Assembly: GCA_016177025.1 (NCBI GenBank)
Contig: JACOWB010000008.1
Coordinates: 78,076 to 119,643 of the forward strand
DNA: 41,568 nt
Direction of reading: 5' to 3'
From: Candidatus Aenigmatarchaeota archaeon
GTDB taxonomy: Archaea > Aenigmatarchaeota > Aenigmatarchaeia > CG10238-14 > SCSR01
Shown here in pieces: positions 1-41,568 of the stretch. Position 1 is the stretch's first letter. Each line of letters begins with the position of its first letter. The notes below the pieces were generated by a model that worked only from the letters and a program-made list of their open reading frames with translations, was not told where the DNA came from and did not search any database. The translations under genes and the position numbers were made by a program.

Positions 1-16
1 CGATAAAGTGAATGTT

Positions 17-538
17 ATGCCAAAGGGGTTGTATCAGTTTTTAAGACAAACATGGAAGAAACCTAAGGAAAATCTAGGGGATATACTAAAACAAAGGTTA
101 GTTGAGTGGAGAAAGGAAAATGTGGTTGTCAGGGCTGAAAACCCTACCAGATTGGACAGGGCGCGAGAAGTAGGCTACAAAGCCAAGCTGGGATATGCTA
201 TCGCTAGAGTGAGAGTGAAGAAAGGCGGTAGAAGAAGGAGAAAACCTGATAAGGGAAGAGGGCCAAGCCATGCTGGATTGGTTCATTTCACTCCGAAAGG
301 GTTGCAGTGGATTGCTGAAGAGAAGGCACAAAGAAAGTTCAGCAACTTGGAGGTGTTGAATTCTTATTGGGTTGGGTCAGATGGTGTCAGTGATTGGTAC
401 GAGATTGTAATGGTTGATCCTAACCATCCTAATATAATTAATGATCCTAAAATCAACTGGATAAGAAATCCCGCTAACAGAAGAAGAGTATTCCATGGCC
501 AGACAGCTGCAGGAAAGAAATCAAGAGGATTAAATTAA
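17..538 (+). CDS. rpl15e: 50S ribosomal protein L15e
   Basis: Translation [16 protein letters not shown]...[35 protein letters not shown]...[17 protein letters not shown] matches L15e. ATG at 17 preferred over GTG at 8. Confidence 0.95.
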
Positions 539-557
539 CCAAAGATTAATTCTTATT

Positions 558-1289
558 ATGAAATTTTTTGATTTGCATGTCCACAGTGCGTTCAGCGGTG
601 GAACCAGTAGTTTGGAACAATTGGCATCTACAGCTAAGGAATTGGGATATACTGGAATCTGTTTTGCCGAGTATTTCCAGAATGAGAATCAATTAAAGAA
701 ATTGAAAGAAGAGATAGCAAAAGCTAGTCGGAATGTTGCCATTGAAATTTATCTAGGGTTTGAAGCAAGAAGTCCTAATGAACTGCACAGGCTAGTTGAA
801 CGGAGGAAGATGTTTGATATACTGCTTGTACAAGGCGGGAATTTGAAGATGAACAGATTGGCATGCGAAACTCCTGAAGTTGATATTTTGACGCATCCCG
901 AAAATAATAGGAACGACTCGGGGTTAAATCAGGTTTTACTTAAATCCGCTGCAAAAAATAATGTTGCCATTGAAGTTAATTTCAGGGAAATTCTGTTGGC
1001 GAGCAAAAGAACTAGGAATTCTATAATTAGACACGTGTCTAATAATGTTAGGTTGGCTAAAAAATTCCATGCACCGATAATTTTATGTTCGGGGGGAATA
1101 TCACACTTCGAGTTGAGAGACCCACAGATAATGATGTCGATGGCGAATCAATTAGGATTGAAACCGAATGAAACTAAAGATGCGATTTCGAGAATTCCTG
1201 AAAATATAATCAAACAAATAAAAGAGAAGAAATCCGAGAAATGGATTATGCCGGGAGTTAGGATAAGATGGAACAATATAAAAAACTAA
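558..1289 (+). CDS. rnp3: Ribonuclease P protein component 3 (Rpp30, PHP-like TIM barrel)
   Basis: N-terminal FFDLHVHSAFSGG, 'AIEVNFREIL' region; located between L15e and Pop5-like gene. Confidence 0.88.
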   Translation: MKFFDLHVHSAFSGGTSSLEQLASTAKELGYTGICFAEYFQNENQLKKLKEEIAKASRNVAIEIYLGFEARSPNELHRLVERRKMFDILLVQGGNLKMNRLACETPEVDILTHPENNRNDSGLNQVLLKSAAKNNVAIEVNFREILLASKRTRNSIIRHVSNNVRLAKKFHAPIILCSGGISHFELRDPQIMMSMANQLGLKPNETKDAISRIPENIIKQIKEKKSEKWIMPGVRIRWNNIKN

Positions 1290-1618
1290 AAATCCTATCG
1301 CCTACATTAAGAGAGAAAGAACGATATATCTCATTCAAAATTATTTCAGAAGAACCAGTTGTTTATTCGGATTTAGAAAGTGTAATCTGGTCAACGCTTT
1401 TAGAATTTTACGGTGAATTAGGTATGTCACAAATGAGCTTAAGGATTGTAAAAAATTTGTATAATGAGAATGGACAAACATCTGTGATAAAGTGCAACAA
1501 CAAATCCGTTCCAAAGGTTATTGCTGGATTAGGATTAATAACAAGATTAGGGGAATCAAGAGTGGTTTTCAAGATACTGAAAGTCTCGGGAACCATTAAA
1601 AGCTTAAATCTAAAGTAA
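1268..1618 (+). CDS. rnp2: Ribonuclease P protein component 2 (Pop5/Rpp14 family)
   Basis: 116 aa, 'LREKERYISFKIISE...GELGMSQMSLRIVKN'; overlaps rnp3 by 22 bp; conserved order before psmA. Confidence 0.85.
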   Translation: MEQYKKLKILSPTLREKERYISFKIISEEPVVYSDLESVIWSTLLEFYGELGMSQMSLRIVKNLYNENGQTSVIKCNNKSVPKVIAGLGLITRLGESRVVFKILKVSGTIKSLNLK

Positions 1619-1671
1619 TTTAAATAGGGGAAAGAAATTTATTGTCAAGGTGGTTTTGAATTCCAGATATA

Positions 1672-2373
1672 ATGCCTGAATATATGGGTTATGACAGGAC
1701 TATGGCGATGTTCTCGCCAGATGGACGTTTATTCCAGGTCGAGTACGCAAAAGAAGCGGTTAAGAGAGGTAGCACTGCTTTAGGCATCACATTCAAGGAT
1801 GGCATTGTTCTAGCCACTGTAAAACCTTCCGGCAAGCTTGTTGTATCAGACTCAACGGAAAAAATATTCCAAATTGATGACCATTTGGCAGTAGTTGCAG
1901 CTGGATTTCTTGCAGACGCCCGTTCGATTGTACAAATGATTCGCGTGAAATCGCAGATGCACAAGATAACTTATGAAGAGCCCATTGACGTGTGGAATAT
2001 CGGGAAAGTTGTAGGGAACAGGATGCAATTGATAACCCAGTACGGGGGATTGCGCCCTTATGGTGCGTCCATGCTGTTGGGTGGTGTGGATAAGACTGGC
2101 ATTCATTTAATTGAAACGGATCCGTCTGGGACTTTGTTTGAATGGAAGGCACAAGCAATCGGGAGAGGCGCTATTTTAGCTAACAAAATATTAAATCAGA
2201 AATGGAAAGAGAACCTGAGCGAAAAGGAAGCATTTGAGATTGCATTGGATATAATCGACAAGACAGAAAAATCCGACAAGGAAAAAAGAGAAGTCGTCAC
2301 AGATTTGGCTATTATCCGAAGAGATTCTAGGTTCAAAAAAGTAGATGAGAACTACATTAAAAATTTGAAGTGA
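1672..2373 (+). CDS. psmA: Proteasome subunit alpha
   Basis: MGYDRTMAMFSPDGRLFQVEYAKEAVKRGSTALGI is diagnostic of the 20S alpha subunit. Confidence 0.97.
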   Translation: MPEYMGYDRTMAMFSPDGRLFQVEYAKEAVKRGSTALGITFKDGIVLATVKPSGKLVVSDSTEKIFQIDDHLAVVAAGFLADARSIVQMIRVKSQMHKITYEEPIDVWNIGKVVGNRMQLITQYGGLRPYGASMLLGGVDKTGIHLIETDPSGTLFEWKAQAIGRGAILANKILNQKWKENLSEKEAFEIALDIIDKTEKSDKEKREVVTDLAIIRRDSRFKKVDENYIKNLK

Positions 2374-2431
2374 GCAAAACAAAATTATTTAAACTCTACT
2401 GATGTAGTATAATGAATGATTGCATTTATGA

Positions 2432-3151
2432 GTGATTCTGTTGACTGTAAGTATAGAAAAATCAGTTGTGGCTAAGTTAAATTACGCGCAACAAAAGTTT
2501 GAAATACTCGTAGACCCGAATAAGGCTATGGATTTCAAAAACGGAAAAGGCATTCCGCTAGAGGATATACTCGCTTATCCTACAATTTACAAGGATGTAA
2601 AAACTACAGATGCTGTGCCTGAGAAAGACCTGCAGAAGGCTTTCGGCACGACAGACGTGATGAAGATAGCTACTAGGATACTGAAAGAAGGGGACATACA
2701 AATCACCACCGAACAGAGAAGGGAGATGACCGAACAGAAGAAGAACCAGATTGCAAACCTTATCTCGAAAAGGGGAATAAACCCACAGACGAACACGCCT
2801 CATCCGGAGCAGAGAATCCTGAATGCGATGCAACAAGCTGGCGTGAATATAGATCCTTTTATGGATGTCGAGCTCCAGCTAGACAAAGTCGTGAAGGCTA
2901 TTAAACCTTTATTACCTATAAAATTCCAGAATGTCACAGTGCAGATTAAAGTGTCTCCGCAATTTGCAGGGAAGGTGTATTCCATAATAAAGAGTGCAGG
3001 GAAGGTTACAAATGAACAGTGGCTCAATGATGGTTCTCTGCAGGCAAATATAGAAATGCTTGCGGGTATAATGGACGAATTCACGCAGAAACTTGCGAAT
3101 CTCACTCACGGCAGCTTCGAATCGAAGGTTATAAAGAGGGAAGACGTATGA
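2432..3151 (+). CDS. Ribosome maturation protein SDO1/SBDS
   Basis: SBDS-like 'FEILVDPNKAMDFKNGK...', 'EQRREMTEQKKNQIANLISKRGINPQTNTPHP'; GTG start; directly upstream of the exosome genes. Confidence 0.93.
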   Translation: MILLTVSIEKSVVAKLNYAQQKFEILVDPNKAMDFKNGKGIPLEDILAYPTIYKDVKTTDAVPEKDLQKAFGTTDVMKIATRILKEGDIQITTEQRREMTEQKKNQIANLISKRGINPQTNTPHPEQRILNAMQQAGVNIDPFMDVELQLDKVVKAIKPLLPIKFQNVTVQIKVSPQFAGKVYSIIKSAGKVTNEQWLNDGSLQANIEMLAGIMDEFTQKLANLTHGSFESKVIKREDV

Positions 3152-3807
3152 AAGCGAGAAATGTAGTTATACCGGGTGACATGGTCGAGGAACGGAAAGG
3201 AAGGAAACTAGGGAATGGTGTATACGAAGAAAACGATAAAGTATTCTCGAAATTCTTGGGTGTCCCAAGAGCCACAGAAAATGATATCAATGTAATACCA
3301 TTGTCGGGAACGTATCTTCCAAGATTTGGCGATAGGATAATCGGCGTTATAGAAACTGTAGAAGTGTCGGGCTGGTTTGTTGATATAAACTCCCCGTATT
3401 CTGCGTTCCTTCCTTTGTCGGAGGCTGTGGAAGAATTTGTTGACTTGCAAAGAGCAGAGCTGACAAGATACTTTGACGTAGGCGATATTGTTTTCTGCAG
3501 GCTGTCCAAAGTGACGAAAACTAAAACCGTGCAAGCATCGATGAGAGATTTTGAATCCCGAAAACTCAGAAATGGTGTCCTGATCAAAGTCACACCGACA
3601 AAGATACCAAGGATAATCGGCAAGGAAGGCAGCATGATAATGATGATTAAGGAAAAGACAGGATGCGAAATAGTAACAGGACAGAACGGCTTGGTTTGGA
3701 TAAGAGGGGAGAACAAGGAGAAGGCCATCGAATCAATCCTGACGATAGAAAAAGAATCGCACACAATCGGTCTGACGGAGAAGATTGAAAAGATGCTGGG
3801 TGAATAA
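3148..3807 (+). CDS. rrp4: Exosome complex RNA-binding protein Rrp4 (S1 + KH)
   Basis: 'VIPGDMVEERKGRKLGNGVYEE', S1 domain, 'KVTPTKIPRIIGKEGSMIMMIKEKTGCEI' KH motif; ATGA overlap with upstream gene. Confidence 0.95.
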   Translation: MKARNVVIPGDMVEERKGRKLGNGVYEENDKVFSKFLGVPRATENDINVIPLSGTYLPRFGDRIIGVIETVEVSGWFVDINSPYSAFLPLSEAVEEFVDLQRAELTRYFDVGDIVFCRLSKVTKTKTVQASMRDFESRKLRNGVLIKVTPTKIPRIIGKEGSMIMMIKEKTGCEIVTGQNGLVWIRGENKEKAIESILTIEKESHTIGLTEKIEKMLGE

Positions 3808-4530
3808 ATGGGAAAGAAAACTGATAGTGAATTGATAATTGATGGCATAAGGTTGGACAAGAGGTTGCCTGACCAGACACGTGAGATCAAAATGAAAGTT
3901 GGGAATATAGTCAGTGCGAATGGTTCGGCCGAAGTTGCTTTTGGGAACACAACTGCTTTGGCATCTGTTCATGGACCGCGACCTTTATTTCCAAAGCATT
4001 TGCAGGAATCCCAAACAGGCATTCTTAGGGTCAGGTATAACATGGCACCATTTTCGGTTACAGACAGGAAATCACCGGGTCCTGACAGAAGAAGCGTAGA
4101 GATTTCGAAAGTAACCAGACTTGCACTAGAACCATCTCTATTTTTGGACGACTATCCGAAAGTGACTGTTGACGGGTTTGTAGAAATCATACAGGCCGAC
4201 GGTAGCACGAGAGTTACAGGAATCAATGCATTGTCTCTTGCTTTGGCATCTGCGGGGATACCAATGACGAGCCTTGTTTCTGCATGCTCTGTAGGAAAAA
4301 TCAACGGGACACTGATAGTTGACCTGAACGGCATGGAAGACAACAACTCCGAGTCTGATGTGGCGGTTGCGATGATGCCTGACAAGGATATAGTCACTCT
4401 GCTGCAGATGGACGGCATGCTTACCAAGGAAGAACTGCTTCATCTTCTTGGTCTCGCAAAAAAAACATGCGGCAAAATTTATGAAATGCAAAAGAATGCT
4501 TTGCTGGAGAAGTACAGGGGTGAGGAATGA
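3808..4530 (+). CDS. rrp41: Exosome complex exonuclease Rrp41 (RNase PH fold)
   Basis: 'DGIRLDKRLPDQTREIKMKVGNIVSANGSAEVAFGNT', 'DRRSVEISKVTRLALEPSLFLDDYPK'. Confidence 0.95.
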   Translation: MGKKTDSELIIDGIRLDKRLPDQTREIKMKVGNIVSANGSAEVAFGNTTALASVHGPRPLFPKHLQESQTGILRVRYNMAPFSVTDRKSPGPDRRSVEISKVTRLALEPSLFLDDYPKVTVDGFVEIIQADGSTRVTGINALSLALASAGIPMTSLVSACSVGKINGTLIVDLNGMEDNNSESDVAVAMMPDKDIVTLLQMDGMLTKEELLHLLGLAKKTCGKIYEMQKNALLEKYRGEE

Positions 4531-5291
4531 TGGAAACTTATGCGCTTGAATTAATCCAAAGTGGAAAGAGAATAGACAAAAGGGAATTCCTGCAATTCAG
4601 GAACGCTGAAATAAAGGAAAATGTGATAGCCACCGCTGAGGGATCTGCTTATGTGAAATTGGGAAACACTCAGGTTATCGCAGGTGTAAAGATGAATGTT
4701 GGCACGCCTTTTGCGGACACGCCGAATGAGGGCGTGTTTTCTGTAAGCGCGGAATTCACGCCACTGGCATCAGAAGAATTTGAAAGCGGTCCTCCCGGTG
4801 AGGATGCTGTGGAACTTGCGAGAATCGTGGATCGCGGCATCAGGGAATCAAAAACCATAGAAATGGGGAAGCTTGTGATCACGCCGGGTGAGAAGGTATG
4901 GAGTGTTTTTGTCGACATACACATTATAGACAACCAAGGCAACCTTTTGAATGCCGCCGCGCTTGCCGCGCTTACTGCACTTTTAAACACGCGCATACCT
5001 AAGCTAGACACTGAAGGCAAAGTCCTTAGAGGCGACTATGAACGCAAACTCCCGGTTGTGCACAAGCCTATCACTGTCTCTGTGTGCAAAGTGGGTGACA
5101 AGCTGTTTTTGGATCCCACGAAAGAAGAGGAATCTGTTCTGGATTCGAAACTCTCGATAGCAGTCATGGAAGACGATACGATTTGTGCCATGCAAAAGCA
5201 GGGAAATAAAGGGATTGAATTTGCCATGCTGGAAAGCATGATCGACATAGCTATCGAGAAATCTAAAGAACTGAGGAAACTGGTGAAGTGA
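4527..5291 (+). CDS. rrp42: Exosome complex protein Rrp42 (RNase PH fold)
   Basis: 'GKRIDKREFLQFRNAEIKENVIATAEGSAYVKLGNTQVIAGVKMNVGTPFADTPNEG'; overlaps rrp41 by 4 bp. Confidence 0.95.
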   Translation: MMETYALELIQSGKRIDKREFLQFRNAEIKENVIATAEGSAYVKLGNTQVIAGVKMNVGTPFADTPNEGVFSVSAEFTPLASEEFESGPPGEDAVELARIVDRGIRESKTIEMGKLVITPGEKVWSVFVDIHIIDNQGNLLNAAALAALTALLNTRIPKLDTEGKVLRGDYERKLPVVHKPITVSVCKVGDKLFLDPTKEEESVLDSKLSIAVMEDDTICAMQKQGNKGIEFAMLESMIDIAIEKSKELRKLVK

Positions 5292-5458
5292 TGGGGATCA
5301 AAACTGTTTATAAAAAAATAAAACTTGCGAGGATACACAAGATAAAAAATTCGCCGAGATGGGCCGACATCAGAAAGTTTGGCATGAAAAGAGCCCGTAG
5401 AAGACGAATACAGGTAACCAAAGTAAAGAGATGGCGAAGAACTAGAATTAAAGTTTAA
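5291..5458 (+). CDS. rpl39e: 50S ribosomal protein L39e (55 aa; too short for the supplied ORF track)
   Basis: Manual translation MGIKTVYKKIKLARIHKIKNSPRWADIRKFGMKRARRRRIQVTKVKRWRRTRIKV*. The C-terminal RWRRTRIKV resembles L39e. ATG overlaps the rrp42 stop (TGATG). Confidence 0.85.
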   Translation: MGIKTVYKKIKLARIHKIKNSPRWADIRKFGMKRARRRRIQVTKVKRWRRTRIKV

Positions 5459-5892
5459 ACATCCCAACAAGCTTGAGTGTTTGTGCACTTTCCTTCAACT
5501 GTTACTAATGTCTGGCACAAGCCTCTGACAATTATGGACGTGTTTGGACTATGGAGAGGTGCCGGTATTGTACCATTTGCAGGAGATGTCACACCCGACT
5601 CACCTGGACTTAAGGTCTGGTCTGTTGCAGTTTGAGTATTTCCATTAGTATATACTATTACCACACCCGTGAGCGTCTGGCTGTTAGGATTTAAATAGGA
5701 TATTGAAGCATTAGTCACGCTGTAAACATTAATCCATGCACCTCCACACAGTGTTAACGCCTCAGTCTGATTTCCTGATACGCGCGTTTGTGTGGTTAAT
5801 AATCCAGTGGCAAATATAGAAATCAGTCCGCCGACACCGACTGTAAATGCTATAAGAAGAACTACAGCAATCATAGGAGAAATGGCTTTCAT
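5455..5892 (-). CDS. Type IV pilin/archaellin-like secreted protein (class III signal peptide), paralog 1
   Basis: MKAISPMIAVVLLIAFTVGVGGLISIF N-terminus; Asn/Thr-rich body; C-terminal VRGLCQTLVT.EGKCT..QACWDV. Confidence 0.8.
   Translation of the reverse strand: MKAISPMIAVVLLIAFTVGVGGLISIFATGLLTTQTRVSGNQTEALTLCGGAWINVYSVTNASISYLNPNSQTLTGVVIVYTNGNTQTATDQTLSPGESGVTSPANGTIPAPLHSPNTSIIVRGLCQTLVTVEGKCTNTQACWDV
5811..5892 (-). repeat. 82-bp perfect direct repeat copy 1, encoding the pilin N-terminal segment
   Basis: Identical to 6261-6342, base by base. Confidence 0.95.
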
Positions 5893-6342
5893 TTAGACAT
5901 CCCAGCAGTCTTGAGAGCTGGTGCATTTTCCTTCGGCAGTAACAAGTGTTTGACATAGCCCTCTAACGGTTACTGAAGTGTTTGGGGTGCACGCACCACA
6001 AGACAATCCACCATTGAAGCCTGTTGTACTATTAGATGTCACACCGGATTCTCCCGGACTTAAGGTTGTATCTGCGGCATTTACTGTATTCCCATTAGTG
6101 AAAACTATTACGACTCCTGTCAATGTCTGACTGTTAGGATTTGAATAGAGTACTGTCGTATTTGTAACGCTGTACACATTAATCCACGCACCAGCACATC
6201 TTGTCAAGGCTTCGCTCTGGTTAGAGGTTATCCCTGTTGACGTAGTTGTCAGTCCTGTGACAAATATAGAAATCAGTCCGCCGACACCGACTGTAAATGC
6301 TATAAGAAGAACTACAGCAATCATAGGAGAAATGGCTTTCAT
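5893..6342 (-). CDS. Type IV pilin/archaellin-like secreted protein, paralog 2
   Basis: Same N-terminus MKAISPMIAVVLLIAFTVGVGGLISIF and same C-terminal CQTLVTAEGKCTSSQDCWDV; abuts paralog 1 with no spacer. Confidence 0.8.
   Translation of the reverse strand: MKAISPMIAVVLLIAFTVGVGGLISIFVTGLTTTSTGITSNQSEALTRCAGAWINVYSVTNTTVLYSNPNSQTLTGVVIVFTNGNTVNAADTTLSPGESGVTSNSTTGFNGGLSCGACTPNTSVTVRGLCQTLVTAEGKCTSSQDCWDV
6261..6342 (-). repeat. 82-bp perfect direct repeat copy 2
   Basis: Identical to 5811-5892. Confidence 0.95.
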
Positions 6343-6404
6343 CTATATCTTTAAATAATTTGACGGTGTCGCCTTAAATACTTTTTGTTAGAGATTGCTA
6401 AACA

Positions 6405-6554
6405 TCAGACTTTCAGCAATTCGGCATAACCGCATTTTCCGCATGATAGTCTGTTCTTGTGCTGTCCCAGGATACTGACTCCACATCTAGGACAATATCG
6501 CATTTTTCTCTCTACTTTCCCTTCGTTTACTGAGAAATATTTATGCTGTTGCAC
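6405..6554 (-). CDS. rps27ae: 30S ribosomal protein S27ae (49 aa, GTG start; not in ORF track)
   Basis: Manual translation (M/V)QQHKYFSVNEGKVERKMRYCPRCGVSILGQHKNRLSCGKCGYAELLKV*; CxxC...CxxC zinc ribbon; immediately follows S24e, as in other archaea. Confidence 0.88.
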   Translation of the reverse strand: MQQHKYFSVNEGKVERKMRYCPRCGVSILGQHKNRLSCGKCGYAELLKV

Positions 6555-6858
6555 TGGCCTGTGTTTCACTGTTTTCACCTTTTGTCTCTTCTGCTTTTAC
6601 TGTTTCCTTAGGCTTTTCTTGGAGAATCTTACAACTTACAAAAGATTCGCCCAAACCCCTTTGAGAAAAAACATAATCTATCTGAACTTGCGATATGTCC
6701 ACGCCGTATTTCGAAGCCAGCTCCTTGCCGATGTCAGCTTTAGAAGGCGTGGAACTCCCCAGATGTCGTATCCTGACCTTCAAGTCCTTTCTTTTGAAAA
6801 AGGGATTCTCCTTATCTTCTATTATTTCAATCTCCATTTCAACCAACATATATAGCAT
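6541..6858 (-). CDS. rps24e: 30S ribosomal protein S24e with Lys/Glu-rich C-terminal tail
   Basis: 'MEIEIIEDKENPFFKRKDLKVRIRHLGSSTPSKADIGKELASKYGVD'. Confidence 0.93.
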   Translation of the reverse strand: MLYMLVEMEIEIIEDKENPFFKRKDLKVRIRHLGSSTPSKADIGKELASKYGVDISQVQIDYVFSQRGLGESFVSCKILQEKPKETVKAEETKGENSETQASATA

Positions 6859-7030
6859 ATTTGCCTGTTTCTGTTATGTTCAGCATCTTTGCCATCTCAC
6901 TGTTCACGTCTGTAATCACAACCATCCCCTTCCAGCTTGTCGATAGATTCGTGGACTTGCACGCATCGCATACTTTTTCATTTGTGAATCTTCTGCAGTT
7001 CCTGCAGACCTGCAATCTCTTGGCCATCAA
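6839..7030 (-). CDS. spt4: Transcription elongation factor Spt4 (RpoE'')
   Basis: 63 aa, CRNCRRFTNEKVCDACKSTNLSTSWKGMVVI; located between rpo7 and rps24e. Confidence 0.93.
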   Translation of the reverse strand: MMAKRLQVCRNCRRFTNEKVCDACKSTNLSTSWKGMVVITDVNSEMAKMLNITETGKYAIYVG

Positions 7031-7031
7031 A

Positions 7032-7592
7032 TCACTTCTCAGGTATTCCTTTCTTCTGCTTCTTTTTTTCAGCTTCGATCCATTGCAAAGCCCCTAGCAA
7101 CGGTTGCCTCATGGTTAGACCTATCTTGTTGCCCTCCTCCCATGATATAGAAATTATCCTGCCTTTTACCAGGTCGCCTTCTTTCAGAGTCTTCTTTGTT
7201 TCTCTCCCCAAAAACAAGGAATTCTTGTTGTCAAAGCTGACATAATCGTCCATTAGCTGCGAGATATGAACAAGGCCGTCAAGCGGACCGACACGAACAA
7301 ACGAACCGAACTCCGTGTTGTCCACAACTTCGCCTAACGCGAGTTCATGCAATTCCGGCTTGTACACCAGAGCCTTGAATATCACAGGATAATGAATGCC
7401 CGGGTCTTCTGGAAATATCCTTCCCTCTTCAATCTTGTCCACGCTTATTATAGACAGCACCACGCCTATTTTCGGGTCTATTGTGCATTCGTACTTGTCG
7501 CCTAGAGCCTGCCTTACGGCTTCGCGAGACTTCATAGTAAACTTGTCCGGAGGCACCCTAATCGTGTCTTCAATTGTCAGTATTCGGTACAT
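7032..7592 (-). CDS. rpo7: DNA-directed RNA polymerase subunit Rpo7 (RpoE')
   Basis: '[18 protein letters not shown]', S1 domain '[26 protein letters not shown]'. Confidence 0.95.
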
Positions 7593-7596
7593 TTCA

Positions 7597-9561
7597 TCAC
7601 AACAAAGAATATGTAATTAGCAATCCTGCAGATAAAAGTGCCACCATGTTCATAACTTTAATTAAAGGATTTAAGCTTGGTCCGGCCGTGTCCTTGCTCG
7701 GGTCGCCAACCGTGTCGCCGACGACAGCGGCTTTGTGCGCATCAGACCCCTTGCCGCCGAAATTCCCTATCTCTATGAATTTTTTTGCATTGTCCCATGC
7801 GGCTCCCATGTTAGCCATCGTTATCGCAAGCAGAAAACCAGTAACAATGCTTCCTGCAAGCATTCCCCCCAGAGCCTCGGCACCTAAGACAAATCCTACA
7901 GCCAAAGGTGTGATAACTGCAATGATTCCAGGGACAATAAATTCTTTTATAGCCGCTCTAGTTGTTATGTCAACACATTTTGCATAATCCGGCTTGGCTC
8001 TCCCTTGCATCAAACCTTTTATTGTCTTGAATTGCCTGCGAACCTCCTCGACTATTGAGAATGCAGCCCTGCCTACTGCACGCATCAAGAATGACGAAAA
8101 CAGAAACGGTATCATGCCGCCGATGAATATTCCGATAACAACATTAACCTTCAGTATGTCTATCACTTGCAATTGTGCAGCCTCAGCATACGCGACAAAC
8201 AAGGACAATGCAGCCAATGCAGCTGAACCGATGGCAAACCCTTTTGTAACAGCTTTTGTCGTGTTTCCTACAGCGTCAAGAGCGTCTGTGACTTTCCTTA
8301 CACTAGGCGAAAGTTTAGACATCTCTGCTATCCCGCCGGCATTATCGGTTATCGGCCCGTAAGAGTCCACTGCGACTATCATCCCTGTTACAGACAGCAT
8401 CCCCAGAGCGGCAATCGCGATTCCGTAGACACCGGCAAAATAATATGATGCGAAAATTGCTGCGACTATCAGGAGTGCTGTTGGATATGTGCTCCTCATC
8501 CCCAATGCAAGTCCTGCGATTATGTTAGTTCCTGCTCCTGTTTTTGCCGCCTCTGCAACCTCCCTGACAGATTTTCTATCGCGCGCTGTATAGAACTCTG
8601 TGATATAGCTGATGATTAACGTCGCACCCAAGCCCACCAGCGCAGCGTAAAATATGTTCATGTTCTGAAACACGAAGTTGGACATCAGATAAAATAGAAT
8701 TGCCGCGACGACTGTTGTCGCTATCACACCTTTATACAAAGCGTTCCAGATGTTTCGATCTCTGCCTAGTCTGACAAAGAATGTTCCTATAACAGAAGCC
8801 ACGATTCCTGCAGCACCTATCGCAAGCGGGAATAAAACCGCATTAGTTCCGATTGTCAGACCTAAAAGCATTGCTGCGATTAAAGTAATTGCATAAGATT
8901 CGAACAAGTCGGCTGCCATACCGGCGCAGTCTCCGACGTTATCGCCTACATTATCGGCAATCACTCCCGGGTTTCTAGGGTCGTCTTCGGGAATTCCTTT
9001 CTCGACTTTACCGACCAAATCCGCACCAACATCTGCTGCTTTCGTATAAATGCCGCCGCCCACCCTCATGAACAAACTTATCAAGCTCGCACCAAATCCG
9101 AATCCGATAGTCAAAGCAACGCCTTGCGTGAAATAGAAAAGTGTCGTGATGCCTAAAAGGGACAGCCCGGCAACAACTAATCCTGTGACAGCGCCCCCCT
9201 TGAAGGCAACGTCCAAAGCCTGCACCAACCCTGCTTTAGCGGCTTCTGCTGTTCTTACGTTAGCCCTTGTAGAAATATTCATTCCTATATAGCCGGCAAG
9301 CCCTGACAAAACTGCCCCCAATACAAATGCCGCCGCTGTGAGCATGTTAAAAGCGAAAAACAAAACTACCGATAATATAATTACAATCGGGGCCAATGTT
9401 TTGTACTGCCTGAACAGATATGTGTTGGCGCCGTTCTTTATCGCATCTGATATCTCGACCATCTGTTTGCTTCCAGTCGGTTTTGACGTGATGTTGAAAA
9501 TCAGATATGCAGAATACAGCAAAGCCAGTACACCCGCGATAAAGCCGAACAACACTACCAT
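7597..9561 (-). CDS. hppA: Membrane-bound proton-translocating pyrophosphatase
   Basis: '[47 protein letters not shown]' catalytic motif and '[37 protein letters not shown]'; multi-TM. Confidence 0.97.
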
Positions 9562-9566
9562 TTTAT

Positions 9567-9932
9567 CTAACCTATAGCTAAATGTTTCTTAGACTTTAAA
9601 TAAATAGCTTTTCTGCCCAATGCTTTTAATTTTTTCCTCAGTTCAATATCGTTGGTTGCAACTAATGTTTTATCGTCTGCAAGGGTTGTCATGATCCTAT
9701 CAGGCATCTCCGCAGATTCCAAAACCTTTATGTTATATTCCTTGACGAGTTTCAAGGCTACTTTGGCGTTGACCCCTGCAAATGAACTCCTTTTAGAAAT
9801 TCTTATCAACTCCGTTTTCACGGAACTCAGCATTGTCAGCTCATTCTTTCCTATCAATTCATCTATCTCCCTCAAATCAATCTTGAACCTGACAGCATCG
9901 ATTAGGAAGTTCGTATCCAGCAAGACTCTCAT
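9567..9932 (-). CDS. PIN-domain protein (Fcf1/VapC9-like rRNA-processing type)
   Basis: '[16 protein letters not shown]' plus '[33 protein letters not shown]' PIN acidic motifs. Confidence 0.85.
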
Positions 9933-9939
9933 AGAAATA

Positions 9940-10068
9940 TTATCTTTTGTGGCTTTTTTTATGCGTTTCGTTGTGGTGGGCTAGAAGAAGATATAGAATT
10001 CCAGTTGCAAGAGCAAGGTTGGATAGGATGAGAAATGTGTTCGCATCCGCTGCGACTGCAATAGGCAT
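9940..10068 (-). CDS. Putative small membrane protein (42 aa)
   Basis: Manual translation MPIAVAADANTFLILSNLALATGILYLLLAHHNETHKKSHKR*; single TM-like segment; 7 bp upstream of the PIN gene on the same strand. Confidence 0.4.
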   Translation of the reverse strand: MPIAVAADANTFLILSNLALATGILYLLLAHHNETHKKSHKR

Positions 10069-10135
10069 AGAATAAATTCTGTTTTATCTAATAAATAGGT
10101 TTATATTAAGGGAAATTGAATTATGGTTAGATAGA

Positions 10136-10549
10136 ATGAAAGGTATATCCGAAATTATTGCAACTATTCTGATGCTGATGATCACGCTTGCTATTTCAGG
10201 TACTGCTTATATTTTCATTTCGGGAGCGTTCACGCAGCAGACGCAGGGGCTGGAAGTGGTGGATGCTTATTGTCAGGATGGGTCGCCTGATGTTGTGAAT
10301 CTGATTATGAGAAATCTAGGAACCGCTACGATAAGTGCTTCCGGCGTGGTAGTGACTCAAACGAATCCTACAGAACCGGTTCCGCCTGAAAATCCGAATA
10401 GGGCGTGGGTGGGAGGCATAACCTCTATTGCACCAGGAACTACCGGCACATTGCAGGACGCGTGTGAAGGCAACGGTCCAAGAACCTGCATCTACAGGGT
10501 TCTGCCGCCAATAGGCAGATCCATAATTGCATCAGTATCTTGCACGTAA
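10136..10549 (+). CDS. Type IV pilin-like protein, second subtype, paralog A
   Basis: MKGISEIIATILMLMITLAISGTAYIFISG archaeal pilin-type N-terminus; C-terminal RTCIYRVLPPIGRSIIASVSC. Confidence 0.82.
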   Translation: MKGISEIIATILMLMITLAISGTAYIFISGAFTQQTQGLEVVDAYCQDGSPDVVNLIMRNLGTATISASGVVVTQTNPTEPVPPENPNRAWVGGITSIAPGTTGTLQDACEGNGPRTCIYRVLPPIGRSIIASVSCT

Positions 10550-10595
10550 AGTATTTAAAGGGACAATTCAAAATATTTATAAAGGTTGAGATTTG

Positions 10596-11054
10596 ATGAA
10601 AGCCATATCGACGGTCATTGCAACTATTCTGATGCTGATGATCACAATCGCTTTGGCCGGGACTGCTTATTTGTACATATCGGGGTCGTTTACCACACAG
10701 ACGCAGGGGCTGGAAGTGGTGGATGCCTTTTGTAACAATAGAGTAAATGCTACTATTTCATTCAGAAATATTGGGACGAATGCTGTAACATTTGTTTCTG
10801 GTCTGTGCAGTGCAACTGGTGTGAGTCCATGCGGATCGATAACTGTTGTAAGAACGGCAGGAGGAGGGACTATGAAGCTGTCCGGAAGTAGTGCTACAAT
10901 TGATCCGGGGGTTACGGCTACACTAGTCGACGGTGAGGATCCTGTTGCAGGTGCGCAAGGATGCACAGACTTTGGAGTACCAAGAAGCTGTGTTTATAGA
11001 ATCACACCGCCTTCGGGAAGAAGCGTTGTAGCGACTGTGTCTTGTCCTGGGTAA
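10596..11054 (+). CDS. Type IV pilin-like protein, second subtype, paralog B
   Basis: MKAISTVIATILMLMITIALAGTAYLYISG; C-terminal RSCVYRITPPSGRSVVATVSC shared with paralog A. Confidence 0.82.
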   Translation: MKAISTVIATILMLMITIALAGTAYLYISGSFTTQTQGLEVVDAFCNNRVNATISFRNIGTNAVTFVSGLCSATGVSPCGSITVVRTAGGGTMKLSGSSATIDPGVTATLVDGEDPVAGAQGCTDFGVPRSCVYRITPPSGRSVVATVSCPG

Positions 11055-11085
11055 TCTTTTAGTTACAAGAAACTAAATTTAAGTT

Positions 11086-11571
11086 ATGAAAAAGGCAGTT
11101 GCTGTACCTTATGTTATAGCTCTTGTTCTTGGTGTTGCTGTAATAGGGCTTGTTGGTTATTGGTTTGTCACCACAGGTGGGAAGTTTGGGGGGCAAAGTG
11201 CGAAAACTGTATGTGACAATAGGTTTTTACAATGGTGTATATCGAAGGGTGGAGGAACCTATCTTGTATTTGTTGGTGATGGTAATTTAGAGTGTACTGG
11301 GCTTGGTTCTTATAGCGACTGTAAAGATATAACAGGAGTTAGTGGCGCAGGAGGTCCTGCCCCCGGTGGTGAGAAGGCTGGATTCCTTCAAGACTGTTCA
11401 AGTAAATCCTGTGATATAGGACTCGTTTGTTGTAAATCGGGCTCGTGTAAAGAAAAATCTGGCAACCCTATAAATGACAATAGATGTAGAAAAGTTAGCG
11501 GTGGAAGCTGTGGACTCGACACCGATTGTTTTAATGGGAATTGCAAAGATCCGTCACTAAAGTGCGCATAA
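11086..11571 (+). CDS. Cys-rich membrane-anchored extracellular protein
   Basis: N-terminal hydrophobic anchor, then many cysteines; contains VCDNRFLQWC...LECTGLGSYSDC. Confidence 0.65.
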   Translation: MKKAVAVPYVIALVLGVAVIGLVGYWFVTTGGKFGGQSAKTVCDNRFLQWCISKGGGTYLVFVGDGNLECTGLGSYSDCKDITGVSGAGGPAPGGEKAGFLQDCSSKSCDIGLVCCKSGSCKEKSGNPINDNRCRKVSGGSCGLDTDCFNGNCKDPSLKCA

Positions 11572-11574
11572 ATT

Positions 11575-12813
11575 TCATTTTATTATTCCATACCCGACCA
11601 ATCGCCATCTTCCCTGCACTTGTCGGGAAATAACAACCCTGCTGTTTACATCAGCACAAACGGGTATCTTCAAGTTCAACTGAATTGTGCCCTTTTTAAT
11701 AGACGTTACATTTCCGACAGACCTGCTTGTGCCTATGTTTATCAAAAGCGTCTCATTCATCTTTATCGGCTCCACTGTCGCCAGTTCTTTTGCGCCGACC
11801 ACCCTTTCTAACAGATGCAATTCCAAATTCAGCGAACTCATTACCTGAGGCAGTTTTCCTGGTAAGCCGACAACATTCCCGACCATTCCATCTGCTTTGG
11901 TCAAGGAAGGATCCAGACCTGTCATCATCCCTAACAGCCCACCAGCACCAGCATCTTCCAAATTCATTTTTCTTTTTTCCAGACCTGTTACAACTGTTCT
12001 TAGAGGTTCGTAAGTGCTTTTCTTCAAAGCACCAGGCTTTATTTCTATTTCATCACCAAGTTTGAATTTTCCTTGAACGACCGAACCACCAATCACCCCT
12101 CCCACAATTTCCTTTGGCATCGCTCCTGGTCTGTTGATATCAAAGCTTCGTGCGACGTACATCAGAGGGTCCGTGTTCAAATCTCTTCCAGGCGTTTGTA
12201 TCAAATCTTGGATAGCTTCCAGGAGAACATCTATGTTGATATTGTATTGGGCCGAGACAGGGATAATCGGTGCGTTTTCGATGATGCTGCCTGCAATGAA
12301 TCCCTTTATCTGGTTGTAATTTTCCATGGCCTGTTCTTTTGTTGCAAGATCAATCTTGCTTTGGACTATAATTACATTCTTTATTCCGACTACTTCCAAT
12401 GCTGTCAGATGTTCCCGTGTTTGCGGCTGGGGACATTTTTCATTCGCAGCTATCAGAAGTATAGCGCCGTCCATAAGGCTTGCACCAGTAAGAACAGTAG
12501 CCATCAAAGTTTCATGACCAGGCGCGTCTATGAAGCTCACAGTTCTTATAGGTTCTGTATCAGAAAAACAGTAAATGCATTTTTCGTTTGGGGAGTATTT
12601 CCCGCATTTGGAACATTTGTAGATTACTGCGTCTGCATAACCTAACCTGATGGTTATTCCTCGCTTCAGTTCTTCAGAATGAGTTAAAGTTAGTTTTCCT
12701 GTCAACGCCTTTGTTAAGGTTGTTTTTCCATGAGAAACATGGCCGACCATTCCGATATTGACTTCCGGTATCAATCTCGCATCAACTTCATTTTTCTTCT
12801 GTACTTCATTCAC
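11575..12813 (-). CDS. eif2g: Translation initiation factor aIF2 subunit gamma
   Basis: 'PEVNIGMVGHVSHGKTTLTKALTG', 'DAPGHETLMATVLTGASLMDGAILLIAANEKCPQPQTREHL'. Confidence 0.97.
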   Translation of the reverse strand: MNEVQKKNEVDARLIPEVNIGMVGHVSHGKTTLTKALTGKLTLTHSEELKRGITIRLGYADAVIYKCSKCGKYSPNEKCIYCFSDTEPIRTVSFIDAPGHETLMATVLTGASLMDGAILLIAANEKCPQPQTREHLTALEVVGIKNVIIVQSKIDLATKEQAMENYNQIKGFIAGSIIENAPIIPVSAQYNINIDVLLEAIQDLIQTPGRDLNTDPLMYVARSFDINRPGAMPKEIVGGVIGGSVVQGKFKLGDEIEIKPGALKKSTYEPLRTVVTGLEKRKMNLEDAGAGGLLGMMTGLDPSLTKADGMVGNVVGLPGKLPQVMSSLNLELHLLERVVGAKELATVEPIKMNETLLINIGTSRSVGNVTSIKKGTIQLNLKIPVCADVNSRVVISRQVQGRWRLVGYGIIK

Positions 12814-13342
12814 CCCCTGCTTCGGTTTTTGGTTTCTCTTCTTTTGCTTCAGTGGGATGTTCCTCTATTTTCTCAGTCTCGGCTTTCGGCAGCCCACCAG
12901 CTTTAGGTTTTTCATTCTTTATTTCAGGCTTTTCATCTTTGGTTTCTGCCTTGATATCTTCCTTTTTGCCGAACACGTCTTCCAGCGACTTTTCGCCTTT
13001 TTTAATTACCTTAACATTTATCTGCGCAATATCCTGCGACAGCGTGTTTCCTCTCACCGTCTTCCTCCTTCTTTCACCCTTGAATTTCGGATGGAATCCT
13101 GGCGGTTCTGTCAGTAACGCTCTTTTCCTGCCTTGCCCTTGCACAGAAGGGTGCATCGGGAATCCGTCCTTGTCGCTTCCGCCCGTGATTTTTACGGTAT
13201 ATCCAAGTAATCCGAACAAATCGCCTGCAATTTCGTCGCCTAATTTCTTGCCAATTAGTGAAACACCTTTATCTTGATCTACCTGTGTCTGGTAGGATTT
13301 TCTGGTTTCTCCATCGCTGATGACGATTGTAAAGTTTGCCAT
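12806..13342 (-). CDS. rps6e: 30S ribosomal protein S6e with long Lys/Glu/Pro-rich C-terminal extension
   Basis: 'GDEIAGDLFGLLGYTVKITGGSDKDGFPMHPSVQGQGRKRALL...GERRRKTVRGNTLSQDIAQINVKV'. Confidence 0.95.
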   Translation of the reverse strand: MANFTIVISDGETRKSYQTQVDQDKGVSLIGKKLGDEIAGDLFGLLGYTVKITGGSDKDGFPMHPSVQGQGRKRALLTEPPGFHPKFKGERRRKTVRGNTLSQDIAQINVKVIKKGEKSLEDVFGKKEDIKAETKDEKPEIKNEKPKAGGLPKAETEKIEEHPTEAKEEKPKTEAGGE

Positions 13343-13412
13343 AAGTATCAATATTAATTAAGGTTTTTAAATCCCGCGCCTGCCATAATATTTTAATGCA
13401 GGTTATATAATT

Positions 13413-13682
13413 ATGGTTATGAAAGTACCAAAGAATCTCATCGTACCTATTGTGGCTGGGATAGTTATAGTCGTGGGTGCCGCTATTTTGCTGAGTGGTT
13501 CCGGTAAAAATTTTGGCGCTATTGGTGCATCCAAAGATAGCTGCGACTATAGGTTCTTTGAGTGGTGCAAGGATTACCCTACAGGAGGGGTGGATTACGA
13601 TAATTTTGCTTCTGCCAATAGAGAATGTGTCGCACAGGGGTCGTACAGGACATGCGACCAAGTAAATGATGCGTTGGGTTAA
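13413..13682 (+). CDS. Small membrane-anchored Cys-motif protein (related to 11086-11571)
   Basis: N-terminal TM; SCDYRFFEWC...NRECVAQGSYRTC. Confidence 0.65.
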   Translation: MVMKVPKNLIVPIVAGIVIVVGAAILLSGSGKNFGAIGASKDSCDYRFFEWCKDYPTGGVDYDNFASANRECVAQGSYRTCDQVNDALG

Positions 13683-13805
13683 TGTTTAAATCTTTACGGT
13701 CCTTAAATAAGGGTGAGTGGTATGCTCCAATGGAATGCTCTTCAATAGCTTTTTGCAGATTTTATTTACTTCTATCTCCAAATTACTCTTTAGCAGGTGA
13801 ATCTC

Positions 13806-14897
13806 ATGACTAGGATTACTGTTGATGCAGTAGAAGGGGAAGTGGACTATGACAAAGAAATGCAGAAGTTTGGTATTGAGAAAATTGACGCCTATTTGAA
13901 GCAGATGAACAACTTGGATGTTCTTTATCGAAGAGGGATTGTATTTGGCCAGAGGGATTTTATAAGAATATTTGAAGCGATGAAAAACAAAAAACCATTT
14001 GCGGTTCTTACAGGATTTAACCCGTCTGGCCCTTTGCATATAGGAAACCTGATGATTTTGAAAGAGGCCTTGTTCCTGCAGAAGAACGGTGCTGACGTCT
14101 ACTTTGTAATTTCGAACGATGAGACTTATGTTTTCAGGAAGGCTGATACTCTGGAGAAAGCTACGAAAAATGCGTATGATTACGTGATACCTGATATAAT
14201 AGCGCTAGGGTTCGACCCTAAGAAGACTAGGATATTTGTTTCAACAGAGCTTGCTAAACTCTATGAACTGGCAGTAAAGGTTTCAGCCAAAACCACGTTC
14301 TCTGCAATAAAAGCTATTTTCGGCTTTACAAACGAGACAAACCCCGGCCAGATATTTTATTCGATAATGCAGTCTGCGCATATTCTTTTTCCACAGTCAA
14401 AGGAATACGGCGGACCGAGACCGACAGTCGTCAACATAGGGATCGACCAAGATCCTTACATGCGATTGGTGAGAGATATTGCTGATAAATTGGATTTCAT
14501 CAAGCCATCTTCTACTTACCACAAGTTCATGCCAGGACTGCTTGGGGGAAAGATGTCGGGCAGCAAACCGGAAACGTGCATCTATCTTACCGACAGCCAA
14601 GAAATTGCGGAGAAAAAAATAATGAGAGCGTTCTCTGGAGGCGCAAAAACTTTGGAAGAACATAAAAAATACGGAGGCAATCCTGATGCAGATGTCGCAT
14701 GTCAGTACCTTTATTTCATGTTTGAGGAGGATGACAGAAAAATAAAACAGATCTTTAGTGATTTTAGAAATGGTAAACTCGCTTCTGGAGACGTTAAGAA
14801 ATATCTTGCCGATAAAGTTAAGAAATTCCTGGGTGAACATCAGAAAAGAAGAGAGAAAGCGAAGAATCAAATCGAAAAGTTCATGTTAAGGAATTGA
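13806..14897 (+). CDS. trpS: Tryptophan--tRNA ligase
   Basis: 'GFNPSGPLHIGNLM', 'GIDQDPYMRLVRDIA', 'LLGGKMSGSKPETCIYLTDS'. Confidence 0.95.
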   Translation: MTRITVDAVEGEVDYDKEMQKFGIEKIDAYLKQMNNLDVLYRRGIVFGQRDFIRIFEAMKNKKPFAVLTGFNPSGPLHIGNLMILKEALFLQKNGADVYFVISNDETYVFRKADTLEKATKNAYDYVIPDIIALGFDPKKTRIFVSTELAKLYELAVKVSAKTTFSAIKAIFGFTNETNPGQIFYSIMQSAHILFPQSKEYGGPRPTVVNIGIDQDPYMRLVRDIADKLDFIKPSSTYHKFMPGLLGGKMSGSKPETCIYLTDSQEIAEKKIMRAFSGGAKTLEEHKKYGGNPDADVACQYLYFMFEEDDRKIKQIFSDFRNGKLASGDVKKYLADKVKKFLGEHQKRREKAKNQIEKFMLRN

Positions 14898-14901
14898 TTA
14901 C

Positions 14902-16161
14902 ATGGTTAAAAATTATGAGCTTACTCCTGAAGGTAGGGATTATTTGAAGAACGGTCTTCCTGAAAAACAGCTAGTTGATATTTTGAACAAACAACCAATG
15001 AAATCTCTGCCATTTGACGAAGCTAAGAAAAGCATAAGTAATTTCTACATCGGACTGCAATGGGCATTGAAAAACAAGTGGGCAAAATCGTTTGGGAAAG
15101 ATTTGGTGTTGGCGAAATATCCAGAAAAAATTCCTGAGCAGAAAGCGCTGGAAGAGGTTGATAAAGGTGGCGATGTTGAACAGAAATTAATCGACGTTCT
15201 TCTGCAAAGAAAACTGATTAAAAAGATTGTCACAAGTGAGGCTGACAAACTAGTCGGCAAAGAAGTGACTACTCTGACACCCCAGTTGTTGAAAAGTGGT
15301 TTATGGAAACAGGTCAAATTCCAAAAGTATGATGTGAGCGTTCCTGTATCGAAAGTTTATCCTGGTAAACTGCATCCTTATCGGCAAGTGATAGAAGAAG
15401 TGAAAGAAAAGTTAATCGGACTGGGATTTGTCGAAGCAAAGGGCCCGTTGGTCGAATCTTATTTCTGGAACGATGACGCTTTGTTTATGCCAAGCGACCA
15501 CCCTGCAAGAGGCATACACGATGTTTTCATGGTTAAAGGCGGTCGGCAAGCGAAAGTTTTAGATGAAAATCTCTGGAAGCGGGTCGGAGAAACTCATACA
15601 AATGGTTGGAAAACTGGAAGCAGTGGATGGGGTAATTGGAACTTTGATTTGGCGAGAAAACTAGTTCTTCGCAGCCAGACTACAGCGGTTTCTGCCAGGA
15701 CATTGGTGAAGCTGAAGAAGGAGGATATACCGCACAAGATGTTTGTCATAGACAAGAACTTCAGGCCGGATGTGATTGATGCGAAGCATTTCATTGAATT
15801 CGACCAGTGTGAAGGGATTGTTGCCGGTGAGGGACTTAATTTTAGGCATCTGTTGGGATATCTGAAAGAAATTGCGAACACATTTGGTGCAGAAAAGGTT
15901 AGATTCAAACCATCATACTTCCCATTCACAGAACCATCGGTAGAAGGAGTTGCACTAATCAAAGATATGGGATGGGTTGAATTCGGTGGCGCTGGAATCT
16001 TCAGACCGGAAGTTACTCATCCTCTAGGTGTGGATGTTCCTGTACTCGCATGGGGTCTTGGAATCGGAAGATTAGCAATGATAAAGCTTGGTATCAGTGA
16101 TATACGTTACCTTTACTCCGATAACTTGGATTGGCTGAGAAATAAAGAGGTTGTGAGATAA
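14902..16161 (+). CDS. pheS: Phenylalanine--tRNA ligase subunit alpha
   Basis: Archaeal-type PheRS alpha: 'KVYPGKLHPYRQVIEEVKEKLIGLGFVEAKGPLVESYFWNDDALFMPSDHPARGIHDVF', 'WGLGIGRLAMIKLGISDIRYLYSDNLDWLR'. Confidence 0.97.
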   Translation: MVKNYELTPEGRDYLKNGLPEKQLVDILNKQPMKSLPFDEAKKSISNFYIGLQWALKNKWAKSFGKDLVLAKYPEKIPEQKALEEVDKGGDVEQKLIDVLLQRKLIKKIVTSEADKLVGKEVTTLTPQLLKSGLWKQVKFQKYDVSVPVSKVYPGKLHPYRQVIEEVKEKLIGLGFVEAKGPLVESYFWNDDALFMPSDHPARGIHDVFMVKGGRQAKVLDENLWKRVGETHTNGWKTGSSGWGNWNFDLARKLVLRSQTTAVSARTLVKLKKEDIPHKMFVIDKNFRPDVIDAKHFIEFDQCEGIVAGEGLNFRHLLGYLKEIANTFGAEKVRFKPSYFPFTEPSVEGVALIKDMGWVEFGGAGIFRPEVTHPLGVDVPVLAWGLGIGRLAMIKLGISDIRYLYSDNLDWLRNKEVVR

Positions 16162-17795
16162 TGCCCACAATTACTTATGGCAAGAAAGATTTGTTGAATT
16201 TGATTGGAAAGAAACTTTCCGATGAGCAATTGGAAGAAGTAATACATTCGATGAAAACCAATGTCGAAGAGGAAAACGAAAATGAGATAACAATCGAACT
16301 GACGCCCGACAGACCGGACTTGTTCGGAATCGAAGGTTTGGCACGAGCGATAAAACAATATTTAGGATTGCAGACGGGCTTGAAAAAATTTGCAGTCAAC
16401 AGTCCAAAGTTGCATGTTAAAGCTTCGTATCTTCCTTACAGACCTCATCTTGCTGCTGCAGTTGTTAGAAATGTATCGGTGACGGATGCATTTATCAAAA
16501 GTTTGATGAACATACAGGATATTCTGACGGATACTGTCGGAAGGAAGAGGAAGAAGGTTGCGATCGGCATTCATGATTTCGACAAAATCATACCTAACAT
16601 CAATTACATCGAAGTGGATCCGACTGAAAAGATTGTACCGCTTGATACCAATGAGGAGATGACTCTTGCTGAAATTTTGGATAAGATACCTAAAGGAAAA
16701 GACTATGGCCACATTTTGGCTGGACTGAAAAAGTTTCCTGTATGGACTGATGCCAAAGGTATTTTCAGTTTTCCCCCGATAATCAATTCCGACAGAACGA
16801 GGGTAACGGAAAAAACGAAGAATCTTTTAGTTGAACTCACTGGAATCGACAAGGAGACCGTCCTGCAGACTCTGAACATAATAGTGACGAATTTCGCTGA
16901 ACGTGGATGTTCCATCGAAGCTGTGAAGATATTTCATGGCGATAAATCTGAGGTTACTCCCAACCTTAATCCGACTTTCATGGATGTTGGCACTGACGAG
17001 ATAAACAAATTAATTGGACTGGACTTGAAAAAAAGTGATATAATTGATTCGCTGAACAGAATGGGTTACGATGTTACAGAAAACAAAGGTTTGTTAAGAG
17101 TTTTCATCCCTGCTTACAGAACTGATATTCTGCATGGAGTGGATGTTATAGAAGATGTTGCTATAGGATATGGGTTCAATAATTTTGTTCCACAGCTACC
17201 GCATATAGCCACAGTCGGTAAACTGCATCCTGCTGAAAAACTCTCTGCAAAAGTCAGACAGTTGTTAATTGGATATGGCTTCCAAGAAATTATAAATCCT
17301 GTACTATCAAATTCTACAGATCAGTTTGAAAAAATGAATTGGAAAAAAGAAAATGTAATTGAGATAGAAAATCCTGTGTCACAAGAGTATACCTGCTTAA
17401 GAATATGTCTGAAACCTGGTCTACTGAAGATCCTGGGAAAAAATACCCATGTAAGCTATCCGCAGAATATTTTCGAAGTTGGTGATGTCGTCTGGCCGGA
17501 TGAAAATGAGGAAACTATGTCAAAATCCATTAGGAGCATTGCCGGGTTGATGTGCCATTCAAAGACAAGCTTTACCGATGTGAAATCTTTAGTTGATTCG
17601 TTGCTAAAAAATTTGAATATCGGATATAAATTAGAATCTCATGATTTAGAAGAGATGATATCTGGCAGGTCTGCAAAGATTTTAGCGAATGGTAAATACA
17701 TCGGTAATTTTGGGGAAATAAACCCAACTGTCTTGAATAATTGGGGGATAGAAATACCGTGCTCAGCTTTTGAAATCGATTTGGAGGTATTGTGA
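16161..17795 (+). CDS. pheT: Phenylalanine--tRNA ligase subunit beta
   Basis: '[19 protein letters not shown]', '[25 protein letters not shown]'; overlaps pheS by 1 bp. Confidence 0.96.
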
Positions 17796-17796
17796 G

Positions 17797-18375
17797 ATGG
17801 TTAAAAGAGCGTTCATAATACATGGTTGGGGTGGATCTCCTAAACATGGGTGGGAACCTTGGCTGAAGAATGAATTAGAGAAAAGAGGTCTCGAGGTCTA
17901 TGCACTGTCAATGCCAGATTCCGAACATCCTAAGATGAGTGCTTGGTTGGAAGAATTGAGAAACTCTGTTGTGACCCCTGATAAAGAATGCTATTTTGTT
18001 GGTCATAGTTTAGGATGCATAACAATTTTGCGCTATCTTGAAACTCTTGAAGAGGGTCAAGAAATTGGTGGTGTAGTACTTGTCGCAGGATTTAGCGATA
18101 TCAACATAACTATTGGAGAGGATGAAGATATTAATGAAATCGGAACTTTCTTCGAGACAGACGTCGATTTTGAAAAGGTAAAGAATCATTGTAAGAAATT
18201 TGTTGGCATACACTCTGATGACGATCCTTATGTACCTCTAAGATATGCCGACATCTTTAAAGAGAAATTAGGTGCTGAAATAATCGTGCAAAATAACATG
18301 AAACATTTTAGCGGTGAAGATGGTATAAATCAGTTACCAATTGCATTAGAATCTGTCCTCAAACTATCCAAATAA
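17797..18375 (+). CDS. RBBP9/YdeN-family alpha/beta hydrolase
   Basis: 'AFIIHGWGGSPKHGWEPWLKNELEKRGLEV', nucleophile elbow VGHSLGC, 'IHSDDDPYVPL'. Confidence 0.85.
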   Translation: MVKRAFIIHGWGGSPKHGWEPWLKNELEKRGLEVYALSMPDSEHPKMSAWLEELRNSVVTPDKECYFVGHSLGCITILRYLETLEEGQEIGGVVLVAGFSDINITIGEDEDINEIGTFFETDVDFEKVKNHCKKFVGIHSDDDPYVPLRYADIFKEKLGAEIIVQNNMKHFSGEDGINQLPIALESVLKLSK

Positions 18376-18378
18376 AAT

Positions 18379-19134
18379 TTATCTAAACCGACCAAGTAAT
18401 CTATTCCAAAGGCCTTGGTTGTATCTGAATTCTTTCCCAACCAGATAATGCGCTAATCTCCTCATTTCCACAGATGCAGGTGATGCAGGATTATAATCCA
18501 CGACTGCCGACCTTGCAGCCAGTGACTTTTGAACATTCATATCTTCCGGAATTTTAGCTATCACAGGATACTTGAGGAAATCCTCGATTTCAGCTGCTGA
18601 TAGCTCATCTTTTTTATTCACGCGATTGACAACAGCACCAAGTATAACCTTGTCGAGCTTCTCTGCGACTTTTGCAACCTTCAAGGCGTCCAATACAGAT
18701 GGCAGATTCGGATTTGTCAGCAAGAGTATTTCATCCGCAACTTTGAGCGATAAGGTGGCTTCTTTGCCCAAAGACGGCGCTGAATCTAATAAAATGAAAT
18801 CGGTTTTACCTAGAAGTTTCAAAGTAAAGCTGTGCAATCTATCTGCATCAACGCCAACCAAATCATTTACAGACAAACCCGCCGGCACTACTTTAAAGCC
18901 GTAAGGATGATAATACACAACTTCGTTTGCTTTCGCATCGCCACGCAGAAAATCATGCAGTGATTTTGGAACCATGTGTAATCCCAAGTGCAATCCGAGA
19001 TGAGGTGTGGTTAAATTGGCATCAATCGCAGTCACATCCTTGCCTAATTCGGTCAAAACATGGGACAGGTTTGATACTAGTGTAGTCTTTCCGACACCGC
19101 CTTTGGCGGAAGCTACAGCAATTACGCGCGTCAT
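18379..19134 (-). CDS. MinD/ParA-family ATPase
   Basis: Deviant Walker A 'ASAKGGVGKTTLVSNLSHVL', 'FILLDSAPSLGKEA'. Confidence 0.92.
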   Translation of the reverse strand: MTRVIAVASAKGGVGKTTLVSNLSHVLTELGKDVTAIDANLTTPHLGLHLGLHMVPKSLHDFLRGDAKANEVVYYHPYGFKVVPAGLSVNDLVGVDADRLHSFTLKLLGKTDFILLDSAPSLGKEATLSLKVADEILLLTNPNLPSVLDALKVAKVAEKLDKVILGAVVNRVNKKDELSAAEIEDFLKYPVIAKIPEDMNVQKSLAARSAVVDYNPASPASVEMRRLAHYLVGKEFRYNQGLWNRLLGRFR

Positions 19135-19170
19135 TTAATCCTAGTTTAATTTCCGTCAGTTTAAAGGTTG

Positions 19171-19303
19171 TGACCCCGGAGGGATTTGAACCCTCGACCT
19201 TTTTAGGTAGCAATGCTATCTCCTAACTCCCAGAGGATAGAAGGTTCAGCCATTCAAGTGAGCTGCTCTTTTTGGTCATCTATCCAAGCTGAGCTACGGG
19301 GCC
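19171..19303 (-). tRNA. Intron-containing tRNA, isotype unresolved (133 bp; A73, no encoded CCA)
   Basis: Minus strand: 5' GGCCCCG ... 3' CGGGGTC acceptor, TA-GCTCAGCTTGGATAGA D-arm start, and T-arm GAGGG-TTCAAAT-CCCTC. Length far exceeds a mature tRNA, so intron(s) are required. Confidence 0.82.
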
Positions 19304-19370
19304 TGTAATCTATAATATTTATAAACTTTAAAGTTTTATTGAATTGTAGAAATGACCTTAGTGGTTGTTG

Positions 19371-19490
19371 ATGAGTTCAAGTAAATCGGCCAAAAGTATA
19401 ATGAGAAATGTTTTTTCTAGAACTATTTACCTAGTTTTAAATTCATTTGCAATTCCTCTATTGGCTCTTAAAAATCTAAAGGGGCAATAG
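19371..19490 (+). CDS. Possible short ORF (39 aa) in the leader of the orphan cassette
   Basis: Manual translation MSSSKSAKSIMRNVFSRTIYLVLNSFAIPLLALKNLKGQ*; no clear SD. Confidence 0.25.
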   Translation: MSSSKSAKSIMRNVFSRTIYLVLNSFAIPLLALKNLKGQ

Positions 19491-19571
19491 GGGAGGATTC
19501 TGCAAAGCGGCAGAGGACCCGGGCACAGGAACTCTTTCTAAGGATTTTCATTACAGGAGGAGGTAGTCTAA

Positions 19572-19820
19572 ATGGGTAGCGACTACTCTCATCTCCGGAC
19601 AGTTTCTTATAAAGACGGGCATGGTAGATCTGCTACTGCTGTTCTAGAACTAGGTAAGGATGGATATGCATATTTGAGGGAGAGTGGAAGTCGTCGGCGT
19701 ACAACAGTTCATAAGAGAGAAGTTGTTGACGCTACAGATTCCGAGTTGGTAGACATGCTAAGACTATCATTGGGTCTCCCGTTTCAATTTTATAAAAATG
19801 GTAAATCTCGTAGGAGGTGA
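19572..19820 (+). CDS. Hypothetical basic protein (82 aa), first gene of orphan cassette
   Basis: Complete ORF preceded by strong SD 'aggaggaggtag' at about 19555-19566. Confidence 0.7.
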   Translation: MGSDYSHLRTVSYKDGHGRSATAVLELGKDGYAYLRESGSRRRTTVHKREVVDATDSELVDMLRLSLGLPFQFYKNGKSRRR

Positions 19821-19827
19821 AAATTAA

Positions 19828-20142
19828 ATGGATGTGAACAACTCACGAATAACCAGACCACCGATTTTGCGTAGAAAAGTGATGATAGATGGGAGGAAAA
19901 GACAAGGTGGTATTTACGATGTGAACGGTAATCCTGCCGATCATATAATTCCAGGAAAAATCTACATGGCAAAAATTAATGGCGGGTATGTAAGAGTCCG
20001 CGCACAGCCTAACCAAACAATGCAGATAGCCGGAGGGGAAGAATTGAGAAGTGAAATCGACCCAAGAACAAGTGCGACAGAGGCATATGCTAGATCGGTA
20101 GGATTCAATTTAACTACTGGGGCTTATGAAAACCCTGCATAA
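19828..20142 (+). CDS. Hypothetical protein (104 aa), second gene of orphan cassette
   Basis: Complete ORF preceded by strong SD 'taggaggtg'; 7 bp after the previous gene. Confidence 0.7.
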   Translation: MDVNNSRITRPPILRRKVMIDGRKRQGGIYDVNGNPADHIIPGKIYMAKINGGYVRVRAQPNQTMQIAGGEELRSEIDPRTSATEAYARSVGFNLTTGAYENPA

Positions 20143-20182
20143 AATAGGAGTGAATGCAACTCCTATTGTTTTTCATTTTTTG
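20143..20182 (+). terminator. Hairpin + T-tract, bacterial-style intrinsic terminator
   Basis: Perfect 9-bp stem AATAGGAGT(20143-20151)-GAATGCA-ACTCCTATT(20159-20167), followed by GTTTTTCATTTTTTG, immediately after the stop codon. Confidence 0.7.
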
Positions 20183-20216
20183 TTAGCTTTTTATTTTGAT
20201 ATTCAAAGTGTTATTA

Positions 20217-22862
20217 ATGGACTTCAAAAAGATAGAGAAAAAATGGCAAGCTAAGTGGGATGAAGCTAAAATTTTCGAAGCCAACGTGAATCCGAAAAAA
20301 AAGAAATTCTTCACTTCAATAATTATCCCTTATGTCAATGGCAATATACACATAGGACATTCCTTCACTTACACACGAATAGATGCCTATGCAAGATTCA
20401 AAAGAATGCAAGGTTTCAATACGTTACTCGCAGAAGGATTTCATGCGACTGGTGAACCTATACTTGGCGCGATTGAAAGATTGAAAAAGAACGACAAATC
20501 TCAGATAGAAACTTTCAAAATGTATGGTGCGACTGACAAAGATTTGCAGATGTTCAAACGAAAAGGACCTGAATTCGCGGCCAAGTTCTGGATGGAAAAA
20601 ATTATAGAATCGTCCAAACTAATGGGATTTTCTGTTGACTGGAGAAGAAAGTTCGTTACTGCAATAGACCCAGCATTCAATCGATTCATAGAATGGCAAT
20701 ACAACACACTAAGAAAAAAAGGATATGTTATTCAAGGGACTCATCCAGTTATTTGGTGTCTGCATGACCAATCGCCAACTGGCGACCATGACAGACTGAA
20801 AGGCGAAGGTGAAAGCCCGACCGAATTTGTTCTGCTGAAGTTTAAATTGGAGTCTGGAGAAATTCTACCGTGTGCAACATTAAGACCGGAGACAATTTAT
20901 GGTGTAACAAATCTTTGGGTAAACCCTGCTGCAGAGCATGTTAAAGTCAAAATCGATGATGAAACATGGATTATTTCTAGAGAGGCTGTACAGAAATTCA
21001 AAGATCAATTGAAAGATGTTAAAGAAATTGGTATTATCTCTGGAAAGAGACTGATTGGAAAATCTGTAAGGAACATGGTGACAAACCAGAGAATACCGAT
21101 TCTTCAAGGGAAATTTGTGGATCCGGCAACAGCGACTGGAATTGTGATGTCAGTCCCATCACATGCACCATATGACTATGTAGCGTTAAAGGAGCTTGGT
21201 GTGGAGATCGAACCTATTTCTGTAATAAAAGTTGAAGGCTTTGGAGAGCATCCGGCAATAGAAGTTTCTGAAAAACTAGGAATAAAATCTACGAAAGAGA
21301 CAGAAAAACTTGATGATGCTACGTCGATTGTTTATAAAAAGGAATTTCATACCGGTGTTCTTAGAGAGATTACTGGGAAATATGCAGGAAAGAAAGTCTC
21401 CGAAGTTAAGAATGAATTGATAGAAGATTTTGTTAAACAGAATGTTGCAGACAAGATATGGGAATCGAGCAATCTCGTTATCTGCAGATGCACAAACAGG
21501 TGCCATGTAAAAATTTTGGAGAATCAGTGGTTTTTGAAATTTTCTGATAAAGAATGGAAAAATAAAGTTAAGCAATGCATCTCACAAATGAAATTCCATC
21601 CTGAAGAATCCAGAATACAATTCTTGAATACGGTCGACTGGCTGGATGACAAAGCTTGTGCAAGAAAAAGTGGACTAGGCACTAGACTGCCGTGGGACAA
21701 GGAATGGATTGTAGAAACTTTGAGTGACTCTGTAATTTATATGGCGTATTACACTATAGCCCGAACAATTAATGAAAATAAAATATCCGCCGAACAATTA
21801 ACAGATGGAATCTTTGATTATGTGTTTCTTGGCAAGGGTAATTTAAAAGAGCTTTCGAAAAATTCGAAACTGAACGAAAAGTTAATCCGGGGGATGCGAG
21901 AGGAGTTTGAATATTTTTATCCTGTGGACTTGAGGAATTCTGCTAAGGAACTGGTGCAGAACCATTTGACATATGCGTTATTCCATCATGTCGCCATTTG
22001 GAATGACCCGAAATATTGGCCTAAAGCTTACGGTGTAAACGGATTCGTCACTGTTTCCGGAGAGAAGATGGCAAAGTCGAAGGGAAATATAATACCACTA
22101 AAGAATTTAGTCGAAAAATACGGTTCAGACATAGTCAGAATAAACATAGCAACAGCCAACGAGAACATGGACGATGCAGATTGGAAGGAGGACTCTTTAA
22201 AGACGTTTTCTTCAAGATTGGCATCGTTGGAGCAGCTTGTCAAGAATCTGAAACGGGCTAAAAGAAAATCTGTAAACAACTTGGACAGTTATATGGAATC
22301 TGTATTGCAGAATTGTATAAAAGGCGCGACAGAAAATTATGAAACAATGAAATTCAGATCTGGTGTTCAGTACAGCATATTCCAGATATTTAATGAGCTA
22401 AATTACTACATAGAAAGATGCGACGGAATTAAAGGTTGTAATCAAGGCGTTTTAAAGAATTGTTTGTCTGCAGTCGTATCATTAATAGCACCGTTCACTC
22501 CCCACATTAGCGAAGAACTTCGGTATAACTTGGGACACAAGGATTTTATTTCATTGGGTCCGTGGCCTTCATTTGAGGACAAAAAAATTGACAAGAACAT
22601 CCTAGAACTGGAAAACATCTTCAAAAAAACGCTAGAAGACTTGGCCAAAGTTCTGAAGCTTGCTGGAAAAAAGAAAAATGCATACCTGTATTTTGTGACC
22701 GATAAAGAACTAAACTACTTTAAAGATCCTGTCGCATATCTGCAGAAAATGTTTGATTTCAAAAAGATAGAACTATACAAGTCATCGGACAGGAATAAAT
22801 ACGATCCTGAAAATAAATCATCAAGAGCGAAATACGGCAGACCGGCAATTTATTTGGAGTAG
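20217..22862 (+). CDS. leuS: Leucine--tRNA ligase (archaeal type)
   Basis: 'IIIPYVNGNIHIGHSFTYTRIDAYARFKRMQGFNTL', 'EKMAKSKGNIIPL', 'CATLRPETIYGVTNLWVNP' editing domain. Confidence 0.95.
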   Translation: MDFKKIEKKWQAKWDEAKIFEANVNPKKKKFFTSIIIPYVNGNIHIGHSFTYTRIDAYARFKRMQGFNTLLAEGFHATGEPILGAIERLKKNDKSQIETFKMYGATDKDLQMFKRKGPEFAAKFWMEKIIESSKLMGFSVDWRRKFVTAIDPAFNRFIEWQYNTLRKKGYVIQGTHPVIWCLHDQSPTGDHDRLKGEGESPTEFVLLKFKLESGEILPCATLRPETIYGVTNLWVNPAAEHVKVKIDDETWIISREAVQKFKDQLKDVKEIGIISGKRLIGKSVRNMVTNQRIPILQGKFVDPATATGIVMSVPSHAPYDYVALKELGVEIEPISVIKVEGFGEHPAIEVSEKLGIKSTKETEKLDDATSIVYKKEFHTGVLREITGKYAGKKVSEVKNELIEDFVKQNVADKIWESSNLVICRCTNRCHVKILENQWFLKFSDKEWKNKVKQCISQMKFHPEESRIQFLNTVDWLDDKACARKSGLGTRLPWDKEWIVETLSDSVIYMAYYTIARTINENKISAEQLTDGIFDYVFLGKGNLKELSKNSKLNEKLIRGMREEFEYFYPVDLRNSAKELVQNHLTYALFHHVAIWNDPKYWPKAYGVNGFVTVSGEKMAKSKGNIIPLKNLVEKYGSDIVRINIATANENMDDADWKEDSLKTFSSRLASLEQLVKNLKRAKRKSVNNLDSYMESVLQNCIKGATENYETMKFRSGVQYSIFQIFNELNYYIERCDGIKGCNQGVLKNCLSAVVSLIAPFTPHISEELRYNLGHKDFISLGPWPSFEDKKIDKNILELENIFKKTLEDLAKVLKLAGKKKNAYLYFVTDKELNYFKDPVAYLQKMFDFKKIELYKSSDRNKYDPENKSSRAKYGRPAIYLE

Positions 22863-23654
22863 CTAACTTCCTATCAGCATAGTCTCTATAATCGCACCTG
22901 CAATCAGCAGCACTACAGCAACCGAAATAATCTTCAGGCTGTCCTTGACCACAACCCAGAACAATTCTGTTTTTCTTTTAGCTACAACAGCCGACAATAT
23001 ACCACCCGCTATACCGGCAAGAAAGTAGGCCGCTATTTCGAACACACCATGGGGCAGATAAGTGATAAGAGCCACTGGTACGCCACCTACTCCGCCAAAA
23101 GATTTGGCTGTCAAACCTATTGCAGCGGCCAACACAGATGCATTCCATGATAGTATGAAGATTGCGCCTGAACCAAATATGAAAGCGAAGAGTATAGACA
23201 GCAGAAGAACGCCTATATTATTGATTGTTATCTTGATGAATGTGCTTGAAAATAGAAAGCTGCCACGAATCAGCTTTATCTCTGTTATCTGATCTTCGAA
23301 AAGTTTTTGTACGGTATCGTCGGGCAGGAATATGAAAACCAGTGACAAAGCGGCTATCATGCCTGAAAAGAATGCTGTGTAAATCAGAAGCATATCCCAG
23401 TGGCGCTTTAAAAATGTCTGATGCATGCGTTTTTTGATTTCAAGCTCTGTCATGAACGCTTCGTATGTCAGCAAATTAACCATAAAGGGAGTCATTATAA
23501 ATGTGACCAGGACTGACGTGAACAAGCCTATAGATTCTGGGAATACCAGGAAGGAGATGAAGAGACTTATAACCGAGACTAGTGCGCCAATGACAGACAT
23601 CCATAGAGGGTGCCTGATAGCCTCTCTTATGGTCACGATTTTTTCGAGTACCAT
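22863..23654 (-). CDS. SpoIIM (stage II sporulation protein M, DUF95) family membrane protein
   Basis: Multi-TM; 'ALITYLPHGVFEIAAYFLAGIAGGILSAVV' SpoIIM-like C-terminal motif. Confidence 0.75.
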   Translation of the reverse strand: MVLEKIVTIREAIRHPLWMSVIGALVSVISLFISFLVFPESIGLFTSVLVTFIMTPFMVNLLTYEAFMTELEIKKRMHQTFLKRHWDMLLIYTAFFSGMIAALSLVFIFLPDDTVQKLFEDQITEIKLIRGSFLFSSTFIKITINNIGVLLLSILFAFIFGSGAIFILSWNASVLAAAIGLTAKSFGGVGGVPVALITYLPHGVFEIAAYFLAGIAGGILSAVVAKRKTELFWVVVKDSLKIISVAVVLLIAGAIIETMLIGS

Positions 23655-23666
23655 GTTCTTAAATAG

Positions 23667-24128
23667 GTGATTTTAAAATTAATGTGTATGAAATTCAAAT
23701 CTTCGTGGATAGGCTTGTTCCTTATAGCCGTTATGCTGTTTTCAACATTTGCCTATGCTGTCATACAATCTTTATACCCGAAACAGGCGCCTACATTGCC
23801 GGACTCCAACATAATTGATTATGCGCTTGAACCAGCACTGAAAGATGCATTAGTCCAATATGGCGCGACTGTCATCACATTCGAATATAATCTAGGCTGC
23901 AATAACTGCGTGAACCAGAAAGCGACATTGGAATTTTTTGCGACTGACTATAAAGAACAGATCTGGCTGGAAGAGATTCATGATGACAACTTGGATGTAT
24001 CAACCATAAGGATGTCGAGCGTATACGGCGAAGAGAATCTGGTAGATGCCAATGAAACTCAGATTGTAAGTTCTCTGTGTGGGCTGATGGTGGCTCCACC
24101 TGCAACATGCGCCCTTCAAAAAACTTAA
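23667..24128 (+). CDS. Membrane-anchored thioredoxin-like protein with CNNC motif
   Basis: N-terminal TM/signal, then 'ATVITFEYNLGCNNCVNQKATLEFFATDYKEQIWLEEI'. Confidence 0.5.
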   Translation: MILKLMCMKFKSSWIGLFLIAVMLFSTFAYAVIQSLYPKQAPTLPDSNIIDYALEPALKDALVQYGATVITFEYNLGCNNCVNQKATLEFFATDYKEQIWLEEIHDDNLDVSTIRMSSVYGEENLVDANETQIVSSLCGLMVAPPATCALQKT

Positions 24129-24151
24129 GCTAAAAAATCAGAGTAATATTC

Positions 24152-24601
24152 ATGGCATTGCTGGAAATGGCAGACTTTATCAACATCCTTGCTTTTGTGG
24201 GCATGACAACTGCGACTTACACAATTTTCTATATAGGCAGGAGCATGAGCGCCAAGGGAATCGGATTGAACATGTTTACACTCGCCTTGGGGATTAATCT
24301 GATCGGATTGTCGCATTTGTTTAGGGTATGGCTCGATGTGTCAACTTCCCCGCTTATACTGATGCTGGTGGCGACGGGCTCTGTCTTCTTGTCTGCTGGT
24401 ATCATCTGGGTGATTTATGACAAGGCGACGGAAATAAGCAGGCTGAAAGGCAGGGGGAAGGAAATAAACTCCGTAATCGCCGACCTGAAAGAAAGGTACT
24501 ACAAGAAAGAATTGTCTGAGGAAGACCTGCAATCCGCCTATTCAAACCTGATGAGAGAAATGGCTGAGATTGAAGTCAAACTGAAGGAGAAACGTAAATA
24601 G
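24152..24601 (+). CDS. Membrane protein, three or four TM segments plus C-terminal coiled coil
   Basis: Hydrophobic N-terminal two-thirds; charged tail 'DLKERYYKKELSEEDLQSAYSNLMREMAEIEVKLKEK'. Confidence 0.6.
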   Translation: MALLEMADFINILAFVGMTTATYTIFYIGRSMSAKGIGLNMFTLALGINLIGLSHLFRVWLDVSTSPLILMLVATGSVFLSAGIIWVIYDKATEISRLKGRGKEINSVIADLKERYYKKELSEEDLQSAYSNLMREMAEIEVKLKEKRK

Positions 24602-24621
24602 TTAAAAAGGGAATAATAATT

Positions 24622-25317
24622 ATGCCTGTGGAAAGAACTGAAAGCGGCATTCCTGGATTGGACAAGTTAATTGAAGGCGGTTTTGTAAAGAATTCTGTTA
24701 ATCTTGTTGCGGGGCAGACTGGAACTGGAAAAACTCTGTTCTGCATGCAGTATCTTTTGAATGGCTTGAAGAAAGGGGAGAATGGACTATATATAACTTT
24801 GGAGCAGAAGGAGGATGAGATTCTGCAGGACGTTGGAAGATTTGGTTGGGATGTTGAGTTTCAGAAATATATCAAAGCGGGAAAACTTGCGCTTGTTCCT
24901 TTAGAGCCTACAGGGATGAGGGAACTGACAACTGCGACAGTCAATTACGCAAAAAAAGTAAACGCCAAAAGATTTGTTCTTGATAGCTTGTCGATAGCAA
25001 CAATGGGCTGGAAAACAGGGGAGATGGACTTGACAAAAATCAGGGCTGAGGTTTTCTCTTATATGAAATCATTAAAAAATTTAGGTGTAACTAGTTTTTT
25101 AATAACAGAAATACCAGAAACAGATGACAAAGCTTTGAGCAGATTCGGATTCGAGGAGTTTCTAGCAGATGGTGTTGTAGTTTTATCATTTTTGAATGTC
25201 GGTGGAGAAGTGTTTTCCAATCTAAGGGTAAGAAAAATGAGAAGAACTAGCCATAAAAAAGAACAATATCCATATGAAATAACAAACAATGGTTTAAAGC
25301 TGCTTTCAAAGGGTTAG
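24622..25317 (+). CDS. KaiC-like single-domain RecA-superfamily ATPase
   Basis: 'GIPGLDKLIEGGFVKNSVNLVAGQTGTGKTLFCMQYLLNGLKKGENGLYITLEQ'. Confidence 0.92.
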   Translation: MPVERTESGIPGLDKLIEGGFVKNSVNLVAGQTGTGKTLFCMQYLLNGLKKGENGLYITLEQKEDEILQDVGRFGWDVEFQKYIKAGKLALVPLEPTGMRELTTATVNYAKKVNAKRFVLDSLSIATMGWKTGEMDLTKIRAEVFSYMKSLKNLGVTSFLITEIPETDDKALSRFGFEEFLADGVVVLSFLNVGGEVFSNLRVRKMRRTSHKKEQYPYEITNNGLKLLSKG

Positions 25318-26535
25318 AGAATCGCTAAAAGTAACACCGACGAGTGTTTGACAAAAACTACCACATGTTCCGCTAGGCAACGTTGATTGCTCCGAATAAC
25401 TATAAAATCCGACAAAGGGTGTGTTTTTCAATTCTTTCTTTAATATTTCAGCCTCTTTATAAATGTCTTTTTGTAAATATGCCATCCTCCCAGCACAACT
25501 AATTATTATGGAGAATGCAGGTGTTATTTTATCCAATAATTTGCCAGTCCTATCCGTAGCTTTGAGTATGTCATTTTGACTACCTTCAAGCAAATAAAGC
25601 ACACTGTTTTTAGGCACTGGGGAAAAGAATAAAAGTGACTTATCGGGCAGTACTGCCTGCGGGTTTTTGATCCAGAAATTCCCCATATTGTCAGAAAATC
25701 CGAAAGGATATTTAGCAATATATGGTACAATGTTCTCTTTTAGTTTATCTAGGGTGGTGCCGACTAGTTTGGCGTAAACTTCTGCAGCTGGCTTGTTGTC
25801 CAGTGTTTTCACTATTTTACCTTCGCTTTCTGTAGCGACGGCTACTCTTCTTGTTGGCTTGTATCCATGATCGACTGAATGAACATTTCTTAGTTTAGAG
25901 AATAAAGCCATGACTATTGTTGCATCTTTGTAGATTTTCCCATTTACAAACTGGTATGTTTGTTCGAACTGCACATCGTCCCCAGCTGAGCCACCGGCTA
26001 TAAAAGTATTTTTACTGAGAATCTCTAGCATTCCTGCCAACGTCTCTTCTTCATGGCCGAGTACTTTCTTTGTGGTGCCGGGAAATATAGTTAAAGCATA
26101 TGTAGGGTTTACAAATTTCTGCTCCTTGCGTAAAGCTTTTCTCAGATTTTCGGTGGCTTCTTTTGCCGATGCTTTTCCAGCCAATCTAGGATTCTTTGAG
26201 ACATTATCACCGACCCCTATTCCTGTAGAAATATAATCGGAAGACACAGCCAAAGCTACACAACTGCCTGTAGAAAATCCATAATTAGAAAGTTCGCCTG
26301 CAGTTGTGCAACCTATCCAATTGCACTTGAATAAATCATTTATTTTTTTAACAAGTTCTTTCAAAGATTTTTCGTTTCGCGCATATTTTTTGGCAGAGCA
26401 GAAAACTACACCAAAAGTAGGTGTTTTATTTCCAGATTTTTGCATCTCTTTTATCGCTGTTTTAACGGCTTCTTCCGCGGCTTTAGAAGGATTGTCTAGT
26501 TGGCTTGTTCCCACGCCAGCAGAGACATTTCTCAT
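25306..26535 (-). CDS. FIST N + FIST C sensory domain protein
   Basis: 'CNWIGCTTAGELSNYGF...SVALAVSSDYISTGIGVG', 'FIAGGSAGDDVQFEQTYQFVNGKIYKDATIVMALFS', C-terminal 'FVGFYSYSEQSTLP'. Confidence 0.85.
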   Translation of the reverse strand: MRNVSAGVGTSQLDNPSKAAEEAVKTAIKEMQKSGNKTPTFGVVFCSAKKYARNEKSLKELVKKINDLFKCNWIGCTTAGELSNYGFSTGSCVALAVSSDYISTGIGVGDNVSKNPRLAGKASAKEATENLRKALRKEQKFVNPTYALTIFPGTTKKVLGHEEETLAGMLEILSKNTFIAGGSAGDDVQFEQTYQFVNGKIYKDATIVMALFSKLRNVHSVDHGYKPTRRVAVATESEGKIVKTLDNKPAAEVYAKLVGTTLDKLKENIVPYIAKYPFGFSDNMGNFWIKNPQAVLPDKSLLFFSPVPKNSVLYLLEGSQNDILKATDRTGKLLDKITPAFSIIISCAGRMAYLQKDIYKEAEILKKELKNTPFVGFYSYSEQSTLPSGTCGSFCQTLVGVTFSDSLTL

Positions 26536-26564
26536 ATTTATTATTCAGTTTGATAAATATATCT

Positions 26565-27683
26565 CTATTTGAGTGCCGTTTTCATCCTATCCAACGCATT
26601 GGATAGCTCTCCCATGGAAACTGTAGAATATGTTAGTCGTACGTAGTCCCCACCGGCAGGACCAAAGATAATCCCAGGTGCGACAAGTACTCCATTCTGC
26701 TTGAATAGACTGGCAACTTGTTCGGATGATCCGTACTTGTTTATTCTAGAAAATACATAAAACGCGCCTCTTGGTGTACTGGATGGTACTCCCATTTCTC
26801 TCAAACCTTCCAACAGAAAGTTTCTTCTTCTTTGATACTCATCGATTACCTGTGGTAATCTGTCATTGCCCCTCTGAATAGCCTCTAATGCAGCATACTG
26901 ATTCATTGAAGGCGGGCATGTGACCATTGCTTGATGGACTTTCAACATTTCTCTTAATATATCAGGATTTGCAACTGCCCACCCTATTCTCCATCCTGTC
27001 ATGTCATGTTCCTTTGATACACCGTCCACCACTATTGCTGTATCTAAATATTTTCCGATTGAATGGTGAACATGATTATCATAAACAAATCTTCTGTATA
27101 TTTCATCGGAGACAACAACTATGTCATTGGCTTTAGCAATCTCCGCTATTCCTTCTATATCTTCTTTTGTCGCAACACTTCCTGTGGGATTGTGTGGGGA
27201 ATTGAGAATGATGATTCTTGTTTTGGGTGTTACCAATTTTTCTACATTCTCAGGCTTCATTCTGAAATCGTCTTCCATATTAAGAAGCGTGTAGACAGGA
27301 GTTGCACCTGCTATTAAAATCTGGTTTCTATATAAAGGAAAGCTGGGGTCAGATAAAATAACCTCGTCGCCTGTACCGGCAAAAGCCAAGATAGATGCCA
27401 TGATGGCTTCTGTTGCGCCAACAGAAATCATAACATTGTTTTTTGTATATTGCAATCCCAAGCCGCCATACGTTCTTGCAACAGCTTCTCTCAATTCTGG
27501 TATACCTTCGGATGGTGTATATTTTGTACGATTATCTTGTACAGCTTCAACACCTTTTGCTTTCACAGAATCTGCAGTCCCGAAATCTGGTTGTCCGAGA
27601 GCTAGATTAATAGCACCTGGAGGTGGATCTCTAAATAATTCACCAATTAAAAAATTGTCTATACTCGCCAAACGTCTCCTCAT
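26565..27683 (-). CDS. Class I/II PLP-dependent aminotransferase
   Basis: 'INLALGQPDFGTADSVKAKG', 'NSPHNPTGSV', 'VSDEIYRRFVYD', PLP Lys 'VDGVSKEHDMTGWRIGW'. Confidence 0.94.
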   Translation of the reverse strand: MRRRLASIDNFLIGELFRDPPPGAINLALGQPDFGTADSVKAKGVEAVQDNRTKYTPSEGIPELREAVARTYGGLGLQYTKNNVMISVGATEAIMASILAFAGTGDEVILSDPSFPLYRNQILIAGATPVYTLLNMEDDFRMKPENVEKLVTPKTRIIILNSPHNPTGSVATKEDIEGIAEIAKANDIVVVSDEIYRRFVYDNHVHHSIGKYLDTAIVVDGVSKEHDMTGWRIGWAVANPDILREMLKVHQAMVTCPPSMNQYAALEAIQRGNDRLPQVIDEYQRRRNFLLEGLREMGVPSSTPRGAFYVFSRINKYGSSEQVASLFKQNGVLVAPGIIFGPAGGDYVRLTYSTVSMGELSNALDRMKTALK

Positions 27684-27706
27684 CGATTATAAATAAGAGC
27701 TTAAAA

Positions 27707-29146
27707 TTAAGAGCTTATAGAAATTGGGTTTGTCCATATTTCAAATGGATACTTTCCTTGGTGAGGCAAGGCCAAATCGTGTACTCTTGTGTTCTTACCT
27801 ACATTGACATGTGAAGCTGGAAGTCTACGAGCTAACTCTAGGGTATGTTCCTTGCCTTTTTTGTCTTCTGGACCATAATATGAGACTGTGAGAGGGTGTG
27901 GCAACCAAGGTGAACTAATCTCTTGAACAGCTCTGTCTAAACTATCAAAGTGTCTCACATGAAGCATGTAGACGTTACGATCTCCCCGAACAAGGGGGGA
28001 TTCCAAGTTATACAGCCGTAAAATAATTGGTAGACCCTGATATTCCCCTACTCTAATTTTTGGTATATCTACCTCGGGGTAGAGAAGCTTTTCTGATCCC
28101 CATCTCGCATTATCGGTAACTAAATTCAGTGTTTTTTGCAAATCATTGAAGTCGACAAAACCTATATCTGTGTCATGCTCTAAAGGATCACCCACTTTCC
28201 TTTTAGCAAACTCTTCTTTCAAAGCTTCTTCAAATTCTCTTGCTACGCTACTGTGTACCCATACTAATCTTGTAGCGTCGCATGCTAATGGATTTTCTAG
28301 TGCGCCGTCTGCTACGGATTTGGCCGATTGTTTTATATCTGCACCCTCATCTACAATTGCTTTGCAGCTACCTCTATCATAAGCTATACCGACACCGAGC
28401 GCCTTTAGTGTGGCTGAATTTCCAAATCCCAGTCTTGACTCTGGGGTGGTCTCTAGATTTATCATTTCGGAGTTAGTTTGCCTCGATTGGTCATCACTTT
28501 TCCATATTACGGTATTAATGCCTCCCGATAAATCACCTCCCATCTTTCTTGCGACTTCTGTTAGCTGTTCGGCAAGTTTTACCGAGAAATAAGCCATGCT
28601 CGAGCTAGGTCTGACCAGAACATCTCTTCCAGAAATAAGTGAATGTGATATCACAAAAATAGGCGGAAATAAATCGCCGAATGGCAAATAACCCACCACG
28701 CTATCATCTATAGGAACTCTTAATTCTACTGACCCGTTTGTCAGATGTCTTTGCACTCCATTCTCACCTACAGTATACCTTTGTCTTATGATATTCCCAA
28801 AATGTTTCATGTAATCTCTTATCCCCATTAAGTTTGCTCTAACTACTTTTGTAGGCAAGCCGGTTAATTTAACCGCGTAAGCAATCTCGCTTTCTTCTAT
28901 CGGAAGTGACTCACCTGCAGAACTGATAACATCTAAAAGAGTCGAAGGGTCTATTTTTCTTCTTCTATAATTTTTTCCATGGCCGAGTGCACTTTCTATT
29001 TCTCTTGTTGTGGAGTTTGGTAGCTCAACTGAAAATCTGTATGGTTCTGAATAAGTGCTAAATGGGCTAGTCATAACAAATCTTGATTCTGTGTCTGATC
29101 TCCTTCCGCCTATATAATTTTGTACTGCTATGCTTGGACTAGTCAT
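27707..29146 (-). CDS. LuxC-like acyl-CoA/acyl-protein reductase (ALDH superfamily)
   Basis: 'SGRDVLVRPSSSMAYFSVKLAEQL' and Cys-containing 'LENPLACDATRLVWVHSSVAREFEEALKEEF', resembling LuxC. ATG at 29146; in-frame TTG at 29158 also possible. Confidence 0.7.
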   Translation of the reverse strand: MTSPSIAVQNYIGGRRSDTESRFVMTSPFSTYSEPYRFSVELPNSTTREIESALGHGKNYRRRKIDPSTLLDVISSAGESLPIEESEIAYAVKLTGLPTKVVRANLMGIRDYMKHFGNIIRQRYTVGENGVQRHLTNGSVELRVPIDDSVVGYLPFGDLFPPIFVISHSLISGRDVLVRPSSSMAYFSVKLAEQLTEVARKMGGDLSGGINTVIWKSDDQSRQTNSEMINLETTPESRLGFGNSATLKALGVGIAYDRGSCKAIVDEGADIKQSAKSVADGALENPLACDATRLVWVHSSVAREFEEALKEEFAKRKVGDPLEHDTDIGFVDFNDLQKTLNLVTDNARWGSEKLLYPEVDIPKIRVGEYQGLPIILRLYNLESPLVRGDRNVYMLHVRHFDSLDRAVQEISSPWLPHPLTVSYYGPEDKKGKEHTLELARRLPASHVNVGKNTRVHDLALPHQGKYPFEIWTNPISISS

Positions 29147-30332
29147 ATCTGCAACCAACCCCTGCGATTTCTTCTGGATCTAATCTTCTTATATTACCGA
29201 TAACGGGCGTAGTTCTTCCACAAGAGCAGTTGTCTGTTATTATAGTTGCCATATCTCCCGTTTTGTACAGAATAAGAGGTGTCCCGTATCTTAATCCAAT
29301 AGTGTAAACCTCACCCTCCTCACCAGGAGTAAATATTGGTGCTACTCTATCACCTTGGTCTCTTCCGAGAAATACGTAGTGCGGTCCAAATGTCAGATGC
29401 TGTTGATTATATTTACACACTCTCCCAGCATCCCCATTAACAGGCGAATATGCTAAAGGTCTGTGCTCCGCTGTCCCGTATCCACCAGAACCTTTGATTC
29501 CGTGCAGTTCTCCTTCTATTCGTTCGATTAGCTCGGATGTTATTCCAGATCCTATTAAAAACAATTTATTTATTCCATGTCCTCCGAAAACATCCATAGA
29601 CTCGTCCAACAATGTTTTAAGATTGGTTCCTTTTCTGCCTAATGGGTCCCCTGTAGAGGACGGAACTGCCAACAAGACTGTAAATGGCGATCTTCCATTA
29701 TACCATTCACGTAGCTCTCTTGCCGTATCCTCAACTGAAAACTCTGGAGGTTTGAATCGGTGGGAAGCCCCGACTATTCTACAAACTCCTGGGAACATAA
29801 AACCACCGGGATGAGCAGGATTATAACAGTCATATACATTATCTTCTGGGGATATTCCCAACGAATCCCATATTCTGGCCACAGCATAATTTTCGATATC
29901 AAAATCCCAAGGCTCAGCATAATGGACAGGTATTTGAGTCATACCAGTGGATCCCGTAGTGGTCCATACAGAGGTACCCTTAACATCAACCGGCTTTAGA
30001 ACTTCTTTGGATTCCCTAATCGCCTCTCTTAATCCATTAGAATGCAGTGTTGACTCTTTTCTTAAAACCGGAAGGTTCATGATATCTTCCATACTAGCTA
30101 ATCTAGAGACGTCTACTCCTTTATATAATTCGGCGTAGAATGGAATTTTTTCCTTAGCTCTTTTGACTAGGAGGGAGTACACAATGCCTAATAATTCATC
30201 TCTTTCAGAAGGTCTCATGAAATCCCATTCTGGATCTCTGAAGATCATCGGCTCTATAGAACGCAAATCAGAACTTCTATTCAGTCTTCTTAATTCATTC
30301 GGACCTTTTACTGTACGGTTAACTGAGAACAT
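29139..30332 (-). CDS. PaaK/LuxE-like adenylate-forming enzyme (ANL superfamily)
   Basis: P-loop-like 'SVWTTTGSTGMTQIPVHY', 'GGYGTAEHRPLAYS', 'YKTGDMATIITDNCSCGRTTPVIGNIRRLD'; overlaps the LuxC-like gene. Confidence 0.78.
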   Translation of the reverse strand: MFSVNRTVKGPNELRRLNRSSDLRSIEPMIFRDPEWDFMRPSERDELLGIVYSLLVKRAKEKIPFYAELYKGVDVSRLASMEDIMNLPVLRKESTLHSNGLREAIRESKEVLKPVDVKGTSVWTTTGSTGMTQIPVHYAEPWDFDIENYAVARIWDSLGISPEDNVYDCYNPAHPGGFMFPGVCRIVGASHRFKPPEFSVEDTARELREWYNGRSPFTVLLAVPSSTGDPLGRKGTNLKTLLDESMDVFGGHGINKLFLIGSGITSELIERIEGELHGIKGSGGYGTAEHRPLAYSPVNGDAGRVCKYNQQHLTFGPHYVFLGRDQGDRVAPIFTPGEEGEVYTIGLRYGTPLILYKTGDMATIITDNCSCGRTTPVIGNIRRLDPEEIAGVGCRYD

Positions 30333-30412
30333 TACTACCCACCATTAAATATTATTAAATCTTTGATACATAGACAACTATAAAAAGTCAATTAAGGTTA
30401 TCTAGAAATCAT

Positions 30413-30838
30413 TCATAAAGCACCTCTCAACTTCTCGGCTATCTTAGACTCTTCATTTTTCAAAATATTCGAATAAGGCGACAAACTTTTACCAACTATC
30501 TGCAAGAAAGTAAAGTCCCCTTTATATCGGGGAATTACATGAACATGCAGATGATCAACACTCTGTCCAGCTATTCTTCCGTAATTAGTGCCTATATCTA
30601 ATCCGGCCGGTTTCAGAACTTTGTGAACCGTTTTTGCGATTTTTTTCACGAGTTCAAACAATTTGTCAGTTTCCTTGTCAGTGAGCGCCAACACAGATTT
30701 TACATGCCGTTTGGGAATAATCAGAGTGTGCCCCAGAGTAACAGGCTGACTAGAGAAGAATGCCAAATTATTGATATCTTCGTAAATTATTTCGTGCTTC
30801 TTCAGATTGTTTTTGTTGCAGAAAGGGCATTTTTTCAT
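30413..30838 (-). CDS. HIT-family hydrolase
   Basis: 'KKCPFCNKN', 'GHTLIIPKRHVKSV', HIT motif 'SVDHLHVHVIPRYKGD'. Confidence 0.95.
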   Translation of the reverse strand: MKKCPFCNKNNLKKHEIIYEDINNLAFFSSQPVTLGHTLIIPKRHVKSVLALTDKETDKLFELVKKIAKTVHKVLKPAGLDIGTNYGRIAGQSVDHLHVHVIPRYKGDFTFLQIVGKSLSPYSNILKNEESKIAEKLRGAL

Positions 30839-30848
30839 ATTCTCTCAA

Positions 30849-32627
30849 TTATTCTATTATCGCTTTTATTCTCCTTATACCTGCAGCGATACCTTCTTCC
30901 TTGACAATTTTAAATTTACCAACCTCTTTTGTATTTCTCACATGCGGCCCACCGCATACTTCGATAGAGAAATCGCCGATGGAATAGACAGAAACTTTTT
31001 CCTCATATTTCTGCTCAAACATTGCTTGCGCTCCCCTTCCTTTTGCTTCCTTGAATGTCATTTCTTCCCTGACTACCAAAAGACCTTTCTTAATTTGCTC
31101 GTTGACAAGCTCCTCTATCTTTCTTACCTCGTCCTCGGTTAATTTTCTGTCAAGATTAAAATCAAAACGCAGTCTTTCCGGTGTTATATTAGATCCTTTC
31201 TGCACAACGTCCCTTCTTTTCAAAACCTTGCGTATAGCCTCGTTCAACAGATGCGTTGCTGTGTGGAGTTTTGTCGATTGTTCTGATGCGTCACTCAACC
31301 CGCCTTTAAACTTTTTTTCAGCTCCGACTCTGGAAATCTGTTGATGCTTTTCAAATTCTTTCTGGAATCCCTCTTCATCAATTTCTGTATTCATCTCTTT
31401 CCCGAGTTCTTTTGTCATCTCTATCGGGAAACCGAAGCTTTGGAACAGTAGAAATGCATTCTTACCATCAATCCTCTTGACTTGCCTAGCAATTTCTTCA
31501 AATTTCTTCAAGCCCCGCTCAAGGGTATTCCTGAATTTCGCTTCTTCGTTCTTCAATTCTGTCAGAATGAACTCTTTATTTTTTTCCAACTGTGGATAAT
31601 CTTTCTTGTAGATATCTATCACTAACTTTACCAAGTCACTAAGAAATTCCCTTTCTATCCCAATCAGTTTCCCGTGTCTTACGGCTCTTCTTATCAATCT
31701 CCGCAGAATATACCCTCTATCGACATTACTGGGAGTAATTTCTTCTGATAGAACAAATGTAGAAGCCCTTATATGGTCCGCTATAATTCGTATAGATTTT
31801 TCTTGTTTTTCATCAGGTGATTTTATTTTTGCAATTTCCTTTATCTTCTGAACAATCGGCTGGAAAGTTTCTATCTCGTAGACACTTTTCTTATTCTGCA
31901 ATGCTGCGACAGTCCTTTCAACTCCCATCCCTGTGTCGACGTTTTTTTGTTTCAGCATCTCATACTTGCCTTCAGCGGTTTTATTGTATTGCATAAACAC
32001 ATCATTCCATATTTCAAAATATTTTCCGCATGAATCGCCTGGCTTGCAGTCTTTGCCATGTGGCTTCTTGCCAGCATCATAGAACATTTCTGTGTCAGAA
32101 CCGCATGGACCGGTAGCACCGGCAGGACCCCACCAGTTGTCTTTCTTCGGGAAATAGAAGATTCTTTCCTTAGGTACTCCTAAACTCTGCCAGATTCTGG
32201 CGCTCTCTTCATCTCTCGGTGCATCCTTATCGCCAGCAAAAACAGATATGTACAGTTTTCTTTTATCGATGCCGAGCCACTTCTTGTCTGTCAAAAACTC
32301 CCAACTCCATTTGATTGCATCCTCCTTCCAATAATCTCCCAGCGACCAGTTTCCCAGCATCTCGAAAAATGTCAAGTGAGAATTGTCGCCGACTTCGTCT
32401 ATATCATCTGTGCGCAGGCACTTCTGAACATTTGTCAATTTCTTTCCGCGTGGGTGGGGCTGGCCTAGGATATACCTTACAAGCGGGTGCATGCCAGCCG
32501 TTGTGAAAAGAACTGTAGGATCTTCCTCAGGAATAAGTGGAGCATTAGGAATAACCGCGTGGTTCTTCTGTTTGAAAAATTCTATGTAAAGTTCTTTCAA
32601 TTTTTTTGAATCTATGCTTTTATTCAT
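30849..32627 (-). CDS. alaS: Alanine--tRNA ligase, short bacterial/CPR-like form lacking the C-terminal domain
   Basis: 'FTTAGMHPLVRYILGQPHPRGKKLTNVQKCLRTDDIDEVGDNSHLTFFEMLGNWSLGDYWKEDAIKWSWEFLT'; editing motif 'HTATHLLNEAIRKVL'; ends after 'EVCGGPHVRNTKEVGKFKIVKEEGIAAGIRRIKAI'. Confidence 0.94.
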   Translation of the reverse strand: MNKSIDSKKLKELYIEFFKQKNHAVIPNAPLIPEEDPTVLFTTAGMHPLVRYILGQPHPRGKKLTNVQKCLRTDDIDEVGDNSHLTFFEMLGNWSLGDYWKEDAIKWSWEFLTDKKWLGIDKRKLYISVFAGDKDAPRDEESARIWQSLGVPKERIFYFPKKDNWWGPAGATGPCGSDTEMFYDAGKKPHGKDCKPGDSCGKYFEIWNDVFMQYNKTAEGKYEMLKQKNVDTGMGVERTVAALQNKKSVYEIETFQPIVQKIKEIAKIKSPDEKQEKSIRIIADHIRASTFVLSEEITPSNVDRGYILRRLIRRAVRHGKLIGIEREFLSDLVKLVIDIYKKDYPQLEKNKEFILTELKNEEAKFRNTLERGLKKFEEIARQVKRIDGKNAFLLFQSFGFPIEMTKELGKEMNTEIDEEGFQKEFEKHQQISRVGAEKKFKGGLSDASEQSTKLHTATHLLNEAIRKVLKRRDVVQKGSNITPERLRFDFNLDRKLTEDEVRKIEELVNEQIKKGLLVVREEMTFKEAKGRGAQAMFEQKYEEKVSVYSIGDFSIEVCGGPHVRNTKEVGKFKIVKEEGIAAGIRRIKAIIE

Positions 32628-32636
32628 AATATTCAT

Positions 32637-33881
32637 TTAGATGTTTAGTAAAGTTAAAATTAATGGGTTAAATCCTAGGAAAAAACTGATACTAGGCAAT
32701 AACAATATTCCCATGCAGTTGCTTCGTCTAACTCCTACATATGTGCACAACAAACCTATTCCAGTCGCTGTTATTCCTATCAATAAACCATAAATGCCAG
32801 TCATAACTGTTATCATAAGAACCAGAAAACTTAGTACAGATAATGACAGGATGGTATAGTTAATCTTGACCAAAAAACGCGGTATCGTCCTGCCTAAATA
32901 GAGAGTTATAGGCACAACAATCCCAGCTGCAAAAAATATCACACCTAGGAAAAGTAGGACATCATAAAAACTTATTTCAGGCAATATTCTTTCTATAGCA
33001 ACAGACGCACCTGAGCGTGGATTGTCAATCAAATAAAGGGAGTTAAGCGATACGACCTCGTTAGCGGTATTGATACCCGAAAGCGTGACAAGAAATGTTC
33101 TTGCTTCGCCTAAACCACCGATATACTGCATGAAAGTAGCTGCTTGAGATACTCCAACAGCTGGCAACAGCCCTACCAAAACACCTGCGATGACACCGAG
33201 AACTATCGCCTTGGATATGTTTACTTTGGAGGTTTTCAATTCCGTATCTATCTGTTGCTTTGGTATTTTCGAATTTTCTGCTATTGAAGTTATTAATATG
33301 CTTATTGCAAATAAACCTGCAAATGTGGGAAATAGTGCATTCTGTTGCGGAACTATTGAAGAGTTGAGAACTAGCATACCTAAAATACCCGAGAGGACTA
33401 CAATCAAAGTTGCGAACAGTATTTTCTTAATATGCTTCTCTGAAAGAACCATGAAAAATACTACGGCTAAAAGTGGGTATGCTATGTAAGGCCGTATAAT
33501 GTTGTAAAGTAAAGCAAAATAATTGCCGAAAAATAAAATGAAGATTATACTTATTATTAGCGAGATAAATCCTCCAATAACTGTTAGTCGGATCGCTTCG
33601 TATCCTCTGCCTTCTAGCAGAAGCCTGTGTCCAGGTAAAATTGACAACGCGTTGCTATCACCATCAGGACTACCAAGAAATATAGAGGGAATAAAACTAG
33701 TGAAAACTTGTGCTATTGCAGTTGATACTATCAAAACAGTTAGATAGTGTGGATTTGGAATTAGAAACACGAGTGATGCAAATAAAGGTAAAATGTTATT
33801 TAGATGTAGCCCTGGTAATAATCCTAGAATAACACCTAGAACAATTCCAAACAAACTAAACAAGAAAATTTCTAAAAGCAT
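32637..33881 (-). CDS. TctA-like (DUF112/COG1784-type) integral membrane protein
   Basis: 'GVILGLLPGLHLNNILPLFASL', 'SFIPSIFLGSPDGDSNALSILPGHRLLLEGRGYEAIRLT'; multi-TM. Confidence 0.82.
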   Translation of the reverse strand: MLLEIFLFSLFGIVLGVILGLLPGLHLNNILPLFASLVFLIPNPHYLTVLIVSTAIAQVFTSFIPSIFLGSPDGDSNALSILPGHRLLLEGRGYEAIRLTVIGGFISLIISIIFILFFGNYFALLYNIIRPYIAYPLLAVVFFMVLSEKHIKKILFATLIVVLSGILGMLVLNSSIVPQQNALFPTFAGLFAISILITSIAENSKIPKQQIDTELKTSKVNISKAIVLGVIAGVLVGLLPAVGVSQAATFMQYIGGLGEARTFLVTLSGINTANEVVSLNSLYLIDNPRSGASVAIERILPEISFYDVLLFLGVIFFAAGIVVPITLYLGRTIPRFLVKINYTILSLSVLSFLVLMITVMTGIYGLLIGITATGIGLLCTYVGVRRSNCMGILLLPSISFFLGFNPLILTLLNI

Positions 33882-33884
33882 TTA

Positions 33885-34283
33885 TCACCCTAAAATTTTT
33901 ACATCGTCTAAACTTTTCGGCATAATTTGCAATCTGCCTTTATAGTTTTCTATAACTCCTTTGACAGAAATTTTGTCGTTTAATTGAAAATCCTCTTCTG
34001 TAATGCCTATCTCATTCAAACTTTTCATATAGTCTGAAAACAACGGAACTTGTATTTTTGTTTTGCTATCGGAGATTGTAAGAAATAAGTGACCGTCCTC
34101 ATGTTTTCTTTTCTCTACTAAATAGCCTGTAGTAACTATTCTCCTACCCTCCAAGTCTGCAGTAATATCACTAATTTCTATCTTTTGAGGTTCTATGTTT
34201 ACAGAAGCGAAATAAATTAAGATTAATCCGACTATAGAAGTGAACAAGCTAAGAATCAATAAAAAATTCTTAGATAATACCAT
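33885..34283 (-). CDS. Membrane-anchored OB-fold protein
   Basis: N-terminal TM 'LSKNFLLILSLFTSIVGLILIYFA', then OB-like 'GRRIVTTGYLVEKRKHEDGHLFLTISDSKTKIQVPLF...DKISVKGVIENYKGRLQIMPKSLDDVKIL'. Confidence 0.72.
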   Translation of the reverse strand: MVLSKNFLLILSLFTSIVGLILIYFASVNIEPQKIEISDITADLEGRRIVTTGYLVEKRKHEDGHLFLTISDSKTKIQVPLFSDYMKSLNEIGITEEDFQLNDKISVKGVIENYKGRLQIMPKSLDDVKILG

Positions 34284-34287
34284 CCTA

Positions 34288-37284
34288 TCAGACTCTATCA
34301 AAGCTTATTTCTATAATCTTGTTGTCAAAGGTTAATTTGCCTTTGTATTTTCCTTTCGCTTCCCCTACGGATATTTTTATTGCGCCAACTTCTTTCTTTA
34401 TTGCGTCTAAATATCCAGCTAATGTTTGTTCAGTAGATTTGTCGGATTTGACAAAGAGTGAGATTGTTTCCTTGACATTAAATTTATTTTGTTTCCTCAT
34501 ATTCTGAACTTCTCTGGTCAGTTCCTTGATGAGTGCCTCTTCTAGCAGAGGCTTGTCTAATGTCTTATTCACGTAAACTTTACCGTGTTTAAATTGAACT
34601 TCAGAAAATTCATCATCCAATGCTTCTTTTGTAACGCCGACGGATTTGGCATTGCAGATGAACAACAGAATACTATCAAGTTTGTCGATGGTTTTTACAA
34701 CATTCGTATCATCGGTTTGAACGAGTACTTCGGAGATAGGCCATCTTAGTTTTATTCCAGCCAATTGTCTTGCGGCTAGGCTTGCCTCAATTATTTCTTT
34801 TGCTATTTCCATTTGGCTTTCGAGATTTTCGTCAATAAATGCTTTTTGAGCTTTAGGCCAATCTATCATGAATACTGATTTATGGCCACCATCTAGATTT
34901 TGATAGATTTCCTCTGACAAGAAAGGTGTAATTGGTGACAATAATTTCGCCACGGTCAACAATGTTTCGTATAAAACTGATAATGCAGATGACTTGTCAG
35001 AACCGGTTTCAGTGACCCATACTCTATCACGGACGAGTTTGATATAGAATCTGCTCAAGTCATCGACGACGAAGTTCACGATTTTTCTTCCTGCATCATG
35101 AAACTCAAAATTTTCTAAATGTTCTGTTACATTTTGTATTAGGGAATTAAGTTTTGATAAAAGCCATTTGTCTTCAATCTTCAAATTTTTCAGTGATGGT
35201 TTGAAATCTTTTGTTATGTATGTTGTGAAGAATGAATAGGAATTCCATAAAATATTCAATGCTTTTCTTATTTCATCGGCTGTTTTGAAGCTGAAGTTTT
35301 GGACTTCCCATGGTGGAACTTCCCAACAATAATAGAGACGGAGTATATCGGAACCTAATTTTTCCAATGCATCTGTTGCCCATACAACATTACCTAGGGA
35401 CTTGCTCATTTTTTCGCCCTTTTCGTCTGTAACCCACCCGTTCAATGCGACTGCTTTGTATGGAGAAGAGTTGAAAGCGGCCATACCGCAGAACATCAGC
35501 GAATAAAACCATCCGCGAATTTGGTCCTGGCTTTCGTCTATCAAATCAACAGGCCATAATTTTTCAAACAGTTCTTTATTTTGATAAGGATATCCCAAGG
35601 AAGCCCATGGTGCAATTCCAGAATCGAACCAAACATTCATAGTATCCGGAACGCGATTCATCACACTCTTACAATTACGGCATTTTATTCCAATCTTGTC
35701 TACTACATGTTTGTGAAGGTCTATATCTTTTGGTAATCTGTTTATCGAACGCTTTTGCAGCTCTTCTAAACTGCCGATAACATCATAGTCGCCACATTTG
35801 TCGCATATCCAGACAGGCAAAGGAATACCCCAGTATCTCTGCTGGGATATACACCAGTCCACAGCATCCTCGAGCCAGTTGTGAAATCTTTCCTTTCCGA
35901 AATCTGGAAACCACCTAACCTTTTGGTTTTCCTTTATCATTTTTCCTTTTATCTTATCGACTTTGAAGAACCATTGTTTGCTTACCCGGAATACCAATGA
36001 GGATTTGCATCTCCAACATAAGGGATAAGAATGGACAACCCAACCGAAATGCAATAGAAGATTTTTTTTTCCCAATTTTTCTGCTATCATCTTGTCGGCG
36101 TCTTTGACAAAAATTCCTTTGAATTCCCCTGCATCTTCTGTGTATCTTCCCTGTTCGTCCAAAGGTGAAACTATCGGTAAATTGTAATTCAATCCCATGA
36201 GATGATCTTCCGGACCGTGCCCAGGCGCTGTATGAACTGCTCCTGAACCTTCTTCCATAGTCACAAATTCTTTTGCTGCTCCCTCTTTTGTTTCCTTGCC
36301 TTCAACTAGCCTGTGCTTGTAGGATTTTTTCGTCAATACAGGAATCGACAGGATTATTCTGCGTGCATTTGAATTGTTTTCCAGATTTTTTTGAACCGGC
36401 ACATCAAAAAGAGGTTTGTATTTTATTCCTTCCAGTTCTTTACCTAAAATCTTTTCAACAATCTCGTATTTCAAGTTCAATAATTCTTTTAACACAACTT
36501 CCGCACGTTTTTCAGCTATTATCAAAACTTCGTTGCCAACTTTTACTCTCAAATAATATTCATCTGGATGAACAGCGATTGCGACATTCGAGATTAGTGT
36601 CCATGGTGTAGTTGTCCACACTACTATGTATTCGTTATCTTTTCCGACAACCGGAAACTTGACATAAATAGAAGGGTCTTTAACATCGGCATAGCTGTCG
36701 CTCACCTCATATCCTGACAGTGCTGTTTCACAATGCGGACACCAGTAAATTGATTTTTCACCTGTTACAAGCATACCTTTTTCAAACAGCTGCTTAACAG
36801 TCCACCAGCCAGATTCGATGTAGTAATTTTTGAATGTTATGTACGGTTCTATATATCCACGCCACGCGCCTAATTGCCTGTACAGTTCCAACCATTTTTC
36901 TTCATTGCCCGTTGCAAATTTCCTGCAAGCTTCGATGAATTTTCCTACACCCATCATTTCGATGTCTTGCTTGGATTTTATACCGAGATTTTTCTCTACC
37001 ATGTTCTCTATCGGTAATCCGTGCATGTCAAAGCCTGGCTGGAACCACGAGCTAAATCCCTGCAGAAGCTTGAACTTGCTCCAGATATCCTTCAATGCGG
37101 TTGTCTTGACATGACCGACATGCGCATCGGCATTTGCATAAGGCGGTCCGTCCAATAGATAGAATTTTTTCTTTTTAGCATCAAACTTTGACAACTTTTG
37201 CGGTATTTTGCTTGACTCCCAGTACTCTCTGATTCTGTGTTCAAGTTCCCTTGGATTATATTGCCCTTTAACTTCTTTCACCAT
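34288..37284 (-). CDS. ileS: Isoleucine--tRNA ligase
   Basis: 'LLDGPPYANADAHVGHVKTTALKDIWSKFKLLQGF', 'KMSKSLGNVVWATDALEKLGSDILRLYYCW', 'ESQDQIRGWFYSLM'. Confidence 0.97.
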   Translation of the reverse strand: MVKEVKGQYNPRELEHRIREYWESSKIPQKLSKFDAKKKKFYLLDGPPYANADAHVGHVKTTALKDIWSKFKLLQGFSSWFQPGFDMHGLPIENMVEKNLGIKSKQDIEMMGVGKFIEACRKFATGNEEKWLELYRQLGAWRGYIEPYITFKNYYIESGWWTVKQLFEKGMLVTGEKSIYWCPHCETALSGYEVSDSYADVKDPSIYVKFPVVGKDNEYIVVWTTTPWTLISNVAIAVHPDEYYLRVKVGNEVLIIAEKRAEVVLKELLNLKYEIVEKILGKELEGIKYKPLFDVPVQKNLENNSNARRIILSIPVLTKKSYKHRLVEGKETKEGAAKEFVTMEEGSGAVHTAPGHGPEDHLMGLNYNLPIVSPLDEQGRYTEDAGEFKGIFVKDADKMIAEKLGKKNLLLHFGWVVHSYPLCWRCKSSLVFRVSKQWFFKVDKIKGKMIKENQKVRWFPDFGKERFHNWLEDAVDWCISQQRYWGIPLPVWICDKCGDYDVIGSLEELQKRSINRLPKDIDLHKHVVDKIGIKCRNCKSVMNRVPDTMNVWFDSGIAPWASLGYPYQNKELFEKLWPVDLIDESQDQIRGWFYSLMFCGMAAFNSSPYKAVALNGWVTDEKGEKMSKSLGNVVWATDALEKLGSDILRLYYCWEVPPWEVQNFSFKTADEIRKALNILWNSYSFFTTYITKDFKPSLKNLKIEDKWLLSKLNSLIQNVTEHLENFEFHDAGRKIVNFVVDDLSRFYIKLVRDRVWVTETGSDKSSALSVLYETLLTVAKLLSPITPFLSEEIYQNLDGGHKSVFMIDWPKAQKAFIDENLESQMEIAKEIIEASLAARQLAGIKLRWPISEVLVQTDDTNVVKTIDKLDSILLFICNAKSVGVTKEALDDEFSEVQFKHGKVYVNKTLDKPLLEEALIKELTREVQNMRKQNKFNVKETISLFVKSDKSTEQTLAGYLDAIKKEVGAIKISVGEAKGKYKGKLTFDNKIIEISFDRV

Positions 37285-37467
37285 CTCATCACAAGCCCGA
37301 TTTTTAGAATTAGGAGTAGCAAGGTAAATAACTTACGCAGCAATCCGTAAACCACTCATGTGGTGCTTTTATAAAGCAAGGTTTATAAAGATTCAGTAGA
37401 AATAAATGGAAAATATAGAGATGATGCTATTTCAGAATGCAACTGTTGCGGTAAAGAATTTCCAAGA

Positions 37468-37881
37468 TTGAGTCCTGCTAAGATAGAAGGCGCTGTTATT
37501 GACGTTTGCGAGAGATGCTCCAAGTTCGGCACTAAGGTTAGCGGACCTCAACTTGCTTACACGCCAATCAAAAAAACTATTAAGATTTCTGAACTTGCTA
37601 ATTTGGACCTGATTCTAATACCAGAATATGGAAGGTTGATTTCCAAAGTAAGGGAGAGTAAAGGGTTGACACGTTACGATTTCGCAAAAAGAATTAATGA
37701 GAAAGAATCTGTTGTAAAACGGTTGGAAGATCAAGAATTCGAGCCTAATGAAGAAATGGTAAAAAGGATTGAAGATTCTCTTGATATCAGACTGAGAGAA
37801 AGATATGAAGGTGTTGTTTTACGACAGAGTGAAAAGAAAAGAGTTGATTTAACTGCCGGCGACATAGTAGAGGCATCTTAA
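37468..37881 (+). CDS. MBF1-like transcription factor (zinc ribbon + HTH); true start uncertain
   Basis: HTH 'LISKVRESKGLTRYDFAKRINEKESVVKRLEDQEFEPNEEMVKRIEDSLDI'. The frame extends upstream to SECNCCGKEFPRL without a canonical start; TTG at 37468 is the only ATG/GTG/TTG start in that frame near the zinc ribbon. Confidence 0.85.
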   Translation: MSPAKIEGAVIDVCERCSKFGTKVSGPQLAYTPIKKTIKISELANLDLILIPEYGRLISKVRESKGLTRYDFAKRINEKESVVKRLEDQEFEPNEEMVKRIEDSLDIRLRERYEGVVLRQSEKKRVDLTAGDIVEAS

Positions 37882-38147
37882 TGAAGAAAACTAGAAAGAT
37901 TGGGGATGTGTTTGGATTCTGGAAGTTTCTAATCGTGCTGTCTATCATGCTGAATGTCGTGAATTTTTATTTTATAAGTGGATTGTATACTGGCATTAAT
38001 TCAAATGACTCTAATGTGCCTTTATCAAGTACAGCTGGTGGAGGCATGACTGGCTATTTTGTTCTTGGCTCTTCATCATTTATTTCACTGATACTTCTAA
38101 TTGCTGTTGTAAGTGCGTATTTGGTTTTTAGAAAGCGAACAGTTTAA
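37881..38147 (+). CDS. Small two-TM membrane protein (88 aa)
   Basis: Start overlaps the MBF1 stop (TAATG); hydrophobic segments 'FWKFLIVLSIMLNVVNFYFISGLY' and 'FISLILLIAVVSAYLVFRKR'. Confidence 0.6.
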   Translation: MKKTRKIGDVFGFWKFLIVLSIMLNVVNFYFISGLYTGINSNDSNVPLSSTAGGGMTGYFVLGSSSFISLILLIAVVSAYLVFRKRTV

Positions 38148-38290
38148 TGGTTGAGAGAAACGAGAATAGCCTATTTAAACCTAAAAACTACTGTAAGGTA
38201 TTGTGATTAAAGTGAACGGCGGTTTACTTCACATCGAGTGAACGTGATTTAACTAGTCCTATTTCTAAAAATAAAGCAAAGATATCTAAT

Positions 38291-39526
38291 ATGAAACTCC
38301 AACCTCCAAAAGGCACAAGAGACCTGTTACCTGAAGGTGCAAGCAAGTTGCAGAAGATAATAGATGTTTGTAGGGGTGTTTTTGAGAAATACGGGTTTGG
38401 ACCTTTAGTCACCCCTGCATTCGAAAGCTTTGACTTATTGTCGGCAAAAGGTGGTTTGGGGGAGGCTGTCAAAGATGAGATATATTATTTCAAGGACAAG
38501 TCTGATCGGGAATTGGGATTGAGGTTTGATTTGACCATGCCTTTGGCAAGGGTTGTTTCTTCCACATCATTGCCAAAACCGTTCAAGAGATATCAAATAG
38601 AAAAAGTGTGGAGATATGACAATCCGGCCAATCTAAGATGGCGCGAGTTCTTCCAATCGGATATAGACATAGTCGGAAGCACATCATTGCTATCGGATGT
38701 GGAATGTTTAACTGCGGTTTGCGAGATTCTGGAAAAACTAGGGTTCAAAGACTATTATATAAGAGTCAATAACAGAAAACTGCTTCAAAAAGAATTTGAA
38801 AAATTTGTTGAAAGGGACAAATTAATCGAAGTTTTCAGAACCATTGATAAGCTGGATAAAATAGGTCTAGAAGGTGTAGAATCTGAACTCAGAGCTAAAA
38901 ATATAGAACCCGAGAAAATCTTAGTGGTTCTTAAAATTAAAAGCATCGAAAGTCTACCTGACAATGAAGGGAAAAAAGAATTAGAAGAGCTTTTTGGTTT
39001 GGCAAGAAAATTCGGAATTGCTAAAAGAGTTAAATTTGATATTTCATTGGTACGCGGTCTAGAGTATTACACGTCTGTAGTTTTCGAGGTTAATCTTGGC
39101 GCAAAAGTTAGCTGTGGAGGGGGCGGAAGGTATGATGACCTCATTGAAACTGTCGGTGGCCAAGACTTGCCTGCAACTGGGATTTCATTGGGATTGGATA
39201 GAATTCTGGAAGTTATGAAAGAAAATAAGATGTTCGAAACCGAGAAAAGCAATACGAAAGTTTTTGTTGCAAATGTAGACAACTCAACAATCAAAGATGT
39301 CATACTGATTGCACAGGAACTTAGGAAAAACAATATAAACACACAAATGGATTTAATGGAAAGGAACTTTGGTAAGCAATTGGAATATGCAAGTAATGCA
39401 CAGATTCCTTATGTTCTAATAATAGGCAGAGAAGAACTAAAAAAGAAAAAGTTTAAATTAAAGGATATGAAAACAGGTAAACAGAGGGAGTTAGCGTTAA
39501 AGAAGATTATTTCTTTATTAAAATAA
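38291..39526 (+). CDS. hisS: Histidine--tRNA ligase
   Basis: 'LQPPKGTRDLLPEGASKLQKIIDVCRGVFEKYGFGPLVTPAFES', 'VRGLEYYTSVVFEV', 'CGGGGRYDDLIE'. Confidence 0.97.
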   Translation: MKLQPPKGTRDLLPEGASKLQKIIDVCRGVFEKYGFGPLVTPAFESFDLLSAKGGLGEAVKDEIYYFKDKSDRELGLRFDLTMPLARVVSSTSLPKPFKRYQIEKVWRYDNPANLRWREFFQSDIDIVGSTSLLSDVECLTAVCEILEKLGFKDYYIRVNNRKLLQKEFEKFVERDKLIEVFRTIDKLDKIGLEGVESELRAKNIEPEKILVVLKIKSIESLPDNEGKKELEELFGLARKFGIAKRVKFDISLVRGLEYYTSVVFEVNLGAKVSCGGGGRYDDLIETVGGQDLPATGISLGLDRILEVMKENKMFETEKSNTKVFVANVDNSTIKDVILIAQELRKNNINTQMDLMERNFGKQLEYASNAQIPYVLIIGREELKKKKFKLKDMKTGKQRELALKKIISLLK

Positions 39527-39543
39527 TTCTATAATTGATTTGT

Positions 39544-41355
39544 ATGGTTGAAAAATTGGAGAAAATAATTCTCGACACTAGCATAATTGTGGATGGAAAA
39601 ATATCAGAGATGATAAAGACCGAGGAACTGACTAACGTAGAGCTCATTATTCCTTATGCCGTTCTTGATGAACTGCAGGCACAAGCATCGAAAGGAAGGG
39701 AGCCGGGGTTTGCGGGATTGGGTGAATTAAAATTATTGCGAGAAATCTGCGGGAAGAAAAAAATAAAAATGCGCTTCACAGGTGATAGACCCACCATGGA
39801 CGATATCAGGCTTGCAAAATCCGGAAGGATGGATGCACTGATTAGAGACGTGGCGAAAACTGAAAGCGGAACATTGTACACTGCCGACTATGTGCAAGCA
39901 TTGGTTGGTGAAGCCGAAGGTGTGAAAGTTAACCATATTCCTGCCGAAACCAAGACAGAAGGATTAAGATTTGAAAATTATTTCACTCCAGATACTTTAT
40001 CATTACACTTGAAGGAAGATGTTCCGCCAATGGCCAAAAAAGGCAAACCTGGAAAATTTGAATTGATGAAACTGAATGATGAACCATTATCACGAGGAAC
40101 CATTGAAGATATTATTCGCGAGATATCAGAGGCTGCAAGAATCAGTGAAGAGGGTTCTGTTGAGATTGTCCGTACCGGGGCGACGGTGATCCAGTTGGGA
40201 AGGTATAGAATAGCGATTGCAAGACCGCCGTTTTCTGATGGATTGGAAGTAACTATTGTTAGACCTGTTGTGAAACTTACCTTAGATGACTATAAGCTTT
40301 CTGAGAAATTGATGAAAAGATTGAAAGAAAGGGCGGAAGGAATCATAATTGCTGGCCCTCCTGGTTCTGGAAAATCAACGTTATGTGCAAGTTTGGTTGA
40401 ATTTTATCAAAAACAGGGAAAAATAATAAAAACATTGGAATCTCCGCGGGATTTGCAAGTTCCTCCTGAGGTAACACAATACGCGCCATTGGAAGGTGAT
40501 TTTGAGAAGACTGCGGATATACTGCTTTTAGTAAGGCCGGATTACTCTGCATTCGATGAAGTAAGAAAGACCAGAGATTTTGAAATATTCTCTGATTTGA
40601 GATTAGCTGGGGTAGGGATGATAGGTGTCGTGCATGCAAGCGAAGCTATCAATGCTATCCAAAGATTTATTGGAAGAATCGAACTTGGTGTTATTCCGCA
40701 TATACTTGATACTGTGATATTTGTCAAGGACGGTGAGATTAAAAAGGTTTATGATTTGAATTTGACTGTAAAGGTTCCTACAGGAATGGTCGAGGCTGAT
40801 TTGGCCAGGCCTCTGGTTGAGGTGAAAGATTTTGAAACTGGAAACCTTGAATACGAGATTTACACATTCGGTGAGGAGAATGTCATTATTCCTGTTAAAG
40901 AAGGTGGCACTATATCGCCATTAAAGAGATTGGCTAGCGAGAGAATCGTACAAGAGATTAGAAAATTCGATCCTGATGTCGAGGTTGAACTAGTTTCTGA
41001 TAACCAAGCTGTGGTAAGAGTTGACAATGAAGTTATTGCGAGATTGATTGGCAAAGAAGGCGCGACAATAAAGTCTTTGGAAGAAAGACTGGGCATACGC
41101 ATAGAAGTTGAACCTAGGACTGGTATGGTGGGAAATGAAATACAGTTTGAATTGTTTGAAAAGGGAAATGGCTTCGAGTTTATCTTCAACAGGAATCTGA
41201 TTGGCAAAGCTACAAGCATGTTCATCGAAGACCAGTTTTTGTTTTCCGCGACTATCGGGAAGAAAGGGAGCATCAAGATAACAAAGGAATCGGATATAGG
41301 CAAGGAACTGCTAAGGGCTCTTGTGGGAAAGAAAAAAATCAAAACCTTTTTATAG
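39544..41355 (+). CDS. PIN domain-ATPase-KH protein (PilT/VirB11-like ATPase, COG1855-type)
   Basis: N-terminal PIN 'ILDTSIIVDGKISEM', Walker A 'IIAGPPGSGKSTLCASLVEFYQ', C-terminal KH 'EVIARLIGKEGATIKSLEERLGIRIEVEPR'. Confidence 0.9.
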   Translation: MVEKLEKIILDTSIIVDGKISEMIKTEELTNVELIIPYAVLDELQAQASKGREPGFAGLGELKLLREICGKKKIKMRFTGDRPTMDDIRLAKSGRMDALIRDVAKTESGTLYTADYVQALVGEAEGVKVNHIPAETKTEGLRFENYFTPDTLSLHLKEDVPPMAKKGKPGKFELMKLNDEPLSRGTIEDIIREISEAARISEEGSVEIVRTGATVIQLGRYRIAIARPPFSDGLEVTIVRPVVKLTLDDYKLSEKLMKRLKERAEGIIIAGPPGSGKSTLCASLVEFYQKQGKIIKTLESPRDLQVPPEVTQYAPLEGDFEKTADILLLVRPDYSAFDEVRKTRDFEIFSDLRLAGVGMIGVVHASEAINAIQRFIGRIELGVIPHILDTVIFVKDGEIKKVYDLNLTVKVPTGMVEADLARPLVEVKDFETGNLEYEIYTFGEENVIIPVKEGGTISPLKRLASERIVQEIRKFDPDVEVELVSDNQAVVRVDNEVIARLIGKEGATIKSLEERLGIRIEVEPRTGMVGNEIQFELFEKGNGFEFIFNRNLIGKATSMFIEDQFLFSATIGKKGSIKITKESDIGKELLRALVGKKKIKTFL

Positions 41356-41375
41356 ATTGCCGGGTTTAAACTGTT

Positions 41376-41568
41376 ATGAAAGAGATACTTCCTGGAGACG
41401 GCATCAGAACCAAGAGAAAAATATATTGGCACTACGGGTTGTTTGCAGGGGATGTAGACGGGAAGAAGATGGTTTTTGAAAATACACTTAAAGGTGTTAG
41501 ACTCGTTACGCTGGAAGATTTTGCCAATGGAAAGGAATTAGAAGTCATTCCTTATGAGGGGGCTACAA
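41376..41568 (+). CDS. Partial gene running off the window; LRAT/NlpC-like N-terminus
   Basis: Manual translation MKEILPGDGIRTKRKIYWHYGLFAGDVDGKKMVFENTLKGVRLVTLEDFANGKELEVIPYEGAT...; 'PGD...YWHYGLFAGD' resembles the LRAT-domain His motif. Confidence 0.5.
   Translation, partial: MKEILPGDGIRTKRKIYWHYGLFAGDVDGKKMVFENTLKGVRLVTLEDFANGKELEVIPYEGAT

What the first reader, a model, noticed from the sequence alone, without database searches (positions are those of the whole stretch)
25306..30332. Compact LuxE-like / LuxC-like / aminotransferase / FIST gene cluster: possible acid-to-amine pathway with a sensor
Seen directly: four minus-strand genes, transcribed from 30332 down to 25306, with an overlap or 23-29 bp gaps between them. 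Family knowledge: PaaK/LuxE-type enzymes activate carboxylates, LuxC-type ALDH-superfamily enzymes reduce acyl thioesters to aldehydes, PLP aminotransferases can convert aldehydes to amines, and FIST domains are proposed small-ligand sensors. Inference: the first three enzymes form a carboxylate to aldehyde to amine (or aldehyde-lipid) route, with FIST as the sensory or regulatory partner. Bioluminescence genes luxA/B are absent, so this is not a lux operon. I know of no described archaeal system with this composition, but I could not search.
Basis: partly seen in the sequence, partly recalled or inferred. Interest (0 to 1): 0.72.

Follow-up and report, generated by a model that had tools for sequence, protein, structure and literature searches.

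The report
Archaeal aldehyde-making operon with FIST receptor
A small archaeal gene cluster appears to turn an acid into a reactive aldehyde with two Lux-type enzymes, and its partner, a FIST-domain protein of long-unknown function, carries the same two residues that let a human FIST protein capture aldehydes, so FIST domains may be nature's aldehyde sensors.

Summary
The four genes are real at the stated coordinates, and a fifth (KaiC, 24622-25317) converges on them. The first two enzymes are a divergent LuxE (adenylation core, no CoA-ligation domain, Cys on a short C-terminal tail) and a LuxC-like acyl-thioester reductase (catalytic Cys kept, general-base Glu lost). Together they should convert acid to acyl-AMP, acyl-S-Cys and aldehyde.

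It is FIST + LuxE + LuxC/ALDH-type reductase, usually with KaiC. A LuxE-type gene adjoins FIST at 13 of 17 FIST loci in that phylum, and the unit recurs in four genomes of two other archaeal phyla. The aminotransferase is an optional add-on.

Across 25 prokaryotic FIST proteins only two residues are invariant, Cys347 and Glu382 (window numbering). They align with Cys326 and Glu362 of human FBXO22, whose FIST domain captures aldehydes as a hemithioacetal. Seven of ten plasmid FIST genes examined lie beside alcohol, aldehyde or formaldehyde genes.

Best explanation: LuxE-LuxC make an aldehyde that FIST captures covalently and signals, perhaps through KaiC. The chemistry is well supported; aldehyde sensing is a strong but untested inference.

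The parts
29139..30332 (-). LuxE-type acyl-protein synthetase (ANL core; tail Cys394 in ..GVGCRYD)
   Evidence: Ends 14 aa after the ANL hinge where 20 of 21 PaaK relatives have 87-109 more residues; tail Cys conserved in 6/6 relatives and aligned with the tail Cys of authentic LuxE; profile match to PF04443-positive LuxEs, prob 96.7, E 4.5e-10
27707..29146 (-). LuxC-like acyl-thioester reductase of the ALDH superfamily; catalytic Cys289
   Evidence: Pfam Aldedh 9e-11, LuxC 3e-5; Cys289 conserved, general-base Glu absent in 6/6 module proteins but present in 19/19 ALDHs of the phylum; authentic LuxC also lacks that Glu
26565..27683 (-). Class-I PLP aminotransferase; accessory, not part of the conserved core
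   Evidence: Aminotran_1_2 3e-66; PDB 1gd9 E 8e-77 with PLP Lys224, Asp193 and carboxylate-binding Arg349 conserved
25306..26535 (-). Stand-alone FIST/FIST_C protein; proposed covalent aldehyde receptor (Cys347, Glu382)
   Evidence: Pfam FIST 5e-35, FIST_C 1e-26; Cys347 and Glu382 are the only invariant residues in 25 FISTs; align with FBXO22 Cys326 and Glu362
24622..25317 (+). Single-domain KaiC ATPase, convergent with and overlapping the FIST 3' end by 12 bp; proposed output hub
   Evidence: Pfam KaiC 2e-55; same placement in G065; KaiC near the module in G195, G166, G452, G457, G043, G094, G145, G152, G082, G129

Best explanation
A self-contained aldehyde-signal module. (1) The LuxE-type enzyme adenylates a carboxylic acid with ATP. 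Having no CoA-ligation domain, it passes the acyl group to a cysteine on its own C-terminal tail (Cys394) (inferred from architecture). (2) The acyl group moves to Cys289 of the LuxC-like protein and is reduced with NAD(P)H to a free aldehyde (inferred from family and active site). (3) The aldehyde is captured reversibly as a hemithioacetal by Cys347 of the FIST protein, with Glu382 tuning the cysteine (inferred from the aligned, experimentally shown FBXO22 Cys326/Glu362 pair). (4) The loaded FIST protein changes the state of the neighbouring KaiC ATPase (and, in other archaea, V4R and HTH proteins), setting a cellular response (inferred from gene neighbourhood only). (5) In this genome an aminotransferase supplies the acid precursor or converts the aldehyde to an amine, modulating the signal (weak inference). 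The substrate acid is unknown.
For: Synteny: a LuxE-type gene is next to FIST at 13 of 17 FIST loci in Aenigmatarchaeota and in 4 of 4 loci found in two other archaeal phyla, mostly followed by a LuxC/ALDH-type gene; gaps measured at nine loci are -19 to +50 bp. LuxE architecture and tail Cys. LuxC Cys kept and hydrolytic Glu lost. LuxE Cys364 and LuxC Cys286 are the known acyl sites (PMC8301110). LuxE and LuxC distances correlate, Mantel r 0.79, p 2e-4. FIST: only Cys347 and Glu382 are invariant in 25 proteins and align with FBXO22 Cys326 and Glu362, which bind aldehydes covalently in the isolated FIST domain (PMC13316043; PMC11208438). 7 of 10 plasmid FISTs sit by PQQ alcohol dehydrogenase, formaldehyde or aldehyde dehydrogenase genes, as do Pseudomonas homologues in the ped cluster (PMC12997753).
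Against: The only biochemically proposed ligands of prokaryotic FIST proteins that I found are heme/NO (NosP) and heme (CdpA). The profile match to FBXO22 is modest (E 0.0015). The Cys/Glu pair is kept even in FISTs with no LuxE nearby (L147), so it marks the FIST family, not this operon. FIST distances do not track LuxE or LuxC distances (Mantel r 0.11 and 0.14, not significant). The window LuxC-like protein has Gly where ALDHs have the oxyanion-hole Asn. Structure predictions failed (pLDDT 36 and 35). The plasmid FIST sample is small and mostly alphaproteobacterial.
Confidence: 0.55

Rival explanations
1. One reading: a biosynthetic acid to aldehyde to amine route, with the aminotransferase as the third step and FIST as a regulator of the amine product.
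For: The four genes are co-directional with an 8-bp overlap and 23-29 bp gaps and are conserved as a block in G065 at 55-72% identity; an aminotransferase also sits between LuxE and LuxC in G457.
Against: The aminotransferase is absent from the other LuxE-bearing loci read; it is of the aspartate/aromatic class-I type with the alpha-carboxylate Arg kept, whereas terminal aldehydes are usually aminated by class-III enzymes (own knowledge).
Confidence: 0.2
2. FIST is a catalytic or carrier partner of the reductase (as LuxD is in the lux system): its Cys347/Glu382 pair accepts or releases the acyl group of LuxE or hydrolyses a precursor, rather than sensing the aldehyde.
For: FIST is a constant operon partner of LuxE-LuxC in most of the loci read in Aenigmatarchaeota and has no fused output domain; an invariant Cys/Glu pair could serve catalysis.
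Against: Plasmid-borne FISTs mostly pair with histidine kinases and response regulators, not with LuxE/LuxC, which fits sensing; KaiC, V4R and HTH genes surround the archaeal modules.
Confidence: 0.15
3. FIST is a NosP-type heme/NO sensor and the LuxE-LuxC pair is an unrelated metabolic unit under its control.
For: The window FIST matches the NosP model at E 4.6e-39, though at 135 bits against a cut-off of 450; NosP is reported to bind heme and NO.
Against: Below the NosP equivalog cut-off; the NosP gene itself has its homologue in the PQQ alcohol-oxidation (ped) cluster; the tight and repeated LuxE-LuxC linkage in archaea is unexplained by NO sensing.
Confidence: 0.1

Closest known systems
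LuxCDE fatty-acid reductase complex of bacterial bioluminescence
   Same: LuxE-type adenylating enzyme with C-terminal tail Cys plus LuxC-type reductase; a LuxE/LuxC aldehyde route
   Different: No luciferase (luxA/B) or LuxD; the window LuxE is below the PF04443 threshold and the LuxC barely above its own; FIST and KaiC are present instead
FBXO22 FIST domain (human E3 ligase)
   Same: Cys326 and Glu362 aligned with the invariant Cys347 and Glu382; covalent, reversible aldehyde capture shown experimentally
   Different: Stand-alone archaeal protein, no F-box; the natural aldehyde of FBXO22 is unknown, and the aldehydes used there are synthetic degraders
NosP-NahK/NosK FIST-kinase systems
   Same: Stand-alone FIST protein next to a signalling partner; same invariant Cys/Glu in the plasmid FISTs examined, many with NahK/ErcS-like kinases beside alcohol-oxidation genes
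   Different: Partner is a histidine kinase rather than KaiC; reported ligand is NO/heme; no LuxE-LuxC
KaiC-centred archaeal signalling (Makarova, Galperin and Koonin 2017, cited in PMC5847659)
   Same: Single-domain KaiC next to small-molecule sensor proteins (FIST, V4R)
   Different: The 2017 paper itself is not held in the library, so whether it lists this LuxE/LuxC association could not be checked

Membership tests
LuxE acyl-protein synthetase (PF04443) | Match to the PF04443 model | tested here: not met
   No PF04443 hit for the window protein or its three first relatives at E<=1; eight genomes of the phylum have true PF04443 members, five of them FIST-linked
LuxE acyl-protein synthetase (PF04443) | ANL adenylation core without C-terminal CoA-ligation domain, ending in a tail with an acyl-accepting Cys | tested here: met
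   14-15 residues after the hinge..GC tail in 6/6; aligned to authentic LuxE tail ..KGCALSLTEAFDS; hhalign to PF04443 members prob 96.7. Acylation itself not tested
LuxC acyl-CoA reductase (PF05893) | ALDH fold with acylatable Cys, no hydrolytic Glu, adjacent to LuxE | tested here: met
   LuxC HMM 23.6 bits over cut-off 21; Cys289 kept, Glu replaced by Asp; 8-bp overlap with LuxE. Aldedh scores higher than LuxC, so it is a divergent member at best
Bioluminescence lux operon | luxA/luxB luciferase genes | tested here: not met
   No luciferase among the Pfam-searched neighbours of the cluster
FIST domain protein | FIST + FIST_C over curated cut-offs | tested here: met
   121.5 and 93.9 bits against 23.2 and 28.5
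Aldehyde-binding FIST (FBXO22 type) | Cys326 and Glu362 equivalents | tested here: met
   Aligned with FBXO22 chain in PDB; invariant in 25 proteins
Aldehyde-binding FIST (FBXO22 type) | Covalent adduct with aldehyde | not testable with these tools
   Needs intact mass spectrometry or thermal shift
NosP | NCBIfam NF041558 equivalog cut-off of 450 bits | tested here: not met
   134.6 bits
Class-I aminotransferase (aspartate/aromatic type) | PLP Lys, Asp, NPTG motif and carboxylate-binding Arg | tested here: met
   Alignment to 1gd9 and to G065
Aldehyde-accepting (amine) aminotransferase | Activity on the LuxC product | not testable with these tools
   Sequence keeps alpha-amino-acid features; no clade assignment obtained

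The most novel reading that the evidence does not exclude
The FIST domain is a general aldehyde-sensing domain across all life. Archaeal modules make their own aldehyde messenger with LuxE-LuxC and read it with FIST and KaiC; bacterial FIST-kinase pairs (including NosP, now called an NO sensor) read aldehydes from PQQ alcohol and formaldehyde oxidation; and FBXO22's aldehyde-reactive Cys326 is the retained ancestral ligand site.
Probability: 0.33. Interest if true: 0.92.

Novelty: new variant of a known kind. Interest (0 to 1): 0.8.

Why it matters
FIST domains were proposed as small-molecule sensors nearly two decades ago (own knowledge), and their ligand is still unsettled. The operon link to aldehyde-making enzymes in archaea, to alcohol/aldehyde oxidation genes in bacteria, and the invariant Cys/Glu pair shared with the aldehyde-capturing site of FBXO22 give one simple, testable answer. 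If right, it reveals an aldehyde-based signalling system in reduced-genome archaea, offers a new reading of NosP proteins, and suggests why FBXO22 has an aldehyde-reactive cysteine that drug developers now exploit while its native role is unknown.

Tried and rejected
Single-sequence search of the FIST protein against the PDB gave nothing; the 15-sequence profile was needed. Virus contigs hold no relative. Plasmid searches with the window or G195 LuxE-like protein gave only distant PaaK-type hits. The genome-contig scan used two narrow peptide patterns and found only the known Aenigmatarchaeota contig, so the module may be more widespread than counted. Aminotransferase trees were inconclusive because few reference rows were recovered. 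FIST-LuxE co-evolution (Mantel) was not significant. Considered and rejected: a lux bioluminescence operon (no luxA/B), hydrolytic aldehyde dehydrogenase (no general-base Glu), acyl-CoA ligase (no C-terminal domain). The full text of Makarova et al. 2017 on KaiC hubs is not held.

Full report
OBSERVATION. All four ORFs exist at the stated coordinates and spacing. Pfam gives FIST/FIST_C, class-I aminotransferase, and ALDH/LuxC; the first gene has no Pfam family and only weak PaaK-type NCBIfam matches. The surroundings are mostly housekeeping genes: aminoacyl-tRNA synthetases, H+-pyrophosphatase, eIF2-gamma, a HIT protein, TctA.

CONSERVATION OF THE BLOCK. Only one other of 156 genomes of the phylum has a close copy of the LuxC-like protein (G065, 56% identity). 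There the arrangement is the same, KaiC> <FIST-aminotransferase-LuxC-LuxE. Pairwise identities are FIST 72%, LuxE 61%, aminotransferase 60%, LuxC 55%, KaiC 46%. A sample of 392 relatives and two further phyla gave four more archaea (G195, G166, G452, G457). In each, FIST, LuxE-like and LuxC-like genes lie together with KaiC, a V4R protein and a conserved 146-160-aa protein. An aminotransferase is present in only one of these four (G457, opposite strand between LuxE and LuxC). G452 has a membrane protein with UbiA-like motifs there instead.

WIDER LINK. A search of 155 Aenigmatarchaeota genomes for FIST_C found 16 genomes with 17 loci. I read those loci and tested neighbours against Pfam. A LuxE-type gene adjoins FIST at 13 of 17 loci: G000, G065, G141 twice, G043, G019, G144, G149, G152, G145, G082, G028 and G129. 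Five of these genomes (G043, G028, G141, G129, G082) match PF04443 above cut-off in the genome search; the others rest on AMP-binding matches, partial PF04443 matches or similarity to those genes. A 14th (G029) has a 418-aa gene without a family match followed by an ALDH-type gene. A LuxC/ALDH-type reductase follows at 13 loci (PF05893 up to E 2e-91; two of these by similarity search only). G053 and G097 have neither. Conversely, 5 of the 8 genomes with PF04443 above cut-off have it beside FIST. With roughly a thousand genes per genome, such adjacency is far beyond chance.

THE LUXE-LIKE PROTEIN. Against 21 PaaK-type relatives, all six module proteins keep the adenylation core. They end 14-15 residues after the hinge, where 20 of the 21 continue for 87-109 residues (the domain that normally makes the CoA thioester). 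All six end in a ..G-C-(C/R)-x-x tail. In an alignment with an authentic lux-cassette LuxE (L161) and other LuxE-type proteins, the tail Cys falls in the same region; 18 of 19 rows have one. In LuxE this Cys (364 in Photobacterium) carries the acyl group, and LuxC Cys286 receives it (PMC8301110). Profile-profile comparison with PF04443 members gives probability 96.7, E 4.5e-10 over 321 columns including the tail. I call it LuxE-type, not a PF04443 member, because the HMM test failed.

THE LUXC-LIKE PROTEIN. The catalytic Cys (289) is kept in 6/6. The general-base Glu of hydrolytic aldehyde dehydrogenases is present in 19/19 reference ALDHs of the phylum and absent in 6/6 (Asp, Asp, Ala, Gly, Ser, Thr). 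An authentic LuxC also lacks it. This points to reduction of an acyl-thioester rather than aldehyde oxidation. LuxE and LuxC distances over 15 loci correlate strongly (Mantel r 0.79, p 2e-4).

THE FIST PROTEIN. In 15 archaeal FISTs six columns are invariant. Adding ten plasmid FISTs leaves two, Cys347 and Glu382. A profile of the 15 finds human FBXO22 in the PDB (E 0.0015); counting along chain 29hg_A (403 aa, aligned 283-366), Cys347 falls on Cys326 and Glu382 on Glu362 (residues counted by hand). In FBXO22, Cys326 forms a hemithioacetal with aldehydes, the isolated FIST domain suffices, C326A abolishes complex formation, and E362A abolishes activity (PMC13316043). Intact mass spectrometry shows the Cys326 adduct independently (PMC11208438). 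The authors say native substrates engaging Cys326 may exist but are undiscovered. A full-text search for 'FIST domain' with 'aldehyde' returned only that paper, so I found no published link between prokaryotic FIST and aldehydes in the held library.

PLASMID CONTEXT. I read ten annotated plasmid FIST loci (nine bacterial, one haloarchaeal) taken down the ranking. Seven adjoin PQQ methanol/ethanol dehydrogenase (Sinorhizobium, two Paracoccus, Sulfitobacter, Pseudosulfitobacter), S-(hydroxymethyl)glutathione synthase (Paroceanicella) or aldehyde dehydrogenase (Sphingobium). Three do not (Aliiroseovarius, Roseomonas, Salinirubellus). Pseudomonas FIST homologues (PP_2663; PA1975 NosP) belong to the ped alcohol-oxidation cluster (PMC12997753). 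These lineages are not independent samples, so this is supporting rather than decisive.

MECHANISM. Shown from sequence: module composition and order, LuxE tail Cys, missing CoA domain, LuxC Cys without general base, FIST Cys/Glu correspondence with FBXO22. Inferred: acid to acyl-AMP to acyl-S-LuxE to acyl-S-LuxC to aldehyde; aldehyde capture by FIST; relay to KaiC. Not known: the acid, the output, and the aminotransferase's role. The last keeps the PLP Lys, Asp and carboxylate Arg of aspartate/aromatic aminotransferases and is the least constant element of the block across genomes.

CAVEATS. Published ligands for prokaryotic FIST proteins are NO/heme. The Cys/Glu pair is family-wide, not specific to this operon. 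FIST distances do not track those of LuxE. No usable structure model was obtained. Genome sets are samples, mostly MAGs.

Noticed in passing
L073:7069-7509, L074:6714-7175, L085:7818-8261, L086:5772-6254, L153:3630-4136: A conserved 146-168-aa protein with no Pfam or PHROGs match where searched, found in the FIST-LuxE-LuxC modules that also carry a V4R protein; possibly a further signalling component.
   Followed up: partly
L073:13094-13939; L085:6812-7660, 14664-15521, 15532-16410; L086:4540-5376, 12961-13830, 13827-14687; L033:16535-17389: A family of ~280-aa HTH-like proteins without a Pfam match (one member searched) flanks the modules, up to three copies per locus; likely transcription factors of the module.
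   Followed up: no
L085:10779-11741: A polytopic membrane protein with UbiA-like Asp motifs (no Pfam hit) sits between LuxE and LuxC in G452, hinting at a lipid-type substrate there.
   Followed up: no
Plasmid records, e.g. L167, L169, L171, L172, L174: FIST-kinase-response regulator genes repeatedly adjoin PQQ alcohol dehydrogenases; the NosP 'NO sensor' label may deserve re-testing against aldehydes.
   Followed up: partly
L162 (Priestia megaterium plasmid): A LuxE acyl-protein synthetase in a cluster with an acyl-AMP ligase, carrier protein, cysteine desulfurase and Fe-S scaffold, without annotated LuxC or FIST nearby.
   Followed up: no
window 23667-24601: Two small ORFs (153 and 149 aa) directly upstream of the KaiC gene on the same strand, with no convincing family; the second looks membrane-anchored. 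Not present at the G065 locus.
   Followed up: no
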